Shown: positions 1 to 64,000 of the stretch, one piece after another
Layout: each line of letters starts with the position of its first letter
How positions within the stretch are numbered: position 1 is the stretch's first letter
NCBI GenBank assembly: GCA_020073145.1
Contig: JAIQFS010000004.1
Location: forward strand, 1-64,000
Source of the DNA: Terriglobia bacterium
GTDB taxonomy: Bacteria; Acidobacteriota; Terriglobia; Bryobacterales; Bryobacteraceae
DNA: 64,000 nt
Reading direction: 5' to 3'
Position numbers and translations under genes: made by a program
The notes under the pieces: model-generated
Seen by the model: only the letters and a program-made list of their open reading frames with translations
Told to the model about the DNA's origin: nothing
The model's database searches: none

Positions 1-106
1 GCACAACGAGGACCCAAAACCTTTCGTCTGGACCCGGTCCGCGGATCAAATCCTCGACAGCATCGCGCGATACGCAAGGCGCACCGCCCCTGGACAACCG
101 TGTTGA
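1..106 (+). CDS. IS630-family transposase, C-terminal 34 residues (5' partial)
   Basis: An open frame runs in from the window edge (codons from base 2) to a TGA at 104-106. The visible residues begin HNEDPKPFVWTRSADQIL and end SIARYARRTAPGQPC. A segment of the form HN-x-DPKPFVW-T-x-x-A-x-x-I-x-x-SIAR is typical of the extreme C-terminus of IS630 DDE transposases, downstream of the catalytic core. None of the catalytic residues are in view. Recognition is from family knowledge; the frame and stop are seen directly. Confidence 0.7.
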   Translation, partial: HNEDPKPFVWTRSADQILDSIARYARRTAPGQPC

Positions 107-138
107 CTTATGTCACGAACCATTGGGACAGGAGACTA
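1..138 (+). mobile_element. 3' end of an IS630-family insertion sequence (cut by window edge)
   Basis: The first 106 bases encode the C-terminus of an IS630-type transposase. The 32 bases after its stop look like the terminal inverted repeat. IS630 elements insert at TA dinucleotides, and the likely outer edge is the TA at 137-138, in the stretch reading ggagacTAgtgacc. The other end lies outside the window, so intactness cannot be judged. The element sits directly upstream of dprA and may have displaced or supplied its promoter. Confidence 0.6.
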
Positions 139-224
139 GTGACCAGTGTAGGAGATCCGGGCTGCAAAGCGAGACCAGCTTGCCAAGAAGGCCGTCGGCT
201 GCTACAGTCGAGATCGCAAACCTC

Positions 225-1409
225 ATGGCTTCTTCCTCCGCGCTCAGCCAGGAAGAGGAACTTCACTGGCTCGCGCTGAAACTGATCCCGGGCCTGGGCA
301 CGCGGACCTCGGGAAAACTGCTGGAACGATTCCGAACGCCGCAGGCGATCTTCCGCGCGTCGCGAACGGAACTAGAAGCGGCTGGACTGAGCGGTGCGAT
401 TGCGCAGTCGATCGCGAGCGGCTGCACGTTTGAAGACGCGGCCGGCCAGCACGAAAAAATGAAGGAGACGGGCGCGGTGCTGATCGCGCTCGGAGATCCG
501 CGCTATCCGCCGCTGCTGCGCGAGATTTACGACCCGCCGGTTGTGCTGTTTGCGCGGGGGCGGGTGGAGTTGCTCGCCTCCATCATGCTGGGCGTGGTGG
601 GGACACGCCGGCCTACTCCGTACGGACTGGCGGCGGCCGAGCGGCTTTCCGCCGATCTGGCCCACGCCGGATTGACCATCGTGAGCGGCATGGCGCGCGG
701 CATCGACACGGCGGCGCACAAAGGCGCGCTGGGCGTAGGCCGCGACACGGTGGCCGTACTGGGCTGCGGAGTGGACGTGGTCTACCCGTCGGAGAACCGC
801 AAGCTGGCCGCCGACCTGGCAGCCCAGGGTTTGATACTGTCCGAGTTCCCCATGGGCGCGACGGCGTTTCCGCAGAACTTTCCCATCCGCAATCGGGTCA
901 TCAGCGGCATGAGCGTGGGAGTGCTGGTGGTGGAAGGCGCGCAATACAGCGGATCGGCCATCACGGCGAAGCTGGCCATGGAGCAAGGCCGCGAGGTGTT
1001 CGCGGTCCCCGGCAACATCACCTCAAAGTTGAGCTGGGGTCCTAACCTATTGATTAAACAAGGCGCAAAGCTGGTTCAGGACTGGAACGACGTCATCGCG
1101 GAACTGCCTACTGAATCCCGCCGGCATCTCATAGAGAGAGGAAAGGAGCGGATTCTGGCCCAGGGTGAGCAGTTTGCAACTTCGGGGGCGGATCCATCAT
1201 CCTTAGTAAATAGCCTCGGCCCCGAGTTTGGGCCCATTGCCCGCCGCACGCTCGATGCCCTGCATGTGGATTCGGCCGTACATTTAGACCATCTCCTTGA
1301 AATCGTGCAGGATACATCGACTTCCGAATTGATCGCGGCGCTCTTCGAGCTGGAGATGCTGGGGCTGGTGAAGCAGCTGCCGGGGAAGAACTTTGTGAAA
1401 GTATGGTAA
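225..1409 (+). CDS. dprA: DNA-processing protein DprA
   Basis: DprA (Smf) loads RecA onto incoming single-stranded DNA during natural transformation and acts in the cytoplasm. The 394-residue product has an N-terminal helical, HhH-like segment, then the DprA Rossmann fold with VVGTRRPTPYG near residue 124, SGMARGIDTAAH near 153, the VYPSEN stretch and an FPIRNR motif. The last ~60 residues look like the usual winged-helix tail. ATG 225 is chosen over an upstream TTG at 123 because the region 123-138 belongs to the IS end and the extra residues look non-native. topA follows 72 bases downstream. Confidence 0.93.
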   Translation: MASSSALSQEEELHWLALKLIPGLGTRTSGKLLERFRTPQAIFRASRTELEAAGLSGAIAQSIASGCTFEDAAGQHEKMKETGAVLIALGDPRYPPLLREIYDPPVVLFARGRVELLASIMLGVVGTRRPTPYGLAAAERLSADLAHAGLTIVSGMARGIDTAAHKGALGVGRDTVAVLGCGVDVVYPSENRKLAADLAAQGLILSEFPMGATAFPQNFPIRNRVISGMSVGVLVVEGAQYSGSAITAKLAMEQGREVFAVPGNITSKLSWGPNLLIKQGAKLVQDWNDVIAELPTESRRHLIERGKERILAQGEQFATSGADPSSLVNSLGPEFGPIARRTLDALHVDSAVHLDHLLEIVQDTSTSELIAALFELEMLGLVKQLPGKNFVKVW

Positions 1410-1449
1410 CTTCATCAGGGAATCTGCAATCATCATGGACGTACGGACG

Positions 1450-1467
1450 AGGCGCCGGGCGGCGCCT
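1450..1467 (+). promoter_or_regulatory. perfect hairpin just upstream of topA
   Basis: AGGCGCC (1450-1456), loop GGGC, GGCGCCT (1461-1467) forms a perfect 7-bp GC stem. It lies 14 bases before the topA ATG at 1482 and is followed by gaaaagaaag. There is no T-run, so it is not an intrinsic terminator. It could affect topA translation or mRNA stability; that role is inference. Confidence 0.4.
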
Positions 1468-1481
1468 GAAAAGAAAGTGAT

Positions 1482-4301
1482 ATGGCAAAAGCTCTGGTAA
1501 TCGTGGAATCGCCGGCCAAGGCGAAGACCATCAACAAATACCTGGGCAAGGACTACGTAGTCAAGGCTTCGCTCGGTCATATCAAAGACCTTCCCAAGAA
1601 GGACTTGGCGGTGGACGTGGAAAAGAGTTTCCAGCCGCGCTACGAGGTGATCGAGGGAAAACGGAAGTTGATCGCCGAGCTGAAGCAAGCCGCCAAAAAC
1701 GTGGAGAGCATCTACCTGGCGGCCGATCCGGACCGCGAGGGCGAAGCCATCTGCTATCACCTGCAGGAGGAATTGCAGGACAAGAAGAACGGCAAGAACG
1801 GCCCGAGCATCCACCGGGTCATGTTCAACGAAATCACCAAGAAAGCCGTTCAGAAGGCCTTCGAGAAACCAGGGAAGGTGGACATCCACCTGGTGGAGGC
1901 GCAGCAGGCGCGGCGCGTGCTGGACCGGTTGGTGGGCTACAAGATCTCGCCGCTGCTGTGGGACAAAGTGCGGCGCGGGCTTTCGGCCGGGCGGGTGCAG
2001 ACGGTCGCATTGCGGTTGATTGTCGAGCGTGAGCGGGAAGTGCGCGCGTTCGTGCCGCGCGAGTACTGGACCATCGACTCGGAGCTGGCGGCGAAAAAGG
2101 ATCCGCATCTGTCGGCCCGACTGATCAAGGTGGATGAGCAGCCGGCCGAGATCGCCTCGAAACAGGCGTCGGACGAGGTGCTGGCGCAGATCGAAGGCGC
2201 GGTTTATCAGGTTCGCTCGGTGGTCACGCGCGAAAAGAAGCGCAACCCGGTGGCGCCGTTCATCACGTCCACGCTGCAGCAGGAATCGTCGCGCAAGCTG
2301 CGATTCAGCGTGAAGCGCACCATGATGCTGGCGCAGCGGCTGTATGAAGGCATCGAGCTGGGCCAAGAGGGCGCGGTGGGCCTGATTACCTACATGCGCA
2401 CCGATTCCACGCGCATTTCCGACGATGCCCTGAAAGACGCGCGGGATTACATCGCCGAGCGGTACGGCAAGGAATTCCTGCCGGGATCGCCGAATATTTA
2501 CAAATCGAAGAAAGACGCGCAGGACGCGCACGAAGCCGTCCGCCCCACCTCACTGGCCTACACTCCGGAGCTGGTGGAGAGGTACCTGGCGGAAGATGAG
2601 ATGAAGCTCTACCGGCTGATCTGGAACCGGTTCGTGGCCTCGCAGATGCTGCCGGCGCTGTTCGACCAGACCACCATCGACGTGGCGGCGAAGGGCAACA
2701 ACGGCCTGGACTACCTGTTCCGGGCGACGGGCTCCGTGCCCAAGTTCGAAGGCTTCCTCAAGATCTATCAGGAGGGCAAAGACCAAGCCGATGAGGAAGA
2801 CGAGGAGCTAAAGCATCGCCTGCCGGCGGTCACTGAAGGGGAAACCCTTGGCTTCCTGGGCATCAAGCCGGAGCAGCACTTCACCGAGCCGCCGCCACGC
2901 TACAACGAAGCCACGCTGGTCAAGAAACTGGAAGCCGACGGCGTGGGGCGGCCGTCGACCTATGCGTCGATTCTGTCGACCATCCAGGAGCGCGAATACG
3001 TCAACAAGGACAGCGGGCGGTTCACTCCCACCGAGCTGGGAATCGTGGTGACGGATCTGCTGCTGGAGAGCTTCGACGACATCTTCGACGTGAAGTATAC
3101 CGCGCGGATGGAGGAAGAGCTCGACGAAATCGAGGACGGCAAGCTGGACTGGCGCGAGGCCATGGCCGAGTTCTATGGCAAGTTCGAGCGTGACCTGAAG
3201 CACGCTCAAACGCACATGACCGACATCAAGCGGATGGAGAAGCCCACCAACTTGACGTGCGAGAAGTGCGGCAAACCCCTGGTGATCAAGTGGGGCAAAC
3301 ACGGCAGCTTCATTGCATGCACCGGCTATCCGGATTTTTCCCCCAGGAGCACCGAAAGCGCCTTGGAGAATGTACGGAAGGAAGTCGCCAAGCGTCAGGA
3401 GAGCGTGCGCAAGCTCATCGAAACCCGTTTGGAGAAGGTCCAGGCCCAGTTTCCCGGTCTGGCCATCAAGCGGGCCGAACACGACCGTTTCGTCGTCTCT
3501 CCCGGCGGTCCCGAAATTCCGAAGAGAGTCATCACCGGCCTCAAGAATTTTGAAAAGGCGGTAGCCGAGCGGCGGCTGAAGGATCGAAAAACGATTGAAC
3601 TGCGGCTGAAGACGATTCGGACCCGCTACCCGCAAATCAACGACTTCTATCAAGTGGATCTGGAGCATACGGCCGAGGGCGCCAGCCTGGTGTGGAAGAG
3701 AAAAGAATACTTCTGCACTTATACCCGCGAATTGACCGTCGATCTGCCCGATGTCGACAAAGCAGACCTCACCGAGCAGGGCGAGGAAGAGTACTGTGAA
3801 AATTGCGGCCGGCCTATGGTTCTCAAGAAAGGCCGTTTCGGCACGTTCTTCGCCTGCACGGCGTACCCGGACTGTAAGACGACCAAACAGATTGGCGGTC
3901 CGCAGAAGAAGCCGGACCAGCCGCTCGATGAAAAGTGCCCGCAGTGCGGAAGCAATCTGGTGCTGAAGAGCGGCCGGTTCGGTGAATTCACGGCGTGCAG
4001 CAACTACCCGACGTGCAAATATGTCAAGCAGAAGACGATCGGGGTGAAGTGCCCGGAGTGCTCCGAGGGCGAAGTGACGGAACGGCGGTCGAAGAAGGGC
4101 AAGACGTTTTACGGGTGCAATCGCTGGCCCGCCTGCAATTTCGTAGCGTGGGGAAAGCCGGTAGCGGAGAAGTGCCCCGAGTGCGGCAGCCCGTACATGA
4201 TCGAGAAATTCCTCAAGGCGGGGATGCTGTGGCAATGCCCGAACGCCGAGTGCAAGCACAAGCAGGAAGCCCCGCAACCGGCCGAGCCGGTCCTCCAATA
4301 G
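1482..4301 (+). CDS. topA: type IA DNA topoisomerase I
   Basis: TopA relaxes negative supercoils by cutting one DNA strand through a catalytic tyrosine. The 939-residue product starts with a Toprim domain ([17 protein letters not shown], then [15 protein letters not shown]). It contains the active-site motif [11 protein letters not shown] with the catalytic Tyr at residue 304. The tail holds about five Cys4 zinc modules: CEKCG near 595-618, CENCG near 772, CPQCG, CPECS and CPECG. The first module is interrupted: residues 619-744 are inserted between GYPD and its fourth cysteine (see 3336-3713). Without the insert the protein would be 813 residues, a usual TopA size. The remaining zinc modules stay in frame. 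The start is ATG 1482; no strong Shine-Dalgarno is visible. Confidence 0.96.
3336..3713 (+). other. in-frame 378-bp insertion inside topA, transposase-like
   Basis: These 126 codons (TopA residues 619-744) separate GYPD (residues 615-618) from [15 protein letters not shown] (from residue 745). In a normal TopA these are contiguous and complete the zinc finger. The segment has no stop, is rich in charged helical residues, and contains [20 protein letters not shown] followed by FYQVDLE and LVWKRKE. That pattern resembles the region of IS1634-type (IS4-superfamily) transposases that precedes their last catalytic block. The insertion point follows from comparison with the zinc-finger pattern; the transposase link is from memory and is inference. 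Confidence 0.6.
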
Positions 4302-4305
4302 ACCG

Positions 4306-5052
4306 ATGAAGATCGCGGTGGTGACGGGGGCCGGCAGCGGCATTGGCCGCGCGGTCAGCCTGGCGCTGCAAGCCAACGACTACTCCGTGGTGCTGGCGGG
4401 CCGCCGCGCCGACAAGTTAGCCGAGACCGCAGCGGCGGCGACGGCCGGCGGCGGCCCCATGCTGGCGGTGTCCACCGATGTCAGCCGGCCGGAGGCCGTG
4501 CGCGCCTTGTTTGCGCGAACCAAGGAGGAGTTCGGCCGTCTGGACCTGCTGTTCAACAACGCCGGCGCCAACGCCCCCGGCATTCCCATGGAAGATCTCA
4601 CGTACGAACAGTGGAGCGATGTGGTGGGCGCCAACCTGACCGGGGCCTTTCTGTGCGCGCAGGAAGCCATTAAGATCATGAAGGCGCAGGAGCCGCGCGG
4701 CGGGCGCATCATCAACAACGGCTCGCTTTCGGCGCACGCGCCGCGGCCGAACTCGGCGCCCTACACCGTGACCAAGCACGGCATGACCGGGTTAACCAAG
4801 TGCATTTCGCTGGATGGCCGCAAGTACGACATCGCGTGCGGACAGATCGACATCGGCAATGCGGTCACGGAAATGACCGAGCGCATGGGCAAGGGCGTTC
4901 CGCAACCCAACGGAACCCGCATGGTGGAACCACGGATGAATGCCCAGCACGTGGCCGACGCGGTGCTGTATATGGCCAATTTGCCTCTGGATGCCAACGT
5001 TCAATTCATGACCGTGATGGCGACGACGATGCCATTTGTGGGGAGAGGATGA
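4306..5052 (+). CDS. SDR-family oxidoreductase
   Basis: A short-chain dehydrogenase/reductase of 248 residues, cytoplasmic and NAD(P)-dependent. Visible motifs are the cofactor loop [12 protein letters not shown] at the N-terminus, [10 protein letters not shown] in the middle, the catalytic serine in [10 protein letters not shown], and YTVTK as the catalytic Tyr-x3-Lys. The substrate cannot be told. It starts 4 bases after the topA stop, and its stop overlaps the region where the cyclophilin gene begins, so the genes are probably co-transcribed. Confidence 0.85.
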
Positions 5053-5054
5053 CG

Positions 5055-5648
5055 ATGAAGAGCGTGTTTCCGAGCGTGGTGATCGCGGCGTGCCTGGCGT
5101 TGCTGGGGTGTTCGGGCGCGCCTACTGTTTTCAAAGTGAACCTGGATACCACCAAGGGCCCGGTCGTCATTGAAGTTCACCGCGATTGGGCGCCGCTGGG
5201 CGCGGACCGGTTCCACGAACTGGTGAAGAGCGGCTACTACGACGGCGCGCGCTTCTTCCGTGTGCTGCCGGGGTTCATGGCGCAGTTCGGGATCGCCGCC
5301 GATCCGCAAGTCACGGCCAAATGGAAGAACGAAAACTTGCAGGACGATCCGGTGAAGCAAAGCAACCTGAAGGGCATGGTCACGTTCGCCACCGCGGGGC
5401 CGAACACGCGCACCACCCAGATGTTCATCAACACGGCGGATAACGTGAATCTGGACGGAATGGGTTTCGCGCCGATTGGCAAAGTGATCGCTGGTCTGGA
5501 CGTAGTGCAGAACTTCTATAGCGGCTATGGCGAAGGGGCGCCGCAGGGGAGAGGGCCCTATCAGGGACAGCTCGAATTGCTGGGGAACCCGTATTTGGAA
5601 AAGAACTTTCCGCAGCTCGACTTCATCCGAAAAGCCACCATCCAGTGA
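5055..5648 (+). CDS. cyclophilin-type peptidyl-prolyl isomerase, lipoprotein
   Basis: A cyclophilin of 197 residues that would catalyse proline cis-trans isomerisation outside the cytoplasm. The N-terminus MKSVFPSVVIAACLALLGCS is a lipoprotein signal with lipobox LLGC. The mature part has VVIEVHRDWAPLGADRF, FFRVLPGFMAQFG and NTRTTQMFINTADN, the cyclophilin core. ATG 5055 is preferred because GGAGAGG at 5042-5048 sits 6 bases upstream; an ATG at 5049 overlapping the SDR stop is the alternative. A strong terminator follows. Confidence 0.88.
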   Translation: MKSVFPSVVIAACLALLGCSGAPTVFKVNLDTTKGPVVIEVHRDWAPLGADRFHELVKSGYYDGARFFRVLPGFMAQFGIAADPQVTAKWKNENLQDDPVKQSNLKGMVTFATAGPNTRTTQMFINTADNVNLDGMGFAPIGKVIAGLDVVQNFYSGYGEGAPQGRGPYQGQLELLGNPYLEKNFPQLDFIRKATIQ

Positions 5649-5720
5649 TATAGTGAAAGCAGCCCCGATGCGAAGGGGACCAGGAAGTTACCAATACAGG
5701 GTCAAATTTGAACGACGCGG

Positions 5721-5755
5721 CCCGGCGGGAGGCTGAACCTCCCGCCGGGTTTTTT
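5721..5755 (+). terminator. strong rho-independent terminator after the cyclophilin gene
   Basis: A perfect 12-bp stem, CCCGGCGGGAGG (5721-5732) with CCTCCCGCCGGG (5738-5749), has a 5-base loop and six T residues directly after. On the minus strand the stem is preceded by A residues and not followed by a T-run. It therefore acts on the plus-strand operon and not on carB, which ends at 5773. Confidence 0.93.
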
Positions 5756-5772
5756 ATTGGTTACGCGGAGCC

Positions 5773-8700
5773 TTATGCTACGGTCTTCTTCGGCTCGTGG
5801 ATTTCCTGGAGGCTCCAGACACGGATGGGGTCGCGGCGGCGGGCGGCGACGGCGTCGGCGGCAGCCCGAGCGCCGCTCATCGTCGTGATGCAGGGGACCC
5901 GGTAGACCACCGCGCTGCGGCGGATCGCTTTTTCGTCGAAGAAGGCGGGCGCGCCGGTGGTGGTGTAAATGGCGAGCTGGATCGATCCGCCCTTCAACAG
6001 ATCCACCGCGTTTGGACGGCCTTCGTTTACTTTGAGCACGGTCTTGCATTGCAGGCCCGCGGCCCGCAAGGCAGCGGCCGTTCCTCGCGTAGCCACCAGA
6101 CTGAACCCGAGCTCGGCAAATCGCTTCGCCACGTCCACGGCCTCGGCTTTGTGGTGATCGTTGACGCTGACGAACACCGTTCCCTTTTCGGGCAGAGGGC
6201 TGCCGGCGCTGATCTGGGCCTTGAGAAAGGCTTCGCCGAAGTTGACGCCGACGCCCATCACCTCGCCCGTGGAGCGCATTTCCGGGCCGAGCGCGGGGTC
6301 CACGCCGTGGAATTTATTGAACGGGAAGACCGGGGATTTCACGAAGTCTTGCGTGACCACCAGCTTCTCGGTTCCGAATCCGTAATCGCGCAACTTGCGG
6401 CCCCACATCAGGCCTACCGCGATCTTGGGTAGCGGCACGCCGGTGGCTTTGCTCACGTAGGGCACGGTGCGCGAAGCCCGAGGGTTCACTTCGAGCACAT
6501 AGACGGTTCCGTTCTGAATGGCGTACTGCACGTTCATCAGGCCGATCACGTGCAGCGCCTTGGCCAGCCTGACGGTGTAGTCCTCAATGGTTTTGATGGT
6601 CTGCTCCTTCAGCGATTGCGGCGGTAGCACGCAGGAGCTGTCGCCGGAATGCACGCCGGCTTCCTCGATGTGCTCCATGATGCCGGCGATCAGCACGTCG
6701 TCGCCATCGGCCAGGGCATCGACATCGACTTCGGTGGCGTCTTCCAGGAAGCGGTCGACCAGCACCGGGCGATCCTGCGAGAAGGTGACGGCTTCGCGCA
6801 TATATTGCCGGACCATTTCCTCGTCGTAGGCGATGACCATGGCGCGGCCGCCAAGCACGTAACTCGGCCGCACCAACACGGGATAGCCGATGCGCCGCGC
6901 CACCGCGCAGGCCTCTTCCGCGCTGGTGGCGGTGCCGTTGGGGGGCGAAGGAATGGCGAGGTCGTCCAGTAATTTGCCGAAGAGCTTGCGGTCCTCCGCC
7001 AGGTCGATGTTTTCCGGGTCGGTGCCGATAATCGGCACGCCCAGGCGCTTCAGCGGCAGCGCCAAATTGAGCGGCGTCTGTCCGCCGAACTGCACAATCA
7101 CGCCGTCGGGCTTCTCCGTGTCGTAGATGTTGAGCACGTTTTCGAGCGTCAACGGTTCGAAGTAGAGGCGGTCGCTGGTGTCGTAATCGGTGGAGACCGT
7201 CTCGGGATTGCAGTTGACCATGATCGATTCGACATCCAGGCCCTGCAGCGCAAAGGAAGCGTGGCAGCAGCAATAATCGAACTCAATTCCCTGCCCGATG
7301 CGGTTAGGGCCGCTGCCCAGGATCATGACTTTCTTGCGGCCGCTGGGGTCGGCCTCGCAGGAGGATTCGTAATTGGAATAAAGATACGGGGTGAAGCTTT
7401 CAAATTCGGCGGCGCAGGTGTCTACACGGCTGAACACAGCGGCGACGCCCAGCTCCTTACGGCGATTGCGGACCGCGATTTCGTCGACGTTCCAGGCCTT
7501 CGCCAGCTGCGTGTCGGAGATGCCGTATCGCTTGGCGGTGCGGAAGTCTTCCTTCGAAAACTGCGCCAGTCTGGAGGCATGCGCCACCTTCTCGAAATCG
7601 ATCACTTCTTTGATCTGCTCCAGGAACCAGGGGTCAATCGAGGTCCACTCGTGAATCTCCTCCACGGTGTGGCCGCTGGCCATGGCGAACCGGATGTAAT
7701 TGAGGCGGTCGGGCGTGGGCGTGATGAGCTTCTGCGTGATCAGGTTCTTGTCGAACTTCTCGGAGCCGAAGGCCTGGCCGGTCTCCAAGCTGCGGATTCC
7801 TTTCCATAGCGCTTCTCTAAAGGTGCGGCCGATGGCCATCACTTCGCCCACCGACTTCATCTGGGTGCCGAGGGTGGTGTCGGCGCCGGGGAATTTCTCG
7901 AAGGCCCACTTGGGGATTTTGGCCACCACGTAATCGATGGTAGGCTCGAACGAGGCCGGCGTCTTCTTGGTGATGTCGTTGCGGATCTCGTCGAGGCGGT
8001 AGCCCACCGCCAGTTTGGCGGCGATCTTGGCGATGGGGAAGCCGGTGGCTTTGCTGGCCAGCGCGGAGCTGCGCGAGACGCGTGGGTTCATCTCGATGAT
8101 GACCATCCGCCCGTTCTGCGGGTTGACGCCGAATTGCACGTTGGATCCGCCGGTATCGACGCCGATTTCGCGCAGGCAGCGGATGGCGGCGTCGCGCATC
8201 ATCTGGTATTCGCGGTCGGTCAGGGTCTGGGCCGGCGCCACCGTGATGGAATCGCCAGTGTGCACGCCCATGGGGTCGAAATTCTCGATGGAGCAGATGA
8301 TGATGCAGTTGTCGGCCAGGTCGCGCATCACCTCCAGCTCGAACTCTTTCCAGCCGAGCACGCTCTCTTCGATCAGGACCTCGTGGACGGGCGAGAGGGC
8401 CAGCCCGCGCTCCAGAATTTCGCCAAGCTCTTCGGTGTTGTAGGCAATACCGCCGCCGGTGCCGCCCAGAGTGAAGCTGGGGCGCAGAATGGCGGGATAC
8501 CCGATGCGCTCGGCGAACTCGATGCCGCCGCGCACGGAGTTGACCAACTGCGATTGCGGCGTCTCGAGCCCGATCTTGCGCATGGCGTCTTTGAACAGGA
8601 GGCGGTCTTCCGCCTTCTTGATAGCGTCGATCTTGGCGCCGATCAATTCCACGCCATACTTATCCAGAATGCCGGATTCGGCCAGCTCGACCGCCAGGTT

Positions 8701-8988
8701 CAAACCGGTCTGCCCGCCCACGGTCGACAACAGCGCGTTGGGACGCTCGCGGCGGATGATTTCTTCCAGATAGGGCGCGGTCAGCGGCTCAATGTAGGTT
8801 TTGTGCGCCAGCTCCGGGTCGGTCATGATGGTGGCGGGGTTGGAATTGACCAGGATGACTTCGTAGCCGTCGTCCCTCAGCGCCTTGGCAGCCTGCGTGC
8901 CCGAATAATCGAACTCGCAGGCTTGGCCGATGATGATGGGGCCGGAGCCGATGATCAGGATTCGATGGAGGTCGTTGCGTCTGGGCAT
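5773..8988 (-). CDS. carB: carbamoyl-phosphate synthase large subunit
   Basis: CarB makes carbamoyl phosphate from ammonia (delivered by CarA), bicarbonate and two ATP, for pyrimidine and arginine synthesis. The 1071-residue product has the duplicated ATP-grasp layout. The first half starts [20 protein letters not shown], and the second repeats [20 protein letters not shown] near residue 558. The C-terminal ~130 residues form the MGS-like regulatory domain ([17 protein letters not shown] onward). It begins 3 bases after the carA stop. In E. coli the C-terminal domain binds UMP and ornithine; whether that holds here is unknown. Confidence 0.97.
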
Positions 8989-8991
8989 CCG

Positions 8992-10119
8992 TTATTGGTT
9001 CTCACTCATGAGCTGGACAAAGTCGTCGAACAGGTAGTGCGAATCGTGGGGGCCGGGGGCGGCCTCGGGATGATACTGCACGCAAAACACGGGGTGGCGG
9101 CGATGGCGGAAGCCTTCGAGCGTCCCGTCGTTCAGGTTCATGTGAGTGATCTCGACGTCACCCAGGTTGAGCGAATCGGGATCGACCGCGAACCCGTGAT
9201 TGTGGGAGGTGATCTCGATTCTCCCGGTGATCTCGTTTCGCACCGGATGGTTGGTGCCGCGGTGGCCGAATTTCAGCTTGTAGGTTGCGCCACCGACCGC
9301 CAGGCCGAGCAACTGGTGGCCGAGGCAGATGCCGAAGATCGGCTTCTTGCCGATGAGCTTGCGGATGTGTCCCACCTGGGTCTGCAGGGGCTCGGGGTCT
9401 CCGGGGCCGTTGGAGAGGAAGACGCCATCGGGTTTCAGTGCCAGCACGTCATCGGCGGAGGTCAGCGCGGGAACCACGGTGACTCGGCACCCGACTTGCA
9501 CCAAACGCCTTAGAATGTTTTGCTTAATCCCAAAATCATAAGCCACTACATGATGCCTGGGCTCGGCCGGACGCCCGACGAAGTCGGAAGGCGAGCACGG
9601 TTCCACGGGCTTGGTCCACTGGTAGCTCTCGCGGGTGGAGACGCGGCTAGCCAGGTCCAGACCGGCCATGGTGGGGATCCCGCGCGCCTTTTCGACCAGC
9701 CTGGCCGCGTCGCGCTCCACCGAAGAAAGGACGCCGCGCATGACGCCGCGGGTCCGGAGATGACGGACCAGCGCCCGGGTGTCGAGATCGGACACCACGG
9801 GGATGCCCGAGCGCGTCAGGAAGGTGTTGGCTTCGGCGTCGGAGCGCCAGTTGCTGGCGATGGCGGAGAACTCGCGCACCACCAGGCCTTCAATATAGGG
9901 ACGGGCGGCTTCGTTGTCTTCCGTGCTGGTCCCGTAGTTGCCGATTTGCGGATTGGTGAGAATGACAATCTGGCCGGAATACGAGGGATCGGTGAACACT
10001 TCCTGATAGCCGGTGAGGGCGGTGTTGAAGACAACTTCGCCTGACCGTTCGGTGGGCGCACCAAAACTGCTGCCTTCGAAGACCGTTCCGTCTTCCAAGG
10101 CGAGGATTGCAGAATTCAA
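8992..10119 (-). CDS. carA: carbamoyl-phosphate synthase small subunit
   Basis: The glutaminase subunit, 375 residues, which releases ammonia from glutamine for CarB. The N-terminal domain begins MNSAILALEDGTVFEGSSFG. The class I amidotransferase domain has the nucleophile Cys in PIFGICLGHQLLGLA and the His-Glu pair in VQYHPEAAPGPHDS. The start is TTG at 10117-10119, supported by GGGGAGGA 9 bases upstream; the usual first residues begin exactly there. It forms an operon with carB. Confidence 0.96.
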   Translation of the reverse strand: MNSAILALEDGTVFEGSSFGAPTERSGEVVFNTALTGYQEVFTDPSYSGQIVILTNPQIGNYGTSTEDNEAARPYIEGLVVREFSAIASNWRSDAEANTFLTRSGIPVVSDLDTRALVRHLRTRGVMRGVLSSVERDAARLVEKARGIPTMAGLDLASRVSTRESYQWTKPVEPCSPSDFVGRPAEPRHHVVAYDFGIKQNILRRLVQVGCRVTVVPALTSADDVLALKPDGVFLSNGPGDPEPLQTQVGHIRKLIGKKPIFGICLGHQLLGLAVGGATYKLKFGHRGTNHPVRNEITGRIEITSHNHGFAVDPDSLNLGDVEITHMNLNDGTLEGFRHRRHPVFCVQYHPEAAPGPHDSHYLFDDFVQLMSENQ

Positions 10120-10531
10120 GTAGGCTGTTCCTCCCCGGTGAGTGAGTAACTTTGATTTTACCAGGAAGGAACGGTATTTTTCCCGGCGCTTTTACGCCGG
10201 GGCTGGAGGAATCGATCCCTTTCTCCTCTCAAGGAGGAGTACAAGCCGCACGAACCGCCCGCCGAACGTTGCACCGGGCGGGTTCCAGCTTTTGAGCCCT
10301 AGGTTGGGCAGCTGGCACGCGGCTCCGAAACAAATTGCTACCCGGCGGGCGAGCAACCTTTTTACAATCTCAGAGTAGCGCGCCGCCAACGCGGTCCAGC
10401 ACTGGTAGCCGCGTAAGTAATTGGAAAGCGGCGCAAAATTCCAGACGAACCGGCGTGAACGGCGTACCTGGCTCATGCCAGTCCTGCGTCCCCGCCGGCG
10501 GCTGGGATAAAATCACTAGGCCGATCCCTGT
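10120..10531. other. divergent intergenic region between carA and the kinase gene
   Basis: This region of 412 bases carries the carA ribosome-binding site (10129-10136, minus strand). It also has a 7-bp hairpin, CCCGGCG (10182-10188) with CGCCGGG (10195-10201), about 60 bases upstream of carA, and a TAAAAT-like -10 for carA at 10155-10160. The hairpin is followed by A residues on the carA strand, so it is not a terminator or a simple attenuator. A minus-strand frame over 10192-10476 resembles nothing I know. No other gene is supported. Confidence 0.4.
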
Positions 10532-13159
10532 ATGTCTTTGTCGATTGGGACTCGTCTCGGTCCATACGAGGTCCTCGCGCCCATCGGGGCCGGGGGCATG
10601 GGGGAAGTGTATAAAGCCCGCGACACGCGGCTGGACCGCATTGTGGCGCTCAAAGTTTCGGCCGTTCAGTTCAGCGAGCGGATGGCGCGCGAGGCGCACG
10701 CCGTGGCCGCGCTCAATCATCCCAACATCTGCGCACTGTACGACTTGGGGCCCGATTACCTGGTGATGGAGTACGTGGAAGGCGTCCCCGTAGGCGCGAC
10801 CGACAGCTCGCGAAAGCTGCTGGACCTGGCGGTGCAGATCGCCGACGGATTGCAGGCCGCGCACTCCACCGGAATCGTCCACCGCGATTTGAAGCCGGAC
10901 AACATCCTGGTGACCCGTGACGGGCGGATCAAGATTCTGGATTTCGGGCTGGCGCGGGAGGTCTCGCCGCCGCGCGCGCATGACGCCTCGCGCGCCACCA
11001 CGCGCACGCTGCCGGACGGGATGGCGGGAACGGTGGCGTACATGAGCCCCGAGCAGGCGCGCGGAGCGGGCAGTCTGGATCTGCGGTCGGACCAGTTCTC
11101 CTTTGGCCTGGTGCTGTACGAGATGGCGGCAGGCCGGCGGGCCTTCGAGCGCGACAGCGCGCCGGAGACCATGACGGCCATCATTCGCGAAGACGCCCAG
11201 CCGCTGCCTGCAACCGTACCCGCACCGCTGCGCTGGGCCATCGAGCGCTGTCTGGCCAAAGACCCGGAACAGCGCTACGATTCGACGCGCGACCTGTTTC
11301 GCGATCTGCAGCAGGCGCGGGATCATCTGCCGGACGCGGATTCGATTCGGCCGGCGGCCGCGCTGCCGATCCCGCGGCGTCGCCTTGGAGCGGCCTCGGG
11401 GGCGGCCGCGGTGTTGGCCTTGACGGTCGGCGCCGCGCTGTTCTGGCCTCTGCCCCCGGAGGGACCGCCCGAGGCGGTTCCGTTCGCCACCGAGGCGGAC
11501 ATCGCCACGATGCCGGCGTGGTCACCCAACGGAGACCGCATCGCCTACGCCGCGGACGTGGGCGGCACCTTCCAGATCTTCACGCGCAAGCTGGGCGGCT
11601 CGACGTCCACCCGGATGACCCGTCAGGACTCCTCCTGTTACGACCCGTTCTGGTCGGCCGACGGCACGCGCGTGTACTACCTGGTCTCGCAAGGCGGCGG
11701 CATTTCGAGTTTGTGGTCGATCGGGGTGGCTGGAGGGGGCGCTGAACGGGTTCTGGACGGCACCAACCAAGCCGCGCTGTCACCGGACGGGAAGACGCTG
11801 GCGGCGATGGTGCGGGAATCGAGCGGGCTCTACCGGCTGACGTTCTCCACCCCTCCCGGCGCCCCGCCGAAGCCGTACGGCCGCGAGCCGGTGGCGGGCT
11901 TGCGGTCGGTCGGCGCCGGCACGTATCTGGCCTTCACGCGGGATGGAAAGAATCTCGGTCTGTACACCGATCACGGCGGTCACGCCGAGTTCTGGGAGAT
12001 TCCCATGGATGGCGGAGCTCCCCGCGAACGGCTGCGCGGCCGGGGCACCTTCGGCATCGGCCCGTTCACCTGGCTACCGGGCGGACGCGGCGTGATCTGG
12101 GGCGCGGCGGGCGCGGGCGATGGGCACCTGGAGACTTTCGATTTCGGCTCCGGCTCGGGGCGGCTGGTGACGGGCGGCGCGTTGCGCGAAGAGTTTCCCA
12201 CCCTGGCGCCGAACGGGCGCATGCTGGCCTATGCCACCGGGGCCAGCGGCTACGACCTGATCGATGTCCCGCTGAACGGTGCCGCGCCGCGCACGGTGAT
12301 GGCGACCTCGCGTTTGAATGTCTCGCCGAGCTGGGCTCCGGATCGAATCCACTTCGCGTTCGCGACCAACCGCAGCGGAGCTTACGAGATCTGGCTGCAC
12401 AATCGGTTCGACGGGGCGGAGACGCGAATCGCGGGAGCAGACGATTTTCCGGCCGGCACGAAGGACCTGCTGGAGTGCGCCGTTTCGCCCGATGGCAGCC
12501 GCGTGGCGTACCGGAGAGAGACGGCGGGATCGGTTGAGATCTGGATCTCGCCGCTATCCGGAGAGCCGCCGGTGGCGTTGTGGGCAGATCCCGCGCACGC
12601 TCCGCAGCGCGGGCCCTCCTGGTCGCCAGACGGCAACTGGATCGCCTACAACTCCACGCGCGACGGCAAGAGCGCAGTGGTGAAGATACGGGTGGGCGCC
12701 AATCTGCCGCCCGACCTGGTGGTCTACACCAGTTCCGTGCGCCCGGTGAAGTGGTCGCCTCAGGGAGATTGGATCGCGTACACCGATCCCGGCGGGCTGC
12801 ACGCGGTCAGCCCGGACGGCCGCCAGCAACGGCCGCTCAGTTCGCGGGATTGGCAGACGTTCGGTTGGTCGGCGGACGGCAAGTCCCTGTACGGGATTGC
12901 CTCCACCGAGGACCGGAGGTTGACGGTCGGCCGCGTGGAACTCGCGACCGGAAACGAGACTCAGATTGCGGACCTGGGGCCTGTGCCGGCCGCCATGGGG
13001 TTGGGGAATTTTCACGGGGAGCTTGCCTATCGCGGGTTCAGCCTGAGCCCGGACGGCAAGAGTTTTCTCACGTCGCTATTTCGCGCAAAGGCCGATATCT
13101 GGCTGCTGGCGGAATGGAACAGGCCCAGGCGTCTGTGGGACGCGCTGTGGACCCGGTAG
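10532..13159 (+). CDS. Ser/Thr protein kinase with C-terminal PD40 propeller
   Basis: An 875-residue membrane-bound PknB-type kinase. The cytoplasmic N-terminal kinase has the glycine loop GAGGMGEVYKA near residue 18, the VALKV lysine, catalytic HRDLKPDN (Asp 119), KILDFGLA and an APE-like YMSPEQA. One transmembrane helix lies at about 285-307 (AAAVLALTVGAALFW). The remaining ~560 residues hold repeated PD40/TolB-like units such as AWSPNGDRIAYA and SWSPDGNWIAYNS, forming an extracytoplasmic beta-propeller that may sense a ligand. This architecture is greatly expanded in Acidobacteriota. The start is ATG 10532. Its substrates are unknown. Confidence 0.92.
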   Translation: MSLSIGTRLGPYEVLAPIGAGGMGEVYKARDTRLDRIVALKVSAVQFSERMAREAHAVAALNHPNICALYDLGPDYLVMEYVEGVPVGATDSSRKLLDLAVQIADGLQAAHSTGIVHRDLKPDNILVTRDGRIKILDFGLAREVSPPRAHDASRATTRTLPDGMAGTVAYMSPEQARGAGSLDLRSDQFSFGLVLYEMAAGRRAFERDSAPETMTAIIREDAQPLPATVPAPLRWAIERCLAKDPEQRYDSTRDLFRDLQQARDHLPDADSIRPAAALPIPRRRLGAASGAAAVLALTVGAALFWPLPPEGPPEAVPFATEADIATMPAWSPNGDRIAYAADVGGTFQIFTRKLGGSTSTRMTRQDSSCYDPFWSADGTRVYYLVSQGGGISSLWSIGVAGGGAERVLDGTNQAALSPDGKTLAAMVRESSGLYRLTFSTPPGAPPKPYGREPVAGLRSVGAGTYLAFTRDGKNLGLYTDHGGHAEFWEIPMDGGAPRERLRGRGTFGIGPFTWLPGGRGVIWGAAGAGDGHLETFDFGSGSGRLVTGGALREEFPTLAPNGRMLAYATGASGYDLIDVPLNGAAPRTVMATSRLNVSPSWAPDRIHFAFATNRSGAYEIWLHNRFDGAETRIAGADDFPAGTKDLLECAVSPDGSRVAYRRETAGSVEIWISPLSGEPPVALWADPAHAPQRGPSWSPDGNWIAYNSTRDGKSAVVKIRVGANLPPDLVVYTSSVRPVKWSPQGDWIAYTDPGGLHAVSPDGRQQRPLSSRDWQTFGWSADGKSLYGIASTEDRRLTVGRVELATGNETQIADLGPVPAAMGLGNFHGELAYRGFSLSPDGKSFLTSLFRAKADIWLLAEWNRPRRLWDALWTR

Positions 13160-13213
13160 GGCCCCACGGACGGCGCTAGCCAAGCGGCGATTGGATGTAG
13201 ACTGAATACTGTC

Positions 13214-14638
13214 TTGCTGACGCGCGATCGAGGCTGGCGGCTCTTCGAAGTGGCGCTGCTGACCCTGTCCGCCGGGCTCATCGCATGGCAGCTCTTCGCG
13301 CCCCCGAGCCTGGGGGTGGCGGACAACAACGATTTTCCGAAACTGATCGGCCGTTACTGTCTGGCGCCGGCCGGAGAGCACCCGCTCTTTGAGTATGTGA
13401 ACTTCTCGTACGTTCGAGATCCAGGTGCTTGCTGGAACAGCGGGCTTCTCACTTCCGCGGTCGTGCCGCTGGGTGTAGCCCGCATGGCCGCAGGCCTTGT
13501 GCTGCCGCCGGGACGATTCGATACGCGCTTTTTGGGAGCAGCTTACGGTCTGCTGTTCCTGGGAGCGTTCCAGGGAGTATTGTTGCTGGCGCGCGGCTTC
13601 CGCTTGATGTCGAGGATTCTTCTGCCGGTGGCGGTGCTCGCGATATTCGGCGGTGCGGCCTACGTGCCCTGGTTCAACTCATTTTATTTCGATACCGCGT
13701 CTCTGGTGTTTCTGCTTCTGAGCGCAGTGGCAGTCTGCCGGCTCGTGCTCAGCGAGAGCGTGGCGCTTGGAGAATACTTGCTCGCCACGGGGTGCGTGAC
13801 TCTGCTGGCGGCCTCGAAATCGCAGCACGCGCCGTTAGCCCTGCTGATGATCCCGTGTCTCTGGCTATCGTTCGGGCGTCCCAGATTTCCGGCCCGCCCG
13901 GTGCGTGGGGCCGCGGCCGGCGTAATCCTAGCCGCAGCCGCATTGACCTGGACGACGGCCCCCCGCTGGTACCAGACCATCGCCGTCTATAACGCGCTCT
14001 TCTATCAGTCCTTGCCGCAGTCCTCCGATCCGGCTGGGGACCTCGCGCAGCTGGGCATCGATCGCCACATGCTGCAGTATGTCGGCCAGCATGCGTTTTC
14101 AGAGAACTCGCCCATGCAACGCCAGGACGGAATTGACGCTTTCGGCCGCCAGATGTCCGTGGGCAAGCTCGCGGTGTACTTCGTTTCGCATCCGAGAGTC
14201 ACCCTACGTGTCCTCGGAACTGCGCTCAAGGAAGCGTCGTTGCAGAGAGTACGGATGGAGATTGGAAGCCGGGAATACCGTCTCGGAAATTACGAGAGAA
14301 GCAGCGGCCACAGTCCGGAAGCGCAGAGCGATTTCCTCGATGGATGGGCCGCAGGCAAGGCATTGGCCTTCGGCAATCGGCCGTGGCTTTACGCGGCGTA
14401 CGGAGGCGGACTGCTGGCCTTGGCCTGGGGATGCGCGGTGCGAAGCACTTCCAGAATGCGGGCGCGGGCGGTGCTGCTGGTTGGGACACTGACGGCGCTG
14501 GTCGGGCTGGCGGGATTGATCGTCCTTTTCGATGGCGTCGATATGGGCCGGCACATGTTGATCTTCAACACGCTGCTCGACATGACGGTCTGTGCAACCG
14601 TTGCGGCGGTCCCGCAAAGCTGGGCGGGTCCGGATTAA
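13214..14638 (+). CDS. polytopic membrane protein, possibly GT-C-type glycosyltransferase
   Basis: A 474-residue protein with about ten hydrophobic segments and an acidic N-terminal loop containing ADNNDFPKLIGRYC after the first helix. A D-N-D-F-type motif after the first membrane segment, together with many helices, recalls hexose transferases of glycan assembly (WsfD-like). That resemblance is loose, so no function is assigned. The start is TTG 13214 without a clear ribosome-binding site. Its stop codon overlaps the stop of the convergent PilZ gene (14635-14638). Confidence 0.65.
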   Translation: MLTRDRGWRLFEVALLTLSAGLIAWQLFAPPSLGVADNNDFPKLIGRYCLAPAGEHPLFEYVNFSYVRDPGACWNSGLLTSAVVPLGVARMAAGLVLPPGRFDTRFLGAAYGLLFLGAFQGVLLLARGFRLMSRILLPVAVLAIFGGAAYVPWFNSFYFDTASLVFLLLSAVAVCRLVLSESVALGEYLLATGCVTLLAASKSQHAPLALLMIPCLWLSFGRPRFPARPVRGAAAGVILAAAALTWTTAPRWYQTIAVYNALFYQSLPQSSDPAGDLAQLGIDRHMLQYVGQHAFSENSPMQRQDGIDAFGRQMSVGKLAVYFVSHPRVTLRVLGTALKEASLQRVRMEIGSREYRLGNYERSSGHSPEAQSDFLDGWAAGKALAFGNRPWLYAAYGGGLLALAWGCAVRSTSRMRARAVLLVGTLTALVGLAGLIVLFDGVDMGRHMLIFNTLLDMTVCATVAAVPQSWAGPD

Positions 14639-15087
14639 CCCGGCAGGCGCATCTCGGCGCCGATCGGGACGCCCGGCTGCTGGAACGCTCGGCCCTGGGT
14701 GCGAAACTCATAACGCTCGATGGCGACGGCCGCCCCTCGCTCGTTGCTGCGCACCACGCAGCCGTAGATCATGAGTTTCATGGGGCAGGAGTCATTGAGA
14801 AGCACGGGCCAGTTCATCGACACCTCGACCGGCATCCCGGTAGTCAGCATGTTTTCGGTGGTGAACCAGACGCCGCTGCTGGAGATGTTGAGGGTCTTTC
14901 CTGTGCCGGTTTCCGCGATGCGTTGGCCGTAGAGCATCTTGTAGCGCACTTCCTGTTCAATCTGGAAGCGGCGCTTCATCCTACGCTCGCGTTCGTTGGC
15001 GTTTTTGATTTCGTTCTCTTCGTAGTTCTCGATCACGCGCACCGCCTTCTCTCTCGCAAAGTTACACTGGGGGAGGCGCGCACTCAA
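14635..15087 (-). CDS. PilZ-domain protein
   Basis: A PilZ domain, which binds cyclic di-GMP in the cytoplasm. The protein is at most 150 residues. A basic run ERRMKRRFQIEQEVRYK supplies the RxxxR motif, and NISSSG supplies the D/N-x-S-x-x-G motif. The first ~35 residues are uncertain: TTG 15087 gives the longest form, a GTG after AGAGAAGG is possible, and MKRRF is the shortest. It is convergent and overlaps the upstream membrane-protein gene by 4 bases. Its target is unknown. Confidence 0.8.
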   Translation of the reverse strand: MSARLPQCNFAREKAVRVIENYEENEIKNANERERRMKRRFQIEQEVRYKMLYGQRIAETGTGKTLNISSSGVWFTTENMLTTGMPVEVSMNWPVLLNDSCPMKLMIYGCVVRSNERGAAVAIERYEFRTQGRAFQQPGVPIGAEMRLPG

Positions 15088-15311
15088 TACATCTTTGGTT
15101 ATTCAGGTGCCGCTATCCGATCTACAGAAAAGACCCTGGATCTACGCGTAACGCCTGAGGAGGAAAGCAGTTGGAAGGCGCGATGGGGTTAAGGTTAACG
15201 GCTACTATCTTAGTACCCAGGAGCAGGGCCGGGTACCAGGTGGCGGCACGGTGGAGTTCTAGGGCCCGGCCGACTGTAGAAATATTCAGCGCGAAAATCT
15301 CTGAAAAATAG

Positions 15312-15340
15312 TGGACAAGAAGATCTGAAACTGATAGTAT
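15312..15340 (+). promoter_or_regulatory. sigma-70-type promoter for a candidate small RNA
   Basis: TGGACA at 15312-15317 and TAGTAT at 15335-15340 are separated by exactly 17 bases, each near the sigma-70 consensus. No plus-strand protein gene follows for over 2.5 kb; a terminator lies about 90 bases downstream. Predicted transcription start is about 15347. Confidence 0.6.
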
Positions 15341-15346
15341 AAAACC

Positions 15347-15441
15347 AACAGACAGACAGCATCCTTGGCGGCGAGTCCCCTCCCGCCGCCATCCCCTCTG
15401 AGTGCAGGCCCCGAGATACCCAGCTCGGGGCCTTTTTCTTT
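15347..15441 (+). ncRNA. candidate small RNA with C-rich loop
   Basis: A transcript of about 95 bases is bounded by the promoter at 15312-15340 and a strong terminator. It would fold a 7-bp hairpin, GGCGGCG (15367-15373) with CGCCGCC (15384-15390), showing the loop AGTCCCCTCC. A second ATCCCCTCTG follows in the linker. CCUCC-type loops can pair with Shine-Dalgarno sequences, as in several known regulatory RNAs. No short ORF with a ribosome-binding site is seen. Hfq is encoded in this window, which fits but does not prove a riboregulator. The gene lies between the PilZ gene (divergent) and lptD (convergent). Confidence 0.5.
15407..15441 (+). terminator. rho-independent terminator of the candidate sRNA
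   Basis: GGCCCCGAG (15407-15415) pairs with CTCGGGGCC (15424-15432) as a perfect 9-bp stem with an 8-base loop, followed by TTTTTCTTT. On the minus strand it is preceded by A residues and lacks a following T-run, so it does not serve lptD. The nearest upstream plus-strand gene ends 770 bases away. Confidence 0.88.
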
Positions 15442-15486
15442 GTGCCAGCCCGCGTCGCCGGCAACGCAGGACCGCGTGCTGCCTCG

Positions 15487-17739
15487 CTAGAAGATGCGGT
15501 CCTGCTTCCGGAGAGTCCCGAAGGTGCCAATGTTGGAGACCGCGAAGGCCACGCGAAACTGGTTTTCGTTGCGCGTCCCGAAACTGAAGCGGCGCCACTG
15601 GACACTCAGTCCGCAACAATCGGTGTTGTAGGTCACCTGCGTGGTGGCATACTGGAGGGCCTTCTGGCGGTAGTCGTAGACGCCATCTACGCCGGCGTTC
15701 CAGCCGCGATGGTTGGGGTCGCCGAAGCCGGCGCGGAAGCGGAACTGGTCGGCGGGCGCGGTCAGCACGGGATCGGTATGCACCAGGTTGTGCCCGACCG
15801 AGGCGAAGTATCGCGACCAGCGGTAGTCCACCGAGAGCGTGCTATCGACCAGAGCGCCGCGGCGATGATCGTAGTCGGCGCGCCACTCCACGTTGAATCC
15901 ATTCACCGGGCTCATCCGCATGACCGAGACGAAGGGGGAGGAACTGCGCGGACTCACGAGAAAAGCGTAGGGGGATAGTTCCGCCGTCGTGAGCAGCACA
16001 CTGCGCTGTCCATCGGCGAGGGCGCCGCCGAAGGTCGGGTCGAAGTAGCGTGTCTGCCAAAGCTGCCAGGAGAAGATCTCCTGTACCGAGTCCCCGCGCT
16101 TGGCATACAGGCGATTGGTGAGCGAGAGTTCCAGCTCGTTGGTATTGGAGATCAGCTCCGTCTCGTCGAACCGGATGAAGCGCGCGAAATCATCGCCCAC
16201 GCCGCTCACGTAGCGAAAGGTCGCGCGCGGCTCGATCACGTGCTTGAGTTGGTCGCCGAAGATACTTTTCTTTTTGAAGACCCGGGCCAGCGAGGGAAAG
16301 ATCAGATCGGCCGAGAAATCGCGCGCACTGCGGACCAGGTCGGTGCCGTCCACGCGATGGACCGGAGAACCGAGCAACTGACTGGCCACCGGATTGAGCT
16401 CCTGGCCTTCCGAGTAGTAGGTTTCATCGATGCCAAATCGGGGAATCAAGTGGAAGGCGCCCCAATGCAGTGTGCTCATCAGGTGCGGCGCCAGGACAAA
16501 ACGGTTCATGAATTGGCCGGTCTGAAAGCGGTCGACCAGGGCTCCGGCCGGAGTGAAGACCGGCTCTTCCCGGTAGAGCAATCCCGCCGCCGTGTCAAAG
16601 GAGAACCACAAGGGCACATTCTTCAGCACCTGCCGCTCCCGCTCGCTGAACTGAGCTTCGGGCAGCTTGCGGATGGTCACAGCGTTCGCCTCTAGTTTCG
16701 TGGCTTGGGTAACCGGATCGGTGACCTGCACTTCGGTGCTCTGGAAATTCTCCAGCCGGGCGCCCACGACGTTGAAGGTGTAGGCGGACCAACTCTTATT
16801 CAGAAACCCGACCGACTGCACCTCCGAGCCGATGGCCTCGTTGAAGGAGTCCGACCACTCCTGCCGGAAGCGGAACGAGGTGATGTAGTTAATCTGCCCG
16901 CGCGCGTACCAGCCGTCGCCCAGATCCGACTTCCCGGCGATGTTTACGGTCATGCCGCCGTACTTCTGAACGGGGCCGCCGCCCTGCTGAATACCGCGGT
17001 CCTGCACGCCATAGATAATGGCGTCGTAATCGGTCCCTGGCCGCGGTTTGCCGCGGATGTCCAGGTTGTGTGCGGTGCCCCGAGCGGTGAATTCCTGGAT
17101 CCGGTAGGTCACGTCATAGCTGCGGTTGATGGCCCAGAAATAGCCGATGCCCACCATGAATCCCCGAAGAGAACTGTGGCCGATGTTGGGGATCAGGAAA
17201 CCGCTCTTGCGCGGCTCCTTCTCAAGCGATTTATAAAAGAATGGAGTGAAAAATAGAGGCACTCCGAGCACGCGAAAAATCGAGCGGTAGGCGATGGCGC
17301 GTTCCCCGGGAATGACGTCGAATTTGGGGCCGCGCAGCGTCCACCATGGGCTGGGAACCTTGCAGTTGGTGACAAAACCGTTATGGACGATGTATTTGTC
17401 GCCCATCCGCTCGGCCCACTCGCCCTGGAAATAGAAGGGATTGTTGGTGGTCAGCATGCCGGGCCGCGCGTCGATGTGCGGCGAGGTTTGGCCGTGGACC
17501 CGATAGAACTTGCCGGTATCGGAATCGGTATTGTAATCCACGCGATCGGCCCAGAGCTGCTCGTTCTTGGAAAAGTTGTGAAAGTAAACGTCCCCGGTCG
17601 CGTGCAAATCGCCGGTGCTTTCGTCGTACTCAATCTGGTCGGCCCGGAACAGGATGGCCGCGCTTTCCACCTCAGCGTGGCCGTGGAGCTTGCGCACCTT
17701 GCCGTCAGACTCCTCGACGTCCGCCTTGGTACGCCACAC
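15487..17739 (-). CDS. lptD: LPS-assembly outer-membrane protein LptD
   Basis: LptD inserts lipopolysaccharide into the outer leaflet of the outer membrane. The 750 residues from GTG 17739 contain the periplasmic OstA-like beta-jellyroll (ADQIEYDESTGDLHATGDV) and then the large beta-barrel ending in ...LRKQDRIF, an aromatic C-terminus. Upstream of GTG 17739 the same frame stays open and encodes a clear signal peptide ending FSLTLAAILLAANAASAQA. The gene therefore really begins near or beyond 17874, but no ATG, GTG or TTG exists in that frame before the upstream stop. A TTG at 17899 would reach it only through a one-base shift in a T or A run. Boundaries given are to the first usual start codon. 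Confidence 0.85.
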   Translation of the reverse strand: MWRTKADVEESDGKVRKLHGHAEVESAAILFRADQIEYDESTGDLHATGDVYFHNFSKNEQLWADRVDYNTDSDTGKFYRVHGQTSPHIDARPGMLTTNNPFYFQGEWAERMGDKYIVHNGFVTNCKVPSPWWTLRGPKFDVIPGERAIAYRSIFRVLGVPLFFTPFFYKSLEKEPRKSGFLIPNIGHSSLRGFMVGIGYFWAINRSYDVTYRIQEFTARGTAHNLDIRGKPRPGTDYDAIIYGVQDRGIQQGGGPVQKYGGMTVNIAGKSDLGDGWYARGQINYITSFRFRQEWSDSFNEAIGSEVQSVGFLNKSWSAYTFNVVGARLENFQSTEVQVTDPVTQATKLEANAVTIRKLPEAQFSERERQVLKNVPLWFSFDTAAGLLYREEPVFTPAGALVDRFQTGQFMNRFVLAPHLMSTLHWGAFHLIPRFGIDETYYSEGQELNPVASQLLGSPVHRVDGTDLVRSARDFSADLIFPSLARVFKKKSIFGDQLKHVIEPRATFRYVSGVGDDFARFIRFDETELISNTNELELSLTNRLYAKRGDSVQEIFSWQLWQTRYFDPTFGGALADGQRSVLLTTAELSPYAFLVSPRSSSPFVSVMRMSPVNGFNVEWRADYDHRRGALVDSTLSVDYRWSRYFASVGHNLVHTDPVLTAPADQFRFRAGFGDPNHRGWNAGVDGVYDYRQKALQYATTQVTYNTDCCGLSVQWRRFSFGTRNENQFRVAFAVSNIGTFGTLRKQDRIF

Positions 17740-17892
17740 GCCCAGAGGGGGAGGGTCAAGGCGCGGAGGATTGATTCGCAGATTGGGTTGCAGGACCGGG
17801 AGGGCTTGCGCGGAAGCCGCGTTTGCAGCAAGTAGTATTGCGGCCAGAGTAAGCGAAAATATGCAGATTTTCCGGGAAGAAAAACAAAAATC

Positions 17893-17920
17893 GTGACAAT
17901 CGGGAACCGATATGTAAACT
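17893..17920 (+). promoter_or_regulatory. possible promoter of the RDD-protein gene
   Basis: GTGACA (17893-17898) and TAAACT (17915-17920) with a 16-base spacer lie about 95 bases before ATG 18016, in the divergent region with lptD. The match is moderate and untested. Confidence 0.35.
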
Positions 17921-18015
17921 AGAATGTGGGACCGAATCAGGAGGAACCCTCAATCGGAAGTTAACACACTTCCGAGGGCCTGGTTGGGGAGCCCCGCGGG
18001 AGTTTCATAGGGAAC

Positions 18016-18912
18016 ATGACGTGCGGGTATTGCGGTTTCCGGAATAACGAGGACGAACATCGATGCCGGCGTTGCGGGCGGAAACCAGGCGACGATCTGG
18101 CTGGTCCTGTCACGCTGCACCGGACTGACGGTGCGCTCGCGGCGGCGCCGCAAGCGCAACCGCGGGCCGTAGTCCCGTCCGGAGCAGTAGCGACAGCGGA
18201 TCCAGAGAATCCGGATCTAGCCCGAGCCGTGCAAGGGACTTTGTTCGTGGCGCGGCCGGTCTCCAAGATCATCCCGTTCGAATCCTATGGCGGGGCGCGC
18301 CCGGAAGCGCGGCCTCGTCCCTCGCAGGAACCCGCACGGAAAGCCGCCACCAAACGGGCGGCCCGGCGCTCCGCGCCTGGGGGAACCGGAACTCAGGCCA
18401 GCCTCGACTTCCTGCCGCCGGCGCCGGCGGGACCACGCACCCTGGGCACCACGGTGGAAGCCGTGATCTCGTGCGAAGCTCCGGTGGCGACGACGCTCCA
18501 CCGCGCGGTGGCCGCCGCTCTGGACTGGTCCATGGTGCTCATTGGTTATGGATTGTTCCTGCTGACCTTCCGGCTGGCGGGGGGCGCTTTCGAACTCTCC
18601 CGGACAAACACGTTCGTGTTCGCGGCAATGCTTCCATTTGTGGCATTCGCTTACGGCGCGATGTGGACCGCCGCGGGCACTGAAACACCCGGCATGCGCT
18701 GGGCGCAATTGCGGCTAACGACGTTCGACGGCCTTCCGCTCGAACCCCGGCACCGAGTGCTGCGCTTCGCCGGGGCCTGCCTCAGCTTATCCACGTTCAT
18801 CGGCCTGCTGTGGTCGCTTGCCGACGAAGAAAGCCTCAACTGGCAAGACCACATCTCGCGCACCTTCCCCACGCCGCTGGCATCGGAAACGCAGATTTTC
18901 CACCGCCGGTAG
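18016..18912 (+). CDS. zinc-ribbon RDD-family membrane protein
   Basis: A 298-residue protein. A short zinc ribbon opens it (CGYCGFRNNEDEHRCRRCG, two Cys-x2-Cys knuckles). Then comes a long Pro/Ala/Arg-rich linker of about 130 residues. The C-terminal RDD domain has three hydrophobic segments starting LHRAVAAALDWSMVLIGYGL and the ETPGMRWAQLRL stretch. RDD proteins are membrane proteins of largely unknown function, sometimes transport-related. The start is ATG 18016 with AGGGAA upstream. pgi follows by 48 bases. Confidence 0.82.
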   Translation: MTCGYCGFRNNEDEHRCRRCGRKPGDDLAGPVTLHRTDGALAAAPQAQPRAVVPSGAVATADPENPDLARAVQGTLFVARPVSKIIPFESYGGARPEARPRPSQEPARKAATKRAARRSAPGGTGTQASLDFLPPAPAGPRTLGTTVEAVISCEAPVATTLHRAVAAALDWSMVLIGYGLFLLTFRLAGGAFELSRTNTFVFAAMLPFVAFAYGAMWTAAGTETPGMRWAQLRLTTFDGLPLEPRHRVLRFAGACLSLSTFIGLLWSLADEESLNWQDHISRTFPTPLASETQIFHRR

Positions 18913-18960
18913 AGCGCCTGCTTCGGCGGGTTGGCTACAATCGAGGTTTGGGCGGCTTCG

Positions 18961-20355
18961 ATGAACATCCAATTTGACAGCAAGAATCTGCTCGCCGACA
19001 TGGTCGGTAAAGAGCACGGCGTGACCCGCTCGGAGATCGAGCGCTCCGAATCGAAGGCGCTGAAAGCCCTGCGCACGTTGCGAAGGCAGAGCGAAGCGGG
19101 CCTCTACGGGTTCCCGCACTTGCCGTTTCAGGACACGGCGATCCGGGCGGTCACCCGCTATGCGGGCGAAGTGAATGGCACCTATGACACGGTGTGTGTG
19201 GTGGGGATCGGGGGCAGCGCGCTCGGAGTCTGGGCGCTCGATTGCGGCATTCGCGGTCCGCATCCAGTGCAAGGCGCTCACACGCCGCAACATCCGCGGC
19301 TGGTCATCCTGGATAATGTCGACCCGTCGTTCACGGCGCAGGCGCTCGACTCCATGGACCCGCGCAAGACGCTGGTGGTGGTGATCGCGAAATCGGGCGG
19401 GACGGCGGAAACGGTCTCGACCTTTCTGATCGTTCGCGAGTGGATGGAGCGGGCTCTGGGACGCCGCAAGGCCGCCGCCCGCATCACCGCCGTCACCACT
19501 GAAGGCAAGGGCGATTTATTCGAACTGGCGCGGGCGGAACGTTACCGCACATTCGGCATCCCGGAAAACGTTGGTGGGCGGTTCAGCGTACTCACGCCGG
19601 TGGGACTGGTGCCGGCAGCGTTGGCCGGCATCGACATCCGCAAGCTCGCGCGCGGCGCGGCGCGCATGACGCACTTCTGCTGGCAGCCGGACCTCGAAGA
19701 AAACATCGCGTTGCGCGCGGCTCTCTATCACTGGCTCATCTGGACCCGTAAACACAAATCCATTCAGGTGGCTCTGCCGTATTCGAATCACCTGTGGGGC
19801 ACGGCTTTCTGGTTCCGCCAGTTGTGGGCCGAATCGCTGGGCAAGGCCCACAATCTCAAAGGCGAGGTAGTGCATGCCGGCCAGACGCCGGTCGCCGCCC
19901 TCGGCGCCACCGACCAGCACTCGCAAGTGCAGCTCTACCTGGAAGGGCCGAACGACAAGGTCTTCACATTCTGGGCCGTGAAGAAATTCGCCTCGGCGGG
20001 CAAGATCCCCTCGCGGAAGTTCGGCCTGCCCGCCTTCGATGCGCTGGCAGGGCAGTCGCTGGCGCGGCTGATTGACGCCGAGCGGCGCGCCACGGCCGCC
20101 GCCATGGTGGAAGCGGAACGGCCGAATTGCACGGTGACGCTCGATCGCGTGGACGAAGAACACCTGGGCGCATTCTTCCAGATGATGGAGTTTCAGACGG
20201 CGTTTGTAGGGGGGATGCTGGGCATCGACGCGTTCGATCAGCCGGGCGTGGAGCTGGGCAAGAAATTCACCTACGGCTTAATGGGCCGCGAGGGCTACGA
20301 GCAGTATCGGCGCCAGTTCCAGACGTACGAACGAAAGCGCGCTCGGGCGAAGTAG
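18961..20355 (+). CDS. pgi: glucose-6-phosphate isomerase
   Basis: Interconverts glucose-6-phosphate and fructose-6-phosphate in the cytoplasm. The 464-residue product from ATG 18961 has the two SIS-type sugar-phosphate sites: VVGIGGSALGVWAL near residue 80 and VIAKSGGTAETVSTF. It also has the signature LWAESLGKAHNLKGE. ATG 18961 (MNIQFDSKNLL) is preferred over a TTG 30 bases earlier because the extra residues look non-native. It is shorter than the E. coli enzyme, as in many bacteria and archaea. A fabG-like gene follows after 4 bases. Confidence 0.92.
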   Translation: MNIQFDSKNLLADMVGKEHGVTRSEIERSESKALKALRTLRRQSEAGLYGFPHLPFQDTAIRAVTRYAGEVNGTYDTVCVVGIGGSALGVWALDCGIRGPHPVQGAHTPQHPRLVILDNVDPSFTAQALDSMDPRKTLVVVIAKSGGTAETVSTFLIVREWMERALGRRKAAARITAVTTEGKGDLFELARAERYRTFGIPENVGGRFSVLTPVGLVPAALAGIDIRKLARGAARMTHFCWQPDLEENIALRAALYHWLIWTRKHKSIQVALPYSNHLWGTAFWFRQLWAESLGKAHNLKGEVVHAGQTPVAALGATDQHSQVQLYLEGPNDKVFTFWAVKKFASAGKIPSRKFGLPAFDALAGQSLARLIDAERRATAAAMVEAERPNCTVTLDRVDEEHLGAFFQMMEFQTAFVGGMLGIDAFDQPGVELGKKFTYGLMGREGYEQYRRQFQTYERKRARAK

Positions 20356-20359
20356 ATTC

Positions 20360-21091
20360 ATGGACAACTTGAACGGGAAGGTGGCGTTGGTCACCGGAGG
20401 AGGGCGCGGCATCGGGCGCGCCATTGCGTTGGGGCTGGCCGGCGCCGGCTGTGACGTGGCGGTGAGCTACCGGGAACGGCAGACGGACGCGGAATCCGCC
20501 GCGGCCGAGATTCGGGCGGCCGGCCGGCGGAGCACGGTGATTCAAGCCGATGTATCCCGCGGCGCGGCCGTGGCGGAACTGGCGCGGGCCGCCGAATCCG
20601 GACTGGGGCCGGTCGACATCCTCGTGAACAACGCCGGCATGCTGAGGGTCCAGCGGATGGAAGACATCCGCGAGGAAGACTGGAACGAGATGCTCGCGGT
20701 CAATCTGACATCCTGCTTCCTCCTGACCCAGGCCGTGTTGCCGGGCATGCGCGCGCGACGCTGGGGGCGCATTCTGAATCTGTCGTCAGTGGCCGGCCAA
20801 GCCGGAAGCGTCATCGGACTGCATTACGCTGCGGCCAAAGCCGGCATGATCGGTCTGACCCGCAGCTATGCCCGGTTGCTGGCCAAGGAAGGAATCACGG
20901 TGAACGCCATCTCCCCGGCCCTGGTGGCGACCGAGATGGTGGTTGGGAACCCCGCCGTGAAGCCGGACATGATTCCAGTCGGCCGCTTCGGCGAGATCGG
21001 CGAAGTGGCGGACGTGGCCGTGATGCTGGCAGGCAACGGCTACATTACCGGCCAAACCATCAATGTCAACGGCGGCTATTATTTGGGGTAG
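20360..21091 (+). CDS. SDR-family reductase, FabG-like
   Basis: A 243-residue short-chain reductase, closest in feel to 3-oxoacyl-ACP reductase. It has the cofactor loop VTGGGRGIGRAIALG, VNNAGMLRVQ, the catalytic serine in NLSSVAGQAG, YAAAK, and the typical C-terminal GYITGQTINVNGG. Being directly behind pgi it is likely co-transcribed, but that does not fix its substrate. The 270 bases after it (21092-21361) contain no gene I can support; a TTGACA at 21215-21220 has no convincing -10. Confidence 0.85.
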   Translation: MDNLNGKVALVTGGGRGIGRAIALGLAGAGCDVAVSYRERQTDAESAAAEIRAAGRRSTVIQADVSRGAAVAELARAAESGLGPVDILVNNAGMLRVQRMEDIREEDWNEMLAVNLTSCFLLTQAVLPGMRARRWGRILNLSSVAGQAGSVIGLHYAAAKAGMIGLTRSYARLLAKEGITVNAISPALVATEMVVGNPAVKPDMIPVGRFGEIGEVADVAVMLAGNGYITGQTINVNGGYYLG

Positions 21092-21361
21092 CTGGAGCAC
21101 ACCCGCCCACCCTGGTAGACGCCCTCGCGAAACCAGCCGGTAGCCGCTTTAGCGCCCCCCATTAGTTAGGAGGATCTCCACCAAGTTGGCCGAAATATAG
21201 TCCGGCATTAACGTTTGACAGTCTTCCAGTAAGGCCCCACTGCCCTCAAACTGTTCTCGGAGATATACAGAATCGCGCCTCGGCCTCTGTTCGCAGGTTC
21301 CGCTACGGATCTGCTGGGAAAGGCGCATTTCAATCTGGGGCGCGGAAAGGACTGACGACGG

Positions 21362-22438
21362 GTGACGGACCTGAAAAAAGCGCGTGAATTGGAAGCGCTG
21401 CGCTACCACCAAGCTCTGAAGGCGCTGGATTCTCAAGAGCAGTCGCGGATCGGGCGTCTGAATGCGGAAATGGTGAACCGGGGGCTGCAGCGATCCGACG
21501 CCCGCCTGAAGGCCTTGTTCGACGAGCGCTTAAACAAGGTCAGTCTAGCCGTCGATCGAAGGATTGAAATCCGCCAAGATCTGGTTCGAAGCTGCCCCGA
21601 ACTGGGCTCGAACCTGGAGTTGAAGCGTCTCATGGATACCATTCTCGAAGATGTGACTCGGCTCCGGGAAGAGGCGCAGAAAGGCGGCCTGTTGATCGCG
21701 CCGGAAGTGTTCTCGGCGTTACAGGACCGGGGACGGGCGGGCATCGATGGCATCCGGCGTGAGATGACCGTGAACCTTCCGCCGAAGTCCAAGCAGGCTC
21801 CGGTTGCGGTCAGTTCTCGCTCGCCGGTCACCGTGCCGGCCAGTTCCCGAGTCGCGGCACAAGTTTCGCTGAACGCTCGCACCGTGCCGCCGAGTTTGGG
21901 AAGCACGCGCAGCACCGCGACGGTCGCGGTGAGCTCTCGGAGCACGGCCACCATTCCCGCCAGTACCCGCAACGCGGCGCCGGTATCGGCGGCCTCGCGC
22001 GGCTCGGCGACGGTTTCTGGAAATGTGCGAGTCGCGCCGGCAAGCCCGGCGAGCGCCCGCGGCTCGGCGACGGTGACCGCCGCCGCCGGAAACCCTCAGA
22101 CCACGGCCGCCCTGGACGCGGTCTACGCAAAGACCGAGCAAGCCATCAAGGATGCCGGCGAACGCAATGCGAAGCTTGCCGATGCCCTTCGTCAGCTTGC
22201 GGCCGCCATCAAAGCAGCCAACCGCACGGCGGACGAGCGCGCCGAATACCTGGAGCAGGTGCAATTCATCGCCGAACAGAGCGTGCGGCCGGAAGTGATC
22301 CGGCGGGTGAATGTGGTGAAGGGCCTCTTGTTCGCGTTGCGGGGCGGTCTCCAAAACGCCGCGAATGTGGCCTCCATCTTGAACACTGCCGGGCCCGTCA
22401 TGGCATCCCACTTCGGCTTGCGCTGGCCGTCGCGTTGA
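21362..22438 (+). CDS. protein with a decapeptide-repeat centre, function unknown
   Basis: I do not recognise this 358-residue protein. The start is GTG 21362. Residues 1-144 are charged and helical (MTDLKKARELEALRYHQALK onward). Residues 145-244 are ten tandem decapeptides rich in Ala, Ser, Val and Thr with an Arg at position 9 of the first nine. Residues 245-358 are again helical (AALDAVYAKTEQAIKDAG, then ADERAEYLEQVQFIAEQSV) with a final mildly hydrophobic stretch. There is no signal peptide or clear membrane helix. The repeat region may be an extended or beta-stacked linker between two helical domains. Confidence 0.7.
   Translation: MTDLKKARELEALRYHQALKALDSQEQSRIGRLNAEMVNRGLQRSDARLKALFDERLNKVSLAVDRRIEIRQDLVRSCPELGSNLELKRLMDTILEDVTRLREEAQKGGLLIAPEVFSALQDRGRAGIDGIRREMTVNLPPKSKQAPVAVSSRSPVTVPASSRVAAQVSLNARTVPPSLGSTRSTATVAVSSRSTATIPASTRNAAPVSAASRGSATVSGNVRVAPASPASARGSATVTAAAGNPQTTAALDAVYAKTEQAIKDAGERNAKLADALRQLAAAIKAANRTADERAEYLEQVQFIAEQSVRPEVIRRVNVVKGLLFALRGGLQNAANVASILNTAGPVMASHFGLRWPSR
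21794..22093 (+). repeat. ten tandem 30-bp (10-residue) coding repeats
   Basis: Reading from residue 145 the decapeptides include QAPVAVSSRS, PVTVPASSRV, TATVAVSSRS, TATIPASTRN, AAPVSAASRG and SATVTAAAGN. The period is exactly 10 residues across all ten units. Position 9 is Arg in units 1-9, and positions 2 and 4 are mostly small or branched. The DNA copies are strongly diverged, so the pattern is kept at protein level rather than being a fresh expansion. Confidence 0.85.
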
Positions 22439-22458
22439 GGATGGCGCGTTCCGCGCGG

Positions 22459-23040
22459 TCAGGCGCTCCGGACGGCCACCAGAAGGCCGCTCGACCAATC
22501 TAGAGAGACCACCGAGAACCCAGGGCTCGCGGTCAGTTCCGCAACCAACCTGGGGACCTTCGACGCGTGGCCCTCCGGCCAGTTGGGTTGGGGAAGCAGG
22601 TCGTCGACAATATAGAATCCGCCCGGGCCGACCACCCTCAGCGCTTCGTGCAGGCCTTCGTACTTACCAGCCAGGGCATCCGCGAAGACGAAATCGAAAC
22701 TGGCGCCGGGCTGACGTTTCAAAAACGACAAGGCATCCTCAGTCACCAGGGAGAGACGGGAATCGTCAGCCAGAATTTCCCGCGCGACACCCTGGACATC
22801 CGGGTCGGTATCCACACTGGTCAGGTGCGCGCCGACGTCCATTCCATCCAACAGCCACGCGGTGGCGACGCCGGTGCCGGTGCCCAGTTCCAGCAAGCGG
22901 CCCCCGGGCTTGGAGGCGGCCACGGTCCGCAGCAACGCCCCGGTCCGCGCTTCGGAGGCCATCGTAAAACCGATTTCGCGTGTTCGCTCGAGAACACGCG
23001 GCAGCCGGGCGGGCGGACGAATGGATGTCCATTCTTCCAT
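22459..23040 (-). CDS. class I SAM-dependent methyltransferase (O-methyltransferase-like)
   Basis: A 193-residue cytosolic methyltransferase. The SAM-binding motif is LLELGTGTGVATAWLL, followed by LTSVDTDPDVQ (motif II), DFVFADALAGKYEGL and GGFYIVDDLLPQPNW. The layout recalls caffeoyl-CoA-type O-methyltransferases, but the acceptor cannot be inferred. It starts 15 bases after the leuD stop and may be the last gene of the leu operon. Confidence 0.8.
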   Translation of the reverse strand: MEEWTSIRPPARLPRVLERTREIGFTMASEARTGALLRTVAASKPGGRLLELGTGTGVATAWLLDGMDVGAHLTSVDTDPDVQGVAREILADDSRLSLVTEDALSFLKRQPGASFDFVFADALAGKYEGLHEALRVVGPGGFYIVDDLLPQPNWPEGHASKVPRLVAELTASPGFSVVSLDWSSGLLVAVRSA

Positions 23041-23055
23041 GGCCGGATATCGAGG

Positions 23056-23661
23056 CTACGTCAGCGTGTTAATGGATCCCACGCGCCCAGCCTCGAAGGC
23101 GGCGATGCGGGCGTCGTGCTGCAGCATGTAGCCCATTTCATCGACGCCTTCGAGCAGGCAGTGTTTCGAGAAGCCATCCACGGGGAACGGCACTTCGCGC
23201 CCGGCGGGCGTGGTGAGCGTCTGGCGGGCCAGATCGATCTTCACGACGGCGGCCGGGTTCTGCTCCACCGCGCCAAAGAGCTCGGCGTGGACGTCGGGCG
23301 GCACAATCACCGGCAGCAAGCCGTTCTTGAGCGAATTCCCGCGGAAGATATCGGCGAAGGACGTGCTGATTACCGCGCGGAAGCCGAATTGCGTGAGGGC
23401 CCATGGAGCGTGCTCGCGCGAGCTCCCACAGCCAAAATTGTCGCCGGCCAGCAACACTTGCGCGCCTTGGATGCGCGGCTGGTTGAGAATAAAGTCGGGC
23501 TTCGGATTGCCTTGCTTATCGTAGCGCCAGTCGCAGAACAGGTTCGCGCCGAGGCCCTCTTTGCTGATGGTCTTCAGAAAGCGCGCGGGGATGATCTGAT
23601 CGGTATCGATGTTGGTGGCCGGCATCGGCACCAGGCGGCTTTCCACGTTCTGAAATTTCAT
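23056..23661 (-). CDS. leuD: 3-isopropylmalate dehydratase small subunit
   Basis: With LeuC it isomerises 2- to 3-isopropylmalate in leucine synthesis. The 201-residue product has [16 protein letters not shown] near the N-terminus and the swivelling-domain motif [14 protein letters not shown]. Its ATG overlaps the leuC stop by 4 bases, indicating translational coupling. Confidence 0.96.
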
Positions 23662-25058
23662 AGGAGGGTCCTCACGTCAGTCACAACGCCGGTGATGGCG
23701 CTGGCGGCGGCGGTCAGGGGGCTGGCCAGGAAGGTGCGCGCGCCGGGGCCCTGCCGGCCTTCGAAGTTGCGGTTGCTGGTGGAGACGCTGTATTGGCCGG
23801 GCTCGACCATGTCGCCGTTCATGGCCAGACACATGGAGCAACCGGGCTCGCGATAATCGGCTCCGGCGGCGCGGAACACTTCGGGCAGCCCTTCGGCGGC
23901 GGCCTGGCGTTTGACTTCCTGCGAACCGGGCACCACCAGGACACGCACGTTGGGGCTGACCTTCCGGCCCTTCAACACGCTGGCGGCGGTGCGCAGATCG
24001 GAGATCCGCGAGTTGGTGCAACTGCCGATGAAAACCACGTCGACTTTGTGCCCGACCAGCGGCTTGCCGCCTTCGATACCCATGTAGCGGAGCGCCTTTT
24101 CCAGATCGGCGCGCGCGCCGGGATCGGCGATCTGCGAAGGCGCCGGCACTGCCGCGTTGATCGAAACGCCCATGCCGGGATTGGTACCGAAGGTGATCAT
24201 GGGTTCGAGGCGGTCGGCGTCGATGGTGACGGTGTGGTCGTAGCGCGCGCCGTCATCGGTGGGAAGCTGTTTCCAGCGGGCCACGGCGGCGTCCCAATCG
24301 GCGCCCTTGGGAGCGTGCGGCCTGCCCTGCAGGTACTGGAACGTGGTGTCGTCGGGAGCGACCAGACCAGCGCGCGCGCCGCCTTCGATCGACATATTGC
24401 AGACCGTCATGCGCTCTTCCATGGAGAGCGCGCGAACCGCGGGGCCAGTATATTCGAAAACGCTGCCGGTCCCCCCGCCGATGCCGATCTTGGCGATCAC
24501 CGCGAGAATAATGTCCTTGGCCGAGACTCCCTTCTTCAGTGCGCCGTTCACCTGCACCTGGTAGGTCTTCGATTTCATTTGCAGCAAGCACTGCGTGGCG
24601 AGCACGTGCTCCACTTGGCTGGTGCCAATGCCGAAAGCCAGCGCGCCGAAAGCGCCGTGGGTGGCGGTGTGGCTGTCGCCGCAGACCACGGTCATGCCGG
24701 GCTGCGTCAGGCCCAGTTCGGGACCAATGACATGCACGATGCCCTGGCGGTCGCTGTGGATGCCGTAGAGCCGGATGCCGAATTCCTGACAGTTCTTGTC
24801 GAGCTGTTCGAGCTGCTTGCGGCCGAGCTCATCGACGATGGGAAGCGACCGGTCGGTGGAGGGAATGCTGTGGTCCACCGTGGCCAGCGTCAAGTCGGGA
24901 CGCCTCACTTTGAGGCCGCGCTCGCGGAGGCCCTGGAAGGCCTGCGCGGAGGTGACTTCATGAATCAGGTGGAGGTCGATGTAGACCAGCGCGGGAGCGC
25001 CCGGCTGCTCATGGACGACGTGGGAATCCCAGAGTTTTTCGATGATGGTGCGAGGCAT
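23658..25058 (-). CDS. leuC: 3-isopropylmalate dehydratase large subunit
   Basis: The aconitase-family subunit carrying the 4Fe-4S cluster. From ATG 25058 it has 466 residues ([15 protein letters not shown]); a TTG two codons earlier is the alternative. [20 protein letters not shown] is the substrate/cluster region. The cluster cysteines are seen in [14 protein letters not shown] and in [11 protein letters not shown]. It is the third gene of the leuABCD operon. Confidence 0.96.
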
Positions 25059-25096
25059 ATCCAATCCAATGTGAACCGGGGCGGGGGCCGGTTCCT

Positions 25097-26179
25097 TTAA
25101 ATTGCGTCGCAGATGGCTGCGCCCACTTGTTCCGTGGTGGCGGGCGGACCGGAAGGGCGCAAGTCCGCGGTCACCTTCCCGCTCTTGAGGACGGCTTCGA
25201 TGGCCCCCTCGACCGCCGAGGCTTCCTTCTGCAAATTAAACGTGTAGGCCAGCAAGGCCGCCACCGAGCCGATGGCGCCCAGCGGATTCGCCTTGTTCTG
25301 GCCGGCGATATCCGGCGCCGATCCATGCACGGGCTCGTACAGCCCCACTTGGGCGCCCGAGGGCTTCCGGTCGCCGATGGAGGCCGACGGCAGCATGCCG
25401 ATCGAGCCCGCCAGCACCGCGCCTTCATCGCTCAAAATATCGCCGAACATGTTCTCCGTCAGCAAGATGTCGAAATGCCGCGGATTCAAGATCAACTGCA
25501 TGGCGCAGTTGTCCACCAGCATGTGGTCGAGCGCAATGTCGGGAAACTCGCGCGCCACCTCGGTGACGACGCGCCGCCAGAGCTGCGAGTTTTCAAGCAC
25601 GTTCGATTTATCCACCGACGTGACTTTCTTGCGCCGCGCGCCCGCCAGCCGGAACGCCATGCGGGCCACGCGCTCGATTTCCGAGCGCGTGTAGGTCATG
25701 GTATTGACTGCCCGCACTTCCGCGCCGCTTTCGGTAATGCCGCGCGGGGTCCCGTAATAAATCCCGCCCGTCAGTTCGCGGACGATGATCATGTCGGTGC
25801 CTTCCACCAGGTGGTTCTTCAGCGGAGACGAATCCAGTTGCGACGGATAGGCGCGAACCGGGCGCAGGTTGGCGTACACGCCGAGCGCCTTGCGAATGCC
25901 CAGCAGGCCTTTCTCGGGGCGCTTTTCCGGAGGCGCGTTGTCGAACTCCGGCAGCCCTACCGCGCCCATCAAGGTCGCGTCGGCGTCGGCGGCCAGGCGT
26001 TCGGTTTCCGGTGGAAACGGATTGCCGGTCTTGTGGATTGCCACGCCGCCCAGCAGGGCTTCCTTCACGGTCAGCGCATGATTCCATTTGCCGGCAACGT
26101 GCCGCAGGACGCGCACCGCCTCGCGCGTGACTTCCGTGCCAATTCCGTCACCGGGGAGAACGAGTATGTTCAGATTCAT
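25097..26179 (-). CDS. leuB: 3-isopropylmalate dehydrogenase
   Basis: Oxidises and decarboxylates 3-isopropylmalate to 2-oxoisocaproate using NAD+. The 360-residue product begins [20 protein letters not shown] and contains [32 protein letters not shown] and [19 protein letters not shown], all standard for the family. It lies 3 bases after leuA and 38 bases before the leuC ATG. Confidence 0.96.
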
Positions 26180-26182
26180 TCG

Positions 26183-27364
26183 TTAATCCGCCACCACAGC
26201 CTGGGCTCTGTCGGCGCCTTGACCTTCGCGAATCAGCGCGATGATTTCCTCATCCATCAAGCCCTTCTTGCGCTGATCGGCAACCGTGGTGAAGCGTTGA
26301 TAGAGGCCGTCCAACTCCTCGCGGCCGAGATCGAAGCCCAGATCCTGGCACCGCTTGAGCAGCGCGTGACGCCCGCTGTGCTTGCCCAGCACCAGCTTGC
26401 CTTCAGGCACGCCGACCGACCGGGGATCGATGATTTCGTAAGTTGACTTCTCTTTGAGGTAGCCATCCTGGTGGATGCCCGCCTCGTGCGCGAACGCATT
26501 GCGCCCGACGATGGCCTTGTTGGGCTGCGGCCCGAAGGTAATGATGGAGCTCAGCATCTCGCTGGCCGCGAACAGATGTTCGGTGTGGATTCCAGTGTGG
26601 TACGGATAGCAGTCCGGGCGAGTCTTCAGGACCATCACGACTTCCTCGAGCGAGGTATTCCCTGCCCTCTCGCCGATCCCGTTGATGGTGCACTCAATCT
26701 GCCGCGCGCCGGCTTCGATGGCCGCGAGCGAATTCGGCACCGCCAGACCGAGGTCGTCGTGGCAATGCACGCTGACTACGGCGCAATCGCCCAACGCTTT
26801 CACCATGCGCCCGATCATTTTTCCGTACTCGGCCGGCACCGAGAAGCCGACCGTGTCGGGAATGTTGACCGTGCGGGCTCCGGCTGCCACCACGGCCTTG
26901 GCGACCTTTTCCAGAAAGTCCGGATCGGTGCGCGAGCCGTCCTCGGCCGAAAATTCCACGTCATCCACGTGACGCCGCGCCAGTTCGACCGCGGCCACGG
27001 CCTCATCCAGCACCTGCTGCTGCGTTTTCTTAAGCTTGTGCTTCAGATGAATTTCGCTGGTGGCGATGAAGGTATGGATGCGCGGCCGGCGGGCATGACG
27101 GAGCGATTGAGCGGCCCGCTCGACGTCCAGCGTGCAACTGCGCGCCAAGGCCGCCACGTGGACCCAGGGGAACTCGCGGCTGACGGCGTCCACCGCTTCG
27201 AAGTCGCCTTCGGAAGCAATCGGGAAGCCGGCTTCCAGCACGTCCACACCGAGCTCCACCAGTTTGCGCGCCATGCGCAATTTTTCCGGAACGGTCATGC
27301 TGCAGCCGGGCGACTGCTCCCCGTCGCGCAGCGTGGTATCGAAGATGTATACGCGGTCGGTCAT
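26183..27364 (-). CDS. leuA: 2-isopropylmalate synthase, short form lacking the regulatory domain
   Basis: Condenses acetyl-CoA with 2-oxoisovalerate, the first committed step to leucine. From ATG 27364 (GGTGA 6 bases upstream) it has 393 residues. It shows the HMGL-like TIM barrel start VYIFDTTLRDGEQSPGCSM, the metal-binding HCHDDLGLAVPNS, GIGERAGNTSLEEV and AFAHEAGIHQDG. It ends soon after the barrel and linker; the C-terminal LeuA dimer domain that binds leucine in longer enzymes is absent, and leuB follows after 3 bases. A homocitrate- or citramalate-type role is less likely given the leuBCD neighbours. Confidence 0.93.
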   Translation of the reverse strand: MTDRVYIFDTTLRDGEQSPGCSMTVPEKLRMARKLVELGVDVLEAGFPIASEGDFEAVDAVSREFPWVHVAALARSCTLDVERAAQSLRHARRPRIHTFIATSEIHLKHKLKKTQQQVLDEAVAAVELARRHVDDVEFSAEDGSRTDPDFLEKVAKAVVAAGARTVNIPDTVGFSVPAEYGKMIGRMVKALGDCAVVSVHCHDDLGLAVPNSLAAIEAGARQIECTINGIGERAGNTSLEEVVMVLKTRPDCYPYHTGIHTEHLFAASEMLSSIITFGPQPNKAIVGRNAFAHEAGIHQDGYLKEKSTYEIIDPRSVGVPEGKLVLGKHSGRHALLKRCQDLGFDLGREELDGLYQRFTTVADQRKKGLMDEEIIALIREGQGADRAQAVVAD

Positions 27365-27415
27365 GAAGTTCACCGATAGCAGTCATTATGGGCGCCCGAT
27401 CCCGGATTTGGCAAA

Positions 27416-27454
27416 TTTATAATTTTAGTGGTGAACATTAACCAGTGTTATAAT
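27416..27454. promoter_or_regulatory. divergent leuA/lysR control region with LysR-type box
   Basis: Between leuA and the LysR gene lie two copies of TATAATT (from 27418 and from 27449). Between them is TGGT-N8-ACCA (27429-27444), which contains a T-N11-A pattern. TAAC-CAGT-GTTA overlaps its right side (27440-27451). A minus-strand TATAAA at 27416-27421 could be the leuA -10, which would place the TGGT/ACCA box over its -35. The LysR -10 (27449-27454) ends 11 bases before its ATG. Confidence 0.5.
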
Positions 27455-27465
27455 TCAAGCTGGCG

Positions 27466-28335
27466 ATGGAACTGTATTCCCTGCAGGTTTTCCTGGCGGT
27501 CGCCACGGAGAAGAGCTTCTCGCGGGCCGCGGAAAAACTGCTGCGCACGCAGCCCGCGGTTTCGCTCGGCGTCCAGCGGCTGGAGCAGGAGCTCGGCGAA
27601 AAACTGATTGACCGCTCCGGCAAGGAGCTGATCCTCACCGATGCCGGACGCACGGTGATCGAATACGCCCGCCGTTTCCAGAGCCTGCAACAGGAGCTGG
27701 ATAATTCGCTAGCCGAACTGCGCGACAACTCCGCGGGCCGGCTGACCATCGGCGCCAATGAATCGGCCACGCTCTACCTGCTGCAGCACATCGAACGCTA
27801 CCGCGACCTGTACCCCAAGATTAAAGTGACGGTGCGGCGCAGTCTCTCGAGCCGCATTCCCGACGAATTGCGTGACGGCAACCTCGAACTGGGAGTCATC
27901 AGCTACGACCCCGGCGACGAACGCCTTAAGTCGAAAGTGATCTACTCCGATTCTCTGGTGTTCGTGGTATCCCCCAAGCACCGGCTGGCGCACCGCAAGA
28001 CGGTATCGATCGAAGAACTGGGCGCCGAGACCTTCATCGCCCACAACGTGCTATCACCGTACCGGGAGATCGTCATCCGCACCTTCCGCGAACGGAAGGT
28101 GCCGCTGGGGATCGATGTCGAGATGCCGACGATCGAGACCATCCGCCGCCTGGTACAGAACAACCTGGGTGTGGCCTTCCTGCCGCGCATGTGCGTGGAG
28201 CAGGAGATCGAGCAGAAGACCCTGTGCGAGGTGCGGGTCAAAGAGATGCACCTGGAGCGGAAGATCCGGCTGGTGTACCCGACGCGCCGCGCCCTCAGCC
28301 ACGCGGCGAAGGCGTTCCTGGACCTGGTGGGGTGA
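27466..28335 (+). CDS. LysR-family transcriptional regulator
   Basis: A 289-residue regulator. The N-terminal winged helix is MELYSLQVFLAVATEKSFSR through AAEKLLRTQPAVSLGVQRLE. The rest is the periplasmic-binding-like effector domain (GRLTIGANESATLYLL onward). It is divergent from leuABCD with a 101-base shared control region, so it probably regulates the leucine operon and itself; the effector is unknown. The start is ATG 27466. No ribosome-binding site is seen and a TATAAT lies just upstream, suggesting a very short leader. Confidence 0.9.
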   Translation: MELYSLQVFLAVATEKSFSRAAEKLLRTQPAVSLGVQRLEQELGEKLIDRSGKELILTDAGRTVIEYARRFQSLQQELDNSLAELRDNSAGRLTIGANESATLYLLQHIERYRDLYPKIKVTVRRSLSSRIPDELRDGNLELGVISYDPGDERLKSKVIYSDSLVFVVSPKHRLAHRKTVSIEELGAETFIAHNVLSPYREIVIRTFRERKVPLGIDVEMPTIETIRRLVQNNLGVAFLPRMCVEQEIEQKTLCEVRVKEMHLERKIRLVYPTRRALSHAAKAFLDLVG

Positions 28336-28499
28336 GACCACAGACGGCCCGTTCTTGTGTCACGCTGGAAATTCAACCTTGGGAGCGCGCGATGGCACGG
28401 CGGATCGTCGCGGCTGCTCGTCGAAGTTATCGTGGTCGATCACGCGGAGAAACCTTCCGGCAACTAGTCCGCACCGGCTTGGTGTGCCACCGCGGGTCC

Positions 28500-29189
28500 T
28501 CAAGCCAATCCAAGGAAGGTTCTGACCTGCGACTCCAAGGCGGTGGTGCACGCGATGGCGCTGCCCGCGTCGTTCCGCCGCGAGCCATCGGGAGCGAAGC
28601 ATCTGCCTCCGGCCTCTTCGACGATCACCTGCGGCGCGGCCAGATCCCAGATTGCGCCCCGGCGCTCGAACCAGCCGCCCGTCTGCCCGGATCCGAAACC
28701 CCGTTCCATCCACAGGAGCGATAGGAATTGCGACATCGGTGTTTCCGAATGCCCCTCCACTCCGGACAGCCGGAGCAGCTCGCCGTTCTGGTACGCGCCC
28801 GCACCCCGGCTGGCCCAATAGCTCTCGGCAAGCAGCGGAAAATGGGCGACCCCAACCACCGGCTCGCCGCGCTCTTCCAGAGCGATCAAGACGCACCAAT
28901 CGGGCTTACCCTTGATGAAATCGCGCGTGCCATCGATGGGATCGAGGATCCAACGCCGTCCGCTGTTTCCTTCCTTGCGGGTGCCTTCCTCGCCGAGGAT
29001 TCCGTCATCGGGATAGGCCGTCTCGATGAGTTCTCGCAATAGGCGCTCATTGTCCGTGTCTGCCGTGGTGACCGGAGAGCCATCGGGCTTGACCTTGGCC
29101 GAGATTCCTGTGGTTTGGATGCGGATCGCGTTGTCCCCTGCTGAGATCGCTGCCGCGCGGGCGAACTCCAGTTCACGGTCGAAGGCCAT
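28500..29189 (-). CDS. inositol-monophosphatase-family phosphatase (HisN-like)
   Basis: A 229-residue Mg2+-dependent phosphatase. Metal ligands are visible in DDGILGEEGTR and WILDPIDGTRDFIKG, with the C-terminal GAIWDLAAPQVIVEEAGG. Family members act on inositol phosphate, histidinol phosphate or 3'-phosphoadenosine phosphate; the substrate is not decided by sequence alone. It is convergent with the LysR gene; the 164 bases between hold nothing I can identify. Confidence 0.85.
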   Translation of the reverse strand: MAFDRELEFARAAAISAGDNAIRIQTTGISAKVKPDGSPVTTADTDNERLLRELIETAYPDDGILGEEGTRKEGNSGRRWILDPIDGTRDFIKGKPDWCVLIALEERGEPVVGVAHFPLLAESYWASRGAGAYQNGELLRLSGVEGHSETPMSQFLSLLWMERGFGSGQTGGWFERRGAIWDLAAPQVIVEEAGGRCFAPDGSRRNDAGSAIACTTALESQVRTFLGLA

Positions 29190-29262
29190 GAATCCCTTGT
29201 AGCAGAAAGGCGGTCATTCAGGGAATCGAAGACGCGCCGGATGGATCCCGCGCGCCACGCCC

Positions 29263-30435
29263 TCAGTTTCGCGGCGCCGGCGTTCTGGGAACGGGCGGGA
29301 TCGCAGGGGTGCGCGGGCCCGGTGCGTTGGCTTGTTGGAAGCGGAGCTGAAACCAGTCCCGCAGCGGAGTCGGGCGGCCTTCCAGGTCGAACAGGCCAAA
29401 CGCGTTCCTCGCATCGGTATCGTACAGTTGCCACTGAATCACGTACGCGGCGCCCCAGGCGAGGGCCGCATCAATCGTCTGGCTGGTCCGGACCACATCC
29501 TGCTGGCTCCCGCTTTGCCGCAAAAAGCCGGACTCTCCGACGATGATGGCGCTGGACCCCACCACGTTTTGAACGGTTTCGAGATCGTTCCAGAGGGTCC
29601 TCGCCGGATCAGGGCTGTCCAGGCTCTCCCACGCCGAATACGAGACGTAGTCAAACATGACCGAAGGCAGGACATCATAGAGGACGCTAGGAAAGCCGTG
29701 GTCGTGTAAAGTGCGCACGATATTGAATTCGGGCGCGCTGTACACGCGCTTCCCGCCGATCCCCTCGGCCAGCGCCCGCTGCTGTCCGTCAGCCATGCCG
29801 CGCGCGCGGGCATTCAACCATTGCGTGAGGCCCTGCAGGGCATCTTCCGGAGAGGCGATTCCGTAAGCCGCCGGATACTGGGAGCGGCACGCTTCGCGGA
29901 AGTCGGCGTCGCCGGCATATCGAGCCGCCTGGCCGCAATAGATAGCGTTATCCGCTTCCCAATTCGAAAGGATGAACCGCTTGTGGGTGTGATGATACCG
30001 CCGGGAAAGGTACAGAGTGAAATCGCTGTATTCCTGAACCACAGCCGCGGTTTGACTCGGCGTGAAGAAGGCGGGATTCAAAAAGTTGGGTGTTTGGCAA
30101 TCGCCGAAGCTCGCTCCGTCATAGGTAGTGAGGATGTACACATCCATGGCAGGCTGGTCGAACGCCTGTTGGAAATCCGGTTCCTGCGCTGCCGCGGTGA
30201 GGGTGAAGTTGGGGTAACAGGTTTCGGCGATGTGGTAATCGCGATAATACCGGGGCGACAAGGCAACCCGCGCAACGTGGCCGCCGAGGCTGACGATGGC
30301 GGTGACGCCCTCGTTCACGGAATGGGAATGGCCGGCCCCCCAGTGATAGATGCCGAGCTGCGTTGCGCTCCGCGGCTGCGCGGAGAGCGCAGACACCAGG
30401 AACGCGAGGATGACGCTGCCGGTCACCGGGCGCAT
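29263..30435 (-). CDS. secreted protein, possible TIM-barrel glycosidase
   Basis: From ATG 30435 the product has 390 residues with signal peptide MRPVTGSVILAFLVSALSAQ. The mature part has scattered features of a clan-A glycoside hydrolase: FILSNWEADNAIY could carry the acid/base Glu and AIIVGESGFLR the nucleophile Glu, with YVIQWQLYDTD near the barrel end. The tail is Pro-rich (PAIPPVPRTPAPRN). I do not recognise a named family, so the enzyme assignment is tentative. Confidence 0.55.
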   Translation of the reverse strand: MRPVTGSVILAFLVSALSAQPRSATQLGIYHWGAGHSHSVNEGVTAIVSLGGHVARVALSPRYYRDYHIAETCYPNFTLTAAAQEPDFQQAFDQPAMDVYILTTYDGASFGDCQTPNFLNPAFFTPSQTAAVVQEYSDFTLYLSRRYHHTHKRFILSNWEADNAIYCGQAARYAGDADFREACRSQYPAAYGIASPEDALQGLTQWLNARARGMADGQQRALAEGIGGKRVYSAPEFNIVRTLHDHGFPSVLYDVLPSVMFDYVSYSAWESLDSPDPARTLWNDLETVQNVVGSSAIIVGESGFLRQSGSQQDVVRTSQTIDAALAWGAAYVIQWQLYDTDARNAFGLFDLEGRPTPLRDWFQLRFQQANAPGPRTPAIPPVPRTPAPRN

Positions 30436-30544
30436 GTCAGTTCCACTCAGCAAATCGATCGACATCTGAATACTGCGCCTAGTGCCGGGACGCCACAAGT
30501 AATTTCAGTACTATGCGGGGCGGAGATTGTACCCAGGGATGGGC

Positions 30545-30570
30545 CCCACCGGACCCGAAGTACCGGTGGG
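30545..30570. repeat. inverted repeat downstream of pgm
   Basis: CCCACCGG (30545-30552) and CCGGTGGG (30563-30570) form a perfect 8-bp stem with a 10-base loop, 25 bases beyond the pgm stop. There is no T-run on either side, so it is at most a weak or rho-type end or an mRNA-stabilising hairpin. Confidence 0.4.
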
Positions 30571-30594
30571 CACCGGTGAAATACCGAGCCGAAG

Positions 30595-32244
30595 TTAGGT
30601 AAGGATCTGGGCTGCGAAGACGCCGGAGATCAGATCCTGGGCTTCGGCCTGGATGTGGAGAAGGTGCTCTTCCCCGTCGAAGCTCTCGGCGTAGATCTTG
30701 TAGACGTTCTCGGTACCCGAGGGCCGGGCGGCGAACCATCCGCGCGCAGTGACCACTTTCAAGCCGCCCAGGGGAGCGCCGTTGGAGGGGGCCGCCGTGA
30801 GCATTGTTTGGATCGGATCTCCGGCCAGTTCGCGAGCCTGCACTTGGTCGGGGGAGAGGCGCTGCAGAATCGCTTTTTGCTCCGGTGAGGCCGGCGCATC
30901 GATGCGCTCGTAGACCGGGGCGCCGAACTGCTCCGTGAGGTCGCGATAGATCTCGCCTGGGTCTTTGCCGGTGCGCGCCAGCATCTCGGCTGACAGCAGC
31001 GCCAGGATGATGCCGTCTTTATCGGTGGACCACACGGTGCCGTCGCGCCGCAGAAACGAAGCCCCCGCGCTCTCTTCTCCGCCGAAGCCCAAGGCGCCGG
31101 TCAGCAGTCCGTCGACAAACCACTTGAACCCCACTGGCACCTCCACCAGAGGACGCGCCAGGCTCACCGCCACCCGGTCGATGATGCTGCTGGAAACCAT
31201 GGTCTTGCCCACGCCCGCCTCGGCGCGCCAGCCTGGGCGATTGCGGTAGAGATACGAAATGGCGGCGGCCAGATAGTGGTTCGGGTTCAGCAGGCCGGCG
31301 CTGCGCGTGACCACGCCGTGACGGTCATGGTCGGTGTCGCAGGCGAACGAGACGTCGAACTGGTCCTTTCGCGCGATCAGGCTGGCCATGGCGTAGGGCG
31401 ACGAGCAATCCATGCGGATTTTGCCGTCCCAATCGACCGACATGAAGCGGAAGGTCGGGTCGGCGCGGTCGTGGGCGATGGTGATTTTCAGTCCATAACG
31501 CTCGGCGATCCGGCCCCAGTACGCGATGCCGGCGCCTCCCAGCGGATCGGCGCCCAGCGACAGGCCGGCCGCGCAAACCGCGTCCAGATCGAGGACCGAC
31601 TCCAGGTCATTCACATAGGCGGTGACGTAGTCGTGGCGGCGGGCCCCGGCCAGCGCCCGGCGATACGGGCAGCGGCGCACATCGCGCAACGCGGCTCCGA
31701 GAATGGCGTTGGCGCGGTTCTCGATCCACTTGGTGGCGTCGGTATCGGCCGGCCCTCCATGCGGCGGATTGTATTTGAAGCCGCCGTCTTCGGGGGGATT
31801 GTGCGACGGTGTGATCACGATGCCGTCCGCCCGCCCTTCGGCGCGGCCATGATTGTGGGTCAAGACGGCGTGTGACAGCACCGGCGTCGGCGTGTAGCCG
31901 AGATCCTGATCGACCGTCACCTCCACCGAGTTCGCCGCCAGCACCTCCAGCGCGCTGGCGAACGCCGGCTCGGAGAGCGCGTGGGTGTCCTTGGCCAGAA
32001 ACAGCGGGCCGTCCACGCCGTTCGCTTTCCGGTATTCGCAGATCGCTTGGGTGATGGCAAGGATGTGGTCTTCATTGAACGCGCAGTGGAACGCAGACCC
32101 GCGATGCCCCGAGGTGCCGAACGCGACCTTATGGGCGGGAACCGAGACGTCCGGCTTTTCGGCGTAGTAGGCCGTAATCAGGCGCGGCACATCCACCAGC
32201 AAGGACGGCGGGGCGGGCTGGCCGGCGAGCGGGTGGACGGGCAT
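30595..32244 (-). CDS. pgm: phosphoglucomutase (alpha-D-glucose phosphate-specific)
   Basis: Interconverts glucose-1- and glucose-6-phosphate. The 549-residue product has [11 protein letters not shown] near residue 42, the phosphoserine loop [20 protein letters not shown], the metal loop [13 protein letters not shown], and the C-terminal phosphate-binding [14 protein letters not shown]. The start is ATG 32244. It complements pgi elsewhere in the window in linking glycolysis with glycogen or nucleotide-sugar synthesis. Confidence 0.94.
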
Positions 32245-32269
32245 GCCTACTACGGTAAGCGGCTTGCAG

Positions 32270-32469
32270 TCGCGCGCGCAACGGCGGGTCGTGTTTTACA
32301 GGACCTACTCAACGGACACGCGATGGTGCCCGGAGATCACCGACCGCCTGCTCTGGCGTCTCAGCTTGCCGGTAAGCGCCGCGCCCCGCAGCCTTCTCCT
32401 TCGGCTGGCGATGCGGTGCACCTCACCGCCGCCCAGAATCTCGGCGAACCAGAGATCTGGACCAACTAA
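32270..32469 (+). pseudogene. remnant of a PIN-domain (VapC-like) toxin
   Basis: The frame ending with TAA at 32467-32469 encodes [18 protein letters not shown] and ends GDAVHLTAAQNLGEPEIWTN. PIN toxins typically end with a GDAxHLAxAxxLG-xxxWTND block, so this is the C-terminal part of one. It stops right before the usual Asp, has no start codon or ribosome-binding site, and lacks the N-terminal acidic residues. No partner antitoxin is seen. It is therefore called a decayed gene. Confidence 0.4.
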
Positions 32470-32533
32470 CGGCGCCTGTTAGCCGCTGCTCCACACTTCG
32501 GCCTCATCGGCTGTTGTGTGTAGGCCTCAGCCT

Positions 32534-32728
32534 TTATGCGAACGCCCGCAACACCCGTGCCGGCAGGGTCACCAGCGCCCAGACCAGGGACAAGACCCCG
32601 CCCACCGCAATGCCCACCACGCGGAAGGGCAGCAGCAGCAGCCACACCAGTGGGTACAGCACCAGGGCCACCAGCGCCAACGGCCAGCACAGCACCAGCA
32701 GGATGCACCACAACAGAAACTTCATCAT
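32534..32728 (-). CDS. small two-helix membrane protein
   Basis: A 64-residue protein (MMKFLLWCILLVLCWPLALV onward), almost entirely hydrophobic, with two or three membrane segments and a basic end (LPARVLRAFA). ATG 32728 or 32725 may be the start. Similar tiny proteins occur in Acidobacteriota, as I recall; the function is unknown. It is divergent from aroC with a 66-base gap. Confidence 0.6.
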   Translation of the reverse strand: MMKFLLWCILLVLCWPLALVALVLYPLVWLLLLPFRVVGIAVGGVLSLVWALVTLPARVLRAFA

Positions 32729-32794
32729 GGCAATCGTCCGTTCACTTCTGATCATACGAGCGAAACCAGCGAATTGTTCGAGTCTGCTAGGATA

Positions 32795-33982
32795 ATGAGT
32801 TCTTACCTCATGTTGCGTTTTGAGACCGCCGGGGAGTCGCACGGCGAATGCCTGGTAGCGACGCTGACCGGACTCCCGGCAGGTATCCCCATTTCGCTGG
32901 ACACCATCAACCGCGAGTTATGGCGGCGGCAGCAGGGGTACGGCCGCGGGGGGCGAATGAAAATCGAAACCGACCGCGCCGAAATCGTGGCCGGCGTCCG
33001 CCATTCCCACACCATCGGTTCCCCGGTCGCCATCGTGATCCGGAACAAGGATTGGCAGAACTGGACACAAGCGCTTCCGGTGGAAGACATTGACGGCGCC
33101 GAGGACAAACGCAAGCCGGTCACGCGCCCGCGTCCCGGCCACGCCGACCTCGCCGGCTCGCTCAAGTACAACTTCCATGACGCCCGCTACATTCTGGAGC
33201 GCGCCAGCGCGCGCGAGACCGCGGCGCGGGTGGCCGTCGGGGCGATGGCTAAGGCGCTGCTGGGCGAGTTCGGAATCCAGGTGCTCAGCCATGTGATTGC
33301 GGTCGGCACCGCCCGGCTGGAGCGCGCTGCTGCCTGGGAAGAGATCGTGGCGCTCAGTCAAAAGGAAGAGGTCCTTCTGGGCTGCGTGGACGCCGAGGCG
33401 GAAGCCCGCATGAAGGCCGTGGTGGATGAGGCTTACAAGACCGGCGACACCGTGGGCGGCGTTTTCGAGGTGGTGGCGCACGGGGCGCCGCCGGGCCTGG
33501 GGTCGCACGTGACCTGGGACTCACGCCTCGATGGGCGCCTGGCCCAGGCCATCGTGTCCATGCAGGCGGTCAAGGGGGTGGAGGTGGGGATCGCGGCGGA
33601 AGGCGCGGCGAGTTTCGGCTCCAAGGTGCAGGATACGATTCATTACGACCGCGAAGACCGCCGCTTCACCCGCGGCGCCAATCGCGCGGGCGGGCTGGAA
33701 GGCGGCATGACCAATGGCCAGGATGTGCTGGTGCGCGGCCTGCTCAAGCCCATCTCGACGTTGCGGCGGCCGCTCGAATCGATCGATCTGGAAACGCGGG
33801 AGCCCGCCTTGGCCGCTTACGAGCGTAGCGACGTGGCCGTGGTTCCGGCCGCCGGCGTCATCGGCGAAGCCATGGTGGCGATCGTGCTGGCCCAGGCCTT
33901 TCTGGAAAAATTTGGGGGCGATTCGCTCGCCGAAACCCGCCGCAATTACGAAGGCTACCTCGAACAAGTGAAGAATTTCTGA
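32795..33982 (+). CDS. aroC: chorismate synthase
   Basis: Makes chorismate from EPSP, the last shikimate step; it needs reduced FMN. The 395-residue product from ATG 32795 (MSSYLMLRFETAGESHGECL) has the signature regions around GESHG, RPRPGHADLAGSLKYNF, RASARETAARVA and AGGLEGGMTNGQDV. ATG 32810 is an alternative start. It heads the cluster aroC-def-fmt-argJ, and def starts 3 bases after it. Confidence 0.96.
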   Translation: MSSYLMLRFETAGESHGECLVATLTGLPAGIPISLDTINRELWRRQQGYGRGGRMKIETDRAEIVAGVRHSHTIGSPVAIVIRNKDWQNWTQALPVEDIDGAEDKRKPVTRPRPGHADLAGSLKYNFHDARYILERASARETAARVAVGAMAKALLGEFGIQVLSHVIAVGTARLERAAAWEEIVALSQKEEVLLGCVDAEAEARMKAVVDEAYKTGDTVGGVFEVVAHGAPPGLGSHVTWDSRLDGRLAQAIVSMQAVKGVEVGIAAEGAASFGSKVQDTIHYDREDRRFTRGANRAGGLEGGMTNGQDVLVRGLLKPISTLRRPLESIDLETREPALAAYERSDVAVVPAAGVIGEAMVAIVLAQAFLEKFGGDSLAETRRNYEGYLEQVKNF

Positions 33983-33985
33983 GAT

Positions 33986-34501
33986 ATGGTTTATCCCATC
34001 GTCAAGTTTGGTGATCCGGTGCTGGAGCGCGAAGCCGAAGACGTGCGCGATTTCGACACCCCGGAATTGCACCAGTTCCTGGATGACATGTTTGAATCGA
34101 TGTACGCCGCCAAAGGCGTGGGGCTGGCCGCGCCGCAGATCGGGTTTTCGCGCAAGATCGCGGTGATCGATTGTTCCAACGGTGAGAACCCGGAGGAAAA
34201 ACTGGTTCTGATCAATCCCAAGGTGCTGAAGACCGAGGGGAAGCAGGTTGGCGAAGAAGGCTGTCTGAGTATCCCCAAGTTTCGCGAGCAGGTGCGCCGG
34301 GCCAAGCGCGTGACCGTGCGCGCGCAAAACGCCAAAGGAGAGCCCTTCGAAATGACCGGGGAAGATCTACTGGCCCGCGCGTTCCAGCACGAAACCGATC
34401 ATCTCTACGGCCGGTTGTATATCACTCATATCAGCGCGCTCAAGCGAGATTTGATGAAGCGGAAAATCCGGAAACTGCAAAACGCCGGGGACTGGGACTG
34501 A
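33986..34501 (+). CDS. def: peptide deformylase
   Basis: Removes the N-formyl group from new polypeptides. All three motifs are seen in the 171-residue product: GVGLAAPQIG, EEGCLS (metal Cys) and QHETDHL (metal His pair and catalytic Glu). The C-terminus is basic and helical (LKRDLMKRKIRKLQNAG), as in type-1 enzymes of GC-rich bacteria. It is paired with fmt, the enzyme that adds the formyl group to the initiator tRNA. Confidence 0.97.
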   Translation: MVYPIVKFGDPVLEREAEDVRDFDTPELHQFLDDMFESMYAAKGVGLAAPQIGFSRKIAVIDCSNGENPEEKLVLINPKVLKTEGKQVGEEGCLSIPKFREQVRRAKRVTVRAQNAKGEPFEMTGEDLLARAFQHETDHLYGRLYITHISALKRDLMKRKIRKLQNAGDWD

Positions 34502-34511
34502 GGCGCGGCCG

Positions 34512-35444
34512 ATGCGCCTGGTGTTTCTCGGAACGCCTGCCTTCGCTGTGCAAACGCTGGAGCGCCTGGTGGAAGCCGGGCACACCGTGTTGGCGGCGGT
34601 GACACAGCCGGACCGTCCGCGCGGCCGCGGCCAGCACGCCGCCGCGCCGCCGGTGAAGGAAGCCGCACTCCGCCTGAACCTGCCGGTATATCAACCCGAG
34701 CGCGTGCGCCACCCGGAAGCCGTAGACTATTTGCGGGCGCTGGCGCCGGAGGCCATGGTGGTGGTCGGCTACGGGCAGATCATCCCGCAAACCGTGATCG
34801 ACATGGCGCCGCTCGGCATCATCAACGTGCATGCGTCGCTGTTGCCGAAGTACCGCGGCGCGGGACCCATCCAGTGGGCCATTCTCAACGGCGAAACCCG
34901 CACCGGAGTCACCACCATGCGCATCGACGCCGGGCTCGACACCGGCGACATGCTGCTGAAGGCCGAAACCGAGATTGGGCCCGAGGAAAATGCCGTCGAG
35001 CTGGGACGACGGTTGGCAGCCATGGGCGCGGACTTGCTCCTCCAAACGCTGGAAGGACTGCGAAAGAGGACCATCACGCCGCAACCTCAGAACCCGAGCG
35101 AGGCGACGCACGCTCCGCTGCTGAAGAAGGAAGACGGAATTCTGGACTGGCGCCAGCCCGCGGCTGCCCTCCACAACCGCGTGCGCGGATTGCAGCCGTG
35201 GCCCGGCGCATCCACTACGTTCCGCGGGCAGACGCTCCACGTCTGGCGCGCGCGGCCGCACGCCGGGCAGAGTCCCGCGCCTGGGCGCTTCCTCAGCCTC
35301 AAACCGCCGGTGGTGAGTTGCGGGGCGGGTTCGCTGGAGCTTTTAGAAGTGCAATTGGAAGGGCGCAAGCGCATCGCCGCCGCCGACTTCGCCAACGGCC
35401 AGCGCCTGACGGACAATGAAGTTTTAGGAGCGTCACCGAGTTGA
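34512..35444 (+). CDS. fmt: methionyl-tRNA formyltransferase
   Basis: Transfers a formyl group from 10-formyl-THF to Met-tRNA(fMet). The 310-residue product starts MRLVFLGTPAFAVQTLERLV. It has the substrate/catalytic stretch INVHASLLPKYRGAGPIQWA and GVTTMRIDAGLDTGDML. The C-terminal OB-like domain begins after about residue 205. It is 10 bases behind def; its stop overlaps the argJ TTG. Confidence 0.96.
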   Translation: MRLVFLGTPAFAVQTLERLVEAGHTVLAAVTQPDRPRGRGQHAAAPPVKEAALRLNLPVYQPERVRHPEAVDYLRALAPEAMVVVGYGQIIPQTVIDMAPLGIINVHASLLPKYRGAGPIQWAILNGETRTGVTTMRIDAGLDTGDMLLKAETEIGPEENAVELGRRLAAMGADLLLQTLEGLRKRTITPQPQNPSEATHAPLLKKEDGILDWRQPAAALHNRVRGLQPWPGASTTFRGQTLHVWRARPHAGQSPAPGRFLSLKPPVVSCGAGSLELLEVQLEGRKRIAAADFANGQRLTDNEVLGASPS

Positions 35445-36619
35445 AGCTGCCCCACGGATACGCCTACGCCGCCACCTACGCCGGCATCCGCCAGGTGAAG
35501 AAAGACGATCTCGCCTTGATCGTGAGCGGCCTTCCCGCCGCGGCCGCCGCCGTGTTCACCCAGAACCGCGTGCAGGCCGCGCCCGTGAAACTCGGCCGGC
35601 GCCACCTGAAGCGATCCGGCGGTTCGGTGGGCGCCATCCTGATCAACGCCGGTAACGCCAATTGCGCCACCCGGACCGGCGACGCCGTTGCCGCGGCCAC
35701 CTGCAAAGCCGTGGCGAAGGTCCTGATGCTTCCGGTCCAGGAGGTGCTACCTGCATCCACCGGCGTGATCGGCGTCGAGCTCGATCCGAAGAAGATCGTC
35801 GATGCCCTGCCGCGCCTGGTGGCGGGCCTCGATCCGCGGCGCTTCGACGACGTCGCCCGCGCCATCATGACCACGGATCTGGTTCCTAAGACGGCGTTCG
35901 CCGAGGTGCGGCTGCGCCGGGGCGTCATCCGTATCGCCGGCATGACTAAAGGGTCCGGCATGATCCAGCCGCTGATGGCGACCACGCTGGGCTTCGTGCT
36001 CACGGACGCCGTGATCGCTCCCCCGCACCTCAATGCCATGCTGCGGCGCTCGGTCGAGCGCAGCTACAACCGGCTTTCCGTGGACGGAGACACGTCGACC
36101 AACGATACGGTGGCGTTGCTGGCTAACGGGGCTTCCGGCGTGAAGCCCGACGCCAATGAACTGGCCAAGATGGAAGAAGGAATCGCGCGCGTCATGGAAT
36201 CGCTGGCCCAAGCCATCGCGCGCGACGGCGAAGGCGCCAAGAAGTTCGTGACCATCGAGGTTTCCGGCGCGTCCAACCAGGACGCGGCCGCCCGCCTGGC
36301 GCGCGCCATCGCCAATTCGCCGCTGGTGAAGACCGCGATTGCGGGCTCGGATCCTAATTGGGGCCGCATCCTTTCCGCCGCCGGCAATGCGGGAGTCGTT
36401 TTCGACCCGGCCAAGACCGATGTGGTGATGCAGGGCGTCGTGGTCTGCCAAGGGGGCCTCGCCGCTCCCTTTTCGGAGCGCCAGTTGAAGAAGAAGCTGG
36501 ACGCGCCCGAGTGTTCCATCCACCTCGCCATTCGCGGAAAAGGTAAAGGGACCGCGCGGTTCTGGACCTGCGATCTCACCGAAGGCTACATTCGCATCAA
36601 CTCCAGCTATCGGACCTGA
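35441..36619 (+). CDS. argJ: glutamate N-acetyltransferase / amino-acid acetyltransferase
   Basis: ArgJ recycles the acetyl group between N-acetylornithine and glutamate in arginine synthesis. The 392-residue precursor contains KGSGMIQPLMATTLGFVLTD, where the Thr after MA is the self-cleavage site and nucleophile. It also has VDGDTSTNDTVALLANG and AGSDPNWGRILSAAGNAG. It starts with TTG 35441, overlapping the fmt stop by 4 bases, with TAGGAG upstream. Confidence 0.95.
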   Translation: MKLPHGYAYAATYAGIRQVKKDDLALIVSGLPAAAAAVFTQNRVQAAPVKLGRRHLKRSGGSVGAILINAGNANCATRTGDAVAAATCKAVAKVLMLPVQEVLPASTGVIGVELDPKKIVDALPRLVAGLDPRRFDDVARAIMTTDLVPKTAFAEVRLRRGVIRIAGMTKGSGMIQPLMATTLGFVLTDAVIAPPHLNAMLRRSVERSYNRLSVDGDTSTNDTVALLANGASGVKPDANELAKMEEGIARVMESLAQAIARDGEGAKKFVTIEVSGASNQDAAARLARAIANSPLVKTAIAGSDPNWGRILSAAGNAGVVFDPAKTDVVMQGVVVCQGGLAAPFSERQLKKKLDAPECSIHLAIRGKGKGTARFWTCDLTEGYIRINSSYRT

Positions 36620-36620
36620 C

Positions 36621-37052
36621 ATGACGCGCCGCGGCCTGATCCTCGCTTGCGCTGCTTTCCCACTGTGTACCGCCCTGCACGGCGATGATGCTCAGCAGGC
36701 CTGGGATCTGTTCACCGAACTGGCCGCCGCCTTGAGCAGCGGCAATGCCGCGCAGTTTCTGTCCTACTTCGATCGCGAGATGCCCGGCTACGCGGCGCTC
36801 GCCACCGATGTCGCAGCGTTGGTGCTGCAGGCCGACGTGCACTCATCGATTGAGCTGTTGAGCAACGAGGGGAACGACGCAGCCCGCACCGTGGAGTTGG
36901 ACTGGTATTTGCAAATTGTGGAGCAACAGGACGCCGGCGGTTCCACTCAGCGCCGCGAACGCATTCGCTGCCGGCTGGTCAAACAGAGGAACAGGTGGAA
37001 GATCTCCGCTCTGGAGCCCCTCTCGTTCTTCGCTCCCCCCAAGGTGCAGTAG
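36621..37052 (+). CDS. secreted small protein, function unknown
   Basis: A 143-residue protein with signal peptide MTRRGLILACAAFPLCTALH. The mature part (AWDLFTELAAALSSGNAAQF, FDREMPGYAALATDV, RCRLVKQRNRWKISALEPL) resembles the alpha+beta NTF2-like layout by eye, without a firm family. It begins 1 base after the argJ stop and probably ends that operon. Confidence 0.65.
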   Translation: MTRRGLILACAAFPLCTALHGDDAQQAWDLFTELAAALSSGNAAQFLSYFDREMPGYAALATDVAALVLQADVHSSIELLSNEGNDAARTVELDWYLQIVEQQDAGGSTQRRERIRCRLVKQRNRWKISALEPLSFFAPPKVQ

Positions 37053-37078
37053 AAGGTGAGAGCGAAGGCCGCCGGCAC

Positions 37079-38515
37079 TTAGAGACTGCTCAGGAAGGCA
37101 ATCAGATCCTCGCGTTCCCGCGCCGAGATACCGGCATGAAAGCGCTTGTTGTAGAAGTCGATCACCTCTCCCAGCGACTGAGCCGAGCCATTATGGAAGT
37201 AGGGTGGACGGGCTGCCAGGCCGCGCAGGATCGGCACCTTCACTTTTCCGATGTCGTTCCAGTGGCCGGTGATCAGAGCGAGGCCGGGGTCCGTCGTCAT
37301 CTTCACTTCGTCAGTGTGCCTGTTGCGAAGCGTGATCGTGGGAAGATAACTCACGTCCAGCGGACCCTCGGTGTCGGTGGTGCCGGTGTTCATCAGAGCC
37401 TCTACCGAACGGTTGCCGGCGTTGGGTGAGTTGTGACACGTGCCGCAGGCGCCCGTAATCGAGGGAAGCCGCAGCGTGTCATTGAGTCCCACGACGCCCC
37501 GGATATCGAATGGCTTTTGATTAAAGAGCACCTGGCCGCGCGCAATGCTGGCGCGACGGCTACTCTGCGAATCGATGGCGGCCGGAACGTCGCTGTAGAC
37601 GCGCCCATAGGGACGATCGGACCACGCATCAAACAGGCGGACAGCGTCTTCCGGCTTGATCGCATGCGGATCCCCGCCTCGGGGGTCGTTGATGCCGACA
37701 AAGAAAGCGGGGATCGTCCAAGTCGCGAGCGTGGCCGGCCCGCCTTTGGCGCCGCCGGCGTCCAGAGCGCCGGCCTTGTCGTCGAATGCTTGGGCAGTCG
37801 CAAGGCTTATCTCGAACTTGACGATCGATTGCACCTGGTGCGGCGTGAGCGGACGCGAGGCCTCGTGGACCCGGCCGGCATCCCGAGCTTGCTGCGCGAG
37901 ATCCGTCATCAGGTCATCCGGATTCGTGGCGGCAGCGATCGGAACGGTGCCTGCCAATCCGGAGGACCCGCGCCCATCCCACATGACCGAGCTGAGGAAT
38001 CGCAGATTCGTTACCGGAAGCGGACGGCGGTATACCGACACGGCCTTCCGGTCAACGCAACCGTAGGAGTTCTCCACCTGTACGACCTCGAAGTCCGCGT
38101 GATCCGCCACAGGTAGCGCGACTCGAATCAAGCCTCTGTTGATGAGAAGACTAAAGGCAGAGCGACGACCATCGGAAGTGGAAACATCCTTATGGGAATC
38201 GCAGTTGGCTCCATCGCTCGCGCGGAAAATCGGGTCCCGGCCGCGAGTCGCTTGAAAACGAGCCTTTACTCCTTCCGCAGACAGGGCCCATCCCTGGTCC
38301 GCCCGGTGACACGAAGCGCAACTCCTCCCATTGGTTCCCAGCGGCTGAAAAAAAGGGCCGGTCAACTCGAGAGGACCGCTCATCGAGTAGGTCTGCATGA
38401 TCCCCGTGGCGTTACGAAAGGACTGCGAATTGGAAACGGAAGGATTGGTGGCGGCGGGGCAGGTAAACGTCACCCCCAGTGCCGTTACCAGCGCGCGCCA
38501 ACCGGGTCTCACCAT
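37079..38515 (-). CDS. dihaem cytochrome c peroxidase/MauG-like protein
   Basis: From ATG 38515 the product has 478 residues with signal sequence MVRPGWRALVTALGVTFTCP. Two haem-binding motifs are seen: CASCH early (GTNGRSCASCHRADQGW) and CGTCH late (ITGACGTCHNSPNAG). The region PILRGLAARPPYFHNGSAQS near the C-terminus is typical of bacterial dihaem peroxidases, where it carries a haem ligand region. It would act in the periplasm. A GTG at 38536 is an alternative start but falls within an inverted repeat. No electron-transfer partner lies next to it. Confidence 0.82.
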   Translation of the reverse strand: MVRPGWRALVTALGVTFTCPAATNPSVSNSQSFRNATGIMQTYSMSGPLELTGPFFQPLGTNGRSCASCHRADQGWALSAEGVKARFQATRGRDPIFRASDGANCDSHKDVSTSDGRRSAFSLLINRGLIRVALPVADHADFEVVQVENSYGCVDRKAVSVYRRPLPVTNLRFLSSVMWDGRGSSGLAGTVPIAAATNPDDLMTDLAQQARDAGRVHEASRPLTPHQVQSIVKFEISLATAQAFDDKAGALDAGGAKGGPATLATWTIPAFFVGINDPRGGDPHAIKPEDAVRLFDAWSDRPYGRVYSDVPAAIDSQSSRRASIARGQVLFNQKPFDIRGVVGLNDTLRLPSITGACGTCHNSPNAGNRSVEALMNTGTTDTEGPLDVSYLPTITLRNRHTDEVKMTTDPGLALITGHWNDIGKVKVPILRGLAARPPYFHNGSAQSLGEVIDFYNKRFHAGISAREREDLIAFLSSL

Positions 38516-38532
38516 GAACACTGATTGTATGG

Positions 38533-38552
38533 GCACGACCAGTAGGTCGTGC
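38533..38552. promoter_or_regulatory. perfect 8-bp inverted repeat upstream of the cytochrome gene
   Basis: GCACGACC (38533-38540), AGTA, GGTCGTGC (38545-38552) lies 17 bases before the cytochrome ATG on the minus strand. It could be an operator or a 5'-leader hairpin. It overlaps an in-frame GTG, which argues that translation starts downstream at 38515. The AT-rich stretch 38560-38690 follows, with no gene. Confidence 0.45.
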
Positions 38553-38748
38553 GTGTAGGTCGATACAGTGGGGAAACAGTCAGTAAGATATGATGCACGT
38601 TTACTCCGCTTCCGTGGTTATAAGATATATTTTCTCCTACTAACTGTCAGCAGCACCACACCTGGATAACAACAACAGTGTACCTACATACCTCTTGGCG
38701 ACCAAAGCCATTGACCTATTCTTCCCTCGACCCTACCATGAAGGCGGT

Positions 38749-39825
38749 ATGTCCAGATATTCGATTGTGAGTTACCTGCTATGCTTCTCAGCGATGACCC
38801 CCGCCTTGACCGCCCAAGGGAGCCAGTGGTCTCCGCTCGGGGCGACTTTGGTGGGCAAGCCGGCGGTGGCCAGAGACGCCAATGCAGATCTCCATCTGTT
38901 TATCAGAGGCACCGACAACAGTGTCTGGCATATGACGCAAGCCGTTCCGGGAAGCAATATTTGGAATCAGTGGCAGTTCGCAGGCGGGCAGATCATTAGC
39001 AACCCCGTGGCTGCAGTCAACGCGGACGGCCGCATTGAGCTGTTCGTGCTGGGTGGGGACCATGCTCTCTGGCATACCTACGAAACCTCACCCGGAAGCA
39101 ACGCCTGGACCGGTTGGGCTTCCTTGGGCGGCCAAGGCCAGGGCGACCCCTCTGTCGCTATGAATGCGGACGGCCGGCTCGAAGTCTTCTTTGAGACGAC
39201 GAACAACTCGCTCTGGCATATGTGGCAGGTCACGCCGGGTGGAAGCTGGGCCGGCGGTGACGAAATTGTCGGCGAACTATTCAGCGCTCCGGCCGCCGCA
39301 CGAAATGCGGACGGCCGCCTCATTGTCTTTGTGGGCGATAGCGACGGGAAGTTCTGGTGGATCATTCAAAATTCCGCGGGCGCAGACTCGTGGTCTCCTT
39401 GGTGGTGCCTGCTCGGCGGCACGGTGAGCGCCCCCGTGGTTGCCACTAACTCCGACGGCCGTCTGGAATTATTCGCAGTCCGAGCGGATAACTCGGTCTG
39501 GCACGCCTGGCAAACTTCAGCCGGCAGTTATACCTGGTCGGACTGGAATCCGCTCGGCGGCTACGTCACCACTCAGCCGGCTATCGGCGTCAATCAAGAC
39601 GGCCGTGTGGAAGTATTCCTCCGGGGCGGCGACAACGCGTTATGGCACAACTGGCAGACCAGCGCGGGCTCGTCCACGTGGTCCGGATGGGTGACGCTCA
39701 ACGGCGTTCTGGCAGGAGGGGGCGCCGGCGTGGGCCAATATCCGGACGGAAGTCTGGACGTATTCGTGGGGGGCGGCGATCAATCGGTCTGGCACATCGC
39801 CCAGATTGCAGACGGGTGGCAATAA
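38749..39825 (+). CDS. secreted seven-bladed beta-propeller lectin (PLL-like)
   Basis: From ATG 38749 the 358-residue product has signal peptide MSRYSIVSYLLCFSAMTPAL. It then has seven repeats of about 48 residues, each with a core like NADGRLELFxxGxDNSLWHxWQ. Examples are NADGRIELFVLGGDHALWHT, NSDGRLELFAVRADNSVWHA and NQDGRVEVFLRGGDNALWHN. This matches the Photorhabdus PLL/PHL type of fucose-binding propeller lectins as I know them. AAGG 4 bases upstream supports the start. Carbohydrate specificity and target are unknown. Confidence 0.8.
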   Translation: MSRYSIVSYLLCFSAMTPALTAQGSQWSPLGATLVGKPAVARDANADLHLFIRGTDNSVWHMTQAVPGSNIWNQWQFAGGQIISNPVAAVNADGRIELFVLGGDHALWHTYETSPGSNAWTGWASLGGQGQGDPSVAMNADGRLEVFFETTNNSLWHMWQVTPGGSWAGGDEIVGELFSAPAAARNADGRLIVFVGDSDGKFWWIIQNSAGADSWSPWWCLLGGTVSAPVVATNSDGRLELFAVRADNSVWHAWQTSAGSYTWSDWNPLGGYVTTQPAIGVNQDGRVEVFLRGGDNALWHNWQTSAGSSTWSGWVTLNGVLAGGGAGVGQYPDGSLDVFVGGGDQSVWHIAQIADGWQ

Positions 39826-39861
39826 CCCGGCGACGTCCGGCTGCGCGCTGGTGGACGGCCT

Positions 39862-40866
39862 CTAGCGCGCCGCCACCAGGCTCTCGAGCGCCCGGAGGTT
39901 GTGCATCGGCCCCATCACGATCAAAAAATCGCCGCCCTGGACCGCAGTATCAGCCGGCGGGTTGAACAGCATCTGGCCATCGCTCTTGCGAATGGCCATG
40001 ACGATCACCCCGAATTCCCGGCTCACCTGCAGATCCTTGAGAGTCTTCGCCACCACCTCGCTGCTTTCCGAGACCCGCACCTGTTCGATCGAAACGTCCA
40101 TCCCGATATCCTTGGTGGTGAAGTCCAGGAACTGCAGCACGTGCGGACGCAGCAGAGACTGCGCCAGCCGGTGCCCGGTAATGGAGTATGGCGCGAACAC
40201 GGCGTCCGCGCCGGCGCGCCGCATCTTGGCCTCGGCGCTTTCTTCGGCCGCGCGCGCCGCCACATAGATCCGCGGGTTGAGCCCCTTGGCGGAGAGCAGC
40301 ACGAACAGGTTGTCGGCGTCGGTCGAGAGCGCCGCCACCAGCCCACGCGCGCGTTCGATCCCCAACTGCAGCAGGGTCTCGTCGCGCGTGGAATCGGCCG
40401 CCACCGCCAGCATCCCGGCGGCCATGGCGCGCTCCGCCCGTTCGGGGTTCGAATCCACCACCACGAAGGGCACTCCCGCGTGCTGCAGTTCGGAGGCGGC
40501 CCCGCGGCCCACCCGCCCAAACCCGCACACAATGAAGTGGTCTTTCAGCTTGTCGATCATGCGTTTGTTTCGCCGTTTTTCAAGGGCATTTCCGAGTTCC
40601 TGTTCGATGATCGTTTGCGTCATGGCCCCGATCGCGATAAACATCGTGGTCACGCCGAACACGATCAGAAAGGAGTTGAACACACGCCCCGCGTGGTTCA
40701 GCGGGTGAATTTCCCCGTACCCCACTGTGGTCATGGTGGTGAGCGCCATGTAGAACGCGTCAAACGGGGGGTAGTGGGCGATGAACGTGAAACCGAGCGT
40801 CCCGGCCGTCAGCGTCGCCACGATGGCGGAGATGAGAAACAGAAAGCGGCGCGCCAGTCGGCTCAT
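39862..40866 (-). CDS. two-helix potassium channel with RCK (TrkA) domains
   Basis: From ATG 40866 the product has 334 residues. Two membrane helices flank the pore loop with the K+ filter TTVGYGE, as in MthK-type channels. Then come the RCK-N Rossmann domain (HFIVCGFGRVGRGAASELQH) and an RCK-C domain (DIGMDVSIEQVRVSESSEVV onward). It acts in the inner membrane, gated by a ligand such as a nucleotide or Ca2+ (family knowledge). A PilZ gene lies 28 bases upstream on the same strand. Confidence 0.9.
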   Translation of the reverse strand: MSRLARRFLFLISAIVATLTAGTLGFTFIAHYPPFDAFYMALTTMTTVGYGEIHPLNHAGRVFNSFLIVFGVTTMFIAIGAMTQTIIEQELGNALEKRRNKRMIDKLKDHFIVCGFGRVGRGAASELQHAGVPFVVVDSNPERAERAMAAGMLAVAADSTRDETLLQLGIERARGLVAALSTDADNLFVLLSAKGLNPRIYVAARAAEESAEAKMRRAGADAVFAPYSITGHRLAQSLLRPHVLQFLDFTTKDIGMDVSIEQVRVSESSEVVAKTLKDLQVSREFGVIVMAIRKSDGQMLFNPPADTAVQGGDFLIVMGPMHNLRALESLVAAR

Positions 40867-40894
40867 CGGTGGGTCTGGACCAAGTATAGCCCTC

Positions 40895-41164
40895 TCAGGC
40901 GGCTTCCAGCGGTTGCATGGCCACACCGACGCGGTACCGGATTCCGTGCCGCTTGCAATAGCTCACCACCCCTTGCGCCAGGAAACCGGGCCCGTCCAGG
41001 CACAACAGGGTTCCGGGCTCCAGAGCGACTGCGGTTTCCAGGCAGATTCCGGAACTCGACAGGTTGCGAATCGTGGCCGAGATCGGCTCAATCCCCGGAG
41101 CCACCAGCGTGAGCAGCCCCACATAGCGCGGCCGGGATTCGGCGCGGCGGTCTTCAACCTCCAT
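40895..41164 (-). CDS. single-domain PilZ protein
   Basis: An 89-residue protein that is nearly all PilZ domain. DRRAESRPR gives the RxxxR motif and NLSSSG the D/N-x-S-x-x-G motif, so cyclic di-GMP binding is likely. It is in the same direction as the K+-channel gene, 28 bases before it, so the two are probably transcribed together. Whether PilZ acts on the channel is inference. Confidence 0.82.
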   Translation of the reverse strand: MEVEDRRAESRPRYVGLLTLVAPGIEPISATIRNLSSSGICLETAVALEPGTLLCLDGPGFLAQGVVSYCKRHGIRYRVGVAMQPLEAA

Positions 41165-41259
41165 CCGGACAGCTATCGGCGGTCCGGCCCTGAAACTGTA
41201 GGCGGCCTCAATGGTCTGATAAACTGTTAAGTATCCGCCACAGTTGGTTTTCCCCTCAG

Positions 41260-41335
41260 GGCCGGTAGCTCAGGTGGTAGAGCATGTGCCTTTTAAGCAC
41301 AGGGTCGCGGGTTCGAGTCCCGCCCGGCTCACCAA
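41260..41335 (+). tRNA. tRNA-Lys (anticodon TTT), CCA encoded
   Basis: A full cloverleaf: acceptor GGGCCGG with CCGGCTC (one G-U), D-arm GCTC...GAGC, anticodon stem TGTGC/GCACA around loop CTTTTAA, T-arm GCGGG/CCCGC around TTCGAGT, then A and CCA at 41332-41335. The anticodon reads TTT. Confidence 0.97.
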
Positions 41336-41352
41336 AAAATCAAGGCTCGAAT

Positions 41353-41928
41353 TTATTGCCCCGACACCCGGGCGTGGTTTCGGAAAACCATGTCTTTGGG
41401 ACGCCGGCGGCGTTCCCGGCAATAGGCCAGGTACAGGTAACCGTAGCTGCGGTTGATGTAGTCTGCCGTGGAAAATCCCAAACCTCGCGCCGTCCGATCG
41501 ATCCACCGGGGGCTGCCTTCCAGCTCGAGAAAGTTCCCGATCGGCGTCTCGTCAAGCAGCACGATTCCGCCCACGCGCGCGGCGTATTCGGTGCGGAACT
41601 TTTCGTATCGGAATACAGCGTGATAACCGATGTGTTCGAGGATGGCCGTCATGGCATCGCCATCGTGCAGCGGCGTCTCGGTTTCCCAGCGTTTCTTATA
41701 GCGTCCCTGCTCCGAGGGCCCCTTGAACGTCAGCAGGCCGTGGCGGCCCACCTGCCGCACGCGTAGCAATTTACCATGCTTGCGGAGAGAGCGTTTGACA
41801 TTGTCAAACAGGATGTTGGATTCGAACACGCGCCGCTTCCGGACTCGGAAGCCGAGGTTCGACAGTTCCCGATGAACCTCCGCCAGTTTGCGGACCAGAC
41901 GGAGCTTGATTTCGATTTCGACCTTCAC
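41353..41928 (-). CDS. CYTH-domain protein (class IV adenylate cyclase/ThTPase-like)
   Basis: A 191-residue CYTH-fold protein. The ExExK motif is visible at the N-terminus (VEIEIKLRLV), followed by the basic and acidic strand pattern of the tunnel (LLRVRQVGRHGLLTFKG, YKKRWETETPL, EYAARVGGIVLLDETPIGNFLELEGS). CYTH proteins act on triphosphates with Mg2+: cAMP synthesis, thiamine-triphosphate or tripolyphosphate cleavage. The reaction is not decided here. ppk1 is present elsewhere in the window, so a polyphosphate link is possible. Confidence 0.85.
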   Translation of the reverse strand: MKVEIEIKLRLVRKLAEVHRELSNLGFRVRKRRVFESNILFDNVKRSLRKHGKLLRVRQVGRHGLLTFKGPSEQGRYKKRWETETPLHDGDAMTAILEHIGYHAVFRYEKFRTEYAARVGGIVLLDETPIGNFLELEGSPRWIDRTARGLGFSTADYINRSYGYLYLAYCRERRRRPKDMVFRNHARVSGQ

Positions 41929-41983
41929 GCGGCCACGCTAAAGCATCGGCTGCCGGGATGTCAAGCGGAACGCGGCGGGCGGC

Positions 41984-42613
41984 CTATCTCGGAACCCGCC
42001 GGGCCGGCAAGCCCCTCCGTTGCAGGACTGCCAGGAGCGTGAGCGCCACCGCGAACCACATCATCGTACCGGTTTCTGGCATGGACTTGGGCGGATCCAC
42101 CACCGAGACATCGTCCAGAATCAGGTAGGAAGGCGTGTCGGAGAAACCGAATGTCAGCGCCGTGCTGGCCGTGGAAGCGGTCAGGCCGGAAAAATCGTAG
42201 AACTGATATCCGGAAGCCGGGAGGTTGGCGGCGCTGTAGATCTGCCTGCCGTCCCAATTCACTGAGAAGTCGTTGAAAGGGGTGCCGTAGCCCTGGCTGG
42301 CCAGCCAAAAGCTCAACTCGTAGGTTGCGCCAACCGTAGTGACGACATTCTGCGACAGGAATGCATCATAGGTGGCGTTGCCCAGTTCGGCGGCATAACT
42401 CCCACTATGAGGCCCGATTCCTGTGGTTGGAATACAGCGAGGATCCCCGCTTACTCCCACGAACAGGCAAGGAGTGGTATTGCCTGACAAGGTCCAGCCC
42501 GAAAAACTGCCCGTCTCAAAGCCCCCGTTGACCACCAGATTGGTCAGCGGGTCGGCGTGGGATACCCCCAGAGCAAGGCAAAGAGACAAGATCAGATAGC
42601 GGTATTTCGACAT
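41984..42613 (-). CDS. secreted protein with MPETG/PEP-CTERM-like sorting tail
   Basis: A 209-residue protein: signal peptide MSKYRYLILSLCLALGVSHA, then a beta-rich domain opening LVVNGGFETGSFSGWTLSG, common in exported carbohydrate-binding-like jelly rolls. It ends with a tripartite tail: MPETGT, a hydrophobic helix (MMWFAVALTLLAVL) and a basic end (QRRGLPARR). In PEP-CTERM proteins the motif is usually PEP; here it is PETG. An exosortase or sortase is not encoded in the window. The role may be extracellular matrix or surface. Confidence 0.7.
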   Translation of the reverse strand: MSKYRYLILSLCLALGVSHADPLTNLVVNGGFETGSFSGWTLSGNTTPCLFVGVSGDPRCIPTTGIGPHSGSYAAELGNATYDAFLSQNVVTTVGATYELSFWLASQGYGTPFNDFSVNWDGRQIYSAANLPASGYQFYDFSGLTASTASTALTFGFSDTPSYLILDDVSVVDPPKSMPETGTMMWFAVALTLLAVLQRRGLPARRVPR

Positions 42614-42702
42614 ATGATGGCGCCTTTCTTCCGCAATGGCTTAGGATAGCTTGAGAGGGCGACCACTCACAATTAGTCATTTAGTCCTCAATCAACTCAG
42701 AA

Positions 42703-42729
42703 TGTACCGGCGAGCTTGTACCGGTACAA
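42703..42729. promoter_or_regulatory. 14-bp perfect palindrome with an extra half-site
   Basis: TTGTACCGGTACAA (42716-42729) is a perfect palindrome. The same TGTACCGG half appears at 42703-42710, 14 bases upstream of its second copy. The site lies about 100 bases before the start of the MPETG-tail gene on the minus strand. It looks like a repressor or activator operator; the regulator is unknown. Confidence 0.5.
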
Positions 42730-42903
42730 AATGCGTGAATTGAATATCAAGCCCGGCTAACAGGACTCTTGCAACAGAAGACCGGCAAACGTCGGCGACG
42801 TCACGAGGAGTTCAACGGCCAACGCCGTACGAAGCCGGGCAAGGGTCACCGACGTCCGAAGGACGATCTGTTACCGATGTGTCCGGTCCGGACAGTGGAG
42901 ATG
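42730..42903. other. intergenic stretch upstream of tRNA-Met (3' side)
   Basis: No gene is supported here. Plus-strand codons would give a very basic peptide (TGKRRRRHEEFNGQRRTKPG) that runs into the antisense of tRNA-Met; I cannot place it and treat it as non-coding or a remnant. TGTCCGG-T-CCGGACA (42880-42894) is a 15-base inverted repeat just beyond the tRNA 3' end and may help its transcription end. Confidence 0.35.
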
Positions 42904-42980
42904 TGGTGGCGGCGCGCGGACTCGAACCGCGGACCTAGGGATTATGAGACCCTCGCTCTAGCCAGCTGAGCTACGCCGCC
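42904..42980 (-). tRNA. tRNA-Met (anticodon CAT), CCA encoded
   Basis: Minus-strand cloverleaf: acceptor GGCGGCG/CGCCGCC, D-arm GCTC...GAGC, anticodon loop CTCATAA flanked by AGGGT/TCCCT (a T-T next to the loop), T-arm CGCGG TTCGAGT CCGCG, and CCA at 42904-42906. The first pair is G-C and the acceptor is fully paired, so it is an elongator type, not initiator. A C34-modified Ile2 identity cannot be excluded. Confidence 0.93.
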
Positions 42981-43270
42981 AATAGAACCCAAGTGTAGCA
43001 AACAGGTCCATCTCACCGCCGTACGCCGTCTCTTCCTGGGGTCTTCCCCGGATGGAAACTGTGGAAAAATGGCGGGCCCTTCGCCGGACCCACAGCTCCC
43101 GCCAGCGCATAGCGCGTACTAGATGGTCCTATAGTGCCAAATACCTGCTTTTCCAATCAGATCGCTGGGGTGCTGCAGGTTGGGTCGATTCGTCGTAAGT
43201 ATAGAATACCACAAGAGTTGGGAGATGATCTGCAGGCCTTTTCCCACAGTTTTTTCCACATTTTCGAGGC
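42981..43270. other. intergenic region with two TTTTCCACA boxes
   Basis: These 290 bases between hflX and tRNA-Met contain TGTGGAAAA (43060-43068, reverse of TTTTCCACA) and TTTTCCACA (43252-43260). Near the second is another TTTTCCCACA. These resemble DnaA boxes of the TTTTCCACA kind, but only two are present and no dnaA/dnaN or AT-rich unwinding element is near. No coding sequence is seen. Confidence 0.35.
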
Positions 43271-44368
43271 TTACCCCTTTGCCTGAAGCCGGCGACGAAG
43301 GGACTCCGGAATCTCCGCTTCCACTTGGCAGTGGTCTTGTTCGTAGCGGGTATCGAGCACTCGGCCGAACTCGTGCAACAAGGCCAGCGTGGCACCGTCG
43401 CCCAGCGGCAGTCGCAACGTGGTGCGGACAATCGGATCCAGCGGCAGCATCTCGTCAATCCGCGCCAGCAGCCGATCCACTCCCGTCCCGGTCAGGGCCG
43501 AAACCGCCACGGCATGCGCCTCCGGCGTTCCGCCTTCCCCGCCCAGCAGCCGGCGGCGCAGCGCTTCGAAATCGCCCTCGCCTTCGGGCAGGCGGTCGAT
43601 CTTGTTCATGACCAGCACTTGCGGGATTTCCGCGGCCCCAATTTCCGCCAGCACTTTGTGGACATGGGCCGCGTGTTCCTGGGCCATCGGCGCCGAGACA
43701 TCCACCACGTGCAACACCAGCGCCGCCTCCTTCACTTCCTCGAGCGTGGCGCGAAACGCCTTCACCAGGGTGGTGGGAAGGTTGCGGATGAATCCGACCG
43801 TATCGCTCACCAGCACGCGCCGCCGCGAGGGCAGCACCAGCGGCCGCACCGTCGGGTCGAGCGTCGCGAACATGCGCGCATCGGCCAGCACTCCGGCCCG
43901 GGTCAGCCGGTTGAACAGCGTCGATTTCCCGGCATTGGTGTAGCCCGCCATGGCGAGGGTGGCCAGCGGCACCGCGCCGCGGCGGCGCCGATGCAGCGCG
44001 CGGCCGGTCCGCACGCCTTCCAGTTCGTCCTCAAGTTTCTTGATGCGGCGGGCGATGCGGCGGCGGTCCGTCTCGAGCTGGGTTTCGCCGGGCCCGCGCG
44101 TCCCGATTCCGCCGCCCAACCGCGACATCTCGATGCCGCGCCCGGTGAGCCGCGGTAGCCGATAGTTGAGTTGGGCCAGTTCCACCTGCAGCCGGCCTTC
44201 CCGGGTCCGCGCCCGGGATGCAAAAATGTCGAGGATGAGCTGGGTCCGGTCGATGACTTTGGCGTCGATGGCCTTTTCCAAGTTGCGTTGCTGCGTGGGC
44301 GTCAAGTCGTGGTCGAAGATGACGGTTTCGGCGGGCAGCACGCGCACCGCCTGTGCAATCTCTTCCAC
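43271..44368 (-). CDS. hflX: ribosome-associated GTPase HflX
   Basis: HflX binds and splits ribosomes, with a role in stress rescue. The 365 residues from GTG 44368 contain the middle domain (GGIGTRGPGETQLETDRR) and the G domain: GYTNAGKSTLFN (G1), DTVGFIRNLP (G3) and NKIDRL (G4). The true N-terminus is longer. In the same frame upstream, 72 further codons encode a normal HflX N-domain (RERAILVGLEW ... RILQSRAAPEAATLVGQG), reaching back to the hfq stop codon at 44585-44587 without any ATG, GTG or TTG. An ACG at 44579-44581 lies 7 bases after GGAGGG and is the best initiation candidate. Coordinates given are to the first usual start. Confidence 0.88.
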   Translation of the reverse strand: MEEIAQAVRVLPAETVIFDHDLTPTQQRNLEKAIDAKVIDRTQLILDIFASRARTREGRLQVELAQLNYRLPRLTGRGIEMSRLGGGIGTRGPGETQLETDRRRIARRIKKLEDELEGVRTGRALHRRRRGAVPLATLAMAGYTNAGKSTLFNRLTRAGVLADARMFATLDPTVRPLVLPSRRRVLVSDTVGFIRNLPTTLVKAFRATLEEVKEAALVLHVVDVSAPMAQEHAAHVHKVLAEIGAAEIPQVLVMNKIDRLPEGEGDFEALRRRLLGGEGGTPEAHAVAVSALTGTGVDRLLARIDEMLPLDPIVRTTLRLPLGDGATLALLHEFGRVLDTRYEQDHCQVEAEIPESLRRRLQAKG

Positions 44369-44584
44369 TTTGCCTTGTCCGACGAGAGTGGCCGCTTCCG
44401 GCGCGGCTCGGGATTGCAGGATGCGCCCGGCGATGGCGGCTCCGGCGCTGGCCGCCAGTTCGCTCAGCTCATCGAGCGATTCTTCGGTCCGCTCCAGGCT
44501 GTGGCGTCCGGAAGCGCCGCGCGTCTTCCATTCCAGTCCGACCAGGATCGCTCGTTCGCGGACGGGACTCGGTGGCGGCGTCGC

Positions 44585-44887
44585 CTAGCCCTCCGAGGCT
44601 TCCTGGTGCGCCGGCGCCGCGGGAACGCTCACAGCCGAACCGGCCTGCGCCGCCTGGGAATTCGCGGAGTACGAATGCATGGGCTTTTGCGTCACCACAG
44701 TGGAAATGGCGTGCTTGAAAATCAATTGCTCCTGATTATTCGTTTCCAGAACCAGAGAGTACTTATCGAAACTCTTGATCCGTCCGGAAAGCTTGACTCC
44801 GCTCATCAGGTAGAGGGTGATTACGATTTTGTCCTTGCGTGCGTTGTTTAGAAAACTATCTTGAATATTTTGCGCGGGCTTTTCCAT
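44585..44887 (-). CDS. hfq: RNA chaperone Hfq
   Basis: A 100-residue Sm-like protein that forms a hexameric ring and pairs small RNAs with mRNAs. The Sm1 region is [20 protein letters not shown], and the Sm2 region [14 protein letters not shown] carries the YKHA-like motif as FKHA. An unstructured tail of about 30 residues rich in Ala, Ser and Gln follows. The start is ATG 44887 with GGGGGA upstream. Its TAG stop is in frame with the hflX coding region that follows, the usual gene order hfq-hflX. Confidence 0.96.
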
Positions 44888-44973
44888 TCATTCCCCCAAG
44901 GCCCTTACCGGGCAAGTAAAACAATGCACAAAAAACAGCATTTGTATTGTACACCCATTGCTCCGGCGGGGAG

Positions 44974-45423
44974 CTAGGGCTTGAGTACTTTCACTACGTA
45001 ATAGCTCACCGTCGAAGGCACTTCCTTGAACCAGTGCGGAATCCCGGCGGGGATGACCATCACATCGCCCTTGGTCAGATGCTGGGTCTGGCCGCCCTGG
45101 ATCTCCTTGCCGCGAACCTGTCCCGGTCCGGTGGACTTGCCGCCGATCATCGTGCCGCCGGTGACGATGGTGGCCGAGCCCTCCACCATGTACATCACAT
45201 CGGTCTCCTTGTCGTGTACTTCCACTTGCCCGGCTTCGGCCCGGTGCGCGCCCAGCACAATCAGGTCCGGCGCGGTGACCAGGTTGCCGCCCTTGGTCAG
45301 AGATGCGGCCACTTTGTCGTGCGGGATGTAGGTGACGGCGGGCGCGCCGCCGGCGGCCATCAGCCACGTAGCCCCGCCGAGCGCCACGGCCGTCGCCCCG
45401 AGAATCACGAACTTGCTTTGCAT
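44974..45423 (-). CDS. exported cupin-domain protein
   Basis: From ATG 45423 (GGAGAGGAG upstream) the product has 149 residues. The N-terminus MQSKFVILGATAVALGGATW is a signal peptide or anchor. The cupin core shows GAHRAEAGQVEVHDKETDVM, YMVEGSATIVTGG and a second motif with GDVMVIPAGIPHWFKEV. Only some of the usual metal ligands are visible, so catalysis is uncertain. An 86-base gap separates it from hfq downstream. Confidence 0.78.
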   Translation of the reverse strand: MQSKFVILGATAVALGGATWLMAAGGAPAVTYIPHDKVAASLTKGGNLVTAPDLIVLGAHRAEAGQVEVHDKETDVMYMVEGSATIVTGGTMIGGKSTGPGQVRGKEIQGGQTQHLTKGDVMVIPAGIPHWFKEVPSTVSYYVVKVLKP

Positions 45424-45490
45424 TGCGATCTCCTCTCCGAATGGTACGGAGTATACACCAGTCGGGCCCATGCTGAATCCAGAAGAGCGC

Positions 45491-46378
45491 TCACTGCGCC
45501 AGCAGGCCCCTGCCCCGCAGCCAGTTGGCCAGCAGAGTGGGCCAGAGGCTCAGCTCGGGATCCCCCGAGGCCAGCCCTACGCCGTGCGGACCGTTCTCGA
45601 AAATGTGCATCTCCGCGGGAATCTTCGCCTTCCGCAACGCCAGATAGAACCGGATGCTGTTCTCCACCGGCACGGTGCTGTCGTTGCTGGTATGGAACAG
45701 GAACGTGGGCGGCGTCTTCGAAGTCACGTGCAGTTCGTTGGACAGATTTTGAAGCAGCGCCGCATCGGGATGGTCGCCTAACAGGTTCTGCACGGATCCG
45801 GCGTGGGCGATGGCCGGATCGAATGAAATCACCGGATACGCCAGAATCAAAAAATCCGGCCGGCTGCTCGCGCGGTCCACCGGATCGGACGCGCCAGGCT
45901 GACCCTCATCGAAGTGGGTGCCCGCGGTGGCGCTCAGGTGGCCGCCGGCCGAAAAGCCCATCATGCCGATGCGATCCGCGGCAATTCCGTATTGCGCCGC
46001 CCGCGAACGCACCAGCCGGATGGCGCGCTGCGCATCGCCCAGTTCCACCGGATGGTGATAGCGAGGCCCGAGCCGGTACTGCAACACGAAGGCAGTCACG
46101 CCCAGTCCGTTGAACCACGAGGCTACCTGCCGGCCCTCCTTATCCATCGCTAAATGAGCGTAGCCGCCGCCAGGCGCGATGACCACTGCCGTCTGGCTGC
46201 GCGATCGCCCCGGGGCCTGGTACCGGGTGAGCGTCGGCCGGTCTTCATCGGCCGTGCCCAAGGTGCCCGGCGCGCCGTTCTCCCACAGCGTAAAGGTTGG
46301 CGGACCCTGTGCCGCGGGCTGCCCCCATCCGGAACCCGCGCCGAACAGCACCAGCAGAGCAACGGCCAGATCTTTCAT
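45491..46378 (-). CDS. secreted alpha/beta-hydrolase (acetyl-esterase-like)
   Basis: From ATG 46378 (GGAGG/GAGAG upstream) the product has 295 residues with signal peptide MKDLAVALLVLFGAGSGWGQ. The hydrolase core has the oxyanion loop VVIAPGGGYAHLA, nucleophile GFSAGGHLSA, an acid in TSNDSTVPVENS and the final His in ENGPHGVGLA. This resembles BD-FAE/xylan acetyl-esterase-type enzymes acting on short acyl esters outside the cytoplasm. The substrate is not known. Confidence 0.85.
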   Translation of the reverse strand: MKDLAVALLVLFGAGSGWGQPAAQGPPTFTLWENGAPGTLGTADEDRPTLTRYQAPGRSRSQTAVVIAPGGGYAHLAMDKEGRQVASWFNGLGVTAFVLQYRLGPRYHHPVELGDAQRAIRLVRSRAAQYGIAADRIGMMGFSAGGHLSATAGTHFDEGQPGASDPVDRASSRPDFLILAYPVISFDPAIAHAGSVQNLLGDHPDAALLQNLSNELHVTSKTPPTFLFHTSNDSTVPVENSIRFYLALRKAKIPAEMHIFENGPHGVGLASGDPELSLWPTLLANWLRGRGLLAQ

Positions 46379-46433
46379 CTCTCGGCCTCCATCCAGTAGT
46401 GATGATACAACCGCGGGCGTATAATCGAACGGA

Positions 46434-47210
46434 ATGAGCAGGGTTTCTCGAAGGCTGTGGATCGGGGCCGGTTTGGGGCTCGCGGCCGCCGTGCCCGGCG
46501 CCGCGCAGTGGCTGAAGATCGAAACGCCCGGCATCCCGCGGCTGCCGGACGGCAAGCCGAACCTGGCCGCGCCCGCGCCGCGCACGCCGAACGGCAAACC
46601 CGACCTTTCCGGAATCTGGCAGGTCAACGGCAAGTTCCTGCAAGACATCGCAGCTGATCTCAAGCCCGGCGCCGTCCCCTACCAGCCCTGGGCCGAGGCG
46701 TTGTATAACGAACGCCGCAGCGGCACGCGTTCCATCGATGACCCGGCCGCGCGCTGCATTCCGGGCATGCCGAAACTGACCAACCTTCCCTACCCGTTCA
46801 AAATCGTCAACACGCCGGACATGCTCCTGATTCTCTCCGAGGGCTTCACCACCTTCCGGCAGATTTTCACCGACGGGCGCGCGCTGCCCAAGGATCCGCA
46901 GCCGGCCTGGCTGGGTTATTCGGTGGGCCGTTGGGAAGGCGATGACTTCGTGGTCCACACCATTGGGATCAACGCCACCACCTGGCTGGACAACGCCGGA
47001 CGCCCGCACAGCGACGCCCTCCAGATCATCGAACGCTTCCGCCGCCGCAGTTTCGGCCGGCTCGACATCGAGGTGACCTTCGATGACCCCAAGGCGTACA
47101 CCCGGCCCTGGACCGTCACCGAAGACGCGCACCTGGTTCCGGATACGGACCTATTGGAATACATCTGCACCGAGGACGAAAAAGACTATCCGCACCTGGT
47201 GGGCAAGTAG
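46434..47210 (+). CDS. secreted NGKPDLSGIW-family protein
   Basis: A 258-residue exported protein of a family that is very abundant in Acidobacteriota and has no assigned function that I know of. It has a signal-like N-terminus (SRRLWIGAGLGLAAAVPGAA), then NGKPDLSGIWQVN, CIPGMPKLTNLPYPFKIVNT, TDGRALPKDPQPAWLGYSVG, RWEGDDFVVHTIGIN, AGRPHSDALQIIERFRR, DDPKAYTRPWTV and EYICTED. TATAAT at 46420-46425 sits 8 bases before ATG 46434, suggesting a leaderless transcript. A cupin gene follows. Confidence 0.8.
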   Translation: MSRVSRRLWIGAGLGLAAAVPGAAQWLKIETPGIPRLPDGKPNLAAPAPRTPNGKPDLSGIWQVNGKFLQDIAADLKPGAVPYQPWAEALYNERRSGTRSIDDPAARCIPGMPKLTNLPYPFKIVNTPDMLLILSEGFTTFRQIFTDGRALPKDPQPAWLGYSVGRWEGDDFVVHTIGINATTWLDNAGRPHSDALQIIERFRRRSFGRLDIEVTFDDPKAYTRPWTVTEDAHLVPDTDLLEYICTEDEKDYPHLVGK

Positions 47211-47259
47211 CAGGCAGGGGTCCAGCGCGATAGGATATCTAGTGCCTCGAGGAGGAAAC

Positions 47260-47709
47260 ATGCGGCGCTTCTTGCAGGCCACCCTGGTGGTGGCGTTGTT
47301 CGTGACGTTCGGATCGGTCGGTACCGCCGATCTCAACCCGGCGGCACTGGCTTACAAGCTGCCCAGCCAGATCCAGTGGGTGGAAAGCTCCAACGGGGCA
47401 GCCACCTATAACCTGGTGGGCGACCCCGCCAAGCCGGGCTTCTATATTTACCTGAATAAGTGGCATCCGCACCACATGAGCCGTCCCCACTTTCATCAAA
47501 ACGACCGGTTCGTCACGGTCCTCTCGGGCACGTGGTGGGTCGGCACGGGGCCGAAGTACGATCCCGACAGCACGGTCCCCATGCCGGCCGGAACCTTCGT
47601 CACCCACTTTGGCAAGCAGATCCACTACGACGGCGCCAAGGATGAGGAGTGCCTGCTCGAGATCTCGGGACAGGGGCCGGCCAACTCAACACCCGCCGAG
47701 ACCAAGTAA
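47260..47709 (+). CDS. exported cupin-domain protein
   Basis: A 149-residue protein with signal peptide MRRFLQATLVVALFVTFGSV. The cupin box is HHMSRPHFHQNDRFVTVLSG with three candidate His ligands, and the second part is MPAGTFVTHFGKQIHYDG. GAGGAGGAAAC directly upstream supports ATG 47260. It is 49 bases after the NGKPD-family gene and in the same direction. Enzyme activity is unknown. Confidence 0.8.
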   Translation: MRRFLQATLVVALFVTFGSVGTADLNPAALAYKLPSQIQWVESSNGAATYNLVGDPAKPGFYIYLNKWHPHHMSRPHFHQNDRFVTVLSGTWWVGTGPKYDPDSTVPMPAGTFVTHFGKQIHYDGAKDEECLLEISGQGPANSTPAETK

Positions 47710-47722
47710 GTGGTGGGCAGGC

Positions 47723-49216
47723 TCAACGCCCGCCCCACCAGCGCGCCGAATACACAATCGCCGCCGCAGCCAGCCAACCGGCCGCATACATCGGTTCCGC
47801 GGCCCAGCGCAGCAGCGCCGAGTGCATCAACCCGAACCAGGAGAAGACCGCGGCCAGTGTGCACCACAATGCCGCGTGCCCGAACCGGCGGTCAATGATC
47901 TCGGTGACCACCGCCGCCACCACCAACACCAGGAACAGGAAGCCGTTGCCGAGCCCCTGTACGGAGGACCAGTAGATCGAACGGTTCAGCGCCGCCTGCA
48001 CCGCCGCGCTGGCGGCTGAGAGCTGCAGGGCCGGCAGCGCCGAGTTCATGGCTGCCGCCACCACCGCTCCCGCGGGCAGCACGAAGCCCAGCAACACGAC
48101 GCTCCGATATTGCGCGTCCACGCGCCGCAGGGTCGCGATGCCCACCCCGATGGACACGTAAGCGATCATCGCCGCCAGAATCGGCCACGGAAATAATTGG
48201 GCAATGAAAATGGTCAACCCGCTCACGACCACCGCCAGATACAGCACTGGTGTCCAGAAGGCAAAGCCGATGCGAGCGCCCATCGCCTTATACGGCGGCA
48301 GCACGGCATAGACCACGGGCGCGATCACGCTGCCGGCCAAACCGCAGACCAAGGTGCCGAGTCCGTCGCAGGCCAGCACGCCGCGGACGTCGTAATCGTC
48401 GCCGGCCGCGGCGGCCCCGGCCACGGAAGCGATATCCTGCAACACGTGATAGACCGCCATGGGCGCGATCACCGCGAGATACGGCACGGCCAATCCCATC
48501 GCCCGCAGCGGTTCGGTGGGAATCGCGAAGGGGCTGCTCCACGAGAACCCCGGCCACGAGGGGCGTACGTAGCCCACCGCCAGACCGACTAGAAGCGGCA
48601 CGATCCAGGCCGCCAGGAACGGCGGAATCCGCCAGCGGGTGATCGGAACGCCGCCCAGGACGCAGGTCGCCACGATGGCCAGCGCCACCAGGCCGACCAG
48701 CGGCTGATCGAACACCCGCTGCAACAGAACCAGCGCCAGGTAGCTATACATGGCCGCGCCGAAGACCGTCATCGCAGCCGGCTCTGGAATGTACCGCCGG
48801 AAGGCCTCGGCAAAGGGCGCCGCGGCCAGCTTGATGATCCCGGTCCAAGCCACCGCCGCCGCCCCCACGGCCCAGGCCCGATTGGCATCGTGGCTCTCCA
48901 GGTACACCGGCAGCATGATCGACAGCGTGTACGACAGGATCGCCGGCACGTTGTTCCCATACACGTGAGCGGTGACGTTCTGACGTCCCTCGCGCCGCGC
49001 CAACCCTAGCGCCAGCCGCACCATGCCGAGCGAGCCCACCAGGAAACCCAGCGCGTAGCCCGGCAGCAGGTGCGCCACGCTGAAAGCGGCGGGAATCCCG
49101 ACCGGCAACAACAGGAATACCGGGATGACGCTCTGGGCCAGATTGAATCCGAGGTGCGCGATGGTGGTGTCGATGTCGCCCCGCTCCAGCGCCCACCACC
49201 GTTGCGCGCTCGTCAT
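47723..49216 (-). CDS. multi-pass permease, NCS2-like
   Basis: From ATG 49216 the product has 497 residues with about 12-14 membrane helices. The N-terminal segment (GDIDTTIAHLGFNLAQSVIP) and the later GLGTLVCGLAGSVIAPVVYA recall NCS2/AzgA-type nucleobase permeases, but the match is partial and the solute is open. It starts 7 bases after the stop of the decarboxylase-like gene, so the two are co-transcribed. This may mean it carries an aromatic acid or related ligand. Confidence 0.65.
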   Translation of the reverse strand: MTSAQRWWALERGDIDTTIAHLGFNLAQSVIPVFLLLPVGIPAAFSVAHLLPGYALGFLVGSLGMVRLALGLARREGRQNVTAHVYGNNVPAILSYTLSIMLPVYLESHDANRAWAVGAAAVAWTGIIKLAAAPFAEAFRRYIPEPAAMTVFGAAMYSYLALVLLQRVFDQPLVGLVALAIVATCVLGGVPITRWRIPPFLAAWIVPLLVGLAVGYVRPSWPGFSWSSPFAIPTEPLRAMGLAVPYLAVIAPMAVYHVLQDIASVAGAAAAGDDYDVRGVLACDGLGTLVCGLAGSVIAPVVYAVLPPYKAMGARIGFAFWTPVLYLAVVVSGLTIFIAQLFPWPILAAMIAYVSIGVGIATLRRVDAQYRSVVLLGFVLPAGAVVAAAMNSALPALQLSAASAAVQAALNRSIYWSSVQGLGNGFLFLVLVVAAVVTEIIDRRFGHAALWCTLAAVFSWFGLMHSALLRWAAEPMYAAGWLAAAAIVYSARWWGGR

Positions 49217-49223
49217 CGGGCGC

Positions 49224-50216
49224 TCAGAGCTTGAAGGATTCGAGCGATTCCGGCGCAAAGATCTCCCGCGGCGTCAGCTGGCGCTGGGAGAGACCCTGCT
49301 CGTAGGAATAGCGCAGAAAGGTGCTCAAGGTGTGCTCATTCGGCTCCAGCCCGTACGGCCAGAAATCGCGCCCCATCAGTTTTTCCGTCTCCTCCAGGTG
49401 CGGCAGCAACCACGGCAGCATGAACTTCAGCACGCCACTGTCGTGCAGATCTTCGTAGACTTCTTTCTGCGCCGCCACAAAGGCCTTGGAGAGCGACTGC
49501 GCCACCCAGCGGTTCTGTTCGTAGACTTCGCGGCGGATCACCACTGTGTGCATGATGGGAAAAATGCGGGTCTTGAGATAGTACGCCTGCTCCACGGCCG
49601 GATAATCTTCGAACAACCGCCGCACCCGCCCCGAGCCGCGCGTAAAGGTAGAAGGCGCGCGGGCCGTGTACAGCGCGTCGATCTCCCCGGCGTCAATCAT
49701 CTGCGACAGCGTCTTCGTCGCCGGAATGGCTTCCGCGCGGATCTCCGGCGGAAGCGACAACGCCAGCTTCTCCGGGCGCCCCGGCTCTTCCTCGCCGCCG
49801 CTCAGATAAGTGGCGCCCGTCACGGGCACGCCATACTCATCGCTCAGAATGCCGCGGATCCACACCGGCGCCGTCATCTGGTATTCGGGATTGCCGATGC
49901 GCTTGCCGATCAAGTCTTTCGGCTCGCGAATTCCACTGCCCGCGTGGACGTAGATGCAGGAGTGCCGGAAGAAGCGGGATGGAAACACGGGGATCGCGAC
50001 AAATGGCGGATCTTCCCGGAACAGCGACAGCGTGTACGAAGACAGCGACATCTCCGCCACGTCGAACTCGCGATGCCGCAACATGCGGAAGAAGGTCTCT
50101 TCCACCGGGAGGCTCAAATAGTTCAGCTCGATGCCGTCGATGGGAACGCGTCCCTCCAGTAGCGGGCGCGTGCGGTCGTAATTCGAGCACGCCATTGTGA
50201 GCCGGAGCTTTCCCAT
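49224..50216 (-). CDS. 4,5-dihydroxyphthalate decarboxylase-like protein
   Basis: A 330-residue protein with a periplasmic-binding-like fold but no signal peptide (MGKLRLTMACSNYDRTRPLL), so it is cytoplasmic. LNYLSLPVEETFFRMLRHRE, FDVAEMSLSSYTLSL, VFPSRFFRHSCIYVHAGSGI and PEYQMTAPVWIRGILSDEYG closely match what I know of 4,5-dihydroxyphthalate decarboxylase, which removes CO2 in phthalate breakdown. Related proteins are often labelled ABC substrate-binding. No other phthalate genes are in the window, so the substrate may differ. Confidence 0.75.
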   Translation of the reverse strand: MGKLRLTMACSNYDRTRPLLEGRVPIDGIELNYLSLPVEETFFRMLRHREFDVAEMSLSSYTLSLFREDPPFVAIPVFPSRFFRHSCIYVHAGSGIREPKDLIGKRIGNPEYQMTAPVWIRGILSDEYGVPVTGATYLSGGEEEPGRPEKLALSLPPEIRAEAIPATKTLSQMIDAGEIDALYTARAPSTFTRGSGRVRRLFEDYPAVEQAYYLKTRIFPIMHTVVIRREVYEQNRWVAQSLSKAFVAAQKEVYEDLHDSGVLKFMLPWLLPHLEETEKLMGRDFWPYGLEPNEHTLSTFLRYSYEQGLSQRQLTPREIFAPESLESFKL

Positions 50217-50316
50217 GTTCGTTCCAAACAGCCTATGGCCTGGGGGCCGCGCCTGTCAAGAAGCGGAATCGAATCATGCGGTTCGCGAGGCTGTGCAGCC
50301 GGGGCCGAGCCCTGGA

Positions 50317-50322
50317 TATAAT
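50317..50322 (+). promoter_or_regulatory. -10 box abutting the ppk1 start
   Basis: TATAAT lies 5 bases before GTG 50328. Transcription would begin at about 50329, close to GTG 50328/TTG 50331, suggesting a leaderless ppk1 mRNA. The -35 region (TGCAGC, 17-base spacer) is weak. Confidence 0.45.
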
Positions 50323-50327
50323 AAAAG

Positions 50328-52805
50328 GTGTTGGACAACCGTCTCCCCCAGGCGCTCCAGGCCGGACTGGACCTCACGGACACCGGCAAACCAGCCGAGT
50401 TTAAGCAAGCCGGCACCGGTCTGTTCGTCAAGGAACGCCCGGCTTTCCAGAGCAAGCCTTCCCATTTTCTGAACCCTGAATTGAGCCTCCTTCAGTTCCA
50501 GCGCCGCGTCTTGGAGGAGGCTCGCGATGCCGGCAATCCGCTGCTGGAACGCGTCAAATTCCTCGCGATCGTGAGCTCCAACCTGGACGAGTTCTTTATG
50601 GTTCGCGTCGCGGGGCTGCTGCAACAGATCGAGAGCGGCGTGCAGGAACTGAGCATCGACGGACGGCCGCCGGGCGCGCAGCTCGAGTCCATTCGGGCCG
50701 AGGTGACGAAAATCGTCGCGGACGCCTACGAAACGTATCATGAGGACGTGATGCCGGCGCTGGCCGCCGCCGGTATCATCCTCGCGGATTACGAATCGCT
50801 GAATCCCGGGCAGCGGCTGCATCTGGAAACCTACTTCCGGGAAAGCATCTATCCGGTGCTCACGCCACTGGCATTCGACCGCGGGCGTCCTTTCCCCCAC
50901 ATCTCGAACCTGAGCCTGAATCTGGCGGTCGTGGTCCGCGATGCGGAGGGCGCCGAGCACTTCGCCCGGGTCAAGGTGCCCGACAGCATCAATCCACTCG
51001 TGCGGGTCACGACGGATTCCGATCGAGCCGGCGCGGCCGCGTTCGTCTGGATCGAGGAAGTGATCCGGGCCAATCTCCACTTTCTCTTTCCGGGATTGGA
51101 CATCGTGGAGGCGCACCCGTTCCATGTCACGCGCGACGCCGAGGTTGCCATCAAAGAGATCGAAACCGATGACTTGCTCGCCACCATCGAGGAAGCCGTG
51201 TGGCAGCGCCGCTTTCGCGACGTGGTGCGCCTGGTGGTCAACGCCAGGATGCCCGAAGACCTGCTCGAAATCCTTTCGAGCAACCTGGAGATTGAGCCCT
51301 CGAGCGTCTATCGCGTGGACGGCCCCGTGAATCTGGGCCGGCTGCGCCAGCTAACCGGCCTCGAACGCCCCGATCTGAAAGACCGGCCCTTCTTGGCCTA
51401 CGCTCCGGTGCTGACCAAGGAGGAGGACCTTTTCGCCGCCATCCGGCAGGAAGACATTCTTCTCCACCATCCGTTCGACTCGTTTCAGCCTGTGGTCGAT
51501 TTTCTGCAGCGCGCCGCCCGTGACCCGGCGGTGCTGGCCATCAAGATGACGCTCTACCGGCTGGGGCGCGATTCCCCGGTGGTGGAGGCCCTGCTGGAAG
51601 CCGTCAACCGCGGAAAGCAGGTAGCCGTGGTGGTCGAGTTGCAAGCGCGCTTCGATGAGGAAAGTAATATCGAATGGGCGCGCGCTCTCGAACGCGAGGG
51701 CGTGCACGTGGTCCACGGTCTGCCCGGGCTTAAGGTCCACTCGAAGGTGGCGCTGGTGGTGCGGCGCGAAGGCGACGTGATTCGCCGTTACCTGCATCTG
51801 GCATCCGGGAACTACAATCCCACGACGGCCCGTCTCTACACCGACATTGGAATGTTCACCTGCGATCCCGGCATCGGCGGCGACGCGACGGCTCTCTTCA
51901 ACCACCTGACCGGATACTCCAGCAAGCATGAGTTCAACCAGTTGCTGGTCGCGCCCCTGAACCTGAGACAGCGCCTGACGGAGTTGATCGAACGCGAAAT
52001 CGAGTTTCAGCGGTGCGGCTGGAGCGGCCAGCTCATCTTCAAGATGAATGGCCTGGACGATCCCGGCATGATCCGGCTGCTCTACCAGGCTTCCCGGGAA
52101 GGCGTCCGCGTCAACCTGCTGGTGCGCGGCATCTGTTCGTTGCGGCCCGGCGTTCCCGGGCTCAGCGACAACATCCGAGTGACCAGTATCGTCGGGCGCT
52201 TTCTGGAGCACAGCCGGATTTACTGGTTTCGGAACGGCGGCAACGAGGAAATCTACCTGGGAAGCGCCGATCTGATGCCGCGAAATCTCAACCGCCGCGT
52301 CGAAGTGCTCTTTCCGGTCCGTTCGGCGCGTCTGGTGGCTCGCGTACGCGATGAGATTCTCCATCCCTATCTTGCGGACGATGCCAACGCGCGCCAGATG
52401 CGCGGGGATGGTAGTTATACGCCGAAGCCCCGACACGGCGGCTTCGACAGTCAGGCCCGGTTCCTGGCCCAGCGCGCTCGACCGGTAGCCCCTGACCGTG
52501 GCGCGGAGGCACGAAACGGCGACGGCCTGCCGGATCTTTTTACGAACGAGACTGTCGATGACGAAAGTCCGTCGGAGCCATCCGGGAAGATCGCGCCCAA
52601 CGGGTTGAAGACCGCCCTCGCTTCGAAAATTGCCGATCTCGACGTATCCCGGCAGCTGGGGGACCTGCGATCGATCACACGGGCGGTTAAGGATGACGCC
52701 AATGCCTGGACCGGCTGGCCCCCGGAAAAAGCTCGCATGACCCGGTTGCTCGAGCAGGGTCTCTCGACCATCGTCACCAAGGGCAAAAATGGCAGCGATC
52801 GCTGA
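50328..52805 (+). CDS. ppk1: polyphosphate kinase 1
   Basis: Reversibly transfers the ATP gamma-phosphate to polyphosphate. The 825-residue product has the N-domain start (FLNPELSLLQFQRRVLEEAR), the head domain, and the phospholipase-D-like C-domains. The autophosphorylated His lies in LPGLKVHSKVALVVRR and the second catalytic His in VGRFLEHSRIYWFRNGG. The last ~110 residues (after HPYLADDANARQMRGDGSY) extend past the usual end and are polar, of unknown role. The start is GTG 50328 or TTG 50331, with no clear ribosome-binding site. Confidence 0.94.
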   Translation: MLDNRLPQALQAGLDLTDTGKPAEFKQAGTGLFVKERPAFQSKPSHFLNPELSLLQFQRRVLEEARDAGNPLLERVKFLAIVSSNLDEFFMVRVAGLLQQIESGVQELSIDGRPPGAQLESIRAEVTKIVADAYETYHEDVMPALAAAGIILADYESLNPGQRLHLETYFRESIYPVLTPLAFDRGRPFPHISNLSLNLAVVVRDAEGAEHFARVKVPDSINPLVRVTTDSDRAGAAAFVWIEEVIRANLHFLFPGLDIVEAHPFHVTRDAEVAIKEIETDDLLATIEEAVWQRRFRDVVRLVVNARMPEDLLEILSSNLEIEPSSVYRVDGPVNLGRLRQLTGLERPDLKDRPFLAYAPVLTKEEDLFAAIRQEDILLHHPFDSFQPVVDFLQRAARDPAVLAIKMTLYRLGRDSPVVEALLEAVNRGKQVAVVVELQARFDEESNIEWARALEREGVHVVHGLPGLKVHSKVALVVRREGDVIRRYLHLASGNYNPTTARLYTDIGMFTCDPGIGGDATALFNHLTGYSSKHEFNQLLVAPLNLRQRLTELIEREIEFQRCGWSGQLIFKMNGLDDPGMIRLLYQASREGVRVNLLVRGICSLRPGVPGLSDNIRVTSIVGRFLEHSRIYWFRNGGNEEIYLGSADLMPRNLNRRVEVLFPVRSARLVARVRDEILHPYLADDANARQMRGDGSYTPKPRHGGFDSQARFLAQRARPVAPDRGAEARNGDGLPDLFTNETVDDESPSEPSGKIAPNGLKTALASKIADLDVSRQLGDLRSITRAVKDDANAWTGWPPEKARMTRLLEQGLSTIVTKGKNGSDR

Positions 52806-52826
52806 GCCGCCCCCTCTGTTGCGCCG

Positions 52827-53033
52827 TCACGGCCGTCGGATCAATTCCTCGGTGAGGGGGAAGGTGACGAGGGAGGTTCGGGTTTCCCCGCGGGCCAGCA
52901 TCGCCCGGCGTCCCTCTTCAATTTGCTGGGCCTGCCGCCCGCTGGTGGAGCGGGTGCTTTCATGGATTTGCTGGCCCCGCCGGGAGAATCGGATGTACCA
53001 GTATTTCGACCGGGCCCTTCGGTAGATCGTCAT
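52827..53033 (-). pseudogene. N-terminal stub of a phage-type integrase
   Basis: A 68-codon frame begins TIYRRARSKYWYIRFSRRGQ, continues QIHESTRSTSGRQAQQIEEG and then ends. This is the Arm-DNA-binding start of tyrosine recombinases: basic N-terminus, W-Y-I-R-F strand, E-S-T-x-T-x-x-x-A turn. The SAM-like and catalytic domains are missing. It is convergent with ppk1, ending 21 bases after it. It is a truncated gene or remnant of an integration event. Confidence 0.55.
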
Positions 53034-53175
53034 TTTGGGGAGAGGAGCATAGGGGAACGGCCGGAGCGACTAGTTTTCGACGGATCTGCTGCCGGCCGCG
53101 TACTGGTACGCCAGGACTGGGCGAGTTGACAGCGAAGAATCAGCGGGAGTATACACGAGGGACAGGGGTCACAAC

Positions 53176-53865
53176 GTGAGAGAGCTTCTGATCGGTCTGT
53201 CGATCGCCGCGGCCGCCCTGGCGGCGGACATTCCACGATTGGCGAACGGCAAGCCGGATTTTAATGGAGTCTGGCAGCGGCCGTATGTTCCCGACATGTC
53301 GCGCAGCGGCAAAAACCAGCAGGGACCCGGAACCCTTCCGTTCACGCCCCGGGGCGCCGAAATCTTCAAGAACTACGACGTCTCCAAGTTCGACTACACC
53401 GGACACTGCCTGCCCGCCGGCTTGACGCGCTCCATGAACTCACCCTTCCCCATCGAGATCGTGCAGACTCCGGTGCGCGTGGCGATCCTCTATGAAGCCT
53501 GGAACCTGTTCCACGTGATTCCCACCGATGGGCGCTCCCCCAGCAAGGATCCGGACCCCACGTGGATGGGCAGTTCGGTGGGCAGTTGGGACGGAGACAC
53601 CTTGGTCATCGACACCGTCGGCTTCAACGATAAGACCAACCTGGATACCGCCGGTCACCCGCATAGCGACCAACTGCACGTGATCGAACGTTTGACCCGT
53701 ACGGACGCGACCCATGTGGCGTACGAGATCACAATCAGTGATCCGAAGGTCTACTCCGAGCCATGGAAGAACAATCGCGTCTTCACCCTGCGGCCGGATT
53801 GGGAAATCATGGAGTATTCCTGCGAGGAAAACAACAAGGACTTGCAGGAAGGCCACATCAAGTAA
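53176..53865 (+). CDS. secreted NGKPDFNGVW-family protein
   Basis: A 229-residue member of the same family as 46434-47210. Signal peptide MRELLIGLSIAAAALAA, then LANGKPDFNGVWQRPYV, CLPAGLTRSMNSPFPIEIVQ, TDGRSPSKDPDPTWMGSSVG, SWDGDTLVIDTVGFNDKTNL, AGHPHSDQLHVIERLTR, SDPKVYSEPW and EYSCEEN. It starts with GTG 53176. A small Cys-rich protein gene begins 2 bases after its stop. Confidence 0.82.
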   Translation: MRELLIGLSIAAAALAADIPRLANGKPDFNGVWQRPYVPDMSRSGKNQQGPGTLPFTPRGAEIFKNYDVSKFDYTGHCLPAGLTRSMNSPFPIEIVQTPVRVAILYEAWNLFHVIPTDGRSPSKDPDPTWMGSSVGSWDGDTLVIDTVGFNDKTNLDTAGHPHSDQLHVIERLTRTDATHVAYEITISDPKVYSEPWKNNRVFTLRPDWEIMEYSCEENNKDLQEGHIK

Positions 53866-53867
53866 GC

Positions 53868-54077
53868 GTGGCCCCGCTCCCGCCTGCCTCTCCATCGCAA
53901 CCAAGCATTGGCCTCTGCGCCGATTGCGTTCACGCCCGCGTGGTGCGATCCGACCGCGGGAGCACGTTTTACCGCTGCGCGCGCGCCTCGACCGATCCGG
54001 CCTTTCCCAAATATCCGCGCCTGCCCGTGCGGGAATGCGCCGGGTACGAGACGGTTCCGTCACCGGCTTGCCGTTGA
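53868..54077 (+). CDS. small cysteine-rich protein, function unknown
   Basis: A 69-residue product from GTG 53868. The first ~17 residues are Pro/Ser-rich. The core GLCADCVHARVVRSDRGSTF continues to YRCARASTDPAFPKYPRLPV and ends RECAGYE. Two Cys-x2-Cys/spaced Cys pairs suggest a small metal-binding knuckle. I recall near-identical short proteins scattered through Acidobacteriota genomes without a known role. It follows the NGKPD-family gene by 2 bases and precedes a serine hydrolase gene. Confidence 0.6.
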   Translation: MAPLPPASPSQPSIGLCADCVHARVVRSDRGSTFYRCARASTDPAFPKYPRLPVRECAGYETVPSPACR

Positions 54078-54131
54078 AGCTCCGTTTGATATAGCATGAG
54101 CCCAATCCCGGCGCACCAGGAGGCGCATGGC

Positions 54132-55403
54132 ATGAAACTTCGAATCCCGGCGAACACCGCCCGAACCGTTCTCTTCGTCGCGCTGCTGGCACTTCCCCTG
54201 GCCGCTGCGTCCATTCAGTCCGCCAAACCGGAAGACGTCGGCCTCTCCAGCGAACGTCTGCAGCGGATCCACGAAACCGTGCAGCGCCACATCGACGCGC
54301 ACGATATCGCCGGCGCGGTCACGCTGGTGGCTCGCAAAGGCCGCGTCGCCCACTTCGAGGCGCAGGGGCTCATGGACCTGGATTCGAAAAAGCCCATGAC
54401 CAAAGACGACCTCTTCTGGATCGCCTCCATGTCCAAACCCATCACCGGCACGGCCATCCTGATGCTGATGGAAGAAGGCAAAGTGCGGCTGACCGATCCG
54501 GTGTCGAAGTTCATTCCGGAATTCCGAGGGTTGAAGGTGGCGGTGGTGGAGGAACGCAACGGTCGCGGTGGCGCAGCTCCCGGTGAGCCGCAGTTCTACA
54601 CCGTACCGGCAACGCGCGAGATCACCATCCGCGACCTGCTCACCCACACGTCCGGTCTGGTCAGCGGCGGCCCCGCCAGCCGCGTCGAATCGGAGAAAAT
54701 TGCGCGCAAGCCCGGCGAGACGCTGGCCGAGTACATCCCGCGGCTGGGCGCGGTGCCGCTCGACTTCCAGCCCGGCACGCGCTGGAGCTACAGCCCCAGC
54801 GCCGGGTTTGACACGCTGGGCCGTATCGTCGAGATCGTCTCCGGCCAGACCTTCGATCAATTCCTCCGCCAGCGCATTTTCGAACCGCTCGGCATGAAAG
54901 AGACGTTCTTTCATCCTTCCGACAACTACCTGCCGCGCGTCGCGGTCACTTATCGTCGCGCGGACAACTCCCTCGAAAAAGTGGATATGCAGGCCCGGCT
55001 GAACAACACCACGTACTTCTCCGGCGCGGGCGGACTCATGACCGACGCGGAAGACTACCTGCAGTTCGGTCAGATGCTGATGAACGGCGGCCAGTGGAAC
55101 GGCAAGCGTCTGCTCGGCCCGAAGACGGTGGAGTTGATGTCCTCGGTGCACGCGCCCGATACGCTTCCAGGACGCCGGAAGGGGTTGAGCTTCGGGCTCA
55201 GCGTGCAAGTGGTCAGCGACCCGATCGCCGCCGGGTATCGCGTTTCCGAAGGCAGCTTTGGCTGGGATGGCGCGTTCGGCACCCACTTCTGGGTGGACCC
55301 CAAGGAGAAAGTGGTCGGCATCCTCATGATCCAGACCAACAATCCCAACCGGGAACTCGACCGCGATTTCGAAAACGCCGTGATGCAGGCGATGGTGGAA
55401 TAA
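54132..55403 (+). CDS. secreted serine hydrolase, beta-lactamase/class C family
   Basis: From ATG 54132 (AGGAGG 8 bases upstream) the product has 423 residues with signal peptide MKLRIPANTARTVLFVALLA. The catalytic S-x-x-K is in WIASMSKPITGTA, YSP in WSYSPSAGFDTLG serves as the Y-x-N-like element, and LLTHTSGLVSGG is a family hallmark. Such enzymes include esterases, D-aminopeptidases and transpeptidase-like hydrolases; the substrate is unknown. Confidence 0.88.
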   Translation: MKLRIPANTARTVLFVALLALPLAAASIQSAKPEDVGLSSERLQRIHETVQRHIDAHDIAGAVTLVARKGRVAHFEAQGLMDLDSKKPMTKDDLFWIASMSKPITGTAILMLMEEGKVRLTDPVSKFIPEFRGLKVAVVEERNGRGGAAPGEPQFYTVPATREITIRDLLTHTSGLVSGGPASRVESEKIARKPGETLAEYIPRLGAVPLDFQPGTRWSYSPSAGFDTLGRIVEIVSGQTFDQFLRQRIFEPLGMKETFFHPSDNYLPRVAVTYRRADNSLEKVDMQARLNNTTYFSGAGGLMTDAEDYLQFGQMLMNGGQWNGKRLLGPKTVELMSSVHAPDTLPGRRKGLSFGLSVQVVSDPIAAGYRVSEGSFGWDGAFGTHFWVDPKEKVVGILMIQTNNPNRELDRDFENAVMQAMVE

Positions 55404-55496
55404 CTCCCTGGACATGCGTCGCAGGCCGGCTGGGCGATTCCTTTCTCCATCCACTGGCGACTCCGCCGGACGTCGTAAACTACAGGTGCAGCGTCC

Positions 55497-58400
55497 ATGC
55501 GGATTACCCTATTCGGCAACCTGCGGATCAGCTTCGCGGGGCGCCCGGTCACGGCCGTCAACACCAACCGTCTCCAGTCCCTGATCGCATATCTAATCCT
55601 TCACGGCGATACGCCGCAGCCCCGGGAGCGACTGGCGTTTGCGCTGTGGCCGGCCTCCAGCGAATCGCAGGCGCGAACCAATCTCCGGCAACTTCTTCAC
55701 CATCTGAGGCGGGCATTGCCGGCCGATTGCCACTTGCTGGTGACCGATCATTTCGAGGTACGCTGGCGGCGCGACGCTGCCTGTGCGATCGACGTCGTTG
55801 ATTTCCAGGCGGCCCTTGCCGGCGCCGAGCTGGCGCGGACCCAGAACGATCGCCCCGGAGAAATTCAATCGCTCACCGCCGCGGCGGAGCTCTATGAAGA
55901 CGACCTTCTGCCGGCTCTCTACGACGACTGGCTCACCCCCCTGCGCGAAGACTATCGGAAGCGCGTTTCCGGAGTGGTGCACCGCCTCGCCACGCTCCTG
56001 GAAGAACAGCAGCAATACGCAGCAGCCATCCCCTGGGCCGAACGCCTGGTTGCGCTCGATTCGCTGTCCGAATCGCATCATCAATTATTGATCCGGCTGC
56101 ATGCGGCCAATCGCGATCGTTCGAGCGCCCTGCGCGCCTATCACCAGTGCATGCGCGTGCTGCGGCGGGAGATGGGCGTGGAGCCGGGCCCGGCAACGCG
56201 GGAACTGTTTGAGCGGATTCTGAAAGCGGAGTCGGGCACGGCACTCGATTTGACATCCGGTCCCCCGCGGTCTCCCGCGTCGAAAGCGCTCTCGAAACCG
56301 CAGAAGGTGGGGGCGCTGGTGGGCCGTACGAGCGAGTGGCAGCGGTTGGCAGCCGCTTGGCAATCCGCCGTGGAAGGGGGTCCGCGGGTGGTGGTGATCT
56401 CGGGGGAACCGGGAATCGGCAAGACCCGGCTGGCGGACGAGCTGTATCAGTCGTGCGCGCGGCAAGGGCATGCCACCGCGCGCAGCCGGTGTTACACCGG
56501 ACAGGGACAAGTGGCCTACGCTCCCGTGGCGGAGTGGCTCCGCTCCGATGCCGTCCGGGCGGGCTGGACCAGCCTGCGGCCCCAGCAATTGGCGGAGCTT
56601 GCGCGTCTGGCGCCGGAGATCAGCGAGCAGTTTCCGGACCTCGAACGGCAGCCCAGTCCGATCGCCGAAAACTGGCAGCGCCTTCATTTCTACGAATCGC
56701 TCAGCGCCGCTTTCGGAAAGAGCCGGAAACCGATGCTGGTGTTTCTCGACGACATGCAATGGTGCGACCCCGAGTCGCTGGAGTGGCTTCACGCTCTGTT
56801 GGTCTCGCCCGACGCAGCCGGCATTCTCGTGCTGGGCACCGTGCGGGCGGAGGAGACGGGCCGCGAGCATCCAGTCACCCGGTTCCTCGCGGGGTTGCGC
56901 CAATCGGGCATGGTCGTGGAAATTTCTCTGGCGCCGCTGGACGCCGGGGAAACGGCCGAATTGGCGCGCCTCGAATCGGCGAAACCTCTCGAGAGCGGGA
57001 ACCTGGACGAGATCTTCCGGGCCACGCGGGGGAATCCGCTATTCGTGGTGGAAAGCGTCCGAGCGGGCCTGCAGAGTTCGCGCGTGCACGCAGTCATCTC
57101 CTCGCGCCTGGCGCAGTTGACGGCCTCTTCCTACGAGCTGGCCGGCCTGGCCAGCGTGGTAGGCAGGCCTTTCTCCTTCGAGTTGCTGGAAAAGGCCACG
57201 GATTGGGATGAAGCCAGCGTTTCCCAAGCCCTCGACGAGCTCTGGCGGCGCCGGATTATCGAAAGCCGTGGTGCCTCGGAGTATGATTTTACCCACGATC
57301 GGCTGCGCGAAGTGACCTGCGGGGAATTGACCCTGGTGCGCCAGCGGTACTGGCACCGGCGCGTGGCGCGCGCGCTCGCCGAAGTGTACGGCGCCGACAT
57401 CGAAAACTGGAACGGGCAGATTGCCTCGCATTGGGAACAGGCTGGCATGGCCGAAGACGCCATCGAACACTACGCGCGGGCAGCTGCGTATGCGCGGCAG
57501 CGGTACGCGGACACCGAAGCGGCGGACCTGCTGCGGCGGGGACTGGCGCTCTGCCGGGGACTTCCCGAGTCCGACCGGAGGCTGAAGCGAGAGCTGGATC
57601 TGCTGGTCACGCTGGGCTCGGCGCTGGTGACGACCGAAGGATACTCCGCAGCCGAAGTCGGCGCGACGTACGAGCGAGCGCTGGATCTTTCGAGACGGTT
57701 CGACGACCGCAACATCTTCGCCATCCTGAGCGGCTCCTGGGTCTTTCACACGGTGCGAGGCGACCTGGAACGCGCGCGCCAGTTTAGCCTCGAATTCCTG
57801 AGACTGGCGGAGCGGGAGCCGAGTCCGGGACTCATCCTGGCGGGCAACTTCATCCTTGGAACCAATCTCTTTCATTTGGGACAACTGGAAGCGGCGCTCG
57901 CCCATATGTCCGCGGCGATCCGCGCACACGGCGGGCCGGCGGAATCCGTACTGGCTCTGTTCGCCGGGCCCGATGTCGGCGTCTTTTGCCGGTCTTACCT
58001 CGCCCACTTGGCATGGCACCGCGGCGACGGAGATCAGGCGGACCGCTATGCCGCGGAGGCGATCGCGGCTGCCCGGGAGATGCGCCATCCTTTTACCCAG
58101 GCCATTGCGCTCAACTACGCCGCGATGCTGCACGTCTTCCAGGGACAGACCCGCGCGGCGCTCGAACGCGGGCGGGAAGCCGTGGCACTGTGCGGCCGCC
58201 ATGGCTTCGCCTATTACCTGGCGATGGCGAACGTCCTGACGGGTTGGGCGGCCGCCACGGAGGCCGATGACAACGCCGGCCTGACTCAACTTCGCGAAGG
58301 CCTGGATGGAATGCGCCGTTTGGGCGCGGAACTCCGGCTTCCGTACTATTTCGCACTGCTGGCGGAAACCCTCGGGAACGCCGGCCGGGTTGGGGAAGCC

Positions 58401-58640
58401 CTGGCCAGTCTCTCAACCGGCTTCGCCTTCGCGACCAAGAACGGCGAGCAATGGGCGGTGGCGGAATTGCATCGCGTACAGGGAAGTCTCCTGGCGGCCG
58501 ACGGAAAGCCCGGACCGGCGCGCGCCAGCTTCCGGAGGGGCATCGAAGCAGCCCGCCGGTCGGGCTCGCTGGCCTTCGAGACACGATTGTTCACTCTGGC
58601 GGGCGGAACGGCCGCTTCCGCTTCCACAGAACGCTCCTAG
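55497..58640 (+). CDS. BTAD/SARP-type regulator with AAA ATPase and TPR domains
   Basis: A 1047-residue STAND-type regulator. The N-terminal OmpR-like winged helix (MRITLFGNLRISFAGRP) is followed by the BTAD domain (to about residue 250, ending LRREMGVEPGPATRELFERI). The ATPase follows, with Walker A VISGEPGIGKTRLADEL near residue 300 and Walker B MLVFLDDMQWCD. The C-terminal ~450 residues are helical TPR-like. Such proteins activate neighbouring genes on ligand or ATP signals. The nearest same-strand gene is the flavoenzyme 62 bases downstream. No C-terminal LuxR helix-turn-helix is seen. Confidence 0.86.
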   Translation: MRITLFGNLRISFAGRPVTAVNTNRLQSLIAYLILHGDTPQPRERLAFALWPASSESQARTNLRQLLHHLRRALPADCHLLVTDHFEVRWRRDAACAIDVVDFQAALAGAELARTQNDRPGEIQSLTAAAELYEDDLLPALYDDWLTPLREDYRKRVSGVVHRLATLLEEQQQYAAAIPWAERLVALDSLSESHHQLLIRLHAANRDRSSALRAYHQCMRVLRREMGVEPGPATRELFERILKAESGTALDLTSGPPRSPASKALSKPQKVGALVGRTSEWQRLAAAWQSAVEGGPRVVVISGEPGIGKTRLADELYQSCARQGHATARSRCYTGQGQVAYAPVAEWLRSDAVRAGWTSLRPQQLAELARLAPEISEQFPDLERQPSPIAENWQRLHFYESLSAAFGKSRKPMLVFLDDMQWCDPESLEWLHALLVSPDAAGILVLGTVRAEETGREHPVTRFLAGLRQSGMVVEISLAPLDAGETAELARLESAKPLESGNLDEIFRATRGNPLFVVESVRAGLQSSRVHAVISSRLAQLTASSYELAGLASVVGRPFSFELLEKATDWDEASVSQALDELWRRRIIESRGASEYDFTHDRLREVTCGELTLVRQRYWHRRVARALAEVYGADIENWNGQIASHWEQAGMAEDAIEHYARAAAYARQRYADTEAADLLRRGLALCRGLPESDRRLKRELDLLVTLGSALVTTEGYSAAEVGATYERALDLSRRFDDRNIFAILSGSWVFHTVRGDLERARQFSLEFLRLAEREPSPGLILAGNFILGTNLFHLGQLEAALAHMSAAIRAHGGPAESVLALFAGPDVGVFCRSYLAHLAWHRGDGDQADRYAAEAIAAAREMRHPFTQAIALNYAAMLHVFQGQTRAALERGREAVALCGRHGFAYYLAMANVLTGWAAATEADDNAGLTQLREGLDGMRRLGAELRLPYYFALLAETLGNAGRVGEALASLSTGFAFATKNGEQWAVAELHRVQGSLLAADGKPGPARASFRRGIEAARRSGSLAFETRLFTLAGGTAASASTERS

Positions 58641-58702
58641 AACGCTGCTTCAGGCAAAGTAGACTTATCCGGCTCACAATGCCGGAAGAAGGAGGAGGGG
58701 AA

Positions 58703-60106
58703 ATGTCGTTACAACAAGCGATTTCCGAATTTCGCAGCCAGTTCCGCGGCGCAGTCATCGAGCCTGAGGATGCGGCGTACCAGGAAGCGCGGAAGGTCTA
58801 TAACGCCATGATCGATCGCAAGCCAAGGTTGATCGCCAAATGCGTCGATGGGGCCGATGTGATGGCTGCCGTGCGGATGGCGAAAGCCAATGACCTGCGG
58901 GTGTCGATCCGCGGTGGCGGCCACAATGCGGCGGGTCTGGGAGTGTGCGACGAGGGTATGGTGATCGACCTGGCCCCGATCAATTACGTGAGAGTGGATC
59001 CCGCATCGCGCACCGTGTTGGTGGGCGCGGGCTGCAAGTGGAGTGATGTCGACCATGCCACCCACGGGTTCGGCCTGGCGGTGCCGTCGGGCATCATCTC
59101 GAGCACTGGGGTTGCCGGGCTGACGTTGGGCGGGGGAATGGGCCACCTTACCCGGAAGTACGGGCTGACCATCGATAACCTCCTGTCGGTCGATATGGTG
59201 CTGGCGGACGGCACCTTCGTGGTTGCGAGCGCCGACGAGAATCCGGACCTGTTCTGGGCGGTGCGGGGCGGAGGCGGGAACTTCGGCATCGTGACCTCGT
59301 TCCTATTCGAGGCACACCCGGTGGGCACCGTCTGCGCCGGCCCGATGCTGTGGAATCTGGAAGACGCCGCCGACGTGATGAAGTGGTACCGCGAATTCAT
59401 CACCCAGGCGCCCGAGGAAATGAATGGCTTCGTAGCCATGTTGAGCGTGCCCCCGGGGCCGCCGTTCCCGGAAGAACTGCACCTGCGCAAGATGTGCGCC
59501 ATTATCTGGTGCTACCAGGGTTCGATGGAGCAGGCGAACGCGATTTTGGAGCCGATCCGCAGCTACCGGCCGCCGGCTTTCGAATTCTTCGTGCCGATGC
59601 CGTTTCCGATGCTGCAGGGGATGTTCGATCCGATTTACCCGGCCGGCCTGCAATGGTACTGGAAGGCGGATTTCTTCAACGAACTCAGCGACGCCGCGAT
59701 TGGGAAGCATCTCGAACATGCCTCTCGTCTGCCGACCTGGCAGTCGACGATGCACCTGTATCCGGTAAACGGAAAAGTGAATCGGGTGGGCGAGTCCGAC
59801 ACTCCGTTCAGCCATCGTGACGCTGTCTGGAGTCAGGTGATCGTGGGGGTAGACCCCGATCCGGCAAACGCCGGAAAGATCACGGATTGGGCGCGGGGGT
59901 ATTACGATGCCCTTCACCCGTACGGGGCCGGCGGGGCTTATCTGAATTTCATGATGGAAGAGGGCGAGGACCGGATTCGCGCGGCCTACCGGGGCAACTA
60001 CGACCGGCTGGCGGCGATCAAAGCCAAGTACGATCCCACGAACTTCTTCCGCGTGAATCAGAACATCCGTCCGGCCGCGGATAGTTCACGTTTGGCATTG
60101 GCCTGA
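58703..60106 (+). CDS. BBE-type FAD-dependent oxidoreductase
   Basis: A 467-residue flavoenzyme of the berberine-bridge/PCMH type. ATG 58703 has GGAGGAGGGG directly upstream. The His for covalent FAD is in VSIRGGGHNAAGLG. The usual second attachment Cys is not there (the loop reads STGVAGLTLGGGMGHLTRKY), so FAD would be attached by one bond. The C-terminal BBE part ends KAKYDPTNFFRVNQNI, typical of the family. Substrates are sugars, alcohols or plant-type alkaloids; unknown here. Confidence 0.88.
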   Translation: MSLQQAISEFRSQFRGAVIEPEDAAYQEARKVYNAMIDRKPRLIAKCVDGADVMAAVRMAKANDLRVSIRGGGHNAAGLGVCDEGMVIDLAPINYVRVDPASRTVLVGAGCKWSDVDHATHGFGLAVPSGIISSTGVAGLTLGGGMGHLTRKYGLTIDNLLSVDMVLADGTFVVASADENPDLFWAVRGGGGNFGIVTSFLFEAHPVGTVCAGPMLWNLEDAADVMKWYREFITQAPEEMNGFVAMLSVPPGPPFPEELHLRKMCAIIWCYQGSMEQANAILEPIRSYRPPAFEFFVPMPFPMLQGMFDPIYPAGLQWYWKADFFNELSDAAIGKHLEHASRLPTWQSTMHLYPVNGKVNRVGESDTPFSHRDAVWSQVIVGVDPDPANAGKITDWARGYYDALHPYGAGGAYLNFMMEEGEDRIRAAYRGNYDRLAAIKAKYDPTNFFRVNQNIRPAADSSRLALA

Positions 60107-60189
60107 ACGATTTCACTCTTGAAAACAATCTGGGCGGCTCACCTTCGGCCGAGGTAGGCGCCGGAGAATGGAAAGAGACTCAGAGAGGA

Positions 60190-60279
60190 GTGTCGATTCC
60201 GGTCAGCCTCGATCGCTCTACAAGCGATGTTCTGGATCATCATCTGAAGTGCTTTGCCGAAGGCGATGTCGATGGAATT
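60190..60279 (+). pseudogene. truncated SnoaL/NTF2-like gene start
   Basis: GTG 60190 opens a frame reading SIPVSLDRSTSDVLDHHLKC then FAEGDVDGIL. This matches the N-terminus of SnoaL-like polyketide-cyclase/NTF2-fold proteins (VLDHHLxxF-x-x-x-D-V-D-x-I-L). Past about 60279 the frame loses any resemblance and runs into the antisense of the next gene. It is thus an interrupted gene, not a short functional one. Confidence 0.45.
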
Positions 60280-60318
60280 CTGGAGGCCGGCAATTCGCGT
60301 GGAAGCACTGAAGGCGAC

Positions 60319-61029
60319 TCACCACACGCCCGGAACCAGCCGGTAGCGCGTGCGTGCGGCGTAGGCTTCGTAACCGGCAAGCTCGCGGCGGAGGGTGCGG
60401 TCCTCCAATGCGGTCCGGGCGATAAACAGAATCGCCAACACCAGGGAGAACGCCATTGCCCACATCGAGCCGAGAATGAGAGGCGTCGCGAGGAACATCA
60501 GGCACGCGCCGACGTACATCGGATGGCGGACAAAGCGGTACGGGCCGGTGGTGACTACCGTGTGGCCGCGGTCCGTTTGGATGCGCACGGTGCTCTCCGC
60601 GAAGCGGTTGACGGCCATGACCCACGTGATCAGGGCAATCGAGAGAGCCAGCAGGAGCAGGCCGGGATACACCGCGACAAACGGGATCGGCCACCAGCCG
60701 AAACGCATGTTGTCCAGGCTGGCAATCGCGGGCATGGCATACGTGAGCGGCAGAAAAACGGCCAGGAAGAACTTGTCGAAGCGCTTGGTGTCGCGGCGCC
60801 GCCAATTCGCGCGGGCCTCAAATAGGTCCGGGTTGGTGCGACGGACGACCACGGAGGCCCCCGCCATCAGGATGAGATAGGCCGCCAGGTAAATCCAGCC
60901 GCGGAGCCAGTTCCAGGTGCCGGCGCCGCCGAAGAGCGCGGCGAATACCAGCCCCAGGCTTGCGATGAGCTGCAGGTACCGACTCACCTTCGATCGGCGG
61001 GGCTGTGATGCGATCTTTTCCTCCGGCAC
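60319..61029 (-). CDS. isoprenylcysteine carboxyl methyltransferase-like membrane protein
   Basis: A 236-residue protein with about five membrane segments. The C-terminal SAM-binding ICMT motif is VVTTGPYRFVRHPMYVGACL, followed by EDRTLRRELAGYEAYAARTR near the end. Bacterial members methylate unknown carboxyl or lipid substrates in the inner membrane. The start is ATG 61029, divergent from the flavin-reductase gene with a 40-base gap. Confidence 0.82.
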   Translation of the reverse strand: MPEEKIASQPRRSKVSRYLQLIASLGLVFAALFGGAGTWNWLRGWIYLAAYLILMAGASVVVRRTNPDLFEARANWRRRDTKRFDKFFLAVFLPLTYAMPAIASLDNMRFGWWPIPFVAVYPGLLLLALSIALITWVMAVNRFAESTVRIQTDRGHTVVTTGPYRFVRHPMYVGACLMFLATPLILGSMWAMAFSLVLAILFIARTALEDRTLRRELAGYEAYAARTRYRLVPGVW

Positions 61030-61069
61030 TCAAGGCCCCCCGTGGAAACCGCGTACAATACGGGTTCCT

Positions 61070-61684
61070 ATGGTGAACAAGAAACTGGTGGTCGACCCGG
61101 CAGAGTCGGCCGCCAACAACTACAAATTGCTGATCGGCTCCATTGTGCCACGCCCCATCGCGTTCGTGTCGACCGTTTCGCCCGCGGGGGCCTACAACCT
61201 GGCGCCCTTCAGTTTCTTTAACGCAGTTTGCGCTGAGCCGCCGGTGATTACCTTCGCCGCCGGATATCGCGAACCTTCCAAAGACACGCTGGCCAACGTC
61301 CGCGCCACCGGCGAATTCGTGGTCAACATCGTCACCGAAGAAATCGCCGAGAGGATGAACCTCTGCTCCGGCGAGTATCCGGCGGGGGTCAGCGAATTCG
61401 AAGTCTCCGGCCTGACGCCGATTGCGAGCGGCCTGGTGCGGGCGCCGCGCGTACTCGAATCGCCCATCAACATGGAGTGCCGGGCGCTCCAGATTCTGGA
61501 TATCAGCACGCGGCCTCGGGGCGGCAGCCTGGTGGTGGGCGAGGTCCTCCGCTTCCATATCGATGAAGCCATCGCCAGTAACTTCCGCATCGACCCGGAC
61601 CGGCTGCGCGCCGTCGGCCGCATGGGCGGCGACCAATACACGCGCACACGCGACCGTTTTCAGATGATTCGGCCGCAAGTCTGA
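61070..61684 (+). CDS. flavin reductase-like FMN-binding protein
   Basis: A 204-residue flavoprotein of the flavin reductase/FMN-binding split-barrel type. LLIGSIVPRPIAFVSTVSPA, GAYNLAPFSFFNAVCAEPPV and KDTLANVRATGEFVVNIV are the standard FMN-binding core. It may supply reduced flavin to an unknown monooxygenase. TACAAT at 61054-61059 lies 10 bases before ATG 61070 with no ribosome-binding site, suggesting a very short leader. Confidence 0.88.
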   Translation: MVNKKLVVDPAESAANNYKLLIGSIVPRPIAFVSTVSPAGAYNLAPFSFFNAVCAEPPVITFAAGYREPSKDTLANVRATGEFVVNIVTEEIAERMNLCSGEYPAGVSEFEVSGLTPIASGLVRAPRVLESPINMECRALQILDISTRPRGGSLVVGEVLRFHIDEAIASNFRIDPDRLRAVGRMGGDQYTRTRDRFQMIRPQV

Positions 61685-61725
61685 CAACCGGCAGTTCCGA
61701 GTTAGAATTGAGCGAGGTCTCCCCG

Positions 61726-62262
61726 ATGAGAATTCCAGCCCGAACCATCCTCCCCAGCGTATCGCTGTCGGTGATTCTGTTGAGCGTGGCATACGCTCAG
61801 AGCCCGCCGGCTCAAGCAACCGTTGCGGTGGGCGGCAAGAAGCTGACCATCGAATACTCGGCGCCCTCGGTGCACGGCCGGCAGATTTTCGGGCCCGGCG
61901 GCTTATTGTCGGGCGACCCCACCTATCCCGCCTGGCGCGCGGGCGCGAACTCCGCCACCGCGTTTCACTCCGATGCCAATCTCGACATTGGCGGGTTGGC
62001 GGTTCCGAAGGGTGATTACACGCTCTACTGTTGGGTGGAGGATCCCAATCAGTGGCAGCTCATCATCAACAAAGAAACCGGGCAGTGGGGACTCTCGTAC
62101 AATCGGACGCAAGACCTCGGCCGCATCAAGATGACCATGAGCAAGCCGCCGGCGCCGGTGGAGACTTTGAAGTACACGCTGACGGCACAGGGCGGCAACA
62201 AAGCGCAGCTCCAGTTAGCCTGGGAGAACCACGTCGCCACCGTACCGATCACGGTGAAGTAA
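61726..62262 (+). CDS. secreted DUF2911 protein
   Basis: A 178-residue exported protein. Signal peptide MRIPARTILPSVSLSVILLS; the DUF2911 body shows IEYSAPSVHGRQIFGP, WRAGANSATAFHSDANLDIG, VPKGDYTLYCWVEDPNQWQL and INKETGQWGL. The function is unknown; the family is common in Acidobacteriota and Bacteroidota. GAGG 8 bases upstream supports ATG 61726. Confidence 0.88.
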   Translation: MRIPARTILPSVSLSVILLSVAYAQSPPAQATVAVGGKKLTIEYSAPSVHGRQIFGPGGLLSGDPTYPAWRAGANSATAFHSDANLDIGGLAVPKGDYTLYCWVEDPNQWQLIINKETGQWGLSYNRTQDLGRIKMTMSKPPAPVETLKYTLTAQGGNKAQLQLAWENHVATVPITVK

Positions 62263-62280
62263 CTCGCAGAGCAAGCCGCG

Positions 62281-63132
62281 CTACTTCGAGGGCTTCGGGG
62301 CGGGCACCGCCAACATATGCGCGGAGCTCTTCTCGTCTTCCTGGCAGACGTACTCCAACAGTTCCATGCCGGGGCGCCAGCGCACGGTGTTGCTGGTGGT
62401 CCAGGGCTTGGCGTAGGCTCCCGGGTCGTCGATGGTGACCTGGTATTTCAGGGTCAGCGAATCGGTGCGTGTGTATCGCTCGACGATGTGCAGCTTCTCG
62501 GTCTGCGGATGGCCCGCCTGGTCCAGCCAGGCCTTGTCGTTGAAGCCGACCACGTCGACCACCAGGGTGTCCCCTTCGTAATGGCCGACGGCGTCCCCCA
62601 TCCAAGTCGGGTTCGGATCTTTGGGGTGAGACCGCCCGTCAATGGGAACGATCCGCCACGGGTAGTTGTCTCCCTCGAACAGAAAAATCACCTGATCCGC
62701 GGTCTGGATGATCTGAAACGGATAGGGATCGAACATGTAGCGGGGCACTCCCACCGGCAGGCACTGCGCTTCGGGATCGTCCTTGGCGATGGTCTCGACG
62801 CGGTGGTTAAAGACCTCCAGCGCCCAGCGGAGGAAGGGGACGTCGACGTGCCGATCGGCGCTGTGCACGCCCTTCCATTGCGGCTCGGCGATATTGCCCG
62901 CGAAACCCGGGTACCACGCGCCCTTGCCGCCGAAATCGGGACGGCCGTCCGGCAAGTGCGGGGCCGGACCGGCCATGGGCCTCGGACCGCGCTCTGGGCC
63001 CGTGCCGAACTGACCGGGGGCCAGGAACGGCCCCGGGTCTTTGGCCAATGGCTGCGTCTGGGCCCGGAGCGCAACGCCGGCCAGACACGCGAACACGAGG
63101 ACAGCGGCCGGGCAACTACGGTTTGGGGTCAC
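62281..63132 (-). CDS. secreted NGKPD-family protein (variant)
   Basis: A 283-residue member with signal peptide (CPAAVLVFACLAGVALRAQ). The NGKPDLSGIW box is degenerate here (LPDGRPDFGGKGAW). The rest is well kept: PYPFQIIQTADQVIFLFEGD, IDGRSHPKDPNPTWMGDAVG, HYEGDTLVVDVVGFNDKAWL, AGHPQTEKLHIVERYTR, DDPGAYAKPW and EYVCQED. It starts 16 bases inside the end of the upstream paralogue, so the pair is translationally coupled. Confidence 0.82.
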   Translation of the reverse strand: MTPNRSCPAAVLVFACLAGVALRAQTQPLAKDPGPFLAPGQFGTGPERGPRPMAGPAPHLPDGRPDFGGKGAWYPGFAGNIAEPQWKGVHSADRHVDVPFLRWALEVFNHRVETIAKDDPEAQCLPVGVPRYMFDPYPFQIIQTADQVIFLFEGDNYPWRIVPIDGRSHPKDPNPTWMGDAVGHYEGDTLVVDVVGFNDKAWLDQAGHPQTEKLHIVERYTRTDSLTLKYQVTIDDPGAYAKPWTTSNTVRWRPGMELLEYVCQEDEKSSAHMLAVPAPKPSK

Positions 63133-64000
63133 TCTTCACAGGCCGCACGAAATTATCGTTGGAGACCTTGGTATCCTTGCCCTTCTTCTCCAGCTCGCGA
63201 GCCCCTTTGAGCGCATTCAGCATCATGTAGTTGCCCTCATGGCAGGCGTACTCGTAGATGCGGTAGCTGGGATCGAGCTTGTAGGGCATGTGGAGGCTCC
63301 ACGGGCGCACCCAAGTGCCGGGGTCGCTGATGGTGGCGTCGTAGCTGAGCTCGTCCGGCGCGATGCGGGTGAACCGCTCGACGATCTTGAGCTGATCGGT
63401 CGGAGGCGCGCCGCCGCCCACGCCGATCTTTCCATTGAAATTGGTGGTCTCCACGACGAGCGTATTGCCTTCCCAGTGGCCGCGCGAATCGCCCATATAG
63501 GTGCGGATATTCTCGCCGACATGAGGCCGCCCGTCCAGCGGAATCACCCGAGATTCGTGAATCATCTCATTCCGAATGACCACGACGCCGGGCGCCTGCA
63601 CGATTTCATTGCCGAAATTATAGAGCGTGGGGAGCATGCTCGAAAGCATGCCGCGGGAAATGCAGCGGCTGTAGATATCGAAGTCTTCCCAGGAGTTGAC
63701 GATGTCGGGAAAATGGCTGCCCGGGCCGCGCCCGCCGCGCAGCGCCTGCATGCGCTCGCGGGCTTCCGGAGTCATCGCGGGAATGCGGCCGTCCGGCGGA
63801 TCGACTACGAGCGACGTTTGCTGGTTCGGCTTGCCGTGCTCCACCCAGTAGCCGGGGGGATTGATGTTCACGCTGCCGCTGGCGGACGAGAATTCTTCGC
63901 TGTCCTGCGCTTCTTGCTTGGCGTACTGCTCCTGCCGCTGGGCCAGTTGTTCCTTGGTGAGGAGCTTTTCATCGCCCAGCACCGGCGGCCGCTGCATGGG
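63116..64000 (-). CDS. NGKPD-family protein, 5' partial at window edge
   Basis: The frame is open to the window end; the start lies outside. At least 293 residues are seen. The C-terminal core matches the family: LDGRPHVGENIRTYMGDSRG, HWEGNTLVVETTNFNGKIG, PTDQLKIVERFTRIA, SDPGTWVRPW, YEYACHEGNY. The visible N-side adds a coiled, Gln/Glu-rich stretch (KLLTKEQLAQRQEQYAKQEA). It overlaps the next paralogue by 17 bases. Confidence 0.8.
   Translation of the reverse strand, partial: PMQRPPVLGDEKLLTKEQLAQRQEQYAKQEAQDSEEFSSASGSVNINPPGYWVEHGKPNQQTSLVVDPPDGRIPAMTPEARERMQALRGGRGPGSHFPDIVNSWEDFDIYSRCISRGMLSSMLPTLYNFGNEIVQAPGVVVIRNEMIHESRVIPLDGRPHVGENIRTYMGDSRGHWEGNTLVVETTNFNGKIGVGGGAPPTDQLKIVERFTRIAPDELSYDATISDPGTWVRPWSLHMPYKLDPSYRIYEYACHEGNYMMLNALKGARELEKKGKDTKVSNDNFVRPVKSDPKP

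Follow-up and report, generated by a model that had tools for sequence, protein, structure and literature searches.

The topA gene and the segment within its first zinc ribbon

The window analysed here, a stretch of 64,000 nucleotides from a Terriglobia bacterium (contig JAIQFS010000004.1), carries on its forward strand a topA gene encoding a DNA topoisomerase I of 939 amino acids (1482-4301). The protein scored 845 bits against TIGR01051 (cut-off 456) and contains the Toprim (PF01751), Topoisom_bac (PF01131) and Zn_ribbon_Top1 domains as well as five PF01396 stretches; the equivalog score together with Toprim and Topoisom_bac identifies it as a bacterial TopA. Directly upstream lies an open reading frame (123-1409) that, judged by eye, we take to be dprA-like.

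The initial annotation of this DNA had pointed out that GYPD and CTYTREL, which belong to the first Cys4 module of TopA, are separated by an open, in-frame segment of 378 bp, and that the fourth cysteine follows directly after it. Both observations were borne out. The first part of zinc ribbon 1, from Cys593, Cys596 and Cys613 to GYPD, is encoded at 3258-3335 on the forward strand, the stop-free insert of 126 codons (residues 619-744) at 3336-3713, and Cys745, the fourth cysteine, at 3714-3716, adjoining the insert end. The insert is placed between Cys3 and Cys4, and all four cysteines are retained. Its edges are codon-exact, as the TopA alignments of close relatives mostly stopped at query residues 618-620 and restarted at 745 (first search, 61 genomes). 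DNA and protein searches found the insert in single copy in its own genome (G000), and TopA had one match in that genome at E ≤ 0.001, so that this insert-bearing form is apparently the topoisomerase I on which the cell depends.

Transposase homology and tandem duplication

The insert alone gave nothing above cut-off against Pfam and NCBIfam and no match to NF033559 (IS1634 family) at E ≤ 1; it is a module, not a transposase, and its homology was therefore shown through the transposases of relatives. The second half of the insert matched open reading frames of 269-621 amino acids in these relatives. An HMM of the module was built from 15 such transposase ORFs (14 of the same family and one, L038, of another family), of which four were scanned against NF033559 and gave 298-310 bits (cut-off 100). 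This transposase-only HMM matched all 13 inserts found in the family, with E values of about 1e-9 to 1e-28 in a search of 13 sequences, so the resemblance to an IS1634-type transposase that the initial annotation had noticed was real. The matches fell in two or three stretches per insert; in the inspected alignments the second half was strong and the first half weaker, and each of the 15 transposase ORFs held one real copy of the module.

The first halves of the inserts beat all 300 shuffles in 11 of the 13, the exceptions being G641 (1/300) and G589 (7/300 as high), and they outscored other TopA windows in 12 of the 13 (best window 5.6 bits, G589 4.5). By hhalign, copy 2 (residues 679-744, 3516-3713) aligned to the transposase module at 99.7% over 65 of 66 columns, the degenerate copy 1 (residues 619-678, 3336-3515) aligned to the module at 97.1%, and copy 1 aligned to copy 2 at 97.8%. 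Reversed controls gave 0.2, 0.2, 0.2 and 44%, and since the last was copy 1 against reversed copy 2, plain helical likeness contributes something to the match. The module measures 64-66 amino acids and is homologous to residues 377-442 of IS1634-type transposases; two copies make about 128 amino acids, which is the size of the insert. At the level of sequence, these alignments show the insert to be a tandem duplication of a module of about 64 amino acids from an IS1634-type transposase, with copy 1 degenerate. A single colinear transposase fragment, with its SPRS/TPRS likeness, was rejected, as both the module and copy 2 can be aligned to copy 1 without a shift of register. The captured fragment proposed by the initial annotation is thus part of a transposase, but it is one module in tandem duplication and not a single piece.

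A parent element, which the initial annotation had proposed to look for in the same genome, was not found, NF033559 giving 0 matches there at E ≤ 0.001. Besides the alignment of copy 2, the TopA insert and the IS1634-family transposase (NF033559, residues ~377-442) share, in their respective models, helices that precede a beta-hairpin, whereas the insert has no catalytic domain and no element ends, holds two copies and is part of a topoisomerase. Three module-like HMM stretches each were seen in the inserts of G462 and G454 (L105 and L107), two members of distant genera whose inserts group together in the insert tree despite distant backbones.

Distribution in the family

A profile of the 13 inserts identified 13 carriers among 237 genomes of the family (E ≤ 5e-42), and the search with the insert itself had found, beyond G000, 12 genomes with a relative of it over most or all of its length. 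The remaining 16 rows of the profile search were module-bearing transposase-like ORFs, including one weak match, an ORF of 624 amino acids; scoring in this search was limited to 18 first-look candidates per genome, and the insert-only search scored nearly all candidates in the rows listed. In 24 genomes the insert profile picked up nothing but the 13 inserts in TopA, four ORFs resembling transposases and a marginal ORF of 608 amino acids (E 0.009). None of the 13 carrier genomes had a second TopA-type copy. A single-sequence query of a phylum sample of 396 genomes matched nothing but the insert itself and one transposase-like ORF of 202 amino acids, and plasmid and phage collections searched with the insert gave no match. 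Elements of the nearest transposase subgroup were rare across all 237 genomes; two of the 13 carriers had a match to it, in ORFs of 307 and 243 amino acids.

A TopA region was found in 199 of the 237 genomes at E ≤ 1e-50; the alignment comprised 58 TopA loci fetched from them, with frames set by tblastn. In 13 of 13 carriers the insert lies in TopA at the identical codon and has F or L as its first residue and again as its last, which adjoins the fourth cysteine; the four cysteines of the ribbon are invariant. The insert length ranges from 118 to 134 amino acids. The Cys3-Cys4 spacing is 123-139 residues in the 12 carriers in which the pattern could be read, against 5 in 44 of 46 non-carriers, and the other two non-carriers have no residue in the insert columns either. 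All 46 aligned TopAs of non-carriers, including those of the four other genomes of the same genus, lack the segment. Alignment with relatives, as the initial annotation had proposed, thus showed that they do not all carry it, which speaks against an old TopA domain unrelated to transposases. Among the TopAs fetched, carriers made up 1 of 5 in genus g1, 6 of 9 in g294, 2 of 2 in g275, 1 of 4 in g254, 1 of 18 in g255, 1 of 2 in g295 and 1 of 1 in g288; the named genomes scanned included three carriers, all of them Candidatus Solibacter MAGs. The topA gene was truncated at contig ends in several genomes, among them G641, G462, G589, G591 and G588. It is split into two frames in G646 (L101; near codon 480-500, upstream of the insert) and in G649 (L109; near codon 290), probably through frameshifts of the draft assemblies.

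Since the genome of the window is a draft of 88 contigs, an assembly chimera or contamination was considered as the source of the segment. The chance of this is negligible, because thirteen genomes agree on the site and the boundaries yet differ in sequence, and no donor sequence was found in the own genome; the misassembly against which the initial annotation had cautioned is contradicted by 12 other genomes with a homologous segment at the same codon. An IS element, intact or as a remnant with its ends, was rejected, as no repeat of at least 10 nt joins the insert ends. The imperfect inverted pair of 18 nt (78%) at 3221-3238/3739-3756 falls in the TopA coding sequence beyond the insert, and no short target-site duplications were seen by eye on the insert flanks. 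A mobile cassette was unsupported by the repeat search and by the searches for extra copies. Inteins begin with Cys, Ser or Ala and end with Asn or Gln, and this identity was rejected because all 13 inserts have F or L at both ends.

Probable direction of capture

Two profile comparisons bear on the direction. Among 30 IS1634 loci that belong to other families in the phylum, the family-specific module HMM found only 3 at E ≤ 0.01 (72, 19 and 18 bits), which lowered the case for a capture by TopA. The case was restored by a profile cut by position, for which 24 of the 30 IS1634 loci gave an ORF over the region and 23 had enough residues: this profile of 23 other-family IS1634-type transposases aligned at 97.2% to the transposase module, 96.7% to copy 2 and 88% to copy 1. 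The region accordingly belongs to IS1634 transposases more widely, and the TopA segment is seen in few members of one family, a distribution that makes capture from a transposase into TopA the likely direction. An old TopA domain taken up by an IS1634 transposase is very improbable: homology by itself gives no direction and the 3 of 30 would suit such a history, but the other-family transposases do align to both TopA copies, the TopA segment is confined to few members of one family, and transposases hold one copy of the module where TopA holds a doubled, decayed one.

Patchy occurrence and possible loss or recombination

In a tree of 59 TopA rows made without the insert columns, the carrier state needs 8 changes if gains and losses are weighted equally, and 7 of the 8 are forced by well-supported branches. 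Carriers as one clade were rejected (p 9e-42). A strict history of one gain means 22 losses on this midpoint-rooted tree, against the 8 changes at equal cost, and spread of the insert by transfer is therefore possible. Holding the six g294 carriers together in the TopA tree was not rejected (p 0.62), so the tree forces no separate events there, nor were the g294 inserts as one clade (p 0.25). G646 entered the 59-row tree by the longer piece of its topA only, and the carrier backbone tree was made without it.

Local divergence around the site was compared in 26 pairs with at most 16% divergence, leaving out G641 and G646. In g294, the four comparisons of the non-carriers G640 and G643 with the carriers G644 and G639 gave 2.4-2.8 times more divergence up to 30 codons from the site than elsewhere (Fisher p between 3e-8 and 7e-7), and the other 22 close pairs had ratios up to 1.45. 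No excess was seen at the site in four other close carrier/non-carrier pairs, from g254, from g275 against g2 and from g295 (ratio 0.98-1.15). The g294 pattern suggests that a short tract around the empty site was exchanged by recombination along with the insert state, but fast local change after loss could also have produced it; no donor of the tract was found, and a diverged tract in one genus only argues against a general rule. The topA genes of G640 and G643 (L110 and L112) also have HGKF in place of HGSF and are five residues short immediately behind CTYTRE, next to the diverged tract.

The scattered carriers, with the 8 changes and the rejected single clade, and the recombination-like tract in g294 are what would be expected if the insert were a short cassette passed horizontally from one topA gene to another in the family, through homologous recombination in the conserved flanks, carriers having gained it several times. 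Further points in its favour are G462, which has a distant backbone and joins G454 and G589 in the insert tree (support 95/96), and the g294 carriers G639 and G644, whose backbones are 91% identical and whose inserts only 47%. We consider this course unlikely on balance, as insert dS exceeds backbone dS in 9 of 11 pairs and so argues against recent transfer among the pairs measured, no repeat of at least 10 nt was found at both insert ends in the window, and no second TopA-type copy occurs in any of the 13 carrier genomes. Movement of such a cassette by site-specific insertion is less likely still than by homologous recombination.

Age and selection

Substitution rates were calculated by the Nei-Gojobori method for 12 pairs of carriers, which share sequences and are not independent. 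From the closest to the farthest pair quoted, insert and backbone dS were 0.25/0.27, 0.51/0.47, 0.81/0.66 and 1.13/1.05; values near or above 1 are close to saturation, and the closest pairs carry most weight. Insert dS exceeded that of the backbone in 9 of the 11 pairs that could be compared and fell slightly short of it in two, so the insert has resided in these lineages for about as long as they have been separate. The initial annotation had called the segment a fragment of a mobile element captured without breaking the frame; the transposase origin and the kept frame stood, but the capture is neither fresh, given these dS values, nor unique, given 13 carriers in 237 genomes.

Insert dN/dS was 0.17-0.57 and below 1 in all 12 pairs, in keeping with the purifying selection expected of an exapted domain, and backbone dN/dS was 0.08-0.22 (11 pairs); the backbone figures of G646 are possibly inflated by its topA frameshift, and the G641/G646 backbone comparison, of 30 codons, was not used. 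Identity among carriers was 26-78% for the insert against 75-94% for the backbone. Five positions are invariant among the 13 inserts and 15 nearly invariant, and the conserved positions include D-R and R-L pairs that occur in the transposases too. The insert thus appears to be under real but relaxed constraint at the protein level. Its open frame in an essential gene proves nothing about its function.

The fast evolution of the insert, its relaxed dN/dS and the close relatives without it would also suit a tolerated filler, a real piece of transposase kept as a harmless loop without function of its own and constrained by solubility and formation of the zinc site. We regard such a filler as a serious yet rather doubtful alternative; it does not readily explain the invariant and nearly invariant positions with the D-R/R-L pairs of transposases, the dN/dS below 1 in all 12 overlapping pairs or the net basic charge of all 13 inserts (+3 to +12).

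Predicted fold and proposed working

An AlphaFold model of TopA residues 588-801 from the 13-row alignment (mean pLDDT 76.6) predicted for the insert a helix of 36 residues, a small strand pair, a helix of 35 residues and a beta-hairpin, with pLDDT of 86-95 and 81-93 in the helix blocks. In its secondary structure the long helix of copy 1 spans residues 621-656 (3342-3449), and that of copy 2 residues 681-715, followed by the beta-hairpin at 723-740 (within 3516-3713). The model of the transposase was weak overall (mean pLDDT 63.5), with the module as its best-predicted stretch (blocks of 81-92) and helices again preceding a beta-hairpin. A search of the PDB by fold with the insert gave nothing at E ≤ 0.001, the top three being other TopA chains (0.06-0.36), and a search by sequence turned up only four weak matches (E 0.1-0.7), which we attribute to chance similarity between helices.

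The reading that we prefer, with a probability of roughly 75%, is an exapted, dispensable, doubled transposase module that goes back to one ancestral capture and was later subject to loss or recombination under relaxed selection. The capture would likely have happened once, in an ancestral member of the family, with a relative of the IS1634 elements that the family retains today as its source, and the module would have been doubled before, at or after this event. The exact site would be common to the carriers by descent, and presence or absence would have been altered by loss or by homologous recombination with insert-bearing or insert-less alleles. The insert is an optional add-on, since close relatives do without it.

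In Escherichia coli TopA the ribbon array makes contact with both single-stranded DNA and RNA polymerase, and structures of the enzyme are deposited with single-stranded DNA (4rul) and with RNA polymerase (9gda). Taken with these contacts, the predicted fold and the basic charge lead us to infer an extra basic arm: more speculatively, the two long predicted helices may pair as a basic stalk, with the beta-hairpin leading the chain back to the zinc site, and the ribbon array might thereby gain an arm for nucleic acid or a partner. More tentative again is the proposal that the doubled module serves an essential topoisomerase as an optional, functional arm, traded between species through recombination in the zinc-finger flanks and tuning the grip on DNA or RNA polymerase; if true, a housekeeping enzyme would possess an exchangeable domain born of a transposon.

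Relation to known systems

Eukaryotes are well known to have reused parts of transposases, as are some bacterial systems. TldR factors, a case of an exapted transposon protein, derive from TnpB. In-frame insertions in housekeeping proteins are likewise known from inteins and rickettsial palindromic elements. Inteins share with the TopA insert a Cys directly after the insertion, but the TopA insert begins and ends with F or L and not with splicing residues, and in contrast to both kinds of element it has no other copy in the genome. Compared with the C-terminal zinc ribbons of type IA topoisomerases (Topo_C_ZnRpt, PF01396), which form its host domain and whose ribbon 1 cysteines are all kept, the carriers differ in a Cys3-Cys4 spacing far above 5.

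A 2022 survey of type IA C-terminal domains mentions motifs of positive charge that are inserted within a domain, and the word transposase is absent from its main text (PMC9369019). A helix-turn-helix of Tc1/mariner captured by F-box genes (PMC12062965) and the TldR factors (PMC13418256) have been presented as exaptations of a transposon domain and a transposon protein, respectively. The TopA case resembles these two in that part of a transposon protein is reused by a host or phage, but it differs in being a small non-catalytic module inside a housekeeping zinc finger, in frame, doubled and variable between close relatives. Our literature search, in which many subscription papers were out of reach, found no report of the TopA insert. 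What the case adds is a non-catalytic module in the metal-binding finger of a housekeeping enzyme with every cysteine kept, and it offers an example of how such insertions survive, duplicate and get lost. Natural pairs with and without the insert occur inside several genera, so that what a captured transposon domain does to the enzyme can be tested directly with purified TopA.

Elsewhere in the window, an open frame of 522 amino acids on the reverse strand (2808-4376) lies antisense to the end of topA and the entire insert and is likely a by-product of the GC-rich coding sequence. Genes for tRNA-Lys (41259-41334, forward strand) and tRNA-Met (42904-42980, reverse strand) are located further downstream.
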